Below, piece by piece: positions 1 to 57,234 of a DNA stretch of 57,234 nt. Below the pieces are notes generated by a model. It was not told where the DNA came from and did not search any database. It was given only the letters and a program-made list of their open reading frames with translations. Position numbers and translations under genes: made by a program. This DNA is from Butyrivibrio sp. (GTDB lineage: Bacteria; Bacillota; Clostridia; Lachnospirales; Lachnospiraceae). Location of the stretch: assembly GCA_017413105.1 (NCBI GenBank), contig JAFPVA010000231.1:1-57234 (forward strand), read 5' to 3'. The first letter of the stretch is position 1; the number at the start of each line of letters is the position of its first letter.

Positions 1-638
<638 letters not shown>

Positions 639-650
639 AGGAGCGATTAC

Positions 651-1073
651 ATGGCCACGACTTATCATTTACAGGTTGTATCTCTGGACGGATCAGAGTT
701 TGACGGAGAGGTCCAGAAAATATTGCTTCGTACAATAGATGGTGATGTTGAGATTCTTGCTCGCCACACCGATTATTGTACTGCTATCGGAATGGGAACC
801 GCCAAGGTTACCATGGCTGATGGCAAGGAGAGAAAAGCGGCCTGTATCGGTGGAATGTTGTCAGTGATGAACGGAGAAGTCAGAGTTCTTCCCACCACAT
901 GGGAATGGGCAGAAGACATTGATGTCGAGAGAGCAAAGGCAGCAAAAGAAAGAGCCGAGGAAAGGCTAAAGGATAAGCTTCTTGATAAAGATGCACGTAT
1001 CCGCGCTGAGGCTAAGCTGTACAGAGCACTCGTAAGACTTGGTTCCTCCGGACAGGATCATCATATCAATTAA
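651..1073 (+). CDS. atpC: F1F0 ATP synthase subunit epsilon
   Basis: The 140-residue product matches the usual length and layout of the F1 epsilon subunit. An N-terminal beta-sandwich (about residues 1-85, including the ILARHTDYCTAIGMG stretch typical of the family) is followed by a charged helical hairpin (about 90-138). Epsilon sits on the central stalk and can inhibit ATP hydrolysis. The start ATG follows an AAGGAGCG ribosome site. It is the last gene of the atp operon, and a rho-independent terminator follows about 60 bases downstream. Confidence 0.96.
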   Translation: MATTYHLQVVSLDGSEFDGEVQKILLRTIDGDVEILARHTDYCTAIGMGTAKVTMADGKERKAACIGGMLSVMNGEVRVLPTTWEWAEDIDVERAKAAKERAEERLKDKLLDKDARIRAEAKLYRALVRLGSSGQDHHIN

Positions 1074-1131
1074 TTTTTTAAAATTAGGTATATGCTTTTA
1101 CACTTTAGTGTGCTATACTTTTAAAGTGACA

Positions 1132-1169
1132 AGGGCGTCGACGTAGATGTCGGACGCCCTGATTTTTTA
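1132..1169 (+). terminator. Intrinsic terminator of the atp operon
   Basis: AGGGCGTC (1132-1139) and GACGCCCT (1153-1160) form a perfect 8-bp stem, followed by a run of T (1163-1168). It lies between atpC and the symporter gene, in the right place to end the atp transcript. Confidence 0.85.
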
Positions 1170-1217
1170 CCACTATAGTTTAACACTGTAAATCACTAAC
1201 GTGTCGGGAGGATTTGT

Positions 1218-2708
1218 ATGAGCTCTTTTTTGTCAGTTGTTGAAGAAATCAACGGAAAAGTAAATGGCTTCGTCTGGGGACTGCCAATGCTTATCCTGCT
1301 GGTTGGAACAGGTATTCTTATGACCTGTCTCACCAGATGTTTCCAGATTTCCCATTTTAAGCACTGGGTAAAAAACACTGTTGGAGGAATTTTTAAGGAT
1401 TCGAAAGTTACTGCACATACATCAAAAGATGACATGCAGATATCCCAGTTCCAGAGCCTTTGTACTGCTTTGGCAGCAACCATCGGAACGGGAAATATAG
1501 CGGGTGTTGCGGCAGCTATCGCAGCAGGGGGTCCGGGAGCTATCTTCTGGATGTGGATTGTGGCATTCTTTGGCATGATGACCAACTTCTCAGAGAACGT
1601 ACTTGGTATCTACTACAGGAGAAGAAATGAAAAGAATGAGTGGTGCGGCGGCGCCATGTATTACTTAAAGGACGGCCTTGGAGCAAAGAAGGGCTGCAAG
1701 CAGATCGGAGCAGCTCTTGCGGTACTCTTTAGTATATTCTGTGTTCTGGCTTCCTTCGGAATCGGAAATATGGGACAGGTAAACTCCATCGCAGTTAACC
1801 TTAACTCAGTTTTCCATGTGCCTGCTATTTTCACAGGAATCTTCTTAATGGTAATCGCAGGCCTGGTTATCGTTGGTGGCCTTAAGAGAATTGCATCTGT
1901 AACAGAAAAGCTTGTTCCTTTCATGGCTGTTATTTATCTTGTTGGAGCATTGGCAGTATTTATCGTAAATATTGATCAGGTTGGTGCTGTTTTTGCTTCG
2001 ATCATCAAGGGTGCCTTCGGAATGAGAGCCGTTGGCGGTGGTATAGTTGGTAGCGGAGTTGCCATGGCTGTTCAGTGGGGAATGAAGAGAGGAGTCTTCT
2101 CCAACGAGGCAGGTCTTGGTTCATCCGTAATGGTTCACTCAAGTTCCAACGTAAGAGAGCCTGTTGTTCAGGGAATGTGGGGAATCTTCGAGGTATTTGC
2201 CGACACTATAATCGTATGTACTCTGACTGCATTTGCAGTTTTATCAAGTGGTCTTGTGGACCTTGAGACCGGAAAGGTTCTCTCAGAGAATGTTTCCACA
2301 GCGCTTGTAGCTGAGGCGTTTTCTACAGTCTTTGGCGGTCTTGGCGGTGCATTCATTGCTATAGCAATCCTGTTTTTTGCCTTCTCAACTGTGCTTGGCT
2401 GGAGCCAGTATGGCAGCAAGGGCTTCGAGTATCTTTTTGGAAGAGGAGCTGTAAAGCTTTATCATATTGTATTTGTGGTGTTCATCCTGGTAGGTGCAAC
2501 AATGGATCTGACCCTTGCCTGGGATCTCTCCGATACCTTTAACGGACTTATGGCAATCCCGAACCTTATCGGTGTTGTTTCCTTAAGCGGAACCGTAATG
2601 AAAATCACCAGGAACTATGTGGACAGAAAGATTCTGGGAAAAAATATAAAGCCTATGCTTTCATCCATTGACGAGATTCAGGAGCTGCACGAAAAAGAAG
2701 TGGTATAA
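1218..2708 (+). CDS. AGCS-family sodium:alanine/glycine symporter
   Basis: The 496-residue polytopic membrane protein belongs to the alanine or glycine:cation symporter family (AgcS/AlsT/DagA type), which imports small neutral amino acids with Na+. Family signatures are visible: TCLTRCFQISHF near residue 35, the GTGNIAGVAAAIAAGGPGA loop near 95, FFGMMTNFSENVLGIYYR near 120, and NEAGLGSSVMVHSS near 295. About ten hydrophobic segments can be counted. The length is near the family norm. The ATG follows GGGAGGATTTGT. It is a single-gene unit between two terminators. The exact substrate cannot be told from sequence. Confidence 0.93.
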   Translation: MSSFLSVVEEINGKVNGFVWGLPMLILLVGTGILMTCLTRCFQISHFKHWVKNTVGGIFKDSKVTAHTSKDDMQISQFQSLCTALAATIGTGNIAGVAAAIAAGGPGAIFWMWIVAFFGMMTNFSENVLGIYYRRRNEKNEWCGGAMYYLKDGLGAKKGCKQIGAALAVLFSIFCVLASFGIGNMGQVNSIAVNLNSVFHVPAIFTGIFLMVIAGLVIVGGLKRIASVTEKLVPFMAVIYLVGALAVFIVNIDQVGAVFASIIKGAFGMRAVGGGIVGSGVAMAVQWGMKRGVFSNEAGLGSSVMVHSSSNVREPVVQGMWGIFEVFADTIIVCTLTAFAVLSSGLVDLETGKVLSENVSTALVAEAFSTVFGGLGGAFIAIAILFFAFSTVLGWSQYGSKGFEYLFGRGAVKLYHIVFVVFILVGATMDLTLAWDLSDTFNGLMAIPNLIGVVSLSGTVMKITRNYVDRKILGKNIKPMLSSIDEIQELHEKEVV

Positions 2709-2721
2709 GAAGATAGGGAAA

Positions 2722-2752
2722 GAGCTGGTCGTGAATGATCAGCTCATTTTTA
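2722..2752 (+). terminator. Intrinsic terminator of the AGCS gene
   Basis: GAGCTGGTC (2722-2730) pairs with GATCAGCTC (2737-2745) with one G:T pair, followed by ATTTTT. It lies 14 bases after the symporter stop codon. Confidence 0.8.
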
Positions 2753-2835
2753 ATTATGAACAAAATATCAAAGGAAATTATAGCTGAAGCCATATAAAAG
2801 TGTCTTAGGGATACAGTTTGTGAACCATGAATTAC

Positions 2836-2851
2836 AGGTTATGCATAACCT
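2836..2851. promoter_or_regulatory. Perfect 16-bp palindrome, likely operator
   Basis: AGGTTATG-CATAACCT is an uninterrupted perfect palindrome in the leader of the GH3-to-kinase operon. It ends immediately before a plausible -35 box (2853-2858), a position suited to a dimeric DNA-binding protein acting at this promoter. No T-run follows, so it is not a terminator. The regulator is unknown; the LytTR response regulator encoded in the same operon is one candidate, although LytTR sites are usually direct repeats. Confidence 0.55.
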
Positions 2852-2852
2852 A

Positions 2853-2881
2853 TTGATGTGACTTTCTGAATCGGATAATCT
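2853..2881 (+). promoter_or_regulatory. Candidate sigma-A promoter for the GH3 operon
   Basis: TTGATG (2853-2858) and TAATCT (2876-2881) are separated by 17 bases, resembling -35 and -10 boxes. The site lies about 45 bases upstream of the ATG at 2925, and the upstream edge touches the 16-bp palindrome. Confidence 0.5.
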
Positions 2882-2924
2882 CCTTGCAGAAACTATATTT
2901 TAGCAAACTGAGGAGGTAGAAATA

Positions 2925-5909
2925 ATGAGCAAACATTCCAGACTTTGGACTGGGCTTGCATCAGTCAGCACATGTTGCCTGGTTCTTTCGGGAGTCGGTC
3001 TGAATTGTATGATGGGGTATTCCGGAACAGTCAACTAGGCATTGGGGATTACCACAAGTAAGGTGGTGAATACAGGGGATTCATCAGAAGACACCACATA
3101 CTTTGAGAGTGATTATGGCGAACTGAGTTCTGATAACCTGACAAAACTTATAGCAGACACTTATGATGAGGCGGTTCAGGAAGAGGCTGAGGGAGCAGTT
3201 CTTTTGAAGAATGATAACAGCGCCCTTCCTCTTGCAGACACGGAGAAAAAGATTACTCTCTTCGGGCACGCAGTAGCACAGCCCCTTTATAAAAACGCGT
3301 CTGCAGGATCAAAGGGCTATAACAGTTCAGAGGGAATCGATCTGTATACGGCGCTTAAAAATCAGGGGTTTGAGATTAACGATACTCTTTTTGATGCCTA
3401 TAAAAATTCCTCAACAGAAAGAGGAACCGGGGCGTTTGATTTTGTGAGCCAGACTACCAGTGTACACTCCATGGGTGAGGAAGATATATCCTTTTACACC
3501 GATGAGCTTAAGGCTTCCTTTGAAAACTACAGTGATGTGGCAGTTGTCATGTTTGCAAGAGAAGGTGGCGAAGGAATGGAGCTTGCCATAGAGGATGAGT
3601 TCGAAGGAATAAGCCAGTTGGCTCTTCATCAGGAGGAAAAAGACCTCTTGAACATGATAAAGGATTCCGGCGTATTTAAGAAGGTAGTTGTTCTTATTAA
3701 CAGCGGAAATCCCATGGAACTGGAATGGCTGGATGAATATGGCGTTGATGCCTGTCTATGGATAGGTGAGCCCGGCCAGAGAGGATTTGAAGCAGTTGCC
3801 AGGATTCTTGACGGAACAGTTAATCCTTCAGGCTCGCTTACAGATACCTATGCAGCCAGCTCCATATCTGCTCCTGCTGTAGTAAACGGAAGCTTCAACA
3901 ACCAGACCTGGGCAAATCTCGACGAGGTTCTTGCAGCAATTGATGATGATGACGCAGGTATCTCATACTCAACGGTTCAGGCTGAGGGTATCTATGTGGG
4001 ATACAAATACTACGAGACAAGATATGAGGACAGCGTACTGGGACAGGGGAATGCCACTTCCAAGGCAGGATCTTCCTTTGGAAATGAATGGAACTATGCT
4101 GCCGAAGTAACTTATCCATTTGGATACGGGCTGTCATACACAACTTTTGAAAAGAAACTGGACGATGTCTCAATAGAAGGAGACGATATAACAGTAAATG
4201 TTACTGTGACCAATACCGGATCAGTAGCAGGAAAGACCTCTGTACAGATATATGCGCAGACTCCTTACGGCGATTACGAAAAGAAGAACCTCGTGGAAAA
4301 ATCTGCTATACAGCTTCTTGATTTTGGAAAGAGTGAACTGCTTCAGCCAGGAGAGTCACAGACAATTACCATTACCTGCGACAAATACCTTCTTGCCAGC
4401 TACGACTACACAAACGTAAAGGGCTATATTATGAGTGAGGGTACCTATTACCTTGCAGTGGGTGACAATGCCCATGACGCCCTTAACAATGTCCTTGCTG
4501 CCAAGGGAGCAGAAGTGCTCTTTGACCAGGATGGAGAGTCGGTTAGTGGCAACGCGGATAATGTATACAGCTGGAATGAAAAACTTGATACAGAAACTTA
4601 CAAGGTTTCAAGATATTCAGATGAGACAGTGACAAACAGGTTTGATGAAGCCAATCCCAATTATTGGCAGGATGACACTGTGACATATCTTTCAAGAAAT
4701 GACTGGGAAAAGACTTACCCTACAGAGGCAACAAAGCTCACTCTTTCAGAGGATATGATAAAGCTTCTTGCCGGAAACTATTATGAGAAGAGTGAAGATG
4801 CCCTTTCGGTATCGGCATTTATCCAGGGGGCAAATACGGGAACACCTCTTGCGGCCATGATTGGTCTTGACTATGATGACCAGGCCTGGGAGGAATACCT
4901 TAATCAGTTTACAATTGATGAGCTGACAGGACTTTTATCCGACAACTTCGGTACTACAGAGATTACGTCAGTTGGAAAGCCTGCAGTTGTAGCTGGCGAC
5001 GGCCCTGACGGCGTTGGCGGAACTTACAATGAGAGCAAATATGGAACAGGCGTACAGGATACATGCTTCCCTACAGAGATTGTGCTGGCTTCAACCTTTA
5101 ATAAGGACCTCATGTATAACAGAGGTAAGCTTATGGCCAATGAGTGCATGTATCTTGGAATGGAAGAAGACTGGATGCCAGGAGTTAACATTCACAGAAC
5201 TCCTTTTGGTGGCAGAAACTTTGAGTACTATTCAGAGGACGGTGTGATGAACTACCTCTGTGAAATACCTGAAGTTACAGCCATGGAAGAGAGAGGCGTC
5301 CATGCCGGAGCCAAGCATGTTGTAGGAAACGATCAGGAGAACAACAGAGAGGGTATTGCAGTATTCTTTAATGAACAGGCCTTCAGGGAGATAACCTTAA
5401 GGGCAGCGGAAGGTGCTGTTGCGGTTGCAAAGGGACAGGCGCTCATGCATGGCTTTAACAGACTTGGACTCGTATGGTGCTCTGAAAACTCAGCTCTTTG
5501 CAATCAGGTCATTGAGAAGGAGTGGGGCTTTGTCGGTCAGCAGGAGACAGACGCCGTTGCCGGTTCAGCTGGAACCTATAAGTGGCATCTTTCCAGCGCG
5601 GTAGCAGCAGGTGTTGATCAGTTCTGCCTGGATTTTGCAGGAGATGTTGGCCGCGAAGTGGCAGCTCAGATTAAAGAGACGGATGATGGAGATCTTCTTG
5701 CTCTTGTCAGAAAGTCTGCTCATGACTATCTTTACACCGTTGCAAACAGCAGCATAATGAATGGTTACAGTGTGGACTCTAAGATAGTTTCCGTAACACC
5801 CTGGTGGCAGCCGCTTATGAAAGCACTTATCGTACTGTTTGCTGCACTTGATGTATTCTTTATCTGCATGAATGTTAGAACCCGTAAAGCTAAGATTGTT
5901 GAGGAATGA
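2925..5909 (+). CDS. GH3 beta-glucosidase family, circularly permuted, membrane-anchored; leader broken by TAG
   Basis: GH3 glycosidase with inverted domain order. The best start is ATG 2925, preceded by AGGAGG. It opens 37 codons encoding a hydrophobic signal/anchor segment, but an in-frame TAG at 3036-3038 interrupts it. The frame then stays open for 955 codons from TTG 3042. In 955-residue numbering the alpha/beta sandwich domain (GH3_C) comes first (about 45-350, with EGGEGMEL near 173 probably holding the acid/base Glu). A fibronectin-III-like domain (about 370-450) follows, then the TIM-barrel domain (about 610-900, with AGDGPDG, GAKHVVGNDQE and the probable nucleophile Asp in ETDAV near 836). 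A transmembrane helix (about 912-935) and a basic tail end it. The permuted order is known from Butyrivibrio and Ruminococcus beta-glucosidases. The gene is followed by five overlapping genes. Function may be lost unless the TAG is read through, translation restarts, or the TAG is a sequencing error. Confidence 0.82.
3036..3038 (+). other. In-frame amber stop inside the GH3 leader
   Basis: Reading from the ribosome-site-supported ATG at 2925, codon 38 is TAG. The frame continues without another stop to 5907. The next possible start, TTG at 3042, has no convincing ribosome site, and starting there would remove the whole N-terminal signal/anchor. Confidence 0.85.
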
Positions 5910-5920
5910 GGTGGATGATC

Positions 5921-6316
5921 ATGAAGGATTTTTTGACCGGTAAGGCATATGGTTTCTGGGTTGTAGTACTGGCCCTGGTGGCAGCGGTTATTTCGCTGAT
6001 AAGATATCTGATGTGGGCTCCCGCTCACAATTCAATGAATGTAATTGTGGTTGTGGTATTGATACTGGGCATTGCGCTCAATATCGCTTCAATTGTAAAG
6101 GATGAGGATCTTGTCCTTGTGGCAGTAACAGGCTGTTACGCCTTTGGACTGTTCAGGCATCTTGCAGATCAGGTGGGATCTTTTGTGGATGCATTCCAGG
6201 GAATAAACATGTTTGGTGATGCATCTCAGGTTGGCACCATAATTTCGATAGGTGTCTGCATGGTAGTAGGAACATTACTGGCTATAGTAAGTGGATTTTT
6301 AAAGAGAGAGAAATGA
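5921..6316 (+). CDS. Small four-helix membrane protein of unknown function
   Basis: About 131 residues with four hydrophobic segments (residues 8-30, 40-57, 61-80 and 103-125) and a basic end, GFLKREK. No family is recognised. The start at 5921 is chosen because GAGGTGG sits 7 bases before it; in-frame ATGs at 5906 and 5915 are possible and 5906 would overlap the GH3 stop codon. Its 3' end overlaps the following GH2 gene by 4 bases. The constant coupling to glycosidase genes suggests a role with the membrane-anchored GH3 or the sensor system further down, but this is only inferred. Confidence 0.75.
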   Translation: MKDFLTGKAYGFWVVVLALVAAVISLIRYLMWAPAHNSMNVIVVVVLILGIALNIASIVKDEDLVLVAVTGCYAFGLFRHLADQVGSFVDAFQGINMFGDASQVGTIISIGVCMVVGTLLAIVSGFLKREK

Positions 6317-8697
6317 TCATGAACAGAATATGCTTAAACGACAACTGGATATGTTTTGAGACCGGAAAAAGAGAAAATGGTTTTGAAGTGGACCTTCCTC
6401 ATGACGCCCTCCTTCTTGATGAGAAGGATGATAACAGTGTTACAGGTGTCAATCTCGGATGGTATGTTCCCAAGGACTATTCCTATGAGAAAAAACTCTT
6501 TGCGCCTAAGGAGTGGGAAGGCAGAGTAAACGTCCTTTATTTTGAGGGGGTTTATCACAAGGCAACTGTCTTTGTGAACGGAGAAAAAGCCGCATATCAG
6601 GATTATGGCTATACCGGCTTTTATGTTGATGTCACAGAACTCTTTAAATACGGTGAGAACAATATCATTCTTGTTGAGGCTGTAAATACAGATCAGCCTA
6701 ACAGCAGATGGTATTCAGGTACCGGTATCTATAGGCCGGTATGGCTTTACAGTATGCCAAAAGAGCATATTCATGTTAACGGGATCAAGGTGGACACAGT
6801 TTCTATAAATCCTCCGACGATCAGAATCAGGATCAATGCCAGTGCGCAGGGTACTGTAAGCTGCAGTATAAAAGAGCTTGAGGCAAAAGAAACTGCACAG
6901 ACCTCTGAGGACGGAAGCGCCACGATCAACATGATACTTCCAGAAGCTGAGCTTTGGAGCTGTGATAATCCAAGGCTCTATGATCTTGATGTCAGCTTTG
7001 GACAGGATGAGAGAACAGAGCGAATAGGTATAAGGACACTGACTTTTAACGAAAAGGTAGGTTTTGCCATCAACGGTAAAAGAGTGATCCTGAGAGGAGC
7101 CTGTATACACCATGACAACGGACTTTTGGGAGCTGCAGGATACGAGTTTTCCGATTTTAGGAAGATAAGGCTTATGAAGGAAAACGGCTACAACGCCGTT
7201 AGAAGTGCACACAATCCATGCTCTGAGGCAACCCTCAGGGCATGCGATGAGCTTGGAGTTCTGATGATGGATGAGTATGTTGACGCATGGTACATCCACA
7301 AGACCAAAAACGATTATGCCACAAAGGTTGAGAGCTGCTACAAAAAAGACTTAAAGGCTATGGTGGACAAGGATTACAATCATCCAAGTGTTATCATGTA
7401 TTCCACCGGAAACGAGGTGGCTGAGACAGCACAGAAAAGAGGAATTGAGCTTTGCGGGAATATGACAGATTATCTTCACGGTCTGGATTCTTCCAGGCCC
7501 GTGTCCTGCGGCATTAATATCTTTTTCAATTTCCTGAGCACTATGGGCTTTGGAGTCTATTCCGACAAAAAGGCTGATCAGGAAGCTCAAAATGTCAAGA
7601 AGAAAAAGGCCGTTGGAAGTGAGTTCTTTAATAATCTTGCAGGTGTTCTGGGAGCTGGTTTCATGAAGTTCGGAGCAACTCTCTACCCCTGTGATGTTCT
7701 GACAAGGGATGCTTTTGCAAGAATGGACTTTGCAGGCTACAACTACGGAATAGGCAGATACATTCATGATCTGAAAAAATATCCTGACAGGCTGATACTT
7801 GGAAGCGAGACCTTTTGCTCGGATGCCTACAGGTTCTATGAACTGGCCAAGAAACAGCCCAGGATCATTGGGGACTTTGTGTGGTCAGGAATGGACTATC
7901 TGGGTGAAGTGGGAGTTGGAAGCTGGGAGTATGAGGAATATGCTTCTGATTTTTCACACGGGATAGGTTGGGTTGCTGCAGGCTCAGGAAGAGTCGATCT
8001 TACAGGAAAGCCCCTCTCGGAAGCGGATTACACAAAGGTGGCATTCGAGAAACTGGACATTGCCATCGGAGTTATTCCTGTCAAATTTGCAGGACAGAAG
8101 CATTCACCATCTGCCTGGAAGATGACCAATGCCATGGCCAGCTGGTCTTTTGAAGGGTGTGATGGTATGAAGACAAAGGTGGAGGTTTATTCCAGGGCAT
8201 ATGAGGTAGAGCTGTTTTTGAACAACAGATCCCTTGGAAAAAAGAGACCTCACAACGACTGTAGGGTGATATTTGATGTTACCTACAAGCCCGGAGAATT
8301 AAAGGCAGTGGCATATGACAGTAAAGGCCGTGAAATTGCAGACACTTGTCTGGTAAGCGCAGGGAGCTCCACCAGACTTATGGCGCAGCCCGAGCAGAAC
8401 TGTATTAAATCTTATGGAGATCTTGCATACATACGCCTTAAGTTTACCGATGATAACGGAGTCTTAAAGCCACTTGCGCGTTCTGATATCAGGATTGAGA
8501 CAAAAGGCGGCAGACTGATAGGTCTTGGAAGCGGATGTCCTTATTACACAAAGAGCTATCTTGGAAATGTGTGCGATACATACTACGGAGAAGCTCTTGC
8601 AATAGTAAAGCCCATTGAGGGAGAAAAGAAAATCAGGATCAGCGCCGCGACTGTTGATGGAAAGCTTACGGCAGAAGCCGAGGTTGAGGTTATATAA
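6313..8697 (+). CDS. GH2-family glycosidase (beta-galactosidase or beta-glucuronidase type)
   Basis: A 794-residue GH2 enzyme. The N-terminal sugar-binding jelly roll (about 1-150, with RWYSGTGIYRPVWL) is followed by an immunoglobulin-like domain (about 155-250) and the TIM barrel (about 255-570). The barrel has the family motif RSAHNPCS, the acid/base Glu in STGNEVAE (near residue 368) and the nucleophile Glu in LGSETFCS (near 499). C-terminal beta domains carry EVELFLNNRSLG, as in DUF4982/Big-like tails. No signal peptide is seen, so it is probably cytoplasmic. The exact sugar cannot be read from sequence. The start overlaps the previous stop; ATG 6319 is an alternative with better ribosome-site spacing. 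It overlaps the next gene by one base. Confidence 0.9.
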   Translation: MIMNRICLNDNWICFETGKRENGFEVDLPHDALLLDEKDDNSVTGVNLGWYVPKDYSYEKKLFAPKEWEGRVNVLYFEGVYHKATVFVNGEKAAYQDYGYTGFYVDVTELFKYGENNIILVEAVNTDQPNSRWYSGTGIYRPVWLYSMPKEHIHVNGIKVDTVSINPPTIRIRINASAQGTVSCSIKELEAKETAQTSEDGSATINMILPEAELWSCDNPRLYDLDVSFGQDERTERIGIRTLTFNEKVGFAINGKRVILRGACIHHDNGLLGAAGYEFSDFRKIRLMKENGYNAVRSAHNPCSEATLRACDELGVLMMDEYVDAWYIHKTKNDYATKVESCYKKDLKAMVDKDYNHPSVIMYSTGNEVAETAQKRGIELCGNMTDYLHGLDSSRPVSCGINIFFNFLSTMGFGVYSDKKADQEAQNVKKKKAVGSEFFNNLAGVLGAGFMKFGATLYPCDVLTRDAFARMDFAGYNYGIGRYIHDLKKYPDRLILGSETFCSDAYRFYELAKKQPRIIGDFVWSGMDYLGEVGVGSWEYEEYASDFSHGIGWVAAGSGRVDLTGKPLSEADYTKVAFEKLDIAIGVIPVKFAGQKHSPSAWKMTNAMASWSFEGCDGMKTKVEVYSRAYEVELFLNNRSLGKKRPHNDCRVIFDVTYKPGELKAVAYDSKGREIADTCLVSAGSSTRLMAQPEQNCIKSYGDLAYIRLKFTDDNGVLKPLARSDIRIETKGGRLIGLGSGCPYYTKSYLGNVCDTYYGEALAIVKPIEGEKKIRISAATVDGKLTAEAEVEVI

Positions 8698-9245
8698 TGA
8701 AATCAGAAAAAATAAAAAAACTGCTGGTACAGTTTGTAAAGTTCTATCTCTTTTCACTGCTGGTAACACTGCTCCAGTATCTGCTTCTGACATTTCTTCC
8801 GGGAGTGTTTTTCAGGAACACCGACTGGTGCAGTATACCTTGTCAGCTTTTTAGGATAAAATTAGGTATAGTAGATACCTATGTTTTCAACTACCCCGTG
8901 ACTGGAGATGAGACTGGGGGAATGGGGTATTTTGCAGCTTTTGCCATTACGTTGTTCATTGCGCAGTGCGTTAATTTCCCAATGCAGCGCAATGTGACCT
9001 TCAAATCCCATGGAAATGTTTTTTATCAGGCCATGTGGTATGTTCTGGCATTTGTTGCAATTACAGTTGTGTGCAGTGCACTTATGTCAATCTACGTGCC
9101 AATCTGCAAGCAGTTCTTTGCTCCTGCTGTCTACAATATCCTTATTACGGTGATTAATGGCGGAGTTCAGATGCTGATTTATTTCCCGGTATATAAGATT
9201 ATTTTCCCTGAGGAGAAGAATGATCAAGTTAGCTGTAGTGGATGA
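8697..9245 (+). CDS. GtrA-like integral membrane protein
   Basis: 182 residues with four hydrophobic segments (about 10-35, 72-93, 110-133, 143-168). The layout, with N-terminal basic residues before KFYLFSLLVTLLQYLL and a central NFPMQRNVTFKS motif resembling the family's N-[FL]-x-x-[NQ]-R-x-x-T-F signature, fits the GtrA-like family of flippase/polysaccharide membrane proteins. The Cys-rich loop with DTYVFNYPVTGDE (residues 40-70) is extra compared with short GtrA proteins. It shares bases with the GH2 stop codon and overlaps the response-regulator gene by 26 bases. GtrA assignment is by motif only. Confidence 0.65.
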   Translation: MKSEKIKKLLVQFVKFYLFSLLVTLLQYLLLTFLPGVFFRNTDWCSIPCQLFRIKLGIVDTYVFNYPVTGDETGGMGYFAAFAITLFIAQCVNFPMQRNVTFKSHGNVFYQAMWYVLAFVAITVVCSALMSIYVPICKQFFAPAVYNILITVINGGVQMLIYFPVYKIIFPEEKNDQVSCSG

Positions 9246-9942
9246 CAATCCGCAGGAACTTAAAAACTTAACGGACATGTTTTACAGGCTTAAAGTGGAG
9301 CTGGGGCAGGATTTTCTCATTGATTCTTTCGCAGACAGCTCCTCTTTTTTGAGCGTATATGACAAGAGCTATTCAATTCTTTTTCTTGATATAGAATTAA
9401 ATGGTCAGAACCCTGATGACAATGGGATAGAGCTGGCAAAAAAGATTCGTCATACTGACCCTGACGTTATGATCATCTTTATTACCAATCTCGCGCAGAT
9501 GGCAATAAAGGGATATGAAGTCAGGGCCTTTGACTTTATTGTAAAGCCCGTGAACTACGGTGACTTTGCCATGAAGATGCGAAGTGCACTGGGGTTTTGT
9601 CTTGCCAGAAGAACAGAGAGTTTCAAGGTGGCAACCGATGGCGGGTTTGTAATGCTTACCAGCGACGACCTTCTGTATATAGAAGTGAACGGGCACTATA
9701 CCTACTATCACACAACGAAGGCTGTGTACAAGCAGAAGGGAACTCTCAAAGAAATAGAGGAAAAGGTAGCTGATCTTCCTTTTAAGAGATGCAACAACTG
9801 TTATCTTGTGAACCTTAAGTATGTGGACGGTGTGGATAGGGATGATGTGCTGGTCAGAGGTGAGAGACTCAAGATCAGCAGGCCCAAGAAGAGAGAGTTC
9901 CTGCAGTCCATAGCCGAATACATGGGAGGTAAAATGCTGTGA
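9220..9942 (+). CDS. LytTR-type response regulator
   Basis: A 240-residue AgrA/ComE-like regulator. The receiver domain (1-125) has the acidic pair in VVDDN (Asp8, Asp9), the phosphoacceptor Asp57 in ILFLDIEL, and Lys109 in FIVKPV. A LytTR DNA-binding domain (about 137-235) follows, with DDLLYIEVNGHYTYYHT and FKRCNNCYLVNLKYV. Such proteins bind direct repeats and activate transcription when phosphorylated. The ATG is preceded by AGGAGAAGA inside the end of the GtrA-like gene, and its stop overlaps the kinase start, so it is translationally coupled to both. Confidence 0.93.
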   Translation: MIKLAVVDDNPQELKNLTDMFYRLKVELGQDFLIDSFADSSSFLSVYDKSYSILFLDIELNGQNPDDNGIELAKKIRHTDPDVMIIFITNLAQMAIKGYEVRAFDFIVKPVNYGDFAMKMRSALGFCLARRTESFKVATDGGFVMLTSDDLLYIEVNGHYTYYHTTKAVYKQKGTLKEIEEKVADLPFKRCNNCYLVNLKYVDGVDRDDVLVRGERLKISRPKKREFLQSIAEYMGGKML

Positions 9943-11219
9943 ACACATTGCTTATGATATGGGAGTACATTTCCTATGCTGTTCAGCTTTTGATTGCGGG
10001 AAGTGTGATTGTGGCGTTTAGTCCTAAGAAGGAACATTTCTATATCAGATACATTTTGTCCGTGGGAATCTTTGCAGGCATATCTGTTTTTCTGCATTAT
10101 TTCGGGGACTCTATAATGAAAGCAGTGGGATATGTGGGTTACTGGACTTTATTTGTGGGTGGACTCATTCTTTTGATAGGCCTGTGTGTCAGCTTTGATT
10201 ATAAGCAGGTCCTTTACTATTCTGTCATCGCAATGGCAGTCCAGCATGTGGCCTTTGATATCTGTGAAATAGCTGACTCGGCATTTGGAAGGATAGCTAT
10301 TATTGATGTGCTGATATACCTGATCATTTATGGATTGTTTGCTTATGTTATCAGGAATATCTTTGGCAAGATGGGATCCAAAAACGTGAGTCACACGGAT
10401 CTGATTCCTATGATGACTATTATGCTCATAGTACTGTGCGTCAGCGTGTTTTACGAGGGCAATACCTTCAGCGGAGCAGGCTTTTCATGGAACTATATAT
10501 TTTACCGGATAGTTGATGCTCTGTGCTGTGCATATATTCTCTGGACCCAGGGAATCCGGCGCCAGAGCGAGTATTACGCAGGAGAACTGGCGGGTATCAA
10601 TCAGGCCTTCCGCATACAGAAAGAACAGTACAGGATGAGGCAGGAGACCATTGACAGCATCAACCGAAAGTGTCACGATCTCAAGCATCAGCTGGAGGCT
10701 ATGCACCACATGGAAAAGGAGAGCGACAGGGAGGCATACTACAGAGAACTCAAAAAGGACATCATGATCTATGATACTGCCATTGATACCGGCAATGAGG
10801 CGTTAAATGTTCTGATGATGGATAAGGGGCTATATTGCTGCGAGCACAACATTCAGCTTAGCTGCATGGCAGATGCCGGCTCGCTGTCTTTTATGAAGCT
10901 TGAGGATGTGTATGCTATTTTTGGTAATGCCCTTGATAACGCTATCACAGCTGTGGAAAAGATATCTGACCCGGAAAAGAGGGTTATCAATCTCAAGGTT
11001 CTTAATCAGAACAATTTCTTCATGGTCCAGCTTCAAAACTACTACGATGGCAGCCTGTACTTCGAGAACGGATTGCCCATTACCACCAAAAAGGATAAAT
11101 TAAATCACGGCTTTGGAGTAAAGAGTATAAGGTTCCTGGCAGAGAAGTACGGTGGCACAATGACTGTAAGCGCCAGGGATGGAATTTTTACTCTTCAGAT
11201 TTTGCTGCCCATAAGCTGA
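9939..11219 (+). CDS. GHKL sensor histidine kinase (AgrC-like)
   Basis: A 426-residue kinase with six or so N-terminal membrane helices (about 1-205), a short coiled linker, an H-box CHDLKHQLEAM (His near residue 246) and a GHKL ATPase domain (about 310-426) with N-box GNALDNAI and G-box HGFGVKSI. The domain order is that of AgrC/ComD-like peptide sensors, which pair with LytTR regulators such as the preceding gene. GTG 9939 is chosen as the start because GGGAGG lies 9 bases upstream; it overlaps the regulator stop codon. No small peptide-pheromone gene (AgrD-like) was found nearby, so the signal is unknown. Confidence 0.92.
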   Translation: MNTLLMIWEYISYAVQLLIAGSVIVAFSPKKEHFYIRYILSVGIFAGISVFLHYFGDSIMKAVGYVGYWTLFVGGLILLIGLCVSFDYKQVLYYSVIAMAVQHVAFDICEIADSAFGRIAIIDVLIYLIIYGLFAYVIRNIFGKMGSKNVSHTDLIPMMTIMLIVLCVSVFYEGNTFSGAGFSWNYIFYRIVDALCCAYILWTQGIRRQSEYYAGELAGINQAFRIQKEQYRMRQETIDSINRKCHDLKHQLEAMHHMEKESDREAYYRELKKDIMIYDTAIDTGNEALNVLMMDKGLYCCEHNIQLSCMADAGSLSFMKLEDVYAIFGNALDNAITAVEKISDPEKRVINLKVLNQNNFFMVQLQNYYDGSLYFENGLPITTKKDKLNHGFGVKSIRFLAEKYGGTMTVSARDGIFTLQILLPIS

Positions 11220-11261
11220 CAGATGCGCTCAAACTCCTGAATATCCTGCGTCAAACAAACC

Positions 11262-11297
11262 AAAAGGACTGCGGCAATAGCTGCAGTCCTTTTTTTG
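11262..11297 (+). terminator. Intrinsic terminator of the GH3-to-kinase operon
   Basis: AAAGGACTGC (11263-11272) pairs with GCAGTCCTTT (11283-11292), a perfect 10-bp stem followed by a T-run. It ends the six-gene transcription unit. Confidence 0.9.
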
Positions 11298-11309
11298 ATC
11301 AGCTTCCTC

Positions 11310-11338
11310 TTTACGGTATGAAGTAAAAGTGATAAAAT
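11310..11338 (+). promoter_or_regulatory. Sigma-A promoter of the pullulanase gene
   Basis: TTTACG (11310-11315), 17 bases, TAAAAT (11333-11338). It comes right after the upstream terminator and 52 bases before the GTG start of the pullulanase gene. Confidence 0.7.
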
Positions 11339-11343
11339 ACTTA

Positions 11344-11357
11344 GGAAAACGTTTTCC
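11344..11357. promoter_or_regulatory. LacI-family-like operator GGAAAACGTTTTCC
   Basis: A perfect 14-bp palindrome centred on CG, of the AACGTT-core type bound by LacI/GalR repressors such as MalR. It starts 6 bases after the -10 box, so it covers the predicted transcription start, an arrangement expected for repression by steric block. A maltose- or starch-responsive repressor is inferred from the pullulanase downstream; no such repressor gene is in the window. Confidence 0.7.
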
Positions 11358-11376
11358 GAAATTTTCATGATATATA

Positions 11377-11384
11377 GAGGAGGT
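11377..11384 (+). promoter_or_regulatory. Ribosome binding site that selects a GTG start
   Basis: The AGGAGG core is almost touching ATG 11385 (one base between), which is too close for normal initiation, whereas GTG 11391 lies 7 bases downstream of it in the same frame. GTG 11391 is therefore the preferred pullulanase start. Confidence 0.6.
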
Positions 11385-11390
11385 ATGAAA

Positions 11391-14270
11391 GTGAGATACG
11401 GGGAAATGCGCAAAGCAGCCGGAGATGGCAAACACGTTAATTCATCGAGTGGATCGACGTGTGTAAGAAAGCTGATGGCTGGTGTCATGGCACTTGTGAT
11501 GATGGCTGTGCTTTTTTTGTCAGACATTGGAATGCCAATCGTAGCAAGAGCCGACGAGGGAGTAACATTAAAGCTCCATTACCACAGAGAAGATGGCGAT
11601 TATGAGCCCTGGGATGTGTGGCTTTGGCCTGAGGGCGGCGAAGGCGCCGGATATCCTTTTGAAGAGGAGGACGGTGAGATGGTGGCTACCATGTCAGTGC
11701 CTGCAGGAAAGACCAAGGTCGGCTTTATTGTAAGAACCCAGGACTGGACCAAGGATATAGACATGGATCAGTTCATTGATCTGTCGGAAGTTGTTTCAGG
11801 AACAGTACATGCCTACGTGGAATCAGGCGTAGAGGGCGCAACCAAAGAATACGGAGATGATGTTGTGACAGGGACAAAGCTTAAGAGTGCGGTTTACGAT
11901 GGTGAAAATACGGTAACAGTTCTTTTTACAGGTGAGGTAAGTAAGGAGCAGGAAAAGACCTTTTATGTTATCGGAAGGCTTGGCGAAGTAGCAGTTACAG
12001 GTGTGGCACTTTCCGAGAAGGCTTCTGACAGCGAGTACTATTATGACCTCACAATCGAAGAGAAGCTAGATAATAACAGGAATTACAGAGTCGGATTCGA
12101 AGGGCAGGAGTATCCTGTGAACATGCCGATCATCTACTCAACTCCTGAGTTTGAGGGGAAGTATACATATACGAGAGATGATCTTGGAGCAACCTACAAA
12201 AAGGATGCCACCTATTTCAGGCTCTGGGCACCTACCTGCGAGGAGGCTTATGTAAACCTTTATAAGTCCGGTGATCCGTGGGAGGATGACCTCATTGAAA
12301 AGGTTCAGATGAAAGCTGATGAGAACGGCACCTGGGTGGCTGAGGTTTCAGGAGACCAGGCTGGAGTTTATTACACATATACTGCCATAATTGACGGACT
12401 CAGCGTTGAGGCCTGCGATCCTTATGCAAGAACCACAGGCGTTAATGGCAAAAGAGCTATGGTCATCGATCTTGATGCCACTAATCCGGAAGGGTGGGAT
12501 ACAGATTCCAATCCTCATGCGGGCGAGACCATAAATGATGCGGTTATCTATGAGCTTCATGTTCGTGATTTTTCCGTATCGGAGGCTGGCAACATCCCTG
12601 ATGCCGGCAAGTACACTGCTTTTACCCATACAGGAACTAAGACTGCAGGCGGAAATGCCACAGGAATTGACTATATCAAGGAACTTGGGGTAACTCATGT
12701 ACATCTTTTACCCTTCTATGATTTCGGTTCTGTGGATGAGAACTCACCTTCTTCAGAGCAGTTCAACTGGGGCTACGATCCGGTGAACTACAACGTTCCG
12801 GAAGGTTCCTATTCAACAGACCCTTACCACGGTGAAGTTCGTGTGGCTGAGGCAAAAGAGATGGTGAAGGCCCTCCACGACAACGGCCTGTCTGTGGTTA
12901 TGGATGTGGTTTATAACCATGTTTACAGCGGAAAGGATTTCTGCATAAACCGTCTCGTGCCGGGATATTTTTCAAGAATAAATGCTGACGGTACATATTC
13001 AAATGGCTCAGGCTGCGGCAACGACACAGCTTCCGAGCGCTCAATGGTAAGAAAATATATTGTGGATTCAGTAAATTACTGGGCTGATGAGTACCACATC
13101 GACGGCTTCAGATTTGACCTTGTGGGACTTCTTGATGTGGACACTGTAAATGAGATCGTTGAGAGCGTTCACAAGACTCACCCTGATGTTATCTTCTACG
13201 GCGAAGGTTGGAGCATGAATACCGATGTGACCAAGGAAGATGTGACAATGGCTACACAGAGGGCATCAGAGAAGACTCCGGATTTTGCTTACTTCAATGA
13301 CAATATCCGTGATGGCTTAAAGGGCAGCGTCTTTAACACAGGCGAGACCGGATGGGCTTCAGGATCCAGGGGAAAAGAAAATGCGATGATAGCTTCTTTC
13401 ATGGCTAATGAGGCATGGAGCAGCAACCCCGCCCAGATCGTTCAGTACGCTTCCTGCCATGACAACAATACTCTTATCGACAGGATCGCAACTGCAAGAA
13501 CTGACCTAACAAGAGCTGAGTGGATCAAGATGAGTAATCTGGCTGCTTCCTTCTATCTTACTGCCGAGGGAATTCCTTTCATGCAGGCAGGCGAAGAAAT
13601 CCTCAGGACCAAGGTTAAAGAGGATGGCACCTACGACTCCAACAGCTACAGCTCAGGCGATGCAGTAAACTGCATTAAGTGGGAGAACCTTGACGATGCA
13701 GAATATCAGGCAAACCTTGAGTATTACAAGGGACTTATCGCTTTCAGAAAGGCTCATCCAATCCTGAGACTGAGTACTGCTGAGGATGTTTGGAATACAA
13801 TTACTCCTGATTATAGCGATGATACAAAGCTGATTACATTCCTCTTTAGTAATACGGACAAAAAGATTTCAGGCGAGAGTGCTGAATCGATAATGGTGAT
13901 ATTCAATGCTTCTCAGGAAGAGAAAGAATTCCTCATCGGTAGCGGAGAGTGGGATATCTGCGCAAGCGGTCTTAAGGCTGGCTGCGAGTCCCTTGGAAAA
14001 CTGGATGGCAGCAAGAAGAACACCATAGAACCTTTGTCAGCAATGATCCTTGTAAGAGGGGATGAGACAATTGTTGCGGCTGATACAAACGGCGCAGGTA
14101 AGAGTGAAGAAGCTTCTTCTGCTTCTGATCGGTCGTCAGAGAAGACATCAGATAACGGCAGCAGCGTTGCTGATTCCGGAAGCAGGTTCGGCATTGCGGC
14201 AGTCATTGTCGCCGGAGTACTGGCACTTGCCGGCATTATCGCTGTATTAGTTAAGAAGAACAAACACTGA
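11391..14270 (+). CDS. pulA: Type I pullulanase, secreted and membrane-anchored
   Basis: About 959 residues. It hydrolyses alpha-1,6 branches of pullulan, amylopectin or glycogen outside the cell. A basic N-terminus and hydrophobic core end in ARADEG, a signal-peptidase-like site (about residue 53). A CBM41-like starch-binding domain (about 55-150), a CBM48-type domain (about 265-370) and the GH13 barrel (about 385-780) follow. The barrel shows the pullulanase motif NWGYDP, the nucleophile Asp in DGFRFDL, the acid/base Glu in FYGEGW and the stabilising Asp in CHDNNT. A Ser/Glu-rich linker precedes a C-terminal membrane helix with a KKNKH tail, so the enzyme is probably held at the cell surface. 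Its own promoter and a palindromic operator precede it. Confidence 0.93.
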   Translation: MRYGEMRKAAGDGKHVNSSSGSTCVRKLMAGVMALVMMAVLFLSDIGMPIVARADEGVTLKLHYHREDGDYEPWDVWLWPEGGEGAGYPFEEEDGEMVATMSVPAGKTKVGFIVRTQDWTKDIDMDQFIDLSEVVSGTVHAYVESGVEGATKEYGDDVVTGTKLKSAVYDGENTVTVLFTGEVSKEQEKTFYVIGRLGEVAVTGVALSEKASDSEYYYDLTIEEKLDNNRNYRVGFEGQEYPVNMPIIYSTPEFEGKYTYTRDDLGATYKKDATYFRLWAPTCEEAYVNLYKSGDPWEDDLIEKVQMKADENGTWVAEVSGDQAGVYYTYTAIIDGLSVEACDPYARTTGVNGKRAMVIDLDATNPEGWDTDSNPHAGETINDAVIYELHVRDFSVSEAGNIPDAGKYTAFTHTGTKTAGGNATGIDYIKELGVTHVHLLPFYDFGSVDENSPSSEQFNWGYDPVNYNVPEGSYSTDPYHGEVRVAEAKEMVKALHDNGLSVVMDVVYNHVYSGKDFCINRLVPGYFSRINADGTYSNGSGCGNDTASERSMVRKYIVDSVNYWADEYHIDGFRFDLVGLLDVDTVNEIVESVHKTHPDVIFYGEGWSMNTDVTKEDVTMATQRASEKTPDFAYFNDNIRDGLKGSVFNTGETGWASGSRGKENAMIASFMANEAWSSNPAQIVQYASCHDNNTLIDRIATARTDLTRAEWIKMSNLAASFYLTAEGIPFMQAGEEILRTKVKEDGTYDSNSYSSGDAVNCIKWENLDDAEYQANLEYYKGLIAFRKAHPILRLSTAEDVWNTITPDYSDDTKLITFLFSNTDKKISGESAESIMVIFNASQEEKEFLIGSGEWDICASGLKAGCESLGKLDGSKKNTIEPLSAMILVRGDETIVAADTNGAGKSEEASSASDRSSEKTSDNGSSVADSGSRFGIAAVIVAGVLALAGIIAVLVKKNKH

Positions 14271-14276
14271 TTGTTG

Positions 14277-14307
14277 GTGGAACGAGGGGACGGTTCTCTC
14301 GTTCCAC
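14277..14307. repeat. REP-like hairpin, copy 1
   Basis: GTGGAACGAG (14277-14286) and CTCGTTCCAC (14298-14307) are perfect 10-bp arms around the core GGGACGGTTCT. A T-run follows, so here it can also serve as terminator of the pullulanase gene. The same unit occurs five more times in the window and differs from copy 2 at one base. Confidence 0.9.
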
Positions 14308-14381
14308 TTTTTTCAGGTCTTTTTGCAAGGCATCTCTGTACACAGGAGACCTGAGATTTATTTTATATAAGGGCTTATGGG

Positions 14382-14425
14382 CATTGCACAAAAAAATGGG
14401 ATGTATTTTTGTGCAATGTTTTTTT
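14382..14425 (+). terminator. Strong hairpin with T-run upstream of the PP2C gene
   Basis: CATTGCACAAAAA (14382-14394) and TTTTTGTGCAATG (14406-14418) are perfect 13-bp arms with an 11-base loop, followed by seven T. It lies after the REP-like hairpin, so two terminator-like structures separate pullulanase from the signalling island. Confidence 0.75.
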
Positions 14426-14463
14426 ATGCGCTTTATTCATATATTAAAGTTTTCAAAACTGTA

Positions 14464-14492
14464 TTGAAAAACCAAACAAAAATAACTACTAT
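14464..14492 (+). promoter_or_regulatory. Sigma-A promoter of the PP2C/STAS island
   Basis: TTGAAA (14464-14469), 17 bases, TACTAT (14487-14492), about 65 bases upstream of the PP2C start codon. The four following genes have short gaps and no other clear promoter was seen, so it may drive the whole island. Confidence 0.6.
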
Positions 14493-14557
14493 GTTGTTAA
14501 GCTGAGCAATCTGTTCTTCGGACTCTTTACATTTTCGCATATGGCAGGAGAACTTAT

Positions 14558-16741
14558 ATGACGGAAAATGAAAATAAGAAAAATAAGAATAGCGGACTGC
14601 GGGTGAAAATCTTCAGATTGTGTATTTTACTTGTTATAGCGGCAAGCGTCGGATTTTCTATTCTGGGAATAATTCAAATAATCAATTTTCATACTATTGC
14701 AGAAAAGTCGGGAAAACGACAGATAGAAAGTGTAAAAAAAGAATCGCAGGAGTATATGATGAATCAGATCTGCGATAATATGCAGGAGGTTGCCTGGACT
14801 AGTTCACTGTGTGTTTATTATGAAATATGGATGATGCAGCATGCTGCAGAATCACTGGTAGGGCAGGTTGCAGATATTTTAGAAAATCCGGATAACTATT
14901 CAGAGCAGGAAGTCAGCGCTCCACAAAAAAAAGACGAGAATACGCTCACACTTCAGCTTCTTACTCCAAAGAATTACAGTCCTAGCGATGAAGATATGGT
15001 AACTGTAAGAAAGCTTTCTTCGCTTGGGCCGATTATGAGAGATATGATATTGGATTCTTCATTTGAGCTTCTTGATATCATTATTGCATTACCAAATGGT
15101 ATGGCTCTGGATATGGATAATCTTTCCGACATAAAGATTGCTGAGGACGGAAATCTTATTGATTACGATCCTACACTCAGACAATGGTGGAAAGGGGCCA
15201 CAACATTGAAGCACGGGTATCTTGCCAACCCAAGTTTCAGCGAGCTTCTGGAAATAGCTGTTTTGGAATATGCAGTTCCTGTATATGTAGACGATAAGCT
15301 TGTTGCAGTGGTCGAGAGTTCGTTAAGACTGGAATCGGTGCAGGAAGTGCTTGAATCCGTTGATTTTGGCGAAACAGGATTTGAAGTTCTTTTAAGCGAT
15401 GACGGATTGATCATTTACTCGCCCCAAACGACAGGGGAGTTGGCATATGATGTCAAGATGCAGTCTTATATAATGGATTCTTCGAATGAGAGGCTAAAGA
15501 CGATTCTTAAAGAGTCTCTGGACGGAATAAGTGGATTTACGGATATAACTATAGACGGTAAAGACTATTACGTTGCTTATGGCAATAAACCCACTGACTA
15601 CTGGAACTTATTTATGTTTGTTAGTAAGGAGAAAATCGAAGAGCCAACAAATAATCTTTTGGGTACACTGGACAGTGTTAATAAGGATACTATGTCAGAG
15701 TATGAAAAAAACTATCGCAATGCAGCAATTTTTCTGACAATTGCCGTGGTAGTACTTGTTATCAGTGCCACTGTAGCCGCGATTATGTTCTCCGGAAGAC
15801 TAACGGCGCCTATAAATCGCATGACTGAATCTGTTCAAAATATTTCAGGAGACAGCTTTAGTTTTAGAATTGAAGACATTTATCGGACGGGAGATGAGAT
15901 TGAGGTACTTGCGGGTACTTTTGAAGAACTTTCGGAAAGGACAAAAAAGTATATTGATGAGATTACTTCTATTACTGCGGAGAAAGAGAGGATAGGAACG
16001 GAGCTTCGCGTGGCGGCCAAAATACAGGCGGATATGCTGCCTAAGAATTTCCCTATCTTTCCTGATAGAAAGGAATTTGATCTATATGCGACCATGACAC
16101 CGGCAAAGGAGGTCGGCGGAGATTTCTATGATATGTTCCTTATAGACGATGACCATCTATGCATTGTTGTGGGGGATGTATCAGGGAAGGGAGTTCCTGC
16201 GGCACTGTTTATGGTGATTTCAAAGACAATGATCAAAAACAGAGCCCAGAGAGGTGGGAAGCCTTCAGAAATCCTCCATGATGCGAATAACAGTCTTTTC
16301 GAAGGCAATGATGAAAAAATGTTTGTTACAGTGTGGCTTGGAATACTTACGCTTTCAACCGGAGAACTCCTTCAGGCCAGTGCAGGACATGAATATCCGG
16401 TGATTCAGAGGAAGGGTGAAGACTACGAACTTGTGGAGACAGAGAATGGCTTAGTACTTGGCTACAGGAGAGGGATTAAATATAAAGATCTTAGATTTGA
16501 GCTTGCTGAAGGAGATAAGCTGTTCATGTACACTGACGGCCTTCCGGAGGCAACTAATGCGCAGAACAAGCGCCTGGGGCTAAGCGGAATGATGAGTGCC
16601 ATTAACAGGCACAAGGATGATGAAGCATCAGAGCTTCTTGCTCATGTCAAAGAGGAGGTTGATTCGTTTGTAAAGGAAGCGCCTCAGTTTGATGATCTGA
16701 CCTTGCTTATCATCAGATATAACGGTAAGCAGGTAAGTTAA
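14558..16741 (+). CDS. Membrane sensor PP2C phosphatase (SpoIIE/RsbU type) with extracellular domain and HAMP
   Basis: A 727-residue Ser/Thr phosphatase. A short basic N-terminus is followed by a membrane helix (about 20-43), an extracellular region (about 45-385) resembling dCache sensor domains (with DPTLRQWW and YYVAYGNKPTDYW), a second helix (about 388-412), and a HAMP domain (about 412-468). The SpoIIE-type PP2C domain (about 490-725) shows metal-binding Asp residues in KEVGGDFYDM, VVGDVSGKGVPAALFM and FDDLTLLIIRY. Such enzymes dephosphorylate STAS-domain proteins in partner-switching systems; a STAS gene lies two genes downstream, which supports this role. The ATG follows GGCAGGAGAAC. 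It is preceded by its own promoter. The ligand is unknown. Confidence 0.93.
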   Translation: MTENENKKNKNSGLRVKIFRLCILLVIAASVGFSILGIIQIINFHTIAEKSGKRQIESVKKESQEYMMNQICDNMQEVAWTSSLCVYYEIWMMQHAAESLVGQVADILENPDNYSEQEVSAPQKKDENTLTLQLLTPKNYSPSDEDMVTVRKLSSLGPIMRDMILDSSFELLDIIIALPNGMALDMDNLSDIKIAEDGNLIDYDPTLRQWWKGATTLKHGYLANPSFSELLEIAVLEYAVPVYVDDKLVAVVESSLRLESVQEVLESVDFGETGFEVLLSDDGLIIYSPQTTGELAYDVKMQSYIMDSSNERLKTILKESLDGISGFTDITIDGKDYYVAYGNKPTDYWNLFMFVSKEKIEEPTNNLLGTLDSVNKDTMSEYEKNYRNAAIFLTIAVVVLVISATVAAIMFSGRLTAPINRMTESVQNISGDSFSFRIEDIYRTGDEIEVLAGTFEELSERTKKYIDEITSITAEKERIGTELRVAAKIQADMLPKNFPIFPDRKEFDLYATMTPAKEVGGDFYDMFLIDDDHLCIVVGDVSGKGVPAALFMVISKTMIKNRAQRGGKPSEILHDANNSLFEGNDEKMFVTVWLGILTLSTGELLQASAGHEYPVIQRKGEDYELVETENGLVLGYRRGIKYKDLRFELAEGDKLFMYTDGLPEATNAQNKRLGLSGMMSAINRHKDDEASELLAHVKEEVDSFVKEAPQFDDLTLLIIRYNGKQVS

Positions 16742-16767
16742 AGAGGGTTGCGAAAGGAGAGGGCAAG

Positions 16768-17610
16768 GTGAATATCATTGAGCTTGATGATAGTAATATC
16801 GAAATATTCGAAGACTATATCGGTGCTGATATTGCAGAGAATATCACAAGGGCTTTCTATAAGGGAATTATTGCCAGCGAAGATTTTATGGTAAAGGGTG
16901 GAATGCTTTGGAACTATAAGATGGTCGAAAAAGATTGCGTAAGCGTGATTGAATGGTTTAAGGCGTCAGACGTGAATGTGGCTGAGGAACTTTTTTCCTA
17001 TTACAGGGAAGCGATAAAAGAAATGGAAGTGAAAAGGTCTGATATTGTTGTGCCTGCAACAAAGGATAAGACGGAAAAGGAAATACTAAAGCAGGTCGGT
17101 TTTACAGTAAGGCTATCCGAAAGCGACAACATAATCGTGACACTTTCAGAACTCTCATCCATGCCGCTTATGAAAGACAAAAAGATTCCGAAGGGTGTTA
17201 CAACTCTTGGAGAGATAATGGTGAGGCAGTACAAAAATGGAGCTGCAAGATGCGTAGCTGTCAATAAAAAGGGTTTATGTGAGGACCTTAGTTTACTTCC
17301 TGTTTCGTTTTTTGAACCTGACGTATCGGTCTGTTATATCAATAAAGATGGGGAAATAATGGGATTTTTACTGTTTCATATGCTCACTTCAGGCATGCTT
17401 TCTATTCAGCTTATGGTCTGTCTTGATAAGGACGTAGGTGTTGTGCTTCCCGGAATGATGAGAAAATTTGTATCTGCGATGGAAGAAAACTATCCGCCTG
17501 ACACGAAGATTTTATTAAATCGTCACAATGAAGCATCTCTGCTGCTTTCTGAAAAACTCTTTCCAAGAGGCTTTGGAATACCGGTATATGCCGGGAGCAA
17601 AAATGAGTAG
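16768..17610 (+). CDS. Unrecognised 280-residue protein, possibly GNAT-like fold
   Basis: No family is recognised with confidence. The start is GTG 16768 behind AAGGAGAGG. It is a soluble, mixed alpha/beta protein without signal peptide. The C-terminal third (about 190-275: VCYINKDGEIMGFLLFHML, then a strand, a helix and LLNRHNEAS) has the rhythm of an acetyltransferase (GNAT) fold. A tandem-GNAT arrangement is possible but unproven. It sits 26 bases after the phosphatase gene and before the STAS gene, so it is likely co-expressed with the switch. Confidence 0.75.
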   Translation: MNIIELDDSNIEIFEDYIGADIAENITRAFYKGIIASEDFMVKGGMLWNYKMVEKDCVSVIEWFKASDVNVAEELFSYYREAIKEMEVKRSDIVVPATKDKTEKEILKQVGFTVRLSESDNIIVTLSELSSMPLMKDKKIPKGVTTLGEIMVRQYKNGAARCVAVNKKGLCEDLSLLPVSFFEPDVSVCYINKDGEIMGFLLFHMLTSGMLSIQLMVCLDKDVGVVLPGMMRKFVSAMEENYPPDTKILLNRHNEASLLLSEKLFPRGFGIPVYAGSKNE

Positions 17611-17692
17611 CCCAAGCAATCGGAACTGGCATGCTAAAAGCGCATGAGTCAGATTGGTGAGAATTTTTTTTGAAATAAATAGAGAGGTAACT

Positions 17693-17995
17693 ATGGCTGT
17701 GATAAAAAAAGAGATTACAGGAAAAATCATGAACATTGCAATCGGTGGAGCGTTGAACTCACAATCGGCTCCTGAACTTGGAGAAATCATAAAGGAATCT
17801 GCAGCTGATGTGACAGAGATTAACTTTGACTTTGCTGATCTTGAATATCTGACAAGTGCAGGACTTAGAGTGATCCTTACTGCGCAGCAGGAAATGGATG
17901 ATAAGGACGGCGCCATGACCATTAAAAATGTATCTCAGGATATCATGGATATTTTTAAGATGACAGGATTTTTAAGTATACTTACGATTGTCTGA
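17693..17995 (+). CDS. STAS-domain anti-sigma-factor antagonist-like protein
   Basis: 100 residues, the usual size of SpoIIAA/RsbV-like proteins. It has the strand LNIAIGG-like start, the INFDFADLEYLTSAGLRVIL core with the conserved phosphorylatable Ser (Ser55), and a C-terminal helix. ATG 17693 follows AGAGAGG. In known systems a kinase phosphorylates this Ser and a PP2C phosphatase removes the phosphate; the phosphatase is encoded two genes upstream, but no RsbW/SpoIIAB-like kinase and no sigma factor is present in the island. The target may be elsewhere or non-canonical. Confidence 0.9.
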   Translation: MAVIKKEITGKIMNIAIGGALNSQSAPELGEIIKESAADVTEINFDFADLEYLTSAGLRVILTAQQEMDDKDGAMTIKNVSQDIMDIFKMTGFLSILTIV

Positions 17996-18058
17996 TATTG
18001 AGCAAGGCATATGAAAATGTGCATGACTTCAGATTATTAGCACATAAGGAGAAAGACT

Positions 18059-21000
18059 ATGCTGGAACATAGCAGGATTGATAATATTCAAAAGAATAAT
18101 AGTTTGGAAGAGAGCCGTATTAGTGTTCATGGAAATATGGAGAGTGAAAATTCCTTCATGGACCATTCGATGCTTAGTGGCCTGGAAGAGCAAGACGATA
18201 GACAGCATAAAGAAAATGAAGTGCACCTGACTGAAATTGAGAGCCTGATTATCAGCATTCTCGATGATAACAAAAGAATGGCGCGCTTTGGCAAGGTTAA
18301 AGCAGCAGCTGCGCTTTATAATCAGGCAACGACAGAAAAAGAGAAGATAAACAGTCTTTCTGCCATCCGTGATAGTGCGGCGTATTATCTTATTGAGAGA
18401 AAAAGATCATCTGATCTGGCCAGAAAAACTATGTGCGAGAGGCTTATTCTGAAAATAGATGCGTATGCTGCAGCAAATGCTATTTCATTGGAACATAGCA
18501 CATCTTATATGCTTGATGGAAGGCATATGACCTATGAAGAGATAGATAATGAGATTCGTATTGCACATAGTCTTACAGGTGCAGGGCCGCTTTCTGAGGT
18601 TACAAAAGAAAGGCGTGACAACTTCAGAAAAAAAATACAGGACGTAAAGCTTGCTAATAGCTACAAGGCAGATATAGAAAAGTGGAAAAGCAGTAAGCGA
18701 GCATTTCTTGACCAGCAGAAGCAGCAGCTTGGGATTGGCCAAAGTGTAAATGAAGGTTTTGATGCTATCTGCATTGATACGATTCTATGGTATGGAAGAG
18801 CATATAACCGCACCGATGAAGCTATGGCGACAATGTACAGCCGTCTGAAGATTGATGATGATAAGGGTAATCTCCCGGCCAGGATAAAGGCAAGGCAGAT
18901 TGAGATTATACTTGCAGATATCATGTCATGGAACATGAATGATTTTACATTTGGAAAGACGGATGATTTCCTTCACAGAAGGGATAAAGGAGAGTCTCAA
19001 AAAGAGCATTTTATGAAGCTGTACAGTAAGCTTCAGCTCGCCAAGAACGCAGACATCCTGCTGGGGGAAGTGCTTCGTATGCATAACGACAGCGTCTGCG
19101 ATACGCCTTTGGATTTCTCGGAGAAAACGCTTGAGGAAATGAAGGACAGACTTAAGATATACAAGGAGATTGAGAAAGACTATTCTGAGAGGCTTTCAAT
19201 CATGTCTTCTCCTTATTATGCACTTTTGCAGCAGTCTGACATTGAAAGTGCCATGACAGAAAAAAGTGATGCCAAGCTTATCGCAATGAAACAGGAAAAA
19301 GAAATACCGGGGACCCGGATTAAAAAGAAGGTTCCGCCTGAGTTTACTGACTATATCGATAAGCTGCAAGCAAAGAAAAAACGTTGGGATACAACAAAGA
19401 TAAGTGATTATTTCACCAGGAATACCAAAATTGAGAAGTCTCTGGATGGACTTCTTGAACGCAAAGGTATTAAGGTGGAGGAGAGGAAAAACCGTTTTGT
19501 CAGAGAGAGGGATGCGCTTGACAGTATTTTTGCCAGGGACCTTTCAGAATTCAAACAGGAAGAGATTGAAGGCTTCAGATCAGAACTGAAAGAACATATT
19601 GTCAAAGAGGCCCCTGAGGTTGAGAGGCGGAATATAGACGCTTCAATGCGGGCAGTTCAGGGAAGAAGCTTTGTTCCGGTCGAAAAGCCTGCTGGTAGAA
19701 TGGGCTTTTGGGGTACACTTAAGAACTATGGGCTTTCCGGCGCAAGATGGATGGTTGGAGCAACTGTCGGAAAAGTCGGTACTGTTGTCGGTATGTTCCT
19801 TGGAATGTCAGGACAGCTTCAGGAAAAAGAAAAGGTTAAAGCTGCACAGAAGAAACGAATACATGGCATAGTACCCGGCACAAAAGATGAGAAATTTGCT
19901 GATGAACATATAACAGACAGTGATGATGAGCAAAATATCCTATATGATATTCGAAGGGCACCTCTTGTCTGGGAAAAACTGACGGCAGGAGATCCTGATG
20001 ATCCTCCGGAAGTAACCATAATGTCCAAGCAGTCGATTGTCGGAAGCCGCGCAACGGATCCCTATGGGGGAATGGGGCATGCCATGATAGGGCTGGCCTA
20101 CAGCAGGTTTAATAAGGCTACGGGACGAAAAGAAAGATACAATTTAAGGATTGGTTTCCACCCGGGAGGTGGAGCGCAGAAGATGGCCAACCATGTAATG
20201 ATGACCGCGAATGCGTTGATGCAGGGGCAGGTCAGAGATGACTCAGATTTTGTTTACCATATTGCCAGGAAGTATACTGTAAAGCCTGGTGATATAAACA
20301 GAATCCTTAGAGCTGCAGAAACGTATGCCGATGGTGGCTACGGATATTATACCAGAAACTGTACTACCTTTGTTGTAGATATGGCAAAGCTGGCCAATAT
20401 ACCAATCGCTGATGAGACCGGTCAGGATGCTATTAGTTTTCAGGGTCTTGTTTCAAATAGTGCTAATGTTTTGATGGGCGGTGCAAATTCAGCTTATTAT
20501 CTTGCTGCCAATAACATTGCGGACAAATTCCAGACAAAGGATAAGTCCTATCAGAATTATGGTCAGAAGCTGACTACCAAAGAAGATCTTGATCGATATT
20601 ATGACACGGCCCAAAACAATACCCTTATTAAAAAAGGATATTCGCCGGGTGCTTTGGGCGAAGATCTACGAGAAGATAAAAAGGGCGAGCTTTCAGCATT
20701 TAATGGGGAGAGCCAAGAGGTTCCTGAATTCGACGATATGGGGGAAGTTGAGAGGTTTGGCTCAGACTTCCAGAAGAGGCTTGAAAACGCAGGGGAAGAA
20801 CTTGCAGCCAAGATTAAGGAAAGACTCCGGGAACAGAACTTATTGCAGGAAGAGGATGAGCAAAGCTTGGAGTTTTTGAAAGACGGCGTAATTCTCACAG
20901 ATGTATTGGGGAAAAATGGAAACCAGATACCCGGAAAAGTGAAGGACAAGCATAGAGTTATACGCGAAAAAATGAAAGCCATAAATAAGTTCTATGCTGA

Positions 21001-21892
21001 AAAACTAAAAAATGATTCGCTTTTAAATGAACCCTTGATGAAATACTTAAGTCTCTGTGAAGCTACTCTTAACTTCCTTGATAATGCATATCGGGAAAAT
21101 ATCAGCTATGAGTATCAGAGCGAAATGGGTGGACTGTTTGAGAACTATGAGACAGATGAAACAATAAAACTTAAAAGGGTTGGAAATCCGGAGATTAAGA
21201 TCAGTATAAGCCCTGAATTGTACTATGGGTATGTGAAGCTTGGAAAATCCGGACCTCAGATTGTCAGAGACTATAATGAATTACAAGAGCTTAGCCAGCT
21301 TTCGTCTGCGGAAAAAACTGATGAGCAGTCGAAGAGACAAAACGCTTTGTACAGAGAATATAGAACAGCATGTGACTTTGGTCGTGCGGGTCGCTTTAAT
21401 CTGTATAAGGATGAGTATGGGTCAAAAGACATAGAGTATGCTTTTAAAACACTTCCTGATGCGGAAATGCAAACAGAGAGTGGGGAGCAGCTTGAAGGAG
21501 ATTTCTTTACATTCCACAGCCCTTCATGTATCCAGCAGGCAGTTATCATGGGAAAAGTTATTAATGGGATTGACACTATTAATTTTAACTATCTGCACTC
21601 AAACGACGCTGTCATTGCAGATATTGATAATCATTTGAAGGCAAAGCTGTTGGGAAATGAGTCTACTATAAAGAGTATAGTGACTTCATATATTGATGGG
21701 AAAGAAGAACAGTCATCGGATGCTCTGGCGCTAAAACTATTAAATTCACCAATTGCAGCATGTGTTAATTCGGCCTTGAAAAAGCTAAATTTTAGTTCAG
21801 GCCGAAGGAACATAATTTCTTATCACATGGGGAACATGACGCAAACCCGTGAGCTGCTGACGAATATCATAGATGGTGTGCGGAGGGTATAA
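18059..21892 (+). CDS. Giant protein with a permuted papain-like (His...Asn-Cys) motif
   Basis: 1277 residues, no named family recognised. ATG 18059 follows AAGGAG. No signal peptide is visible. Residues 1-60 are polar. Residues about 60-550 are mostly charged helices, including the AAYYLIERKRSSDLARKTMCER segment. Residues about 556-585 are a Gly-rich hydrophobic stretch with repeated GxxxG spacing that could enter a membrane. Residues about 640-800 hold GMGHAMIGL (His674) and, 94 residues later, RNCTTFVVD (Asn767-Cys768). This His-then-NC order is that of circularly permuted NlpC/P60-, LRAT- or DUF4105-like folds, which are hydrolases or acyltransferases. Residues about 880-1277 are again helical and charged. 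It lies in the middle of the phosphatase/STAS island, 63 bases after the STAS gene. An effector or surface-targeted enzyme exported by a non-classical route is one possibility; an internal target of the switch is another. Confidence 0.8.
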   Translation: MLEHSRIDNIQKNNSLEESRISVHGNMESENSFMDHSMLSGLEEQDDRQHKENEVHLTEIESLIISILDDNKRMARFGKVKAAAALYNQATTEKEKINSLSAIRDSAAYYLIERKRSSDLARKTMCERLILKIDAYAAANAISLEHSTSYMLDGRHMTYEEIDNEIRIAHSLTGAGPLSEVTKERRDNFRKKIQDVKLANSYKADIEKWKSSKRAFLDQQKQQLGIGQSVNEGFDAICIDTILWYGRAYNRTDEAMATMYSRLKIDDDKGNLPARIKARQIEIILADIMSWNMNDFTFGKTDDFLHRRDKGESQKEHFMKLYSKLQLAKNADILLGEVLRMHNDSVCDTPLDFSEKTLEEMKDRLKIYKEIEKDYSERLSIMSSPYYALLQQSDIESAMTEKSDAKLIAMKQEKEIPGTRIKKKVPPEFTDYIDKLQAKKKRWDTTKISDYFTRNTKIEKSLDGLLERKGIKVEERKNRFVRERDALDSIFARDLSEFKQEEIEGFRSELKEHIVKEAPEVERRNIDASMRAVQGRSFVPVEKPAGRMGFWGTLKNYGLSGARWMVGATVGKVGTVVGMFLGMSGQLQEKEKVKAAQKKRIHGIVPGTKDEKFADEHITDSDDEQNILYDIRRAPLVWEKLTAGDPDDPPEVTIMSKQSIVGSRATDPYGGMGHAMIGLAYSRFNKATGRKERYNLRIGFHPGGGAQKMANHVMMTANALMQGQVRDDSDFVYHIARKYTVKPGDINRILRAAETYADGGYGYYTRNCTTFVVDMAKLANIPIADETGQDAISFQGLVSNSANVLMGGANSAYYLAANNIADKFQTKDKSYQNYGQKLTTKEDLDRYYDTAQNNTLIKKGYSPGALGEDLREDKKGELSAFNGESQEVPEFDDMGEVERFGSDFQKRLENAGEELAAKIKERLREQNLLQEEDEQSLEFLKDGVILTDVLGKNGNQIPGKVKDKHRVIREKMKAINKFYAEKLKNDSLLNEPLMKYLSLCEATLNFLDNAYRENISYEYQSEMGGLFENYETDETIKLKRVGNPEIKISISPELYYGYVKLGKSGPQIVRDYNELQELSQLSSAEKTDEQSKRQNALYREYRTACDFGRAGRFNLYKDEYGSKDIEYAFKTLPDAEMQTESGEQLEGDFFTFHSPSCIQQAVIMGKVINGIDTINFNYLHSNDAVIADIDNHLKAKLLGNESTIKSIVTSYIDGKEEQSSDALALKLLNSPIAACVNSALKKLNFSSGRRNIISYHMGNMTQTRELLTNIIDGVRRV

Positions 21893-21915
21893 TCTAAAAG
21901 AGGGATTGTAAATTG

Positions 21916-22398
21916 ATGAAGACGATCACATATAAACAGATTACTGAAAAAGATCTTTCTGAATATGAAGCTTTTATGCTTCCCATGATCTACGAAGAGC
22001 TTTTGCAGCAGTCATGTATAGAGGAAAACTACATTGCACTTGCTGCAATAGACGAAGACACTGCTCTGGGTGTTGTTATTGCTGAACTTGAGGATGGGGG
22101 AGATATAAATCTTCTCAGTATTTGGACAGCTATGGATAGAAGAAGAGAGGGGATAGCTTCAGGTCTTTTGCAAAAGATGACAGAAGTAGCCAGAGCGCTT
22201 TACAAATGGGATGATGGTCAATATGGAGATGACATAACACTTAAGACCATGTACTGCCTTGATGACAGATATCGCAAGATTTATGAAGCATGGCTTGAGA
22301 AGAATGGTTTTACGGATTTCATGGTTATGCGCGACGAAACAGAGGATAGGCCTGATATCTGTGGCGCAACAGCGGAGATCCATTTCTATAGGTGGTAA
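21916..22398 (+). CDS. GNAT-family N-acetyltransferase
   Basis: 160 residues with the acetyl-CoA-binding rhythm of GNAT enzymes: a strand with ALGVVIAELEDGG, the LLSIWTAMDRRREGIASGLLQKM loop-helix (the RRREGIAS segment corresponds to the Q/RxxGxG/A pyrophosphate loop), and a C-terminal KIYEAWLEKNGF turn. The substrate is unknown. ATG 21916 is chosen; a TTG sits directly before it in frame. It ends the island, 23 bases after the giant gene, and a REP-like hairpin follows its stop. Confidence 0.82.
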   Translation: MKTITYKQITEKDLSEYEAFMLPMIYEELLQQSCIEENYIALAAIDEDTALGVVIAELEDGGDINLLSIWTAMDRRREGIASGLLQKMTEVARALYKWDDGQYGDDITLKTMYCLDDRYRKIYEAWLEKNGFTDFMVMRDETEDRPDICGATAEIHFYRW

Positions 22399-22410
22399 AA
22401 CACTGGGGAC

Positions 22411-22442
22411 GGTGGAACGGGGGGACGGTTCTCTCGTTCCAC
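22411..22442. repeat. REP-like hairpin, copy 2
   Basis: GTGGAACGGG (22412-) and CTCGTTCCAC (ending 22442) form the same hairpin as copy 1 with one G:T pair and the same GGGACGGTTCT core. A partial extra core GGGGACGGTGG directly precedes it (from 22405). It lies between two convergent genes and probably folds in either transcript. Confidence 0.88.
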
Positions 22443-22448
22443 ATGGAT

Positions 22449-23810
22449 TTACCTTGTCAGATCCTGAACCCATTTATATTTGTGGAATCTTATCAGCACC
22501 CACGGGATTTTTCCCACTTCATCGACACAGGTACAAGCATAAACTGCAAGAGGAGACCAGTGGAGGAAAAAAGCTCCGGCAACAGCCAAAGGAATAGCAA
22601 TCATCCACATGGATACGATAAGGCTGTACATATCGAAAAGAGTATCCCCCCCTCCGTCCAGAACTCCGTTTATCATAACTGTATTTACGCATCTTCCGAT
22701 CATGTAAACTGACATGATAACCATCATTCCCACGAGATATTTTCTGGCGGTATCTGTAAGAATCACTCCATTTACAACCAGAGGTGTTACAGCAAGAACA
22801 ATGGCTGTAGAGATAAAGCCGACCACAAAAGATATGTTTTTTAACTTGATACCATAGGCTTTTCCTAGTTCAAGGCGTCCGGCACCAAGCTCATTTCCCA
22901 CCATGATTCCGGCAGCAGTTCCTATACCGTTGCAGGCGCAGCAGACAAGGTCTCTTACTACGGCGGCTACTGAGTTGGCTGCAGCTGCATCCACGCCCAT
23001 GTGTCCCATGATTGCCGTATATGAGGTAAAGCCTATACCCCAACAAAGACATCCGCCCATAAGAGGCAGACACTGTTTAAAGAAATCTCCGATAAGAAGC
23101 TTTGGAATTTTAAAGAATCTGTCTATGGCTGGTCTTATATATTTTTGCCCCGAGGATAATCCAAGACACAGGCACAGCTGAATAACTCTTGAAATAGTTG
23201 TAGCCAGAGCCGCACCTCTTGCTTCCATCCTTGGAGCTCCAAGGAGTCCAAAGATAAGCACTCCGTTGAGAAGAATATTTATCACAACGGCACTTGAGCT
23301 GATAAACGCCCCGGTTCTTACATGTTCGGTAACCTTCATGATAGCCAGATAACATTCACTTATCCCGGTCAGAAGGTAAGAGAATCCTGCGATTTTAAGA
23401 TATGAACTGCCAATGCTTATAAGCTCGCTGTCGCTGGCAAAAAAGAGCATGAGCTTTTCCGGCGCAAACTCACAGGCAAGGAAAAAGATAATAGAAACAA
23501 TTCCGCAGAACCATAGCATAAGGTTAAAAATGTTCTCCAGAGTTTTCTTATCACCTTTTCCCCAGTACTGAGCGCCCAAAATAGCACCGGCGCTGGTTGC
23601 CGCTGCAAGGAACATATTCTGGACAAACTGAATCTGAGTTGCCAACGAAACCGCAGTCATCTGGACCTGTTCAACCCTCCCCAGCATCAGAGCATCAGCC
23701 GCTGCCACCATGGCAAGCATAAGACTCTGAAGAGATATGGGAATGGCGATCCTGGACAGATGCCGGTAAAACTCTTTATTGTCAATCTTTATGGTCTGTT
23801 CTTTTAACAT
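22449..23810 (-). CDS. MATE-family multidrug/metabolite efflux transporter
   Basis: 453 residues with twelve hydrophobic segments in two repeated halves, typical of MATE antiporters, which export cationic drugs or metabolites with Na+ or H+. Family signatures include the N-terminal IALPISLQSLMLA-like segment, MLGRVEQVQMTAVSLATQIQF and GAILGAQYWGKGD. The ATG lies behind AGAGGG. It stands alone on the minus strand, with a TATAAT box on that strand just upstream. The substrate cannot be deduced. Confidence 0.92.
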   Translation of the reverse strand: MLKEQTIKIDNKEFYRHLSRIAIPISLQSLMLAMVAAADALMLGRVEQVQMTAVSLATQIQFVQNMFLAAATSAGAILGAQYWGKGDKKTLENIFNLMLWFCGIVSIIFFLACEFAPEKLMLFFASDSELISIGSSYLKIAGFSYLLTGISECYLAIMKVTEHVRTGAFISSSAVVINILLNGVLIFGLLGAPRMEARGAALATTISRVIQLCLCLGLSSGQKYIRPAIDRFFKIPKLLIGDFFKQCLPLMGGCLCWGIGFTSYTAIMGHMGVDAAAANSVAAVVRDLVCCACNGIGTAAGIMVGNELGAGRLELGKAYGIKLKNISFVVGFISTAIVLAVTPLVVNGVILTDTARKYLVGMMVIMSVYMIGRCVNTVMINGVLDGGGDTLFDMYSLIVSMWMIAIPLAVAGAFFLHWSPLAVYACTCVDEVGKIPWVLIRFHKYKWVQDLTR

Positions 23811-23875
23811 CTTTGATAATCCCTCTATATTATGTAGTCATCAATATACAAAGAGAATAACATGAAAAATTACAT

Positions 23876-23922
23876 AAAAAAAGAATCCACCGGGGACCTT
23901 TCTTTTCATCCCCAGTGGATTT
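23876..23922 (-). terminator. Intrinsic terminator of the small membrane protein gene
   Basis: Thirteen-base arms at 23884-23896 and 23909-23922 (AATCCACCGGGGA against TCCCCAGTGGATT, one mismatch) are followed on the minus strand by a T-run (the A-run 23876-23882 on the plus strand). Confidence 0.82.
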
Positions 23923-23928
23923 ACTTTA

Positions 23929-24153
23929 TTATGCGCATCTTGTGCAGTTTTTTACGATCAGCACGATTCCTGCGATGATTAAAATCGGCCATGCCAGAGA
24001 AATAAGTCCGCCGATAATTGCGATCACCAGCATAGCCGGTAGGAAAACTACGAACAGGAAGAAGTTTGCGATATTCCATGTTGCCTTAAAAGCAAATCCT
24101 ATAAGTCTTCCACAAAATGCAAATGCAAAAAATAAAATAACCAGTGTCAACAT
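23929..24153 (-). CDS. 74-residue hydrophobic membrane protein
   Basis: The start ATG at 24153 is set by AAAGGAGGAGCTGGAT directly upstream; longer readings run back into a REP-like repeat and are not credible. The product has two long hydrophobic segments (about 1-25 and 30-68) and a short KNCTRCA tail with a CxxC pair. No family is recognised. It has its own terminator and is followed by the MATE gene. Confidence 0.7.
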   Translation of the reverse strand: MLTLVILFFAFAFCGRLIGFAFKATWNIANFFLFVVFLPAMLVIAIIGGLISLAWPILIIAGIVLIVKNCTRCA

Positions 24154-24314
24154 ATCCAGCTCCTCCTTTCGTTTTGTTTGTCTGTTAATGTTGTCTGTTG
24201 ATGTTATTAGTATATGACCGTTTCGGAGCATAATATATATCAACAGTTGCGAGAAAATGGATGCTATTTCTCCTAAAACGAAAAAAGAAAACCATTGGAA
24301 CCTAACGGCTGAAA

Positions 24315-24344
24315 GTGGAACGAAAGAACCGTCCCCTCGTTCCA
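24315..24344. repeat. REP-like hairpin, copy 3 (inverted)
   Basis: TGGAACGA (24316-24323) and TCGTTCCA (24337-24344) are the arms; the core reads GAACCGTCCCC, the reverse complement of copies 1 and 2. It lies between the divergent small membrane protein gene and the lipoprotein gene. Confidence 0.85.
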
Positions 24345-24445
24345 TGCAAAATCAGCTAAACCATTTGATTATACTTTTTTTACAAAAGAAATATACGCAA
24401 AATGGTAAAATGATAATAGGCTGTAAAATGAGGAGGGGTAATAAC

Positions 24446-26866
24446 ATGAGCAAAAAAACTATGGCAGTTGCAATGATCACAGCGTTTACCATGCTGGTCA
24501 CAGCCTGTGGTTCGCAGAAGCCTGAGCAGCAAGAGCAAGAAATGCAGCAGGAGAAGATCGCTGCAGAGTCCGCAGAATCTGAAATCCTTACAGAAGGAGA
24601 AGATACCAAGTGTGAGGTATCTTTTGGCACATACACTGGTGAAAACAAGAATCTTTTCCTTAAAAGTGGAGACAAAATTGCGGTAATATCCCCATCCGCT
24701 CTTCCAAGTAGGGAGCAGACTGATGCTGTAATAAACGGGCTTAAGGAGTGGGGCTATGAGCCGGTAGAGGGAAAACACGTCTGCGCAGAAACCCGCACTC
24801 TCGATGACATTAAGGAAGATCTGGAATGGGCTCTTGAAAATCCGGAGATAAAGGCAATCTTTTGCGTGCGTGGCGGATACGGTGCAACAGAGGTGGCAGA
24901 CGACCTGTCAGCGGAGCTCATAAAACAAGGTCACAAGCTTATCATCGGCTATAGCGACATTACTGTATATCATTCAGCCTGGACCGCTAACGGCATAGCA
25001 TCCATACATTCCTGCATGAGCGGCACATTTTCCGGTCTGCCGGAAAGCTGTTTTGAGGCGGAGGAAAAAATCTTAAAGGGTGAAATTCCTTCCTACACCT
25101 GCGAAAGCAGCGTAAATTGTCAGCAGGGCGAAGCAACGGGCATCCTCATCGGCGGCAATCTTGCTACATTCACCGCAGTCATTGATTCTGCTTATGATTG
25201 CACAAAAATGGGAGAGCCATACATTCTTTTCCTTGAGGATGTGGGAGAGAATATTCAGCACATCCACAGGTATCTTACTGTTTTGAAGCATGCAGGAGTA
25301 TTGGAAAACGCGGCGGGAATCGTATTTGGCGAGTGGGCTGAGCTTCCGCAGGATATGGGCGATTATTCCGGTTCAAGCCGTGGCGGAGCCTATGGATCCG
25401 TGGCTGATATGATTTCAAGACAGTTTTTGCCGGATCTGAATGTTCCGGTGGCCTTTGGTTTTCCTGCAGGTCATGGTGATATCAACTATCCTCTTCTCAT
25501 GGGAGAAAAAGCCCGCTTAAAAGTGGAGGCAAACAAATTTGAATTAGACTTTGCGGTCGCCGGAACGGAGCAGATGACTGAGAATTCCGCAAAAACAGAT
25601 AACATCGTTCAATTCCCGAATCTGGCATCAGATAAAAATATAAGAACAACTCTGTCCAGAGATGGCTATACTTTGGAGCAGGCTGTGGTACTGAGCAGGC
25701 ACAATATCCGTGCACCGCTTTCCGGGGCCGGTTCAGCTCTTGATACCATAACACCCCATGAGTGGTTTAACTGGTCCTCGGAGGCAAGCCAGCTTTCAGT
25801 TCGTGGAGGTACTCTCGAGACTGAAATGGGGCAGTATTTCAGGAAGTGGCTGGAATCGGAAAATCTTTTTGAAGCAAATTATCAGCCAAAAGATGGATCT
25901 GTTCGGATTTATGCAAATTCAAAGCAGCGAACTATAGCGACCGCCAGATTTTTTACTGCAGGACTTCTTCCTGCCTATAACGCCGAAACTGAGTACCACT
26001 GTGAGTTTGACACCATGGACCCGGTGTTCAGCCCGGTCTTTACCTATGTGTCCGATGATTATACGGAAGTTGCTGAAGCGGAGATTCATAGGCTCTACGA
26101 CGCTGCCATTGAGGGCCTTGCGGATAACTATGCTCTGCTGGAGGAAGTGATAGACGCCAAAGAATCAGAGGATTACAAAAAGGGCGATTTTGCCGGATTC
26201 GTGACAGGTGATAGCACTTTTTCCTTTGAGGAGGGAAAAGAGCCTACGGTTGCCGGATCATTAAAGAAAGCCTGCCAGGTCAGTGATGCCCTTGTTCTTC
26301 AGTACTACGAGGAGCCGGATAGCGAGAAGGCGGCCTTTGGACACAGTCTTTCTGACGAAGACTGGGAAGCCATATCAGAGATAAAGGATGTATATGGAGA
26401 TGTCCTTTTCACAGCGCCTTCGGTGGCAATAAACGTGGCCCATCCGCTTCTCCAGGAAATGGAAAAAGAGCTTTTGACAGAGGGAAGACAGTTCACCTTC
26501 CTCTGCGGACATGACGCAAATATTGGAAGCGTACTTGCTTCACTGGATGTGGAAGATTACAGCCTTCCTTATGCAATAGAAAAAAAGACGCCCATCGGAT
26601 CAAAGCTTGTAATCAGCAGGTGGAAGGATAGTGCCGGTGAAGAATATATAAGTCTCGACATGGTGTACCAGAAGACTGAGCAACTTCGAAACATGTCTCT
26701 TCTTGGAATAGACAATCCTCCGGCAATCTACAGCCTCAGGTTAAAAGGACTTAACGCTGACACAAATGGATTATATAAGGCATCGGATATAATGGGCAGA
26801 TTGTCTGAGGCTATAAGCGCCTACGACAGACTGATGGAAGAAAATGCGCAGGAAGAAGCCGCCTGA
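24446..26866 (+). CDS. Lipoprotein fusing S66 LD-carboxypeptidase and histidine acid phosphatase domains
   Basis: About 806 residues. ATG 24446 follows AGGAGGGG, giving a lipoprotein signal with lipobox LVTAC (Cys near 21) and a Gln/Glu-rich linker. Domain 1 (about 70-370) is peptidase family S66 (LdcA/MccF): RGGYGATEVAD, the nucleophile Ser in GYSDIT (about 170), the Glu in LEDVGENIQH and the His in PAGHGD. S66 enzymes cut the L,D bond of muropeptides or microcin-type conjugates. Domain 2 (about 405-790) is a histidine acid phosphatase: RHNIRAP (His near 417), matching RHGxRxP, and LCGHDANIG (HD motif near 687), as in periplasmic phytases and glucose-1-phosphatases. Both active sites look intact. 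The protein is probably tethered outside the membrane. The pairing in one chain is unusual. Confidence 0.88.
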   Translation: MSKKTMAVAMITAFTMLVTACGSQKPEQQEQEMQQEKIAAESAESEILTEGEDTKCEVSFGTYTGENKNLFLKSGDKIAVISPSALPSREQTDAVINGLKEWGYEPVEGKHVCAETRTLDDIKEDLEWALENPEIKAIFCVRGGYGATEVADDLSAELIKQGHKLIIGYSDITVYHSAWTANGIASIHSCMSGTFSGLPESCFEAEEKILKGEIPSYTCESSVNCQQGEATGILIGGNLATFTAVIDSAYDCTKMGEPYILFLEDVGENIQHIHRYLTVLKHAGVLENAAGIVFGEWAELPQDMGDYSGSSRGGAYGSVADMISRQFLPDLNVPVAFGFPAGHGDINYPLLMGEKARLKVEANKFELDFAVAGTEQMTENSAKTDNIVQFPNLASDKNIRTTLSRDGYTLEQAVVLSRHNIRAPLSGAGSALDTITPHEWFNWSSEASQLSVRGGTLETEMGQYFRKWLESENLFEANYQPKDGSVRIYANSKQRTIATARFFTAGLLPAYNAETEYHCEFDTMDPVFSPVFTYVSDDYTEVAEAEIHRLYDAAIEGLADNYALLEEVIDAKESEDYKKGDFAGFVTGDSTFSFEEGKEPTVAGSLKKACQVSDALVLQYYEEPDSEKAAFGHSLSDEDWEAISEIKDVYGDVLFTAPSVAINVAHPLLQEMEKELLTEGRQFTFLCGHDANIGSVLASLDVEDYSLPYAIEKKTPIGSKLVISRWKDSAGEEYISLDMVYQKTEQLRNMSLLGIDNPPAIYSLRLKGLNADTNGLYKASDIMGRLSEAISAYDRLMEENAQEEAA

Positions 26867-26885
26867 CAGCATAAGGCTAAGGGGG

Positions 26886-26915
26886 GTGAAACGAGGGGAC
26901 GGTTCTTGCGTTCCA
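26886..26915. repeat. REP-like hairpin, copy 4
   Basis: Arms TGAAACG and CGTTCCA (one mismatch) around the GAGGGGACGGTTCTTG core. First of three units packed in about 110 bases downstream of the lipoprotein gene. Confidence 0.85.
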
Positions 26916-26925
26916 TTTTATACAA

Positions 26926-26954
26926 TGAAACGAGGGGACGGTTCCTGCGTTCCG
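26926..26954. repeat. REP-like hairpin, copy 5
   Basis: Same orientation as copy 4, about 80-90 percent the same by eye, with arms TGAAACG and CGTTCCG. Only 10 bases separate it from copy 4. Confidence 0.85.
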
Positions 26955-26964
26955 TTTTACGCAA

Positions 26965-26994
26965 TGAAACGCAGGAACCGTCCCCCTCGTTCCA
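26965..26994. repeat. REP-like hairpin, copy 6 (inverted relative to copy 5)
   Basis: The core reads GCAGGAACCGTCCCCC, the reverse complement of copy 5. Copies 5 and 6 can therefore pair with each other over nearly their whole length, leaving about 10 bases (GTTTTACGCAAT region) as loop; this is the head-to-tail layout of BIME-like REP pairs. Confidence 0.85.
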
Positions 26995-27162
26995 CCCTCG
27001 TGTCCACCCTCTACATCAATAATCAAGCAGTAAAAAGCAAAAAACGGAGTGAAGTGAGAAAAAAAATAAAGTATCATTATCATGTGAGACTGCGACAAAA
27101 CTGACAGATCACATTTCTAAATTATCACGAACACAGTAAACGATTTATATAAGGAGGTTGCA

Positions 27163-28632
27163 ATGCTTTATATTGGTGTAGATTTGGGAACATCATCTGT
27201 TAAGCTGGTGCTTATGGATGAGAGTGGTAAGATTCATGGAACAGTTACAAAGGAATATCCTTTGTTCTTCCCTCAGCCCGGCTGGTCTGAGCAGAAGCCT
27301 GAGGATTGGTATTCACAGGCCCTGGAGGGACTAAAGGAACTTCTTAAGGATGCGGACAAGAGCCAGGTTAAGGGCATCAGCTTTGGCGGACAGATGCATG
27401 GCCTTGTAATCCTTGATGAGAACGACAACGTAATTCGTCCTGCAATTCTTTGGAACGACGGCAGAACTCAGAAGCAGGTTGATTATCTTAACGGCGAGAT
27501 TGGAAAAGAGACACTTTCCAAATACACTGCTAACATCGCATTTGCCGGCTTTACTGCACCTAAGATTCTCTGGGTAAAAGAGAACGAGCCTGAGAACTTC
27601 AAGAAGATCAAGAAGATCATGCTTCCTAAGGATTATCTAGCATATAAGCTCTCCGGATCATTCTGCACAGATTATTCAGATGCTTCAGGAATGCTTCTTT
27701 TGGATGTACAGAACCGCAAGTGGTCTAAGGAGATGTGCGATATCTGCGGCATCACAGAGGAAATGCTTCCAAAGCTTTACGAGAGCTATGAGAAGGTTGG
27801 AACTCTTAAGGCTGAGCTTGCAAGTGAGCTTGGACTTTCAGAGGACGTTGTGATCGCAGCAGGTGCCGGCGACAACGCAGCAGCTGCAGTTGGTACAGGA
27901 ACTGTTGGCAACAACAAGTGCAATATCTCACTTGGTACCAGCGGAACAATCTTCATGTCTTCAAATAACTTCGCAGTTGACAGCAACAACGCACTTCACT
28001 CATTTGATCACGCTGACGGACACTTCCATCTTATGGGATGCATGCTCAGCGCAGCAAGCTGCAACAAGTGGTGGAATGATGAGATCCTTAAGACCAAAGA
28101 TTACGCAGCAGAGCAGAAGGGCATTGAGAAGCTTGGTGAGAACCACGTATTCTTCCTTCCTTACCTTATGGGTGAGAGATCTCCTTGGAACAATCCTAAT
28201 GCACGTGCAACCTTCACAGGTATCACAATGGATACAACAAGAGAGGATATGACGCAGGCTGTTCTTGAAGGTGTTGCTTTTGCTACAAGAGATATGTACG
28301 AAGTTGCAAAGTCAATCGGTGTTAAACCTGAGAGAACAATGATCTGCGGCGGCGGTGCTAAGAGCCCTCTCTGGAGAAAGATGATCGCCAACATCCTCAA
28401 CATCGAAGTTGACATTCCTGTATGTGAGGAAGGACCTGGAATGGGTGGCGCTATGCTTGCTATGGTAGCTTGCGGAGCTTACAAGAGCGTAGAGGAGGCA
28501 GCAGCTGCAATCGTTAAGGTTTCAGGCACAGAGAAGCCAGACCCGGAGCTTGTGGCAAAATACGAGGCAAGATATCAGCAGTTCAAGACCATCTATCCTG
28601 CACTTGCAGAGACCTTCGACAAGATTATCTGA
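27163..28632 (+). CDS. xylB: Xylulokinase
   Basis: 489 residues of the FGGY sugar-kinase family. The start has the phosphate-binding IGVDLGTSSVKLVL motif, followed by the xylulokinase signature GQMHGLVILD, WNDGRT, and the C-terminal ATP-binding region AGAGDNAAAAVGTG with the probable catalytic Asp, then MICGGGAKSPLWRKM. It phosphorylates D-xylulose to xylulose 5-phosphate, the entry to the pentose phosphate route in the cytoplasm. ATG 27163 follows AAGGAGG. It stands at the head of the arabinoxylan region and just after the REP cluster. Confidence 0.95.
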   Translation: MLYIGVDLGTSSVKLVLMDESGKIHGTVTKEYPLFFPQPGWSEQKPEDWYSQALEGLKELLKDADKSQVKGISFGGQMHGLVILDENDNVIRPAILWNDGRTQKQVDYLNGEIGKETLSKYTANIAFAGFTAPKILWVKENEPENFKKIKKIMLPKDYLAYKLSGSFCTDYSDASGMLLLDVQNRKWSKEMCDICGITEEMLPKLYESYEKVGTLKAELASELGLSEDVVIAAGAGDNAAAAVGTGTVGNNKCNISLGTSGTIFMSSNNFAVDSNNALHSFDHADGHFHLMGCMLSAASCNKWWNDEILKTKDYAAEQKGIEKLGENHVFFLPYLMGERSPWNNPNARATFTGITMDTTREDMTQAVLEGVAFATRDMYEVAKSIGVKPERTMICGGGAKSPLWRKMIANILNIEVDIPVCEEGPGMGGAMLAMVACGAYKSVEEAAAAIVKVSGTEKPDPELVAKYEARYQQFKTIYPALAETFDKII

Positions 28633-28661
28633 TAACGCAAAAGAAAGCAAGAATTAAGGGG

Positions 28662-28705
28662 CGCCTAGCGTGTTACACTAATCTGTGATACGGTAGGCGT
28701 TTCGT
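28662..28705 (+). terminator. Hairpin between xylB and the GH51 gene
   Basis: CGCCTA (28662-28667) pairs with TAGGCG (28694-28699), with an inner GTGTTAC/GTGATAC pairing allowing two G:T pairs, followed by TTTCGTTTT. It may end xylB transcripts or reduce read-through into GH51. Confidence 0.65.
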
Positions 28706-28731
28706 TTTATGGGGAAAAGGAGGAGTTACAA

Positions 28732-30330
28732 ATGGCGCAAAACGCTAGGATTACAGTTCATCCTAAATACAAAATTGGGGAAATTTCTAACAGGCTCTTC
28801 TCAGCTTTTTTGGAGCCTATCGGCACAATGGTAAATGGCACAATGTTCAATCTCAAGCATCCAACTGCAGATGAACAGGGCTTTAGAAGGGACTTCATTG
28901 ATGCTCTTAAAAAGACAAATCTTCCGGCAGTAAGACTTCCCGGAGGAAACTTTGTATCCGCCTGGCAGTGGAAAGATTCTATAGGTCCCATGTCAGAGAG
29001 AAAGGTTCACCTTGATCCGGCATGGCATCAGTACATCTTAAATGATGTTGGACATGACGAGTATCTTCAGTGGGCTCAGAAGGTAGGCACAGAGCCTCTT
29101 TATACCGTAAATATGGGAACCGGAACAATCCAGGATGCAATGGATCTTGTTGAGTATACAAATCATGAAAAGGGCACCTACTGGTCAGACCTTCGAAGAA
29201 AGTATGGTCACGAGGATCCATATAATGTAAAGATGTGGTACCTTGGAAACGAGATGGATGGCCCATGGCAGCTTGGTTCCTGGAATTCAAATCCGGAGGG
29301 CTACGGCAGCAAAGTACTTGAGACTTCCAAGGCAATCAAGTGGATTGATGAGACAATAGAGACTGCTGTCTGCGGCTCATCAGCACCCTTTATGGAAGGC
29401 TTCCCTGACTGGGATGAGGCCGCTCTTAACAAGTGCTATGACGTTGTGGACTATGTCTCTGTTCACCATTATCACAGCGCAGCACCCGGGGATATCAAGT
29501 CTCTTCTTGGCGGTTCACTTTACTACGAGGATTTCATCAACACAGAAGTTGCCATGATAGACTACGTTGCTTCCAAGCACAGATCACCAAAGCAGGTCAA
29601 CATCTCTTTTGATGAGTACGGAGCAATGGTAAGACCGCTCCAGGAGCTGCATCCGGGATATGGCAGATACAACATGGCAAGAAACCACTATCGATTCGAT
29701 CCTGAGAGAAAGTACATCCTCCATGATCCTGACAACATGCCTGAGAGACCGTTCCCGGGCGGAGACATGCTCCATGCACTTTCCATGGCATCAATCCAGC
29801 TGGTGCTTCTTAGACATGCGGACAGAGTTAAGATCGGATGCATGACTGGAGGCCTAGGTGCGCTTGCGGCTTCCAACCACGACCATGTGTGGAGATCTGC
29901 TTCTCACTATGTATTTATGCAGCTTCTTGAGTACGCGAAAGGAACATCTCTCGATACTAAGGTTGATAGTGAGACTTATGACATGCCGGGCTATGCTATC
30001 GAGGACACATCTCAGTACACGGGAAAAGAGGGCGTTAACTTCATCGACGCAGCCAGCGCATGGGATGAGGATAAAAAGCGAGTAACAGTATTCGTTATTA
30101 ACAGAAATGAAGAAACTGAGTATCCTCTGACAATTGACCTTAAGGGCTTCGAGGGCTATAAGCCTGTTGCGGCATACAAGCTTCACAATGACGATCTTGA
30201 ACTCAAGAATTCTTTTGAGAACGATGAACTCATTGTTCCTGTAAAAGAGGAGAACTACAAGTTTGAGAACGGAGAACTTAATCTCTATGTAAAGCCTCTT
30301 TCCTGGAATGTATATGTATTTGAGGCATAA
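28732..30330 (+). CDS. GH51 alpha-L-arabinofuranosidase
   Basis: 532 residues, cytoplasmic (no signal peptide). It removes arabinofuranosyl side chains from arabinoxylo-oligosaccharides. GH51 motifs are visible: RLPGGNFVSAWQWKD near residue 63, the acid/base Glu in WYLGNEMDGPWQLG (near 174), HHYHS, and the nucleophile Glu in SFDEYGAM (near 291). A C-terminal beta-sandwich (about 390-532) completes the family layout, and the length is slightly above the usual 500. The ATG follows GGAGGAG. It fits with xylB upstream, since arabinoxylan breakdown yields both arabinose and xylose. Confidence 0.95.
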   Translation: MAQNARITVHPKYKIGEISNRLFSAFLEPIGTMVNGTMFNLKHPTADEQGFRRDFIDALKKTNLPAVRLPGGNFVSAWQWKDSIGPMSERKVHLDPAWHQYILNDVGHDEYLQWAQKVGTEPLYTVNMGTGTIQDAMDLVEYTNHEKGTYWSDLRRKYGHEDPYNVKMWYLGNEMDGPWQLGSWNSNPEGYGSKVLETSKAIKWIDETIETAVCGSSAPFMEGFPDWDEAALNKCYDVVDYVSVHHYHSAAPGDIKSLLGGSLYYEDFINTEVAMIDYVASKHRSPKQVNISFDEYGAMVRPLQELHPGYGRYNMARNHYRFDPERKYILHDPDNMPERPFPGGDMLHALSMASIQLVLLRHADRVKIGCMTGGLGALAASNHDHVWRSASHYVFMQLLEYAKGTSLDTKVDSETYDMPGYAIEDTSQYTGKEGVNFIDAASAWDEDKKRVTVFVINRNEETEYPLTIDLKGFEGYKPVAAYKLHNDDLELKNSFENDELIVPVKEENYKFENGELNLYVKPLSWNVYVFEA

Positions 30331-30360
30331 CTTAAAATTTTTCAAAGGAAATATACAAAA

Positions 30361-30391
30361 AAGGCGTGAATTAGACTTCACGTCTTTTTTT
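30361..30391 (+). terminator. Intrinsic terminator of the GH51 gene
   Basis: CGTGAA (30365-30370) and TTCACG (30377-30382) form the stem, followed by TCTTTTTTT. Confidence 0.8.
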
Positions 30392-30466
30392 GCTATATAT
30401 TCCTTTTCCATCTTGATGTATTCTAGTAATAACAATAAACGATCAGTCAGGAAAAGGAGTTTAACT

Positions 30467-31459
30467 ATGAAGAACACAGTTCAGAGAAGATGTGATTTAC
30501 TTGTTGAAAACAGACAGCTTGTAAGCAAGGCTTTAGTACTTGAGAGCAGTATTATCAGAGCAGTTGCTGCAGCATCTTACACAGAAAAGGATATGAGTGT
30601 TGATGTAGATCAGTTAAAGGATTGTATCAAGCTCCTTAAAAAGAAGCAGGGGGCTTTCTCATATCTGCACGGAAATAGCACGCTTATCATTGCAGCAAAG
30701 ATGGCGCTTAGCGGAAATCCTGAAGGCTATCTTGATGATGTGATTGAAGTAAATAAAGTATTCCAGAAAGGCAAATTCTTTGGCTCCTATTACAGAGTAC
30801 TTGCAGCCATGTCAATCTGTGATGCAGGAAGAGCAGCGCAAGCTGAAGAGATTGTAGAAAAAACGAATATTCTTTTGAAGGGGATGAGCAAGAGCCATCC
30901 ATGGCTTACTTCAGATGAGGATACCAGCTTTGCAGTGCTTCTTGCTATGACAGATAAAAGTACTGAAGAAATTCTTTCGGAACTTGAAGATTCTTACCAG
31001 TACATAAAAGATAAATTCTCATTCCATGACAATGCAGCATATTCCCTTAGCCAGGTACTTACAACGCTTGAAGGGAACTATGACCGGAAAGGTGAAAAAG
31101 CTCTTGAGATTTTTGATGCTTTTAAGGAAGCCGGTTCCAAGTATGGCAAAAACTATGAGCTTGCTTCGATTGGAGCTCTGGTAAATGTCAATATGAATAC
31201 AGAAGAACTTGTATCTGAAGTGATAGAGGTTGCAGATTATTTGAAGGATAATAAAGGTTTTGGAATGCTTGATATGGATAAGCACACAAGACTTATGCTT
31301 GGCACAATGATTGTGGCAGGTAGCTACTCTGATGAGAAGGCACCTGTGTCAGCTTCAGTAACAAGCGGAGCGATTGCAACTGTGATAGCTCAGCAGCTCT
31401 GCATGTATGTAGCGATAATGGCAGCATCCACTTCAGCAGCAGTTTCTTCTTCAAACTAA
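30467..31459 (+). CDS. DUF4003-family protein of unknown function
   Basis: 330 residues, largely alpha-helical. ATG 30467 is set by AAAAGGAG upstream; the longer reading would begin inside the GH51 gene. The pattern (central GAFSYLHGNSTLIIAAKMA, KFFGSYYRVLAA, SHPWLTSDEDTSFAVLLA) resembles the DUF4003 family of Firmicutes, usually described as a stress-related protein of unknown role. A Thr/Ala/Ser-rich hydrophobic tail (SGAIATVIAQQLCMYVAIMAAS) closes it. It is bounded by terminators on both sides, so it is probably transcribed alone and is not an enzyme of the xylan pathway. Confidence 0.8.
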   Translation: MKNTVQRRCDLLVENRQLVSKALVLESSIIRAVAAASYTEKDMSVDVDQLKDCIKLLKKKQGAFSYLHGNSTLIIAAKMALSGNPEGYLDDVIEVNKVFQKGKFFGSYYRVLAAMSICDAGRAAQAEEIVEKTNILLKGMSKSHPWLTSDEDTSFAVLLAMTDKSTEEILSELEDSYQYIKDKFSFHDNAAYSLSQVLTTLEGNYDRKGEKALEIFDAFKEAGSKYGKNYELASIGALVNVNMNTEELVSEVIEVADYLKDNKGFGMLDMDKHTRLMLGTMIVAGSYSDEKAPVSASVTSGAIATVIAQQLCMYVAIMAASTSAAVSSSN

Positions 31460-31519
31460 GAAGTATTTCAAGGGTAATGCTTATGGCAGAAACGCTATAG
31501 GCACTAAATGATAAGCTCG

Positions 31520-31558
31520 CTGCGCCATAGCCTTTACGGGCTGTGGCGCAGTATTTTT
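31520..31558 (+). terminator. Intrinsic terminator of the DUF4003 gene
   Basis: CTGCGCCATAGCC (31520-31532) pairs with GGCTGTGGCGCAG (31539-31551) with one G:T pair around TTTACG, then TATTTTTA. Confidence 0.9.
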
Positions 31559-31664
31559 ATGTTGGCAAAAAATGAGAGGTTCTGGGCAGTATTTACGCGG
31601 AGAAGATTTTTAAAATTGTTTTATAATCATTAAAGGTAAAATACAAAAATACGGAGATTTTGTG

Positions 31665-33629
31665 ATGTCAGATCTTAAACTACCGCGCCTGCTTTCAGAC
31701 GGAGTCGTATTGCAGCGCAGAAAAAGTATACATATTTGGGGATGGGACAAGGCAGGAGCCATCGTCACAGCCAAGCTTACCAGAGAAGAAGCTGCGGATA
31801 GCAGAGCAGCTGAGAATGGAGAAGTTCCTGCAGATTTTGTAAACACTGTCTGCGACGCTTCAGGGAGATTTGATATGTATCTTCCAGCCAGGGAGAGCGG
31901 CGGTCCTTACGAGCTTATCGTAAGCGATGATAAGGGCGATAGCATCACGGTAAAAGATGTTATGGTGGGCCTTGTGTGGTTCTGCTCCGGACAGTCCAAC
32001 ATGGAGCTTCCAATTGCCAGGGTAAAAGACAGATATCCTGAGATGCTGAGTGTAGAGCCGAACGACAAGATCAGGACCTTTAAGATTGTTGAGGAGACCT
32101 GCTACGACGGCCCGTACGAGGAGCACAATACCGGCGATTGGAAGAGCGTAAGTCAGGATACTATCATGAGCTTTTCCGCAACCGGATACTTTTTTGCAAA
32201 GCATCTGCAGAAGCTCACAGGTCAGACAGTAGGCTTTATCAACGCAAGCCTTGGCGGTTCAAGGGTTTATTCCTGGATGAGCAGACAGATGCTGGAGGGC
32301 TACGATGATCTTCTTTCAATAGCCGATCAGTATGCGGATGACGATTTCAGAAATGGTCAGATAAAGAAGAATATAGAAAACGGCGACACCTGGAGAGGCA
32401 ATCTCTACAGAGCCGACCAGGGCTTTAAGAACCATTGGGAGAGCGATGATTTTGATCCGGATAAAGAAAACTGGGGAGAATTTGAGATCCCGAATTTCTT
32501 CAAGGGAACAGAGCTTGATGGCTTTATCGGAAGTGTTTGGTTCAGACGTAAATTTGATCTGCCAAAAGAGCTGGCTGGAAAAGAGGCAAGACTTTTCCTT
32601 GGAACCATGGTGGACAACGACGTTGTTTTTGTAAACGGTCAGAAGGTGGGGGAGACCGGATATCAGTATCCTCCAAGAAAATATGATATTCCAAAAGGAC
32701 TTACCAGAGAAAAAGACAACACTGTTGTAATAAGACTCTGTGTTGAGACCGGAATGGGACGATTTACTCCGGGAAAAGAGCTTAAGATTTTTAACGACAA
32801 GGCAGAGGTATTCCTGGACGGAAAGTGGAATTATAAGATCGCAGCAAAGTGTGAGCAGATTCCTGAGACAGATTTCATCAACTGGAAGCCAACAGGTCTT
32901 TACAACGCCATGACAGCACCCTGCCACAACTTCTCGATAGATGGAGTATGCTGGTATCAGGGCGAGTCCAATGTTGAGGACGGCTATGATTACAATGACT
33001 TCACAAAGCGCATGGTAGAGGGCTACAGAAAGGCATGGAAGGATGAGAGCCTTCCGTTTATCGGAGTTCAGCTTCCTAACTTTGTGATAGACCAGCTTCC
33101 AAGAGAAGATGACTGGGGCGGCTTCAGACTTGTTCAGAATAAGCTACTTGATATTCCGGGAACAGGTATTGCAGTAACTCTTGGTCTTGGAGAGGATAAC
33201 GACCTTCATCCTGTGACAAAGGAGCCTATCGGAGAGCGTCTGGCTCTCTGGGCAGGACATCTGAAATATGGTTTTGACGGTGAGTACACAGGCCCTGTAG
33301 TAAAGAGCGTTACCGGAGTTATCGGACAGGATGGGCACCCTGCGGTAGCTGTTGAACTTACGCATTGCAAGGAGCTTACAGTCCTTGATGCTGGTAAGGG
33401 CACAGAGATTGAGGATATGTTTATTCTTGATGAGAGTGGCAAAAGATATAAAGCAAGTGCCATACTTGAGCCGGATAAGGAGAGGATTCTTCTTATGTGT
33501 GATGAGTGCAAAAATCATGCTTCCAAGGTTCAGTGGTGCTGCGAAAACACCTATCACGGAGGACTTGTTACCAACGAAACAGGTATTCCAATGAGTCCGT
33601 TTGAACTACCTATTACAGAGAGGATTTAA
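31665..33629 (+). CDS. SGNH-type carbohydrate O-acetylesterase (sialate O-acetylesterase/CE6-like)
   Basis: 654 residues, no signal peptide. Motifs of the sialate O-acetylesterase/acetyl-xylan-esterase group are clear: FCSGQSNMELPI (nucleophile Ser near 108), INASLGGSRVYSWM, CWYQGESNVEDG, and NDLHPVTKEPIGERLALWA with the His/Asp part of the triad. Between about residues 250 and 360 lies an inserted jelly-roll resembling the GH2 sugar-binding domain (GSVWFRRKFDLP, VDNDVVFVNGQKVGETGYQYPPRKYDIP). Placed between xylan side-chain enzymes, removal of acetyl groups from xylo-oligosaccharides is the likely job. ATG 31665 follows CGGAGA. It abuts the following GH2 gene with no gap. Confidence 0.88.
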   Translation: MSDLKLPRLLSDGVVLQRRKSIHIWGWDKAGAIVTAKLTREEAADSRAAENGEVPADFVNTVCDASGRFDMYLPARESGGPYELIVSDDKGDSITVKDVMVGLVWFCSGQSNMELPIARVKDRYPEMLSVEPNDKIRTFKIVEETCYDGPYEEHNTGDWKSVSQDTIMSFSATGYFFAKHLQKLTGQTVGFINASLGGSRVYSWMSRQMLEGYDDLLSIADQYADDDFRNGQIKKNIENGDTWRGNLYRADQGFKNHWESDDFDPDKENWGEFEIPNFFKGTELDGFIGSVWFRRKFDLPKELAGKEARLFLGTMVDNDVVFVNGQKVGETGYQYPPRKYDIPKGLTREKDNTVVIRLCVETGMGRFTPGKELKIFNDKAEVFLDGKWNYKIAAKCEQIPETDFINWKPTGLYNAMTAPCHNFSIDGVCWYQGESNVEDGYDYNDFTKRMVEGYRKAWKDESLPFIGVQLPNFVIDQLPREDDWGGFRLVQNKLLDIPGTGIAVTLGLGEDNDLHPVTKEPIGERLALWAGHLKYGFDGEYTGPVVKSVTGVIGQDGHPAVAVELTHCKELTVLDAGKGTEIEDMFILDESGKRYKASAILEPDKERILLMCDECKNHASKVQWCCENTYHGGLVTNETGIPMSPFELPITERI

Positions 33630-36600
33630 ATGAAAAGACTTTTTACAGAAGGATGGAAATTCCTGGAAACAGAATATGGAACTGAGTATGAAGATGCCAT
33701 GGCGCATATCTCAGACTTTGAGAGTGTGGAGATTCCCCATGACTACCTCATTCACGATACAGCAAATCTCTACAAGGATTCCACGGGATGGTATATCAAG
33801 GATTTTGAGCTTTTGGATGAGGACGTCGGGAAGAGATTTGTCCTTATTTTTGACGGCATTTACATGGACAGCATTGTCTATGTGAATGGCAAGGCTGCCG
33901 GGGAGTGGAAGTACGGCTACTCCCAGTTCATCCTTGATATCACCGACTTTGTTAATATAGGAAAAAATACTTTGGCTGTAGCTGCCAGATGTAAATTCCC
34001 GAATACAAGATGGTACTCCGGAGCAGGAATCTACAGAAATGTGTGGCTCTGCAAGTACGGCAGGACCTACATTCCGGAGAATGGAGTGTATGTCCACAGT
34101 GAAAAGTGCGACGGCGGCTATCTGATGTATGTGTCTTCCGAGGTCGTCTCTGATGATAAGAATTCGGCAGGAGTGGAAGTGGAATACAGGCTCTTTGATG
34201 CAGCCGGAACCGATGGCAGTGATAGTTGTCATGATGGTTTCGTAGGTGGAGGCAACAAAGAGAACAAAAACCGAGATTGTGTTGAGATTCCGCTTATAGA
34301 AAAAGAAATCACGGATCCCGCCAAGGCCGCCCATGCACAAAAATGTTTCTTTGTGCCTAACGTAAAAGAGTGGGATGTTGAGGCGCCGAATCTATACAAG
34401 CTCGAAGTGAGTCTTAGAACTACTAAAGGACAAGCTCTGTCAGGTGCCATGACAGAAGATGGAACAGTTGCTGGTTCAATAGCAGTTGAAGGGAATAACT
34501 GCGGTAAGGCAGAGGGCGAAATCCTTCAGCAGGAAGAAATCGCCATCGGCTTCCGCGACGTTCGCATGAATCCTGCCCGCGGCTTTTTCTTAAACGGCAG
34601 GAACATGAAGCTCAACGGTGTCTGCATTCATCACGATCTGGGTGCTCTTGGTTCAGCCTACAACAACACCGCCATGAGAAGGCGTCTCATTCAGTTAAAA
34701 GAGATGGGAGTAAACGCAATCCGACTTACCCACAATATGTACGATCCTCAGGTGATTGCACTTGCGGATGAGATGGGATTTCTTTTGGTATCTGAGGCCT
34801 TTGATATGTGGGAAGGGCCAAAGACTGAGTTTGACTACGCAAGATTTTTCCCCAAGTGGCATGGAAGAGATGTTGCCAGCTGGGTTAGGAGAGATAGAAA
34901 TCATCCGTCAGTGATCATGTGGAGTATAGGCAACGAGATCTATGACACTCATGCCAGTGAAAGAGGTCAGGAGGTAACAAGGGATCTTAAGAGCCTTGTG
35001 GAACTTCACGACCCGCTTATGAATGCAAGAGCCACCATCGGCTCCAACTATATGCCCTGGGAGATGGCGCAGAAGTGTGCGGATATCCTCAAGGTTGCCG
35101 GCTACAACTATGCTGAGAACTATTACGAGCAGCATCACAAGGAGCATCCGGATTGGATTATCTACGGAAGCGAGACCTATTCAATCGTTCAGAGCAGAGG
35201 TGTTTATCATTTCCCTCTTTCGGTTCCTGTTTTATGTGACAGCGATGAACAGTGTTCGTCCCTGGGCAACAGCACCACCAGCTGGGGCGCAGACAGTATC
35301 GAAGCCTGCATCTGCAAGGACAGGGACATGGAGTTTTCCATGGGCCAGTTTGTGTGGACGGGTTATGACTACATCGGCGAGCCCACGCCTTACCACACCA
35401 AGAATTCCTATTTTGGACTTATAGATACTGCAGGATTTTACAAGGATGCATTCTATGCCTTCAAATCTGCCTGGGTAAGTCCTGATAAGGATCCCTTCGT
35501 CCATGTTTTCCCTTATTGGGATTTCAATGAGGGTCAGCTGATAGATGTGAGGGTGTGCAGTAATGCTCCGGAGGTTGAACTTTTCCTGAACGGAAAGAGC
35601 CTCGGAAGGCAGACCCTTACCCACGAGCCTCACAGTGGCAGCAGGATATTTGCAGATTACCGTGTGCCATACGAAAAGGGCGAGATTAAAGCCGTTGCCT
35701 ACGATGCTTCGGGAAAAGAGATAGCGATTGATATCCACAGATCCTTTGGAGACACCTTCAGGTTTGTGGTAAGGATAGACCACAGGCTGGATAAGTACTT
35801 TGAGGATGGCAGAGATGACCTTGTCTTTGCTGAGATAAGCGCGGTTGATAAAGATGGCAATCCTGTGGAAAACGCCTCCGATTATGTGGAAGTTTGCGTA
35901 AACGGCGGCGGAGTTCTGGCTGGCCTTGATAACGGCGACAGTACCGATTTTGACAGCTATAAGGGCAACTGCAGAAAGCTCTTTAACGGTAAGCTCCTGG
36001 CAATAGTGAAGCGCACAGAGGACCTGGCACCTATATCAATAGATGTCAAAAGAGCTGAGAATGTGCCTCTGCGAAAGATAGAACTTTCGGTAGATGGCGA
36101 AAGCAACCGAATTCTTACTAAGGAAAATAAAAAAGTAACAGTTAAGGCAACTGTTTTTCCTGCGGATGCCACAGATAAAACCTTGACCTTCAGAGCACTT
36201 AATCCAAACGGCACCGACACTAATATTGCAAAGATAACGCAAAATGGTGATACCTGTGAGATAGAAGCTTTAGGAGACGGAGACTTTATCCTGAGGTGTG
36301 AGGCAAAGAGTGGCAGGGATGTGGTTACTGTCATGTCCGCGCTGGAGTTTAAGGTCCAGGGCGTGGGTCAGGCCTTTCTTGATCCCTACGGCTTTATTCC
36401 GGGAAGCCTTTATACCTCCTATGAGGGGAAGATTGGCAGTGGCAATGACCATGGCGTTGCTTCGGCAAAGGGAGAAGAGACAGTTATTTCCTACAGCGGA
36501 ATTGATTTTGGAAAAGATGGTTCCGATGAGATCACAGTTCCTATTTTTACCCTAAATGACGATGAATATGTTATCGAAGTCTGGAAGGGTATTCCCGGCG

Positions 36601-37133
36601 AGGCTGGGGCAGAGCTTCTTAAGAAAGCTCTTTACCAGAAGAAGACCATCTGGAATGTATATCAGGAGGATACCTGGAAGCTGTCAGAAAGGCTATCCGG
36701 TCTTCAGACCATAAGCTTTAAAGTATTCAACAAGATGCATATAAAGGGCTTTTCTTTTGCAAAGCAGAGCAGAGCTTTCTACCCGGTTAGAGCCCTTGAT
36801 GCGGATTCGATATATGGAGACACCTTTACGAAGACTGCGGGTTCTGTAGAGGGCATCGGTAATAACGTCACTCTTTTCTTTGAAGGTCTGGATTTTGGAG
36901 ATGTCGGAGCAAAAGAAGTGGTTATATGCGGAAGAGCTCCTGAGGGTACAAATACAATACATCTTCGCTTTAAGAATGACAGCGAGGAGGTAAAAGAGAT
37001 CCTTGAGTTTGAGCAGTGCAGCGACTACACCGAGAGGAAATTTGCTATTTCTGAGCGAAAGGGAATCTGGAATGCATCCTTTGTGTTCCTCCCGGGAAGC
37101 AACTTTGATTTTAAGTCCTTCCGGTTCGAGTAA
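33630..37133 (+). CDS. Long GH2-family glycosidase with extra C-terminal modules
   Basis: 1167 residues. It has an N-terminal sugar-binding domain (1-170, with TRWYSGAGIYRNVWL), an immunoglobulin-like domain carrying a Gly/Asp-rich insert (about 185-215), and a TIM barrel (about 310-620) with acid/base Glu in WSIGNEIYD (near 436) and nucleophile Glu in YGSETYSI (near 514). A DUF4982-like domain (about 620-700, VELFLNGKSLG), a GH2 C-terminal domain (about 705-800), a Big-like domain (about 808-905) and two CBM-like beta-sandwiches (about 915-1040 and 1045-1167) follow. No signal peptide is seen, yet modules of this sort are usual in exported enzymes. The start directly follows the esterase stop. 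The substrate is probably a beta-galactosyl or beta-glucuronyl-type decoration, unproven. Confidence 0.9.
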   Translation: MKRLFTEGWKFLETEYGTEYEDAMAHISDFESVEIPHDYLIHDTANLYKDSTGWYIKDFELLDEDVGKRFVLIFDGIYMDSIVYVNGKAAGEWKYGYSQFILDITDFVNIGKNTLAVAARCKFPNTRWYSGAGIYRNVWLCKYGRTYIPENGVYVHSEKCDGGYLMYVSSEVVSDDKNSAGVEVEYRLFDAAGTDGSDSCHDGFVGGGNKENKNRDCVEIPLIEKEITDPAKAAHAQKCFFVPNVKEWDVEAPNLYKLEVSLRTTKGQALSGAMTEDGTVAGSIAVEGNNCGKAEGEILQQEEIAIGFRDVRMNPARGFFLNGRNMKLNGVCIHHDLGALGSAYNNTAMRRRLIQLKEMGVNAIRLTHNMYDPQVIALADEMGFLLVSEAFDMWEGPKTEFDYARFFPKWHGRDVASWVRRDRNHPSVIMWSIGNEIYDTHASERGQEVTRDLKSLVELHDPLMNARATIGSNYMPWEMAQKCADILKVAGYNYAENYYEQHHKEHPDWIIYGSETYSIVQSRGVYHFPLSVPVLCDSDEQCSSLGNSTTSWGADSIEACICKDRDMEFSMGQFVWTGYDYIGEPTPYHTKNSYFGLIDTAGFYKDAFYAFKSAWVSPDKDPFVHVFPYWDFNEGQLIDVRVCSNAPEVELFLNGKSLGRQTLTHEPHSGSRIFADYRVPYEKGEIKAVAYDASGKEIAIDIHRSFGDTFRFVVRIDHRLDKYFEDGRDDLVFAEISAVDKDGNPVENASDYVEVCVNGGGVLAGLDNGDSTDFDSYKGNCRKLFNGKLLAIVKRTEDLAPISIDVKRAENVPLRKIELSVDGESNRILTKENKKVTVKATVFPADATDKTLTFRALNPNGTDTNIAKITQNGDTCEIEALGDGDFILRCEAKSGRDVVTVMSALEFKVQGVGQAFLDPYGFIPGSLYTSYEGKIGSGNDHGVASAKGEETVISYSGIDFGKDGSDEITVPIFTLNDDEYVIEVWKGIPGEAGAELLKKALYQKKTIWNVYQEDTWKLSERLSGLQTISFKVFNKMHIKGFSFAKQSRAFYPVRALDADSIYGDTFTKTAGSVEGIGNNVTLFFEGLDFGDVGAKEVVICGRAPEGTNTIHLRFKNDSEEVKEILEFEQCSDYTERKFAISERKGIWNASFVFLPGSNFDFKSFRFE

Positions 37134-37147
37134 TGGCTCAACTTAAT

Positions 37148-37180
37148 GAAAAAAGAACTGCGCATTCAAATGCGCAGTTC
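37148..37180 (-). terminator. Intrinsic terminator of the AraC-type regulator gene
   Basis: GAACTGCGCAT (37155-37165) and ATGCGCAGTTC (37170-37180) form an 11-bp stem; on the minus strand a T-run follows (AAAAAA at 37149-37154 on the plus strand). It may also halt read-through from the GH2 gene. Confidence 0.85.
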
Positions 37181-37272
37181 CTGGATTCATAAGTAAAATC
37201 ATTTGTCTTGTAACAATGTGATTGCATGTGCCCAGTCTATTAAACTGTGAAGATGGGCTACCGGTGAACGGA

Positions 37273-38169
37273 TCATTTACTTTTTGAAGATGTGTCGGCA
37301 CCGGTGCGGTAGAGCTTACGGTACTCTGTAGGCGAGCAGTTATTGATATCCTTGAACACCCTGTTAAAGGTTGAAAGGCTGAAGAATCCGGACTGCAGAG
37401 CGATGTCCATTACGGACAGATCGGTGTCGCCGAGAAGTTCCTGAGCCATAAGAACTCTTCTTTTGGTAATATACTGGTAGCAGGAAATTCCCATGTAGGA
37501 CTTAAAGAGTCTCTCAAAGTGGAACTTGGAAAATCCGGCAATGTCAGCAAGCTGCTCAACCGTAAGATCATCGGATCTGTGGGAATCAATGTAGTTGGTC
37601 ACTTCCACAAGCTTATCGATGTTCTTGCGCTGGGAGTCGGGAGCTTCGTTTTCTCCCGGATTTCCGCCAAGATGCATGCTGCCTATCTGAGCAAGGATCA
37701 GGGACACCAGGGAGTATACAGATATCTGTAAAAACTCATCCTGTTTGCCATAGAGCCTGTCAATCTCCCAGAAATAATTCTGGAGTCTGGCGCTCTCCAC
37801 AGGATAATCCGTCTGTGGGATATGAGTGTAGGGCGGCAGGGTCTTAAGCAGCGGAACCAGTGACGATACCTGAGAATAGCTCGCAATATCAAATAAAAGA
37901 ATAAGCTTCTCGCCACCCGGAGAATCGGAAATATATTCATGCAAAGTTCCCGGTGCGATCATTATTATATCTCCGGGAGCACAGCGAATAACGGCAGAAG
38001 CGTCATTATGGAATTTAACCTTAAGTGATCCTGACAGGATAAGGATCAGCTCCACTTCGTTGTGCCAGTGGAGAGGATAATTGGCAAGATCATTATGATA
38101 TAAGAGAACGCCTTTTAAAGTATCATAAAAGATATGTTCTCTTGCCTGAGCATTTATATCGGTTATCAT
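37273..38169 (-). CDS. AraC-family transcriptional regulator (cupin plus two HTH)
   Basis: 298 residues. The N-terminal sugar-sensing cupin (about 10-140, with HWHNEVELILILSGSLKVKF and CAPGDIIMIAPGTLHEY) is followed by a linker and an AraC-type DNA-binding domain (about 190-290: LTVEQLADIAGFSKFHFERLFKSYMG and the second helix-turn-helix DLSVMDIALQSGFFSLSTFNRVFK). The ATG follows CCAGGAGG on the minus strand. It is divergent from the GH67 gene, with only 87 bases between them, so control of GH67 and its operon is likely. The effector sugar is unknown. Confidence 0.93.
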   Translation of the reverse strand: MITDINAQAREHIFYDTLKGVLLYHNDLANYPLHWHNEVELILILSGSLKVKFHNDASAVIRCAPGDIIMIAPGTLHEYISDSPGGEKLILLFDIASYSQVSSLVPLLKTLPPYTHIPQTDYPVESARLQNYFWEIDRLYGKQDEFLQISVYSLVSLILAQIGSMHLGGNPGENEAPDSQRKNIDKLVEVTNYIDSHRSDDLTVEQLADIAGFSKFHFERLFKSYMGISCYQYITKRRVLMAQELLGDTDLSVMDIALQSGFFSLSTFNRVFKDINNCSPTEYRKLYRTGADTSSKSK

Positions 38170-38196
38170 TTATAGCCTCCTGGTGCAAACAGTAGA

Positions 38197-38225
38197 TTGG
38201 AACAACAATCCAAGATGGCTATATT
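38197..38225 (+). promoter_or_regulatory. Candidate GH67 promoter with overlapping dyad
   Basis: TTGGAA (38197-38202), 17 bases, TATATT (38220-38225). The -35 box and spacer are covered by the dyad TTGGA-7nt-TCCAA (38197-38213). It lies in the 87-base divergent region with the AraC gene, where an activator site is expected. Confidence 0.55.
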
Positions 38226-38256
38226 TTAGCACATTCAATGAAAGGAAAGAAGTAAA

Positions 38257-40209
38257 ATGGAAGTAAAGAATTGGTCAGATCTGTGGCTTTCCTATAGCAA
38301 CAGAATAGGAGCGGGGGAAAGCTCCTGTACAGTTATGTACGAGGGTTTTGAGCCAGAGAACAGGATCTTAAAGAGTGCGGAAAAAGAGCTTTTTAAGGGT
38401 CTTTCAGAGGTTGGAACAGCAGTTAAGTTCAAAAGGAACGATGCTGTTGCAAAGGAAGGATACACAATAAATGGTGGAAGAGACATCACCATCATTGAAG
38501 CTTCCGATGAGAACGGAGCTCTTTATGGTGCATTCCATCTTTTAAGAAGTCTTGAGTGCGGTGAGGATATCTGCAGCCTCAGCGTTTCCAAGGCACCATC
38601 AAACCCTTTAAGAATGATGAACCACTGGGACAACATGGATGGCAGCATTGAGAGAGGTTACTCAGGAAGATCCTTCTTTTTTGAAAAAGATGACATCATC
38701 ATAAACGAGAGAACCGTTGACTACGCAAGATTCATGGCAAGCATCGGAATCAACGGTGTTGTTATCAACAACGTAAATGTTAAGTGGGCAGCAACTGATC
38801 TTATCACCGTAAGATTTTTTGACAAGCTCTTTACACTTTCTGAGATATTTGCTGACTATGGTATCAAGCTCTATCTGTCACTTAACTTTGCTTCTCCGAT
38901 CGAACTTGGCGGTCTCGACAACTGCGATCCGTTAAACGATCAGGTCATCGCATGGTGGAAGGACAAGGTAAAAGAGGTATATGACAAACTTCCAAATCTC
39001 GGCGGTTTCCTTGTAAAGGCTGATTCCGAGGGAAGACCCGGTCCATTTACCTATGGCAGAACTCAGGCAGATGGCGCAAATATGCTGGGAGATGTTATCG
39101 CTCCTTATGGCGGAATTATCATCTGGAGATGCTTTGTTTACAACTGCACTCAGGACTGGCGCGACACCAAGACAGACAGAGCAAGAGCTGGCTACGACTA
39201 CTTTAAGGACCTGGATGGACAGTATCATGACAATGTAATCCTTCAGATAAAGAATGGTCCTATGGATTTCCAGATCAGAGAGCCTATTTCTCCTCTTATC
39301 GGTGGCCTTACAAAGACCAACCAGATGCTTGAGGTTCAGATTGCTCAGGAATACACAGGACATCAGATAGATCTTTGCTATCTTATCCCTATGTTCAAAG
39401 AGATCCTTGGCTTTAAGACCTACTGTCAGGAAGAAAACGACACAGTGGCCGATGTGGTAAGCGGAAAGGCCTTTGGCAACAAGCTTGCGGGAATGGCAGC
39501 AGTTATCAATACAGGAAATGACTTTAACTGGACAGGAAATGACCTGGCAGCAGCAAACCTTTACGGCTTCGGAAGACTTGCCTATGATACTGAGCTTTCA
39601 TCAGAAGAGATTGCAAGAGAATGGGTAAGACTTACCTTTGATCTGGATAAAGCGCTTGAGGATAAGCTTGTAAATATGCTTCTTGTTTCAAGAGAAACCT
39701 ATGAGAAATACACTTCTCCTCTTGGAATTGGCTGGATGGTAACACCGGGTGAGCACTACGGCCCAAGTGTTGACGGCTACGAGTATTCACGTTGGGGAAC
39801 TTACCACAGAGCAGATCACCTTGGAATCGGTGTTGACAGAACAGATAAGGGAACAGGCTATGCTCAGCAGTACTATCAGCCAAATGCGGATATGTACAAT
39901 GATCCAAAGACCTGCCCGGAGGAGTTGGTTCTTTTCTTCCATCATATTCCATATACCTGGAAGCTTAAGAGCGGACAGACTCTTATCCAGTATATCTACG
40001 ATTCACACTTTGAGGGATATGAAGAAGCAGAAAAGCTTGCGGAAGACTGGAAGTCCTTTAAGGGTAAGGTACCTGAAAGAGTGTTTGACTGCGTAAGTGA
40101 GCGTTTTGGAAGACAACTATACAATGCAAAAGAGTGGAGAGATCAGGTGAATTCCTACTTCTATAGAAAGAGCGGAATCGCCGACGAGAAGGGCAGAGAG
40201 ATTTTTTAA
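38257..40209 (+). CDS. aguA: GH67 alpha-glucuronidase
   Basis: 650 residues, cytoplasmic. It removes (4-O-methyl-)glucuronic acid from the non-reducing end of aldouronic xylo-oligosaccharides. Family signatures: MMNHWDNMDGSIERGYSGRS near 130, the catalytic acid Glu in VKADSEGRPGP, the catalytic base region IKNGPMDFQIREP (Asp) and EVQIAQEYTG (Glu), and WNDMAG-like GFGRLAYDTE. The length is slightly under the common 680-700. ATG 38257 follows AAAGGAAAG. The stop codon overlaps the start of the next gene. Confidence 0.95.
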   Translation: MEVKNWSDLWLSYSNRIGAGESSCTVMYEGFEPENRILKSAEKELFKGLSEVGTAVKFKRNDAVAKEGYTINGGRDITIIEASDENGALYGAFHLLRSLECGEDICSLSVSKAPSNPLRMMNHWDNMDGSIERGYSGRSFFFEKDDIIINERTVDYARFMASIGINGVVINNVNVKWAATDLITVRFFDKLFTLSEIFADYGIKLYLSLNFASPIELGGLDNCDPLNDQVIAWWKDKVKEVYDKLPNLGGFLVKADSEGRPGPFTYGRTQADGANMLGDVIAPYGGIIIWRCFVYNCTQDWRDTKTDRARAGYDYFKDLDGQYHDNVILQIKNGPMDFQIREPISPLIGGLTKTNQMLEVQIAQEYTGHQIDLCYLIPMFKEILGFKTYCQEENDTVADVVSGKAFGNKLAGMAAVINTGNDFNWTGNDLAAANLYGFGRLAYDTELSSEEIAREWVRLTFDLDKALEDKLVNMLLVSRETYEKYTSPLGIGWMVTPGEHYGPSVDGYEYSRWGTYHRADHLGIGVDRTDKGTGYAQQYYQPNADMYNDPKTCPEELVLFFHHIPYTWKLKSGQTLIQYIYDSHFEGYEEAEKLAEDWKSFKGKVPERVFDCVSERFGRQLYNAKEWRDQVNSYFYRKSGIADEKGREIF

Positions 40210-40769
40210 TGATAAACATAAGGAATGCAAGACTTGAAGATGCAGAGCGGATACTTGAAATATACGATTACTACGTAAAATATACCGCTATCACTTTTGA
40301 ATATGAGACGCCTTCCCTTGAGGAGTTTAAGGGACGCATGGAAAACACTATGAAGAAGTACCCTTATCTTGTCATAGAAGATGAGAATGGTATTCAGGGC
40401 TATGCCTATGCGGGAACTTTTAAGGGAAGAGCAGCCTACGACTGGGCCTGTGAGTTGACTGTATATCTTGACCACAACATGCAGAAAAACGGAATGGGCA
40501 AGGCAATCTATTCTGCCCTGGAGGAGGCTCTTAAGGGCATGGGAATCCTCAATCTCTATGCCTGCATCGGAGTTCCTAAAGAGGATGACGAGTACCTTAC
40601 CACCAACAGCATGGATTTCCATTCGCACCTGGGATTCAGGCTTGTGGGAACATTTATGGAATGCGGATACAAGTTTGGCCGCTGGTACAACATGGTCTGG
40701 ATGGAGAAGATGATCGGAGACCATGTGGCGGATCAGAAGGCTATCACAGCTTATGATTATGCCTCGTAA
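40209..40769 (+). CDS. GNAT acetyltransferase, phosphinothricin acetyltransferase-like
   Basis: 186 residues. The N-terminal IRNARLEDAERILEIYDYYV and the SFEYETPSLEEFKGRM-like segment, plus CELTVYLDHNMQKNGMGKAIYSALEEAL (acetyl-CoA loop) and HLGFRLVGTFMECGYKFGRWYNMVWMEKM, are typical of the PAT/YncA branch of GNAT enzymes. Its start overlaps the GH67 stop by one base, so it is co-translated. Its substrate in a xylan operon is unclear; acetylation of an amine or amino acid unrelated to xylan is the usual role of this branch. Confidence 0.9.
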   Translation: MINIRNARLEDAERILEIYDYYVKYTAITFEYETPSLEEFKGRMENTMKKYPYLVIEDENGIQGYAYAGTFKGRAAYDWACELTVYLDHNMQKNGMGKAIYSALEEALKGMGILNLYACIGVPKEDDEYLTTNSMDFHSHLGFRLVGTFMECGYKFGRWYNMVWMEKMIGDHVADQKAITAYDYAS

Positions 40770-40844
40770 ATCATGACCCTGCATAGCCGGAAGCATGTTT
40801 TCATGCAGCTATCAGTATGATTCCGACAGTTGACAGGATTGTAA

Positions 40845-41708
40845 CTACTCCTCACCTCTGTGGGATAGCTGGAATTGCTTGGGAGATACTCCTATCTGCT
40901 TGGAAAAACGGCGGGAAAAGCTGGAGTAATTGTTGTAACCAACCATAAAACAAACATCGTAAGGCGAATAGTTCTGGAGCAGTAGTTTCTGCGCCAGGGC
41001 TATTTTTTTTGCATTAATGTAGTGCTTTAAGGAATCTCTGGTAGCATCGCTGAAGGCACGGCTTAAGTGATCACTGGAGTAGTGGAGGTCGGCAGCCATA
41101 CTGTTTATGGTGATGTCCTCCTCGATGTGGGTATCGAGGTAGTCGAAGATCTTTGAAACCACATGGGGCATGATACTCTCTTTTTTCATAAGAGGAGCAT
41201 TTGAGGAATATTTGCAGGTCATAAGAAGGAACTGTGCAAGAAGCGACTTGCAAAGGACTGAGTGCCCGAATGCAGTGCTGTCCATATTGGCCTGGAGTTT
41301 TTCTGCAATCTCGATGAACTCGGGAAGATCCTCCTCCGGTACTCGCAGATGGTTCATATCCGGCGTGGCGGCGCTTCTGAAAAGAGTAGAAAAGTCTGTC
41401 TCTTCATCACCAAGCTGCTTAAGACACTCATACTGGATATTTATGACAACTCTTTCGTAGCCGGAAATATCTTCGAGATTTAGGCCGTGGAAAACGAGAG
41501 GGCTAATGAAGAACATGTCCCCTCTCTGCATTTGGATCATATTAGGTTCTATCATTATGTTAACATCGCCCCTGAGGAAAAAGACGATCTCATAACCGTC
41601 GTGGTTGTGTACTGTATTGATGTCTTCCGGGGTTACTCTTGCTGTCTTGTGCTCGCAGATTATTTCTCTGTCGATCATGCTATAGGGACAATCCAAATCT
41701 TTTTTCAT
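40845..41708 (-). CDS. AraC-family transcriptional regulator
   Basis: About 287 residues with an N-terminal cupin (about 15-130: VHNHDGYEIVFFLRGDVNIMI, GDMFFISPLVFHGLNLED) and two C-terminal helix-turn-helix motifs (about 185-280: ITINSMAADLHYSSDHLSRAFSDAT and YSPYDVCFMVGYNNYSSFSRRFSKQIG). The start at 41708 is preferred because GAAGG lies upstream and a TATAAT box (minus strand, 41764-41769) would place transcription start near 41757. The longer reading from 41765 overlaps that -10 box and is unlikely. It is divergent from the GH115 gene and so is likely to control GH115 and the transporter. Confidence 0.9.
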   Translation of the reverse strand: MKKDLDCPYSMIDREIICEHKTARVTPEDINTVHNHDGYEIVFFLRGDVNIMIEPNMIQMQRGDMFFISPLVFHGLNLEDISGYERVVINIQYECLKQLGDEETDFSTLFRSAATPDMNHLRVPEEDLPEFIEIAEKLQANMDSTAFGHSVLCKSLLAQFLLMTCKYSSNAPLMKKESIMPHVVSKIFDYLDTHIEEDITINSMAADLHYSSDHLSRAFSDATRDSLKHYINAKKIALAQKLLLQNYSPYDVCFMVGYNNYSSFSRRFSKQIGVSPKQFQLSHRGEE

Positions 41709-41824
41709 CTTATGTGCAACCTTCATAAACAAATTTTTGCAAATCCACATCCTATTGTGCAACATTATATCGGAAAATGCAAAAAAATTCCATTATTTTG
41801 TGTATTTGAGCACAAAAAGCTAGA

Positions 41825-41841
41825 TATATGATGTTCATATA
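41825..41841. promoter_or_regulatory. Dyad TATATGA-TGT-TCATATA upstream of GH115
   Basis: Perfect 7-bp arms around a TGT centre in the region between the divergent AraC and GH115 genes, 54 bases before the GH115 start. An imperfect AACGTT-centred dyad (41848-41861) follows closely. Either may be a regulator site; no experimental support. Confidence 0.4.
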
Positions 41842-41895
41842 GAAATTGTAAAACGTTAAACATAACTACAGACAGTTTATTTAGGGAGAAAAAGT

Positions 41896-44745
41896 GTGGC
41901 CAAGGTAAGTTTTGACAACAGATTTATGTTCACTTATGAATCTAAATCTTTTCCCGGAGTCAACAAAATAGCGTCTGAAGTCAGAAATGATCTATATCTG
42001 GTCACTGGCTTTCATGCAGGAGAATATACAAAAGGCTGCAAATGCAAGAACCTCGTGATCTACGGAACAGTGGATAAGAGCGACTACCTTGAAGATCTTG
42101 ATAAGCGTGGACTTATTCATCTGGATGAGATTCGCGGAAAGTGGGAGGTTTACAGCTTTCAGGTTATAGATAATCCCATGGAAGGCGTAGATCATGCGCT
42201 TGTAATTGCAGGCAGTGATAAAAGGGGAACCATCTACGGTCTGTATCATCTTTCAGAACTTTTGGGAGTTTCACCCTTAGTCAACTGGAATCACGTCTAT
42301 CCCAAGAAGAGGAAAAATGTTTTCCTCACCGATGAAGTAAATATTGTAACAAAAGAGCCATCTGTAAAATACAGAGGATTTTTCATAAATGATGAGTGGC
42401 CTGCTTTCGGAACTTGGGCTACAGAGCATTTTGGAGATGTTAATGCAAAGTGCTACGAGAGAGTATTTGAACTGCTCCTTAGGCTTAAGGGCAATTATCT
42501 GTGGCCGGCAATGTGGAAGAACAATTTCAGCATGGACGGACCGGGACTTGAGAGCGCAAGACTTGCAGATGAACTGGGAGTTGTAATGAGTACCTCCCAC
42601 CACGAGCCCTGCATGAGAACCGGTGAGGAGTACAGACTTCTTAGAGGTAAGGACTCCATCTACGGCGATGACTGGAGCTTTTTGAATAACAGAGAGGGCA
42701 TAACAAGGTTCTGGAGAGACGGACTTCTTCGAAATAAGCCCTTTGAAAATGTGATAACCATGGGAATGCGAGGGGAAAGAGATTCCAAGATCCTTGGCCC
42801 CGATGCTTCTCTTAAAGAAAACGTTGATCTTATAAGAGACGTTTTGAAGACTCAGAACAACCTCATAAGAGAAACAATAAATGAGGACCTTAGTAAAGTT
42901 CCGAGGCAGATAGTTCTTTTCTCTGAAGTAGAAGAATTCTTCTATGGCAATGAGAAGACAAAAGGCTTTAAGGATGACCCTGAGCTTGAGGGCGTAACCC
43001 TGATGCTCAGTGACAATAATGTTGGATATCTTAGGACCCTCCCAAAAGAGGATATGAGAGACCACAAGGGTGGCTACGGAATGTACTACCACATGGATAT
43101 GCACGGCGGTCCATATTCTCACAAGTGGATCGGAACCACATATCTGCCAAGGGTTTGGGAGCAGATGACAACTGCCTATGATTTCGGTGTAAGAGAGATC
43201 TGGATAGTAAATATCGGAGATATCGGAACGCAGGAATTCGGCCTTTCCTATTTCCTCGATCTTGCCTACGACATAGAAAAGTGGGGCGGTCAGGATGCAG
43301 GGATCACTGAGAAGTATGCTGCCGAGTGGGTTGAGAAACAGTTCGGCGCAATGCTTCCGCAGTCCGGCAGGAATAAAGTAAACAAGATAATCTGGGATTA
43401 CACCGGTCTTTTGGAAAAGAGACGCCACGAGATTATGAACGTAAATGTATACCACCCGCTGCACTTTGGCGAGGCGGAAAGAGTCCTTGAGATCTCGGAC
43501 GGAATAATGAAGGAAGCTTCCGCTCTTAAAAAGAAGATAAAGGAAGTGGATCTTTCAGCTTTCATTTCTCTTTTGTACTTCCCGGCCTGTGGAACAGCCA
43601 ATCTCATGAAGATGTGGATACTGGCAGGCAGGAATGAACTTTATGCAAGACAGAACCGAATTGAAGCCAACGAGGTTGCGGTAGAAATCGACACCTGCGT
43701 AAGAGCCGATGCGGAGCTCATCGATGAATATGAGACCGTGGATGGCGGATATTACAAAGGCTTTGGCAAGTCGGAGCACGTGGGATTTGTGAACTGGAAT
43801 GAGGAAGATGACAGATTTCCACTGCGGCACCTGGTTTACGGAGCCAACGGTTCAAGACTTCTCGTTTCCCGCAAGGATGACGAGAGATACATGACAGGAA
43901 CTGAGTGGTGCAACTGGCCACAGACCTGGAGAGACATGCTTCGACCTGATGTGGACAAGATTGAATTTGATCTTATCGCCGCAGGCAAAAAGCCATCTCA
44001 TTTTAAGATTACCTCTGACTGCGAATATTTCTCTTTTTCCAAGACGGAGGGTGAGGTAAAGGTCAGAGAAAGAATCACACTTTCAGTAAACAAAGGGCTT
44101 TTAAGCGAGAAGATAACAGGAACCTTTGCTGTTGAAGATGTGGGAGTATCCAAAGCTGTTGTCACTGTAGAAGTGGCACCGGGCAGAGTGGTACCGGGAC
44201 TCTTTATGGAAAACGACGGCTACATCTGTATCGAAGCTGAGCACTTTGCAGATAAAAAAGCTGTATCAGGCGGAGAATTTAAGGTTCTTTCCCCTTATGG
44301 CAGAAGCGGAAGCGCTGTAAAGCTTTTCCCTTCAACTGCTGATTTTTATGGGGAAAAAGAGCTGCCTTATGTGGAGTATCGATTCTATGCCGAGAGCACA
44401 GGTGATTACAATCTCTGTTTCGAGATGGCACCCACAACACCTACCGTCTTTGATACCAAGCAGTTTATGGCCTATGCAGTGAACGGCGAAAAGCCTGTTG
44501 TTATCAACACTGTAAGGCAGCAGGACAGACCGTTCTTTAACAGTCCTCAGTGGGCTTTTGAAGCCAGGGACAATGTGAAGAAGGTTAACGTCGCAGTTAA
44601 GTGTAATGAAGGGGAAAATTCACTTAGGTTCTATGCGATAAGTCCTGGGATGATCTTAGAGAGAGTTATTCTTGTAAGGGATGGTGTGGAGCTTCCGGCT
44701 TCCTATCTCGGACCAAGAGAAAGCTTTTATTTACGCAAGGATTGA
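41896..44745 (+). CDS. GH115 xylan alpha-1,2-glucuronidase
   Basis: 949 residues without signal peptide. Unlike GH67, GH115 enzymes remove (methyl)glucuronic acid also from internal xylose units. Family features: an N-terminal alpha/beta domain (about 1-150: TIYGLYHLSELLGVSPLVNWNHV), the barrel (about 155-480: KYRGFFINDEWPAFGTWATEHFG, LRLKGNYLWPAMWKNNFSMD, TSHHEPCMR, GMRGERD), a helical domain, and a C-terminal beta-sandwich (about 780-949). The start is GTG 41896 behind AGGGAGAA. It is the first gene of a unit continuing with two permease genes. Confidence 0.93.
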   Translation: MAKVSFDNRFMFTYESKSFPGVNKIASEVRNDLYLVTGFHAGEYTKGCKCKNLVIYGTVDKSDYLEDLDKRGLIHLDEIRGKWEVYSFQVIDNPMEGVDHALVIAGSDKRGTIYGLYHLSELLGVSPLVNWNHVYPKKRKNVFLTDEVNIVTKEPSVKYRGFFINDEWPAFGTWATEHFGDVNAKCYERVFELLLRLKGNYLWPAMWKNNFSMDGPGLESARLADELGVVMSTSHHEPCMRTGEEYRLLRGKDSIYGDDWSFLNNREGITRFWRDGLLRNKPFENVITMGMRGERDSKILGPDASLKENVDLIRDVLKTQNNLIRETINEDLSKVPRQIVLFSEVEEFFYGNEKTKGFKDDPELEGVTLMLSDNNVGYLRTLPKEDMRDHKGGYGMYYHMDMHGGPYSHKWIGTTYLPRVWEQMTTAYDFGVREIWIVNIGDIGTQEFGLSYFLDLAYDIEKWGGQDAGITEKYAAEWVEKQFGAMLPQSGRNKVNKIIWDYTGLLEKRRHEIMNVNVYHPLHFGEAERVLEISDGIMKEASALKKKIKEVDLSAFISLLYFPACGTANLMKMWILAGRNELYARQNRIEANEVAVEIDTCVRADAELIDEYETVDGGYYKGFGKSEHVGFVNWNEEDDRFPLRHLVYGANGSRLLVSRKDDERYMTGTEWCNWPQTWRDMLRPDVDKIEFDLIAAGKKPSHFKITSDCEYFSFSKTEGEVKVRERITLSVNKGLLSEKITGTFAVEDVGVSKAVVTVEVAPGRVVPGLFMENDGYICIEAEHFADKKAVSGGEFKVLSPYGRSGSAVKLFPSTADFYGEKELPYVEYRFYAESTGDYNLCFEMAPTTPTVFDTKQFMAYAVNGEKPVVINTVRQQDRPFFNSPQWAFEARDNVKKVNVAVKCNEGENSLRFYAISPGMILERVILVRDGVELPASYLGPRESFYLRKD

Positions 44746-44766
44746 GTAATAAGTAGGAGGATGAAA

Positions 44767-45708
44767 ATGAAAAAGAACGCTAAAGGGCGTCCGAAGCAGA
44801 GTTTTGGCGTATACATGAAAAAGTACTGGCAGTTATACGCAATGCTGTTTCTGCCACTTCTATACCTGGTGGTATTTAAGTACGCGCCAATGGTCTATGT
44901 ACAGATCGCATTTAAAAAGTACAGTCTGGTGAAGAGCATCTGGGAGCTTCCACTGGCCGATAATCACGGTTTCGAGTTCTTCATCAAAGCTTTTAAGAAC
45001 AACGATTTCAAGTATGCTTTGAGGAACACACTTACACTTAACTTACTGGATCTTATTTTTGGATTCCCGGCACCTATTATTTTTGCCCTGATCCTGAATG
45101 AGCTGTGCTTCAAGAACTACAAGAAGGTAGTGCAGACAATTGCTTACATGCCTCACTTCCTTTCATGGGTCATCATCTACAGTTTGGCTCTGCAGCTCCT
45201 TGCTCCAACAGATGGTCTTGTAAATATGGTCATCAACAAGCTTGGTGGCGAGTCAATTCCGTTCCTTAATGATGCAAAGCACTGGATCGGAAGCTATATC
45301 GGTTTTGGTATCTGGCAGAACTTTGGATGGGGTTCAATCGTATATCTTGCAGCCATTGCAGGTATCAACCCTGAGCTTTACGAGGCTGCTTCAGTAGATG
45401 GAGCCGGCAGATTCCGCAAGATGTGGCACATCACACTTCCGGGAATCAAGCCTACTATCGTAGTACTTCTTATCATGAGCCTTGGTAATATCCTTGGCGG
45501 TGGTTTTGACCGTCCATTCGCTTTCCAGAACAACCTGGTAATGCGTGTGGCAGACGTTATCGCAACCTTCGTATACAGAGTCGGTATTAAAGGACTCCAG
45601 TTCTCCCTGACGACTGCGGTTGGTTTGTTCCAGTCACTGGTAGGAATCATCTTCCTGCTTATGGCAAACTTTATCTCCCGCAGGCTCGGTGAGAGAGGAA
45701 TCTGGTAA
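44767..45708 (+). CDS. ABC sugar transporter permease (LplB-like)
   Basis: 313 residues with six membrane helices and the EAA loop EAASVDGAGRFRKMWHITLPGIKPT typical of binding-protein-dependent permeases. It belongs to the LplB/AguF group found with aldouronate and xylo-oligosaccharide importers. ATG 44767 is chosen because AGGAGG lies 6 bases upstream; an in-frame ATG at 44761 touches the ribosome site and is too close. It lies 21 bases after GH115 and 15 before its partner permease. Confidence 0.93.
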   Translation: MKKNAKGRPKQSFGVYMKKYWQLYAMLFLPLLYLVVFKYAPMVYVQIAFKKYSLVKSIWELPLADNHGFEFFIKAFKNNDFKYALRNTLTLNLLDLIFGFPAPIIFALILNELCFKNYKKVVQTIAYMPHFLSWVIIYSLALQLLAPTDGLVNMVINKLGGESIPFLNDAKHWIGSYIGFGIWQNFGWGSIVYLAAIAGINPELYEAASVDGAGRFRKMWHITLPGIKPTIVVLLIMSLGNILGGGFDRPFAFQNNLVMRVADVIATFVYRVGIKGLQFSLTTAVGLFQSLVGIIFLLMANFISRRLGERGIW

Positions 45709-45723
45709 GGAGGTGCGAAGAAT

Positions 45724-46596
45724 ATGAAAATTAAATCTGGTGCAGACAAAGCCTGGGATATGGTATTCGTAATTTTCTGCCTTATTATCAGTGCAATGTG
45801 TATCATCCCAATGTTAAATCTTCTTGCCAAGTCCCTTAGTGGAACGGATTTCCTGGTAAGAAACGAAGTTTATCTTTTGCCTAAGGGCTTTAACCTTAAT
45901 GCTTATTCAACAGTACTTAAGGATCCTAAATATATCAGAGCGTTCGTGTGGACAGTATTTCTTACAATCGTATGCACAATACTTTCACTGTCCATGACAA
46001 CACTGTGTGCGTTCCCGCTTATTTTTGAGAACCTTCGCGGTAGAAAAGCCATCAATATCTTCATTACTATCACGATGTTTTTCAACGCAGGAACAATCCC
46101 GAACTACCTGCTTATGCAGAAGCTCCACCTTTTAAGTAACCCATTGGTACTTATCCTGCCCGGTGTCTTAAGCGTTTACAACATGATCATCATGAGGAGT
46201 TTCTTCTATGGAATTCCGGACAGCTTGAGAGAATCGGCAGAGATTGACGGAGCTACATTCTTTGAAATTTTATGGCTTATCTATATTCCGCTTTCCAAGC
46301 CTGTTATGGCTACACTGGCTCTTTTCTATGCAGTAGGAAGATGGAACGGATATTCAGATGCGTTGATGTACATGAGAGATGACAAGTTCTATACACTGCA
46401 GCTTCTTCTGTACAACATCATCAACAACATCAACCAGGTTGAGGTTGCTACACAGGAAGGCTTCTCAACACCGGGACTTTCAGCATCCCTTAAGGCTGCG
46501 ATCGTAATGTTCTCTACAATCCCGATCCTGTGCATCTACCCGTTCCTGCAGAAGTACTTCATCCACGGCGTTACAATGGGCGCCGTCAAAGAGTGA
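45724..46596 (+). CDS. ABC sugar transporter permease (LplC/AguG-like)
   Basis: 290 residues with six membrane helices and the EAA motif ESAEIDGATFFEILWLIYIPLSKPV. It is the usual partner of an LplB-type permease. ATG 45724 follows AAGGAGG. It is followed by a 276-base gap with a nested RNA-like structure before the solute-binding protein gene, an uncommon place for that gene, which usually precedes the permeases. Confidence 0.93.
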   Translation: MKIKSGADKAWDMVFVIFCLIISAMCIIPMLNLLAKSLSGTDFLVRNEVYLLPKGFNLNAYSTVLKDPKYIRAFVWTVFLTIVCTILSLSMTTLCAFPLIFENLRGRKAINIFITITMFFNAGTIPNYLLMQKLHLLSNPLVLILPGVLSVYNMIIMRSFFYGIPDSLRESAEIDGATFFEILWLIYIPLSKPVMATLALFYAVGRWNGYSDALMYMRDDKFYTLQLLLYNIINNINQVEVATQEGFSTPGLSASLKAAIVMFSTIPILCIYPFLQKYFIHGVTMGAVKE

Positions 46597-46668
46597 TCGG
46601 AATAACAGACCGATATATCCCGGGACAGACATTAAATATTTGAGAACCGGGAAAAATACATGAAATTT

Positions 46669-46807
46669 CTGCCGCTCAACCGGCAACAAGATGTACATAA
46701 GGAGCAATTTTTGATCTACGGAGACAAGACAAACCCTATGGTTTGGCTTGTCGAAGTGTCCAGATCAATGAGCGACGATGTACATCTGTGCCGAAGGAAG
46801 GCGGCAG
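46669..46807 (+). ncRNA. Candidate structured leader/processing RNA upstream of the solute-binding protein gene
   Basis: Five nested pairings are visible by eye. CTGCCG (46669-46674) pairs with CGGCAG (46802-46807), CGGCA (46681-46685) with TGCCG (46789-46793), AGATGTACAT (46689-46698) with ATGTACATCT (46778-46787), and TTGATCT (46711-46717) with AGATCAA (46762-46768, extended by GGA/TCC). The apical stem 46723-46735 pairs with 46740-46752, 12 of 13 pairs, around a CTAT loop. The two outer arms can also pair locally. There is no T-run after it, so it does not look like a simple terminator. The stem ends 65 bases before the ATG of the solute-binding protein. A stabilising or processing hairpin between permease and binding-protein mRNA, or an unknown leader RNA, is inferred. 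Confidence 0.55.
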
Positions 46808-46872
46808 GTATACAATGGATGTTTACCCATGGTGGGTTCACATATTTTTAATTACTTATGGAGGTAATGGTT

Positions 46873-48603
46873 ATGAAGAAAAAGGTATTATCTATGTTTC
46901 TTGCATCTGCTATGGCACTTTCAGTAGTAGCCTGCGGATCATCAAACACAAGTGCTGACACATCAGCACCCGCATCTGATGCAGCTCCTAAGACAGAGAC
47001 AGCAGCAGAGACAAAGACAGAAACTACTGAGACAGCAGCAGAGCCTGCAGTAGCTTCAGAGCTTACAGATGGTAAGTTCGCAGAAACAAGACAGATCACA
47101 GTTGAGATCTACGACAGAGGAAATGACGGCGGTTCAGATCCTGAGAACAACATGTACACAGAGTACATCAAGAAGGGAATGCTTGAGGCACACAACGTAG
47201 AAGTTACCTTCAAGAAGGTTCCTAGATGGACAGAGGTTGATGATATCAACAACCTTCTTGCAGCTGGCGAAGCTCCTGATATCTGCGTAACATACAGCTA
47301 TCCTACAGTTCTTACATACGCTCAGATGGGCGGTGTTATTGATCTTAGCGAGATGATCGAGACTTACAAGGCAGATCTTCCAAATCTTTGGGGATGGCTT
47401 GGCGACACAAACATGCTTTGGGACAAAGATCCTAAGACAGGTGAGGTTTGGGCTCTTGAAGGAAAGAGAGCAGAGCAGCAGAGAATCGTAACCTTCGTTC
47501 GTCAGGACTGGCTTGATAAGCTTGGACTTAAGGCTCCTACAACAACTCAGGAGTTCGAGGACATGCTTGTAGCATTCAAGGACAATGCTGATACACTTCT
47601 TGGCAGCGATGCCTCCAAGATGGTTCCTTTCTCAACAAGCTATGATGTAGGTTGGAGAGCATCTAACATCATCACATCTTACATGGATCCTGCTATCACA
47701 GATAAAGAGTACTACATCAACGGATTTGATGACAGAATGGTTACACAGGCTTCAACAAAGGAAGCTGTTAGGCTTCTTAACAAGTGGTACAACGCAGGCC
47801 TTATGTGGAAAGATTTCGTTCTTTACGGAAGTGGCGACACAACTGAGGACGATATGATCAAGGCTGGTTACGTTGGAGCATTCCAGCACAACTGGGATTA
47901 TGTATTCAGAAACGGTGAAGATTCAATCAACGCTAACCTTAAGAGAAACGTAGGCGAAGATGCTAAGTTCGTTCCTGTTGACTGCTTCCAGAACTCAGCA
48001 GGCAAGTATTCAAAGTGGCTCTATTCTTCAGCTGGTGACAGAAAGCTCTTCTTCCCAACAACAAACGATGAGCCTCTTGCATCTCTTCTTTACCTCGACT
48101 ACATCTCACAGCCTGACGTAATCAAGTACCTCCAGGCAGGTGAAGAGGGCGTTACACACCAAGTTCTTGACAGCGGCGCTATCCAGATCATCGCAGCTAC
48201 AGGAGATGCAATCCAGAACTCCGGTAAGAACATCGACTACACAATCACATGTAACGGAACATATTTTGGTGATCAGAAGCTTGCTGACCTTTCAATCGCT
48301 TATGGTTATGCTGAGGCAGATCCTGAGCTTGTAAGCCAGGCAGACAAGATCTCAAAGGCTGACGGACTTTCACCTAAGAACGTTAACGTTGGTGTTATCG
48401 AGGCTGAGGCCGGTGTAGGTGATACACTTTCAGCTAAGAGAGATCAGATCTATGACAACGCTGTAGTAGCTGCAGAAGCTGACTTCGATTCAACATGGGA
48501 TAGCTTCATGGCAGATTACCTCTCAGCAGGTGGACAGGCAATCATGGACGAGAGAGCAGCTAAGTGGGCTGAGTACTTCGGCGACGCTGATATGCTTCCA
48601 TAA
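46873..48603 (+). CDS. Extracellular solute-binding lipoprotein for xylo-oligosaccharides
   Basis: 576 residues from ATG 46873, set by TGGAGGTAA. The lipoprotein signal MKKKVLSMFLASAMALSVVAC has its lipobox Cys at 21, followed by a Ser/Thr/Ala/Glu-rich linker (about 22-62). The rest is a type 1 binding protein of the LplA/AguE group: AAGEAPDICVTYSYPTVLTYAQMGGVIDLSEM, and the KWYNAGLMWKDFV and NYLQ-type segments. It captures oligosaccharides at the cell surface and hands them to the two permeases encoded upstream. Codons are strongly biased toward a small set, as in highly expressed genes. Confidence 0.92.
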   Translation: MKKKVLSMFLASAMALSVVACGSSNTSADTSAPASDAAPKTETAAETKTETTETAAEPAVASELTDGKFAETRQITVEIYDRGNDGGSDPENNMYTEYIKKGMLEAHNVEVTFKKVPRWTEVDDINNLLAAGEAPDICVTYSYPTVLTYAQMGGVIDLSEMIETYKADLPNLWGWLGDTNMLWDKDPKTGEVWALEGKRAEQQRIVTFVRQDWLDKLGLKAPTTTQEFEDMLVAFKDNADTLLGSDASKMVPFSTSYDVGWRASNIITSYMDPAITDKEYYINGFDDRMVTQASTKEAVRLLNKWYNAGLMWKDFVLYGSGDTTEDDMIKAGYVGAFQHNWDYVFRNGEDSINANLKRNVGEDAKFVPVDCFQNSAGKYSKWLYSSAGDRKLFFPTTNDEPLASLLYLDYISQPDVIKYLQAGEEGVTHQVLDSGAIQIIAATGDAIQNSGKNIDYTITCNGTYFGDQKLADLSIAYGYAEADPELVSQADKISKADGLSPKNVNVGVIEAEAGVGDTLSAKRDQIYDNAVVAAEADFDSTWDSFMADYLSAGGQAIMDERAAKWAEYFGDADMLP

Positions 48604-48647
48604 TCCGGTTCCGAATGAATTGATAGCATAGTCATAATAAGAAATTC

Positions 48648-48680
48648 AAAGGGCGTCTCGCAATTGCGAGGCGCCCTTTT
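48648..48680. terminator. Bidirectional terminator between SBP and the ABC/CPBP gene
   Basis: AAAGGGCG-T-CTCGC (48648-48660) pairs with GCGAG-G-CGCCCTTT (from 48666) around AATT with one G:T pair, with T-rich ends on both strands. Confidence 0.9.
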
Positions 48681-48704
48681 GATGGGTAATTGGTAATTTA
48701 TCTG

Positions 48705-51014
48705 TTATCCTAACAATACCGGTGCAAATAAGTTGTACAGCATCATCAGGACACAAACAGCAATAAAGAAAAGTGTACCGGAGTTAGCAAAAGCAATGGA
48801 TGAAATATCTTTTGACGAAACTTCATTACGGGCAGGTTTAAAAGTAATGTCTCTCTTTATTAAAGTATGGATTATTGAAACGATGCCAAGAGCAAACATT
48901 CCGTAGGAGAAATACTTATAAACTTCCGGTGCCAAAGGCGCTAAAACCGATGAAGTAGAGTTGATTATAAAGTGGATTATGATAGTCAGGAGCACGTTTC
49001 CTGTTCTTACATACACATATCCAAGTACAACACCGATAGCAAATGCATAGAAGATCTGATACAGATTGCAGTGGAATAATCCAAAGGCTATGGAGGAATA
49101 CATTATCGCGGTCAGCTCTCCGTATCTGCGGGTTCTGTCGATTATAAGCTTTCTGAACACCAACTCTTCAAATATCGGGGCGAGGACTGCAACCATCAGC
49201 ATTGCCAGAGGATTGTCTCCGGAAAGAAATACGTTGATGCCATTTTCCGCTTCGCCGCCTGTCATTTTGGATGCCAGGAAGCTGCTTAGGTTTCCGAGGG
49301 CAACTGCTATAGGGAAGACCATAAATACGGCTCTAAGGTACTGGCTTTTTGTAATGTGATCTTTTACTACAAGTTTGGAATCATCGGTAAGTTTCATGAC
49401 CAGTGTACAGATAGGAACTGCGATTATGTACATACAAATGATGTTGTTCAGGGTCAAAAACTGCGGATTCTCATACATTGACATAAGATCTGTATGACTT
49501 CTTGCTGCCATAATGTTGGCTACAACGCTTCCCACAAGGCCTCCGATGGCATTTGCTCCAAGCATCAGTGCCAGGAGGGCAAAGCCCACAATAGTGTAGG
49601 TTTTCTTGGCGCTGTCTTGATTTCCGTAGGCTGTTACATCTAAAACTTTTTCGGTCTCTTCTTCTTTGTCTGCTTTATAGGTTACCTTACCGGTAATAGC
49701 GGATATAATCTCTTCGAAGATTCCTTTGGTGCCTCTTCTGAACAGCCTGTTCTTGTAAACCCTTCCGGTAAGAATTGCCAGCATAACTGTAAAGAACAGC
49801 AGCAGACCAAGATATAAAAGAAATTCCAAAGGACTTATTTTTGCAGCCAGCACATCTCCCGATAAAACAAAGGATGATGTGAAAGGTATTACCCTTATGA
49901 TAATCAGACCAAGTTTGGAATTATCCGTGAACATCGGAATGTACATGGATAAAAGAAATCCTGCAAGCATCGTCATTACGGATAATCCGTTGGTCTGTGT
50001 CAGGTCCTCTGCAGTAGCTGCAAATGAAGCAAACAGGGCAGATACGAAGCAGTAGAACAGGAAAGATGCCAGCAGCGCAATTATCGAAAGAACCATAAGG
50101 AATACAAAATTGTGTGAAACTCCGCCTTCGGGAAGAGCATCTACAAACATGGAAATCAGGTTTTTATCGTTTTTGCCTGCGACAGCAGTAATGATGCTAT
50201 TGCTGATTAGTAGTCCGCTGAAACCGCAAGCAAGCCATATGCCAATCTGTATCAGCGCTTCACAGAAGATTGCTGCAACTTTACCGAATACGATTCCTGA
50301 GGGCTCCGAAAGTGTCAGCAGATATTCCATGAGTTTGGAGGTCTTTTCAGAACTGATCACCTGACCAATACTCTGGCTGTAGAACAAGATCATGAAGTAT
50401 AAAAACATCATAACAGCCAGTGGAATCAGTGAAATTAAGATGGAAGTATTTTCGGCTTCCTCGGATTCTTCAGCTTTTACTTCATCGAAATGAACTTCAC
50501 TGATAGCCATTTTCAGCTTATCTTCGGAAATTCCGGTGCTTTTTATCTTTGCATTTTTTACTGTTTCCTTAAACCTGCTTGCAAAAGAATAGCTCTCGTC
50601 GCTACTTATAGTACTTACTTCCGGGATATAGAGCTTTAAGTTGCAGCTTTCATCACCTTCGGATATTTCAAGTATCAGCGAGTGTTCAGCATCTTCCCCG
50701 AGAGAAGCCGGATCTGCGGCGGCTTCAAGGGCGCTTCGTCCTGTTATTTCTTTAATGTTAAGGAACGGATAATCTTCCCCGTGCTTTTTTACAAATTGAT
50801 CCGCATCCAGAGAAAGACCGGTTTCATTGATTATGTATACAGGACCCAGGTTTTTTACCTTAGATTCTCTGTCAAAAGAGCCGGATACAAGAATGTTGGT
50901 TGCGGCTATAGCAATCAGGACTACTAAACCTGTAATTGCTGTTGAAGTGATGAATTTCGAGCCTTTAAGGCCCTGTTTTAAGGTGAATTTTAGTATTTTA
51001 AGCCAGTTTTTCAT
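48705..51014 (-). CDS. ABC-2 permease fused to a CPBP intramembrane protease
   Basis: 769 residues. The first part (about 1-440) is an ABC-2/NatB-type permease: an N-terminal helix, a large extracellular region (about 45-195) and six helices with SQSIGQVISSEKTSKLMEYLL. The second part (about 490-769) is a CPBP/Abi-type intramembrane protease with the EE-x3-R motif EELVFRK (Glu near 613), FGLFHCN and the third His in ILHFIINSTSS-like TIIIHFIIN. Such proteases cut or process membrane peptides, often for self-immunity. Both domains look complete. A similar ABC-2/CPBP fusion is annotated in other Firmicutes. It overlaps the upstream permease stop by 4 bases on the minus strand. Confidence 0.85.
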   Translation of the reverse strand: MKNWLKILKFTLKQGLKGSKFITSTAITGLVVLIAIAATNILVSGSFDRESKVKNLGPVYIINETGLSLDADQFVKKHGEDYPFLNIKEITGRSALEAAADPASLGEDAEHSLILEISEGDESCNLKLYIPEVSTISSDESYSFASRFKETVKNAKIKSTGISEDKLKMAISEVHFDEVKAEESEEAENTSILISLIPLAVMMFLYFMILFYSQSIGQVISSEKTSKLMEYLLTLSEPSGIVFGKVAAIFCEALIQIGIWLACGFSGLLISNSIITAVAGKNDKNLISMFVDALPEGGVSHNFVFLMVLSIIALLASFLFYCFVSALFASFAATAEDLTQTNGLSVMTMLAGFLLSMYIPMFTDNSKLGLIIIRVIPFTSSFVLSGDVLAAKISPLEFLLYLGLLLFFTVMLAILTGRVYKNRLFRRGTKGIFEEIISAITGKVTYKADKEEETEKVLDVTAYGNQDSAKKTYTIVGFALLALMLGANAIGGLVGSVVANIMAARSHTDLMSMYENPQFLTLNNIICMYIIAVPICTLVMKLTDDSKLVVKDHITKSQYLRAVFMVFPIAVALGNLSSFLASKMTGGEAENGINVFLSGDNPLAMLMVAVLAPIFEELVFRKLIIDRTRRYGELTAIMYSSIAFGLFHCNLYQIFYAFAIGVVLGYVYVRTGNVLLTIIIHFIINSTSSVLAPLAPEVYKYFSYGMFALGIVSIIHTLIKRDITFKPARNEVSSKDISSIAFANSGTLFFIAVCVLMMLYNLFAPVLLG

Positions 51015-52396
51015 GCGACCACCTGCTTCTTCATAAGTGCAATAATGTCTTTAGCCTGGAGTCGTTTTCCTTGGAAAAGAAGCATAGACTCATAAACTGC
51101 TGATGCCAGAACGAAAGTGATTATTGTAAATATGACATTGATAATAAGAGCTATAAATCCGGTAAGGATGCTGATCTTCCCTGTTATCAAAAGAGCAGGA
51201 GTCAGAAAAGCACCTGTGAGAGGGAACATGGCACAGAAATTCATAAATCCTTCCGTATTGCTGGAATTGAGCATCATGATGATGAGAGCCATGTCCGTAT
51301 AGACGCATACCACCAGGATCAGGCTGTAAAATTTGTAGGCATCCTGGAGTTCGTCAAGTTTGGAGACACTTGCTCCGGTCACAGCGCCTATTATTGCGAA
51401 AAGAGCCAGGCCTACCAGGATGTACAAAACAGCTATTGCTGCCTGGGAGAAAGAAATTGATTCCCAGAAGGATGAAACTACAACCATGTTACTGGAGGCG
51501 CTGTCGGCAGCTGCGCTCTCTGCGGAGATGCGGTCTGCAGCAAGGAACAGGCTCACAACCTGGGACAAAAAGTAGCAGGAATAGGATGCAAAGGTCATAA
51601 TAAGTGTTTCAGCCATTCTTGCGGCAATCTTTCCCGATAATAAGGAAAGAGGTCTTGTTCCTGTGAGCAGGAATTCAATTACTCTTGAGGATTTTTCTGT
51701 GGCAACGGAAGTGGCAACATTGCTGGAAGACATGTTTATGAAAAAGAATACAAGGAAAAGTCCTCCCAGCAGTACGGTATAGTCATTTTCTGAAATGGCA
51801 CCGGAATCCTCCACAAAAGAACCATCCTTGGCTGTTTTCATGACGGTCACATCGATTTTCTGTGACATATACTCATAGTCTTCGTCGCTTACGCCCAGAT
51901 TTTTGAGGGCTTCTTCTCTGAAGAACTCCAGATAGTCATCCTCAAAGCTTTTCAGTGTGTCTTTATTTATCCCGGACTTGTCTGAATGGAGAATTGTTAC
52001 GTCAAAGCCATCTTCGACATCATACTCGACTTTCATGATAATATCCCTGTGATCTTTGGTTTCCTTAAGGCTTTCGACAGCGCCTTCATAGGACAGGTCA
52101 GAGTTTGCGATAAAAGAAACATCGGCGTACTTTTCCGAAGCGTTCATTGCTTTATAGTCTAAAGAAAGATCTGTTTCATTATAAATATATACGGTTTCTA
52201 TTTCCGATTTTTGCGGTGCATTATCTGAAGTATCTTTTGCACCTCTGATATTTCCGATGATGATCATGGCAGGTGTGGTGAAAAAGGCAAGAGCACATAC
52301 TATGCCAAGGAAGATCTTAAAGGCCGGCTTTGTGACGCCTGTCATGAACTCAAATAAAAAGACTTGTTTAAATCCTCTGAATTCATTTTTATTCAC
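51011..52396 (-). CDS. ABC-2 permease (NatB-like)
   Basis: 461 residues. An N-terminal helix (about 28-50), a long extracellular region (about 55-205) and five or six C-terminal helices form the type-2 exporter permease layout (NatB/YhaP type), with the conserved SVATEKSSRVIEFLLTGTRPLSLLSGK segment. It overlaps the ATPase stop and the fused permease start, so the three genes are co-translated. Export of Na+ as in NatAB or of peptides is possible. Confidence 0.88.
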   Translation of the reverse strand: MNKNEFRGFKQVFLFEFMTGVTKPAFKIFLGIVCALAFFTTPAMIIIGNIRGAKDTSDNAPQKSEIETVYIYNETDLSLDYKAMNASEKYADVSFIANSDLSYEGAVESLKETKDHRDIIMKVEYDVEDGFDVTILHSDKSGINKDTLKSFEDDYLEFFREEALKNLGVSDEDYEYMSQKIDVTVMKTAKDGSFVEDSGAISENDYTVLLGGLFLVFFFINMSSSNVATSVATEKSSRVIEFLLTGTRPLSLLSGKIAARMAETLIMTFASYSCYFLSQVVSLFLAADRISAESAAADSASSNMVVVSSFWESISFSQAAIAVLYILVGLALFAIIGAVTGASVSKLDELQDAYKFYSLILVVCVYTDMALIIMMLNSSNTEGFMNFCAMFPLTGAFLTPALLITGKISILTGFIALIINVIFTIITFVLASAVYESMLLFQGKRLQAKDIIALMKKQVVA

Positions 52397-53372
52397 TTAC
52401 GACTTCCTCCATTGGTTCAACTGATGTATCCGGTGTGTTATCTTCCACAGCTCCGCCTACGCTCTCAATGAAGATCTCGTGGAGGGAAGGTTCTCTGAGC
52501 TCGAATCTTACGATGGTCTTGTTGGTATCGGTGAGCTGTTTTAAGAGATTTCTTGCCTCTGACTCATCGTTTACTCGAAGCTGAATTCCCGCAGGAGTAT
52601 CGTTAACAACCTTGATGCCAAGTGCGCTGATGGTGTCTGAAATTTCCTCATCACACTTAACAAAGAGGTTTACACGTCCGTAGGATTTTTTGATCTCATT
52701 AAGATTGCCGTGAACAACTGCCTTTCCTCTGTTGAGAATGGTGATGTCCTCACAGAATTCCTCAATGACCGGCATCTGGTGAGATGACATGATGATATAT
52801 TTCTTTTTATCTATTTCTTCGTGGATAACGCTCTTGAAAAGATCTGTATTTACAGGATCAAGACCTGAAAGAGGCTCATCCAGAATAAGGAACTCAGGCT
52901 CTGAGATAAGGGCAGCCATGAGCTGGATCTTCTGCTGATTTCCCTTTGACAGCTGGTCAGCGAGAGTGGGTTTGAACTTCTTTCCCTTCTTTCTCTCAGG
53001 GAAAAGATATTCAGTCACCTGAAGCCTTTCGCCCCAGTATTTTATCCTCTCCATTGCAGTATCTGTGGATAATCCCTTGAGGGATGCAAAATAAAGAAGC
53101 TGATCCATGATAGGGTATTTAGGATACAATCCTCTTTCTTCTGCAAGATAACCCACATTTACCTTGCGGGTATCAAAGTCTTCTCCATTTAAAAGAACTT
53201 CGCCGTGATCTCTTGAAAGTATTCCGAGCATCATGCGGATAGAAGTTGATTTGCCTGCGCCGTTTGTTCCAAGAAGCGCATATACGCCGGGCTCTCTAAG
53301 TTCAAATGAAAGATCTTCAACAGCCTGTTTTTCCCCAAATTTCTTTTGTAAATGTTTTACTTCAAATGCCAT
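52389..53372 (-). CDS. ABC exporter ATP-binding protein (NatA-like)
   Basis: 327 residues. ATG 53372 follows GGAGGAGTTAC on the minus strand; the longer reading is not credible. Walker A GTNGAGKST (near 40), Q-loop, signature LSKGNQQKIQ, Walker B LILDEPLSGLD and the H-loop SSHQM are all present. The C-terminal domain (about 225-315) resembles the DUF4162 domain of NatA-type ATPases, and an acidic tail follows. It powers the two permeases downstream. Confidence 0.93.
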   Translation of the reverse strand: MAFEVKHLQKKFGEKQAVEDLSFELREPGVYALLGTNGAGKSTSIRMMLGILSRDHGEVLLNGEDFDTRKVNVGYLAEERGLYPKYPIMDQLLYFASLKGLSTDTAMERIKYWGERLQVTEYLFPERKKGKKFKPTLADQLSKGNQQKIQLMAALISEPEFLILDEPLSGLDPVNTDLFKSVIHEEIDKKKYIIMSSHQMPVIEEFCEDITILNRGKAVVHGNLNEIKKSYGRVNLFVKCDEEISDTISALGIKVVNDTPAGIQLRVNDESEARNLLKQLTDTNKTIVRFELREPSLHEIFIESVGGAVEDNTPDTSVEPMEEVVSE

Positions 53373-53419
53373 GTAACTCCTCCTAGCTAAAACTAATGCT
53401 GTTATTGTTTTAAGACTCC

Positions 53420-53448
53420 ATTGTAACAAAATTTCACAGAAACTCCAA
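53420..53448 (-). promoter_or_regulatory. Promoter of the NatA-like operon
   Basis: On the minus strand TTGGAG (53443-53448), 17 bases, TACAAT (53420-53425). It lies about 48 bases upstream of the ATPase start. Confidence 0.6.
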
Positions 53449-53681
53449 CAAAAAAATCAAGGAAATACGCATAAATTATAGGTTTAAACGGAAACTCAAT
53501 CAATAAAATACAACATTTCAAGCATTCGTGCCAGGGGGTTCGCAAGTATTAAGATGATGAAGGCAAAAAATGGTAAGAAATGGGAACCGCCTCTATGTGA
53601 AAATATATAATGCAAAACGATGAAAACAAGGTAATAGGCGAATTACTTATTACTGCAAATACTTGAACAAAGGGGATAAAT
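53449..53681. other. Divergent intergenic region before GH3 xylosidase
   Basis: An A+T-rich stretch without gene. A TATAAT box (53606-53611) on the plus strand has no clear -35 partner. GTAATA (53630 onward) and TATTAC form an imperfect dyad just before the GH3 ribosome site. Nothing else was recognised. Confidence 0.4.
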
Positions 53682-55805
53682 ATGAACAGAGAAGAAGCAA
53701 GACAGCGTGCCAAAGAACTTGTGAGCAAGATGACTGTTGAAGAAAAAGCTTCACAGCTTCGCTATGACGCTCCTGCCATTGACAGACTGGGAATTCCGGC
53801 TTACAACTGGTGGAATGAAGCACTTCACGGCGTTGCAAGAGCCGGCACAGCTACAATGTTCCCACAGGCAATCGGTCTGGCAGCTTGTTTTGATGAGGAT
53901 CTCATGAAACAGGTTGGTGAGGTTGTAGCAACAGAGGGACGTGCCAAGTACAACGAGCAGTCCAAGAGAGAAGACAGAGATATCTACAAGGGACTCACTT
54001 TCTGGTCACCAAACGTAAATATTTTCCGTGATCCACGTTGGGGCAGAGGCCATGAGACCTATGGTGAGGATCCATATCTTACAGGTACACTAGCTGTTCC
54101 TTTTATTAAGGGCTTACAGGGTGATGGTGAGTATATGAAGGCAGCAGCTTGCGCTAAGCACTTCGCTGTTCACTCAGGTCCTGAAGGAGACAGACACTTT
54201 TTTGACGCAAAGGCATCAAAGAAGGACCTGGAAGAGACATACCTTCCTGCATTTGAGATGTGCGTAAAGGATGCCGGAGTTGAGGCTGTTATGGGAGCCT
54301 ACAACAGAACCAACGGTGAACCTTGCTGCGCAAACAAGCCTCTTATGGTAGACAAACTCAGAGGTGAGTGGGGCTTTGAAGGCCACTTCGTTTCTGACTG
54401 CTGGGCAGTAAGAGATTTCCACGAGAATCACAAGGTTACATCAAGCCCTGAAGAGTCAGCTACACTTGCTCTTGAGATGGGATGCGACCTTAACTGCGGA
54501 TGTACATATCAGAAGATAATGAACGCATACAGGGCAGGTATCCTTTCTGAGGATCTCCTTACAACGTCCTGCGAGAGGCTCTTCACCACAAGATTCCTTC
54601 TCGGTATGTTCGACAAGACTGAATATGATGAGATTCCTTATACAGTTGTTGAGTGTAAAGAACACCTTGATGTGGCTCACAAGGCTGCAGCAGAATCTAT
54701 CGTACTTCTCAAGAATGATGGAATCCTTCCTCTTAATAAAGATAAGATCAAGACTATTGGAGTTATCGGACCTAATGCAGATTCCAGACTTTCACTGGTT
54801 GGTAACTACCACGGTACTTCATCAAGATATATCACAGTTCTTGAGGCTATTCAGGACAAGGTTGGAGATGATGTGAGAGTTCTTTACTCAGAGGGCTCAG
54901 ATATCTTCAAGGACAACATCAGTAATCTTTCAGACCCTAACCTTCCTGACAGACTTTCTGAGGCTCAGACCGTGGCTGATTATTCAGATGTAGTAGTTGT
55001 TGTTGTTGGTCTTGACGAGAACCTTGAAGGTGAAGAGGGTGATGCAGGTAACCAGTTTGCATCAGGAGATAAGATTTCCCTTGAGCTTCCTCTTTGCCAG
55101 AAGCAGCTCCTATACAGTGTACTTGAGAGAGGAAAACCTACCATTGTTATCAATATGGCTGGTAGTGCTATAAATCTTTCAAAGGCACAGGAAGATGCCA
55201 GCGCAGTAATCCAGGCATGGTATCCGGGAGCAAGAGGCGGTGTAGATGTAGCTAACATCCTCTTTGGTGATGTTTCTCCTTCAGGAAAGCTTCCTCTTAC
55301 ATTCTATGCAAGCACAGATGATCTTCCTGACTTCAGAGATTACTCAATGAAGAACAGAACATACAGATTCTTTGAGGGAACACCTCTTTATCCGTTTGGC
55401 TATGGACTTACCTATGGTGACTGTTATGTTAAACCTGAGAACCATCTTCAGATGGAAAATGGCAGCACAGCTGATACTAAGGATGCCAAGCTTACAGTTA
55501 AGGTGGCAAATGACGGCAAGGTAGATACTGACGAGGTTGTTCAGGTTTACATTAAGGATCTTGATTCTGCTTTTGCTACAACAAATCCTAAGCTTTGCGG
55601 TTTCAAGAGAGTACATGTTTCTGCAGGTTCAGAAACAGAAGTTACAATCACTCTTGATAAGAATGCCTTCACATCTGTTAACGAAGAAGGTGAAAGAAAG
55701 ATCTTCGGCAAGAACTTCAGAATTTTTGCAGGTTGTCAGCAGCCTGACGCAAGATCAGAAGAACTCACAGGTCACAAGTGCATGTATTTTGATGTGACTC
55801 TTTGA
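53682..55805 (+). CDS. GH3 beta-xylosidase-type glycosidase
   Basis: 707 residues in canonical GH3 order, no signal peptide. The TIM-barrel domain (about 1-330) has YNWWNEALHGVAR, SPNVNIFRDPRWGRGHETYGEDP, CAKHFAVHSGPEGDR and the nucleophile Asp in FVSDCWAVRDF (near 238). The sandwich domain (about 370-570: ESIVLLKNDGILPL, VVVVVGLDENLEGEEGD with the acid/base Glu region) and a fibronectin-III-like domain (about 600-690, VKVANDGKVDTDEVVQVYI) follow. NWWNEALHG and SDCWA are typical of xylosidase/arabinosidase members, so release of xylose from xylo-oligosaccharides is likely. ATG 53682 follows AAAGGGG. Confidence 0.93.
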   Translation: MNREEARQRAKELVSKMTVEEKASQLRYDAPAIDRLGIPAYNWWNEALHGVARAGTATMFPQAIGLAACFDEDLMKQVGEVVATEGRAKYNEQSKREDRDIYKGLTFWSPNVNIFRDPRWGRGHETYGEDPYLTGTLAVPFIKGLQGDGEYMKAAACAKHFAVHSGPEGDRHFFDAKASKKDLEETYLPAFEMCVKDAGVEAVMGAYNRTNGEPCCANKPLMVDKLRGEWGFEGHFVSDCWAVRDFHENHKVTSSPEESATLALEMGCDLNCGCTYQKIMNAYRAGILSEDLLTTSCERLFTTRFLLGMFDKTEYDEIPYTVVECKEHLDVAHKAAAESIVLLKNDGILPLNKDKIKTIGVIGPNADSRLSLVGNYHGTSSRYITVLEAIQDKVGDDVRVLYSEGSDIFKDNISNLSDPNLPDRLSEAQTVADYSDVVVVVVGLDENLEGEEGDAGNQFASGDKISLELPLCQKQLLYSVLERGKPTIVINMAGSAINLSKAQEDASAVIQAWYPGARGGVDVANILFGDVSPSGKLPLTFYASTDDLPDFRDYSMKNRTYRFFEGTPLYPFGYGLTYGDCYVKPENHLQMENGSTADTKDAKLTVKVANDGKVDTDEVVQVYIKDLDSAFATTNPKLCGFKRVHVSAGSETEVTITLDKNAFTSVNEEGERKIFGKNFRIFAGCQQPDARSEELTGHKCMYFDVTL

Positions 55806-55879
55806 TAAAGAGTATTTAAGACGATTGAAGGACGTGTATCCGTAGAGCAATGATATGTGCTGATATGTGGAAAAGACAG

Positions 55880-56031
55880 AAGTTGTATTGCTACAACGTA
55901 AACACATATACAACTTACAAGCAATTTGAATAATTTTACAGATGTTTTTTCTACGTTTTGTTAGCTTGAAATTTGGCTATCTATGACAGATAATTATTTA
56001 CGTCAAAAAAGAATACAAGTTGAAGTTGTAT
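55880..56031. repeat. Repeated 9-mer AAGTTGTAT / ATACAACTT
   Basis: The 9-mer occurs as AAGTTGTAT at 55880-55888, as its complement ATACAACTT at 55908-55916, and again as AAGTTGTAT at 56023-56031, with a near copy ATACAAGTT at 56013-56021. It lies in the 341-base gene-free gap between GH3 and the isomerase-family gene. Clustered regulator sites are possible; part of it also forms a terminator stem. Confidence 0.45.
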
Positions 56032-56036
56032 TTTTT
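56012..56036 (+). terminator. Terminator-like hairpin after the GH3 xylosidase gene
   Basis: AATACAA (56012-56018) and TTGTATT (56026-56032) surround a 7-base loop and a T-run continues to 56036. It lies about 210 bases after the GH3 stop. The remainder of the gap to 56146 shows only a small AAGAGC/GCTCTT dyad (56080-56096). Confidence 0.55.
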
Positions 56037-56146
56037 GTAAAATTATTTGAGCTTGGCTAGGCCCAAATGATGGATCGATAAGAGCAATATGCTCTTGGGA
56101 TAAAATGATAAGTTTTATTGTGCTTATGCACAGAAAGGGGATTTTT

Positions 56147-57234
56147 ATGATTAACATTCCAGAAGTTAAAATTGGACTTGTTGCAGTTAGCCGTGACTGT
56201 TTCCCGGCTTCACTTGCAATTAACAGAAGAAAGGCTTTAGTTGAAGCCTACAAGAAGAACTTTAATGACAAGGACGTTTACGAGTGCCCTGTATGTATCA
56301 TCGAGAGCGAGACTCAGACACTTGAGGCTCTTGAGGATGTAAAGAAGGCTGGATGTAACGCTCTTTGCGTATACCTTGGAAACTTTGGACCTGAAATTTC
56401 TGAGACACTTCTTGCTCAGAAGTTCGATGGACCTGTTATGTTCTGCGCAGCTGCTGAGGAGTCACAGGGTGACCTTATCGACGGCAGAGGCGATGCATAC
56501 TGCGGTATGCTTAACGCAAGCTACAACCTTCACCTTCGCGGTGTAAAGGCTTATATTCCTGAGTATCCTGTTGGAACAGCTGAGGAGTGCGCTAAGATGA
56601 TCAACGAGTTCGTACCTATCGCAAGAGCTCTTGATGGACTTGCTAACCTTAAGGTTATTTCATTCGGACCTCGTCCAATGAACTTCCTTGCTTGTAACGC
56701 TCCTATACAGCAGATCTACAACATGGGCGCAGAGATCGAAGAGAACTCAGAGCTTGATCTTTTCGAGTCATTCAACAAGCATGCCGGTGATCCTAGAATT
56801 GCAGAAGTTAAGGCTGACATGGAGAAGGATCTTGGCGCTGGTAACAAGAAGCCTGAAATCCTTGAGAAGCTTGCTCAGTACGAGCTTACACTTCTTGACT
56901 GGATCGAGGCACACAGAGGCGGCAAGAAGTATGTTGCTATCGCTGGTAAGTGCTGGCCTGCATTCCAGACACAGTTTGGCTTCGTTCCTTGCTATGTTAA
57001 CTCAAGACTTACAGGCCGCGGAATTCCTGTATCTTGCGAAGTAGATATCTATGGCGCAATTTCAGAGTTCATCGGAACATGCATTTCCGATGATGCTGTT
57101 ACACTTCTTGATATCAACAACTCTGTTCCTGCTGATATGTACGAGCAGTCAATCAAGGGCAAGTTCGACTACAAGCACACAGATACATTCATGGGCTTCC
57201 ACTGCGGAAATACATGCACAAGCAAGCTTTCAAG
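56147..57234 (+). CDS. L-fucose/L-arabinose isomerase-family protein, 5' part
   Basis: The frame is open from ATG 56147 (behind GAAAGGGG) to the window end, 362 full codons. The start IKGLVAVSRDCFPASLAINRRKALVEAY, FGPRPMNFLACNAP, and the Glu in GRGIPVSCEVDIYGA match the fucose/arabinose isomerase family (FucI-like). The metal-binding Glu and Asp lie in this last part and the family C-terminal domain is outside the window. It interconverts aldose and ketose sugars. Near xylB, GH51 and GH67 a pentose role is likely, but the exact sugar is unproven. It is preceded by a 341-base gap with repeated 9-mers. Confidence 0.85.
   Translation, partial: MINIPEVKIGLVAVSRDCFPASLAINRRKALVEAYKKNFNDKDVYECPVCIIESETQTLEALEDVKKAGCNALCVYLGNFGPEISETLLAQKFDGPVMFCAAAEESQGDLIDGRGDAYCGMLNASYNLHLRGVKAYIPEYPVGTAEECAKMINEFVPIARALDGLANLKVISFGPRPMNFLACNAPIQQIYNMGAEIEENSELDLFESFNKHAGDPRIAEVKADMEKDLGAGNKKPEILEKLAQYELTLLDWIEAHRGGKKYVAIAGKCWPAFQTQFGFVPCYVNSRLTGRGIPVSCEVDIYGAISEFIGTCISDDAVTLLDINNSVPADMYEQSIKGKFDYKHTDTFMGFHCGNTCTSKLS

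What the first reader, a model, noticed from the sequence alone, without database searches (positions are those of the whole stretch)
14464..22398. Partner-switch island carrying a giant papain-like protein and two acetyltransferase-like genes
Seen: five genes in a row (dCache-HAMP-PP2C phosphatase, unknown protein, STAS protein, 1277-residue protein, GNAT), one clear promoter, short gaps. Known: SpoIIE-type PP2C and STAS proteins form partner switches that normally need an RsbW/SpoIIAB-like kinase and a sigma factor, both absent here. Inferred: the switch may control the giant protein directly, or acetylation may replace part of the usual control. This does not match a system I can name.
Basis: partly seen in the sequence, partly recalled or inferred. 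Interest (0 to 1): 0.75.

Follow-up and report, generated by a model that had tools for sequence, protein, structure and literature searches.

The report
Cargo island of a bacterial nanosyringe
These five genes of a Butyrivibrio-group gut bacterium look like one cargo package (a very large effector-like protein, a GNAT-fold helper and a sensor switch) for a phage-tail-like injection machine encoded elsewhere in the same genome, which suggests a new type of cargo adaptor.

Summary
The five genes are real. The promoter is not above chance, and the STAS gene probably starts at 17693. The "unknown" gene 2 is a tandem GNAT-fold protein. Relatives of gene 2 lie within 3 kb, same strand, of 19 of 25 giant genes or gene pieces examined. 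The giants share a module but carry different further domains: calpain-, ABC1-kinase- or PI3/4-kinase-like in some. This window's own C-terminal part is not identified.

The window's genome carries a contractile injection system (CIS) on another contig, with its own STAS, HATPase and PP2C genes. Giants and tandem GNATs track this CIS: 9 of 9 giant-bearing genomes in the genus and 14 of 17 tandem-GNAT genomes in the family carry it. In 14 of 30 genomes with both, a tandem GNAT lies within 20 kb of the baseplate gene.

Best reading: a cargo island. The giant is an injected effector, gene 2 its non-catalytic adaptor, and Cache-PP2C plus STAS an input to the CIS partner switch. Delivery, binding and regulation are inferred. 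"Papain-like" remains unproven.

The parts
14276..14308 (+). terminator-like stem-loop upstream of the island
   Evidence: 15 pairs, T tail; number of such sites overall near chance (8 vs 7.1)
14558..16741 (+). dCache-HAMP-SpoIIE (PP2C) membrane phosphatase
   Evidence: Pfam; two hydrophobic segments; full-length relatives near tandem-GNAT genes in L048 (48% id), own contig C275/L185 (35%) and L176 (35%)
16768..17610 (+). tandem GNAT-fold protein, proposed cargo adaptor; acetyl-CoA motif not found
   Evidence: AF2 pLDDT 80.5, pTM 0.54; Foldseek top hits are GNAT-superfamily proteins including tandem GNATs; family profile; motif count
17693..17995 (+). STAS (anti-sigma-factor-antagonist type) protein, 100 aa from the ATG
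   Evidence: Pfam/NCBIfam; start and ribosome-binding-like sequence; conserved SAGL motif
18059..21892 (+). 1277-aa giant, proposed CIS cargo, no signal-peptide-like N-terminus
18317..19690 (+). shared giant module (residues 87-544, SPYY motif)
   Evidence: profile E 6e-101; relatives
20021..20458 (+). His...Cys region (about residues 655-800), possibly permuted NlpC/papain-like; unproven
   Evidence: (Lnb_N E 0.032); failed fold
21913..22398 (+). single-domain GNAT with intact RRxGxA-type motif
   Evidence: Pfam; sequence; matches the tandem-GNAT profiles (E 3e-16, 3e-14)

Best explanation
The island is a dispersed cargo cassette of a contractile injection system (CIS). The giant protein is cytoplasmic cargo (an effector) that carries a shared module and its own further activity. 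The tandem GNAT-fold protein is its cognate adaptor or chaperone, which holds the cargo and hands it to the CIS made from contig C243. The Cache-HAMP-PP2C phosphatase senses an outside signal and dephosphorylates the STAS protein. The STAS protein then feeds into the partner switch that travels with the CIS (STAS + HATPase_c + ABC ATPase in the core, a PP2C in the same gene run) or into the resident RsbW-like kinase of contig C47, and so sets expression, loading or firing. Shown: gene content, fold of gene 2, the shared module, linkage and co-occurrence. Inferred: delivery, adaptor binding, and the direction of regulation.
For: CIS in the same genome: baseplate J 48% identical to the G444 query, gp25 and second baseplate J, sheath and tube, CIS5, VgrG_rel and TIGR02243 profile matches (all below curated cut-off). 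Co-occurrence: giants with CIS in 6 of 8 family genomes and 9 of 9 genus genomes; tandem GNAT with CIS in 14 of 17 family and 17 of 20 genus genomes (Fisher 9e-8, 1.6e-5, 9e-20, 1e-9). Tandem GNAT within 20 kb of baseplate J in 14 of 30 genomes, 14 of 14 on its strand. Giant-GNAT adjacency in 19 of 25. In G444 the CIS core, STAS, giants, an Ntox11 protein (2e-35) and an alpha/beta hydrolase share one contig with interleaved tandem GNATs. Cargo domains: calpain 4e-15, ABC1 kinase 4e-13 and 1.5e-16, PI3/4 kinase 3e-6. STAS in 15 of 16 CIS loci. 3 of 10 SpoIIE and 3 of 7 STAS genes of the genome lie on contigs with a tandem GNAT or the CIS. The same Cache-PP2C/STAS/tandem-GNAT set recurs in own contig C275 and in L176.
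Against: No CIS gene was seen on the window's contig in the stretches scanned, and no tandem GNAT on the window genome's own CIS contig; in 9 of 30 genomes with both, no listed tandem GNAT shares the baseplate contig. Three of the window genome's five full-length tandem-GNAT contigs (C313, C51, C70) have no PP2C or STAS. Giants of G160 and G328 occur without the CIS and without a neighbouring tandem GNAT; L044, L047 and L050 also lack the neighbour. G438 (99% complete) has 6 tandem-GNAT matches but neither baseplate nor sheath match; G422 has the CIS but no tandem-GNAT match. Most giants have no PP2C/STAS next to them. Co-occurrence tests are not corrected for phylogeny and many genus genomes with hits are incomplete. 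Genes of near-identical genomes are counted twice in places (L052/L053, L060/L061). No binding or secretion data. This giant's C-terminal part is unidentified. No DUF4157 leader match in the giant.
Confidence: 0.6

Rival explanations
1. Tandem GNATs are working acetyltransferases that modify the giant (activation or silencing) rather than loading adaptors.
For: GNAT fold; 26 of 60 family members keep a [QR]xxGx[GA] motif in domain 1; gene 5 keeps it.
Against: 34 of 60, including gene 2, lack it in the stretch of domain 1 searched and 59 of 60 in domain 2, and pairs of both kinds sit beside giants.
Confidence: 0.17
2. Tandem GNATs are immunity proteins for toxic giants (polymorphic toxin-immunity pairs).
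For: Adjacency with diverse cargo, including an Ntox11 protein; many divergent copies in some genomes.
Against: One conserved fold pairs with unrelated cargo domains; a copy also sits next to the CIS AAA ATPase (L120) and shortly before a sheath gene (L175), as expected for an adaptor.
Confidence: 0.1
3. A self-contained partner switch that controls the giant directly, unrelated to any CIS.
For: PP2C and STAS lie with the giant in one operon-like run.
Against: The giant family tracks CIS genomes and tandem GNATs and mostly lacks PP2C/STAS neighbours; kinases exist elsewhere in the genome.
Confidence: 0.07
4. Giants and CIS merely share a lineage (co-inheritance on a variable genome), without functional coupling.
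For: Tests are not phylogeny-corrected; giants and many tandem GNATs lie on contigs other than the CIS contig.
Against: Linkage within 20 kb on the same strand in 14 of 30 genomes, mixed CIS-cargo contig in G444, and association across 13 genus labels of the family.
Confidence: 0.06

Closest known systems
Extracellular / cytoplasmic contractile injection systems (Afp/PVC, MACs, Streptomyces CIS; names recalled)
   Same: Sheath, gp19-type tube, two baseplate J proteins, gp25, Tail_P2_I-like and AAA ATPase genes in one run; separate cargo-like genes without signal peptides in the six tested
   Different: Core carries STAS + HATPase_c + ABC ATPase + SH3 membrane protein; cargo-like genes dispersed in islands with tandem GNATs; no DUF4157 match in this giant
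T6SS effector adaptors (DUF4123/Tap, EagR, DUF2169; recalled) and DUF4157 of eCIS
   Same: Small gene next to a large cargo gene, also found at the machine's locus; a chaperone role for DUF4157 is suggested in PMC11297309 (passages seen)
   Different: Different fold: tandem GNAT
Rsb/SpoIIA partner switches; SiaABC
   Same: SpoIIE phosphatase and STAS protein with the phospho-acceptor-like serine (position recalled); the phosphatase matches the SiaA profile E 6e-18, far below its cut-off
   Different: No kinase or sigma gene among the five; a STAS gene is also built into the CIS locus
Tandem GNAT proteins (2wpw, 7q3a, VipF 7wx5)
   Same: Two GNAT domains in one chain; best whole-chain match among the 50 listed is 7wx5, TMq 0.53
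   Different: About 10% identity, acetyl-CoA motif not found in gene 2, gene context with cargo-like giants

Membership tests
Contractile injection system (machine in the same genome) | contractile sheath | tested here: met
   L183 12226-13923, PF04984 1e-14, PF17482 8e-16
Contractile injection system (machine in the same genome) | inner tube (gp19-like) | tested here: met
   PF06841 3e-31; CIS5_fam 4e-19 but below curated cut-off
Contractile injection system (machine in the same genome) | baseplate proteins and AAA ATPase | tested here: met
   Baseplate_J, gp25; TIGR02243 3e-28, below cut-off; AAA 7e-29
CIS cargo (the giant) | delivered by or loaded into the CIS | not testable with these tools
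   only linkage and co-occurrence
CIS cargo (the giant) | DUF4157 leader in the same protein | tested here: not met
   no such Pfam match up to E 1; PMC11297309 states that eCIS toxins often lie near DUF4157 genes without carrying the domain (passage)
GNAT fold (gene 2) | GNAT fold, two domains | tested here: met
   domain arrangement uncertain (pTM 0.54)
GNAT acetyltransferase (gene 2) | acetyl-CoA pyrophosphate loop [QR]xxGx[GA] | tested here: not met
   the motif itself is recalled
Papain-like / NlpC-type protease (giant) | recognised fold or family match | tested here: inconclusive
   Lnb_N E 0.032 on a short piece, only a chance-level PDB sequence match, fold failed
Partner switch (Rsb/SpoIIA type) | SpoIIE phosphatase and STAS protein | tested here: met
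Partner switch (Rsb/SpoIIA type) | RsbW/SpoIIAB-type kinase and sigma factor encoded alongside | tested here: not met
   not among the five genes; HATPase_c_2 on contig C47

The most novel reading that the evidence does not exclude
Tandem GNAT-fold proteins, often stripped of acetyl-CoA binding, are a new class of cargo adaptor. They serve a CIS of Gram-positive gut bacteria whose loading or firing is set by a STAS/PP2C/HATPase partner switch and which delivers giant, partly eukaryote-like effectors (calpain-, PI3/4-kinase-, ABC1-kinase-like), perhaps into protozoa or fungi of the gut or rumen.
Probability: 0.45. Interest if true: 0.9.

Novelty: new variant of a known kind. Interest (0 to 1): 0.78.

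Why it matters
If right, a group of gut Firmicutes carries an injection machine with a sizeable, recognisable cargo repertoire. One profile (tandem GNAT) could list its cargo genome by genome (28 profile matches, some partial, in G439), and it would add a new fold to the adaptors known for CIS and T6SS. It would also give a concrete role to some orphan PP2C/STAS pairs: a switch on a machine rather than on a sigma factor. The targets (protozoa, fungi, host or rival bacteria) become directly testable.

Tried and rejected
Single-protein scan of genome contigs with the giant found nothing. A scan with the tandem-GNAT alignment A4 found six loci, all with Butyrivibrio titles; four of them (L177-L180) are contigs I already held as L053, L052, L054 and L057, and L181 matches only 33 residues. 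Viral-contig scan with the His/Cys region: nothing. PDB sequence searches: one chance-level match and none. Single-sequence AF2 of the His/Cys region failed (pLDDT 34.7), so no fold search was made with it. The promoter as evidence of an operon is rejected. Acetylation as control is weakened, not excluded. Pfam found no domain (E <= 0.01) in 10 of 10 further large neighbours of tandem GNATs and none in 8 of 12 giants or giant-like proteins. The count of large neighbours (38 of 60 tandem GNATs have a same-strand neighbour of 600 aa or more within 250 bp, 4 have none; 173 of 738 other genes are that long) is only mild support, since the larger of two neighbours was taken. Before the counts I dropped six loci that repeat or overlap others (L177-L181, L185). 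In one search I set the cut-offs myself: tandem GNAT E <= 1e-17, close CIS E < 1e-100; with any CIS hit (40 of 397) the family association still holds (p 6e-13 for tandem GNAT, 2e-5 for giants). For one search I copied coordinates, taking only tandem-GNAT rows on the baseplate contigs and leaving out some more distant ones; the list was itself cut ("more matches are not listed"), so 14 of 30 is a lower bound.

Papers: nine searches (open PMC only). I saw listings, and passages of PMC8213781, PMC11297309, PMC10266427, PMC10066040 and PMC10020575. "Contractile injection" with Butyrivibrio gave 0 papers, with GNAT one paper on Streptomyces wall-deficient cells, "contractile injection system" with Lachnospiraceae one, where the term stands in the reference list. 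No title or passage I saw describes a GNAT-type adaptor. PMC7394362 (listing only) describes a CIS in human gut microbiomes; I recall it as the Bacteroidales system. Closed-access papers and preprints were not searched.

Full report
Observation. Five genes run in one direction at 14558-22398 with gaps of 20-63 bp as called, behind a terminator-like stem at 14276-14308. Domains are as described: dCache-HAMP-SpoIIE (dCache just below its curated cut-off), STAS and GNAT. The promoter match is no better than chance (22 found, 20.8 expected). The STAS gene more likely starts at 17693 behind AGAGAGG. The window is contig C198 of a 4.45 Mb assembly of 94.9% completeness and 7.3% contamination. Four contigs of genomes that the genome search places in the window's genus reappear, with the same lengths, under Butyrivibrio titles, so the genus is Butyrivibrio or its close group; a rumen origin is my inference.

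The giant belongs to a family. A profile of its N-terminal part finds relatives in 8 of 397 family genomes (E <= 0.001, own genome included) and 9 of 51 genus genomes (worst best-E 3e-7). On the fetched regions the shared module spans about 300-450 residues and contains a SPYY motif. It lies near the N-terminus or further in, and the rest differs: calpain-type Peptidase_C2 (L052, 4e-15), ABC1 kinase (L043 4e-13, L044 1.5e-16), PI3/4-kinase-like (L048, 3e-6, just over its cut-off). Of 12 giants or giant-like proteins scanned had no Pfam domain at E <= 0.01. The window's giant has only a His-then-Cys pattern, a weak Lnb_N match (E 0.032) and a failed fold, so "papain-like" is unproven. The N-termini of six large proteins tested show no hydrophobic signal.

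Tandem GNATs go with giants. Of 25 giant genes or pieces, 19 have one within 3 kb on the same strand. One more (L055_14728) has one split between L055 and L056, seen by position. The five without are L015, L043, L044, L047 and L050. The 25 include two near-identical pairs (L052/L053, L060/L061). In L055/L056 (G444) tandem GNATs alternate with giants, an Ntox11 protein, an alpha/beta hydrolase and an AAA protein, directly beside a contractile injection system: baseplate J, Tail_P2_I, STAS, ABC, HATPase, SH3, AAA ATPase, then sheath and tube (L118).

The same machine is in the window's genome. The G444 baseplate protein finds contig C243 at 48% identity. C243 holds sheath, tube, two baseplate J proteins, gp25, a Tail_P2_I relative, AAA ATPase, STAS, HATPase_c, ABC ATPase and SH3 protein. 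In the same direction follow two large proteins, another large protein (1067 aa), a second AAA ATPase, a SpoIIE phosphatase and a 2527-aa protein. STAS is present in 15 of 16 distinct CIS loci fetched; L119 lacks it (L118 is the other half of L056's locus).

Co-occurrence. Family (397 genomes): giants in 8, close CIS in 18, both in 6 (p 9e-8); full-length tandem GNAT in 17, both with close CIS in 14 (p 9e-20). Genus (51): giants 9, CIS 18, both 9 (p 1.6e-5); tandem GNAT 20, both 17 (p 1e-9). The tests treat genomes as independent and I set the cut-offs. Exceptions were rechecked with the sheath: G344 and G414 do have a sheath gene (G414 a partial match); G023, G146 and G399 do not (60-68% complete); G438 does not although 99% complete; G160 and G328 (giants without tandem GNAT neighbour) do not; G422 has sheath and baseplate but no tandem GNAT. 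In 14 of 30 genomes with both, a tandem GNAT lies within 20 kb of the baseplate gene, 14 of 14 on its strand; in 9 of 30 none of the listed ones shares the contig, the window's genome among them.

Regulation. The genome has 10 SpoIIE and 7 STAS genes; 3 of each lie on contigs with a tandem GNAT or the CIS (C198, C275, C243). The other SpoIIE genes, and the SpoIIE/STAS pairs on C47 and C216, lie elsewhere, and the tandem-GNAT contigs C313, C51 and C70 have neither. On C275 the order is tandem GNAT, 2446-aa protein, STAS, Cache-PP2C, all on one strand. L176, a locus of Butyrivibrio sp. UBA3740, has STAS, tandem GNAT, Cache-PP2C. The Cache-PP2C proteins are full-length relatives (35-48% identity to the window's). 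PP2C also neighbours tandem GNATs in L048, L049, L165 and L172. The kinase is probably supplied in trans, by the CIS HATPase_c (an ATPase domain without a recognised histidine-phosphorylation domain) or by the C47 trio, whose STAS is closest to the window's at 42%; the CIS STAS proteins are only 20-32% identical to it. Which one is unknown.

Mechanism. I propose that Cache binding of an outside signal activates the phosphatase, the STAS protein becomes dephosphorylated and engages the CIS-linked switch, while gene 2 keeps the giant ready and docks it on the machine. Only the anatomy is shown. The analogy to T6SS adaptors (recalled) and to the chaperone role suggested for DUF4157 (PMC11297309, passage) is functional, not homologous. 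Eukaryotic-like cargo domains hint at protozoa or fungi as targets; this is speculation.

Noticed in passing
L159 8726-9802, L160 9556-10599, L161 4048-5097, L163 6183-7193, L170 6681-7703, L171 8826-9872, L172 8799-9896: A family of about 345-aa proteins with hydrophobic-looking N-termini, mutually homologous and without a solid Pfam match, recurs next to tandem GNATs; possibly a third partner (anchor or immunity).
   Followed up: partly
L015 3982-10548, L043 4283-10981: Giants in genomes G160 and G328 (L043 with an ABC1 kinase match; L015 similar to the L014 giant over most of its length) with no CIS match and no neighbouring tandem GNAT: the module may have another use or be a relic.
   Followed up: partly
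L174 (G438:C3): G438, 99% complete, has 6 tandem-GNAT matches, some beside 684- and 759-aa genes, but no baseplate or sheath match.
   Followed up: partly
L110 11890-12564 and relatives: An ABC ATPase (FtsE-like by eye) lies in the CIS locus between STAS and HATPase_c in most loci fetched; its role there is unclear.
   Followed up: no
L169 8886-9377, window 21913-22398: Single or truncated GNAT genes near tandem GNATs and cargo-like genes; role unclear.
   Followed up: no
L184 8012-8659, L187 9364-9912: Two small unassigned proteins next to STAS genes look like degenerate RsbW-type partners by eye; no Pfam match.
   Followed up: partly
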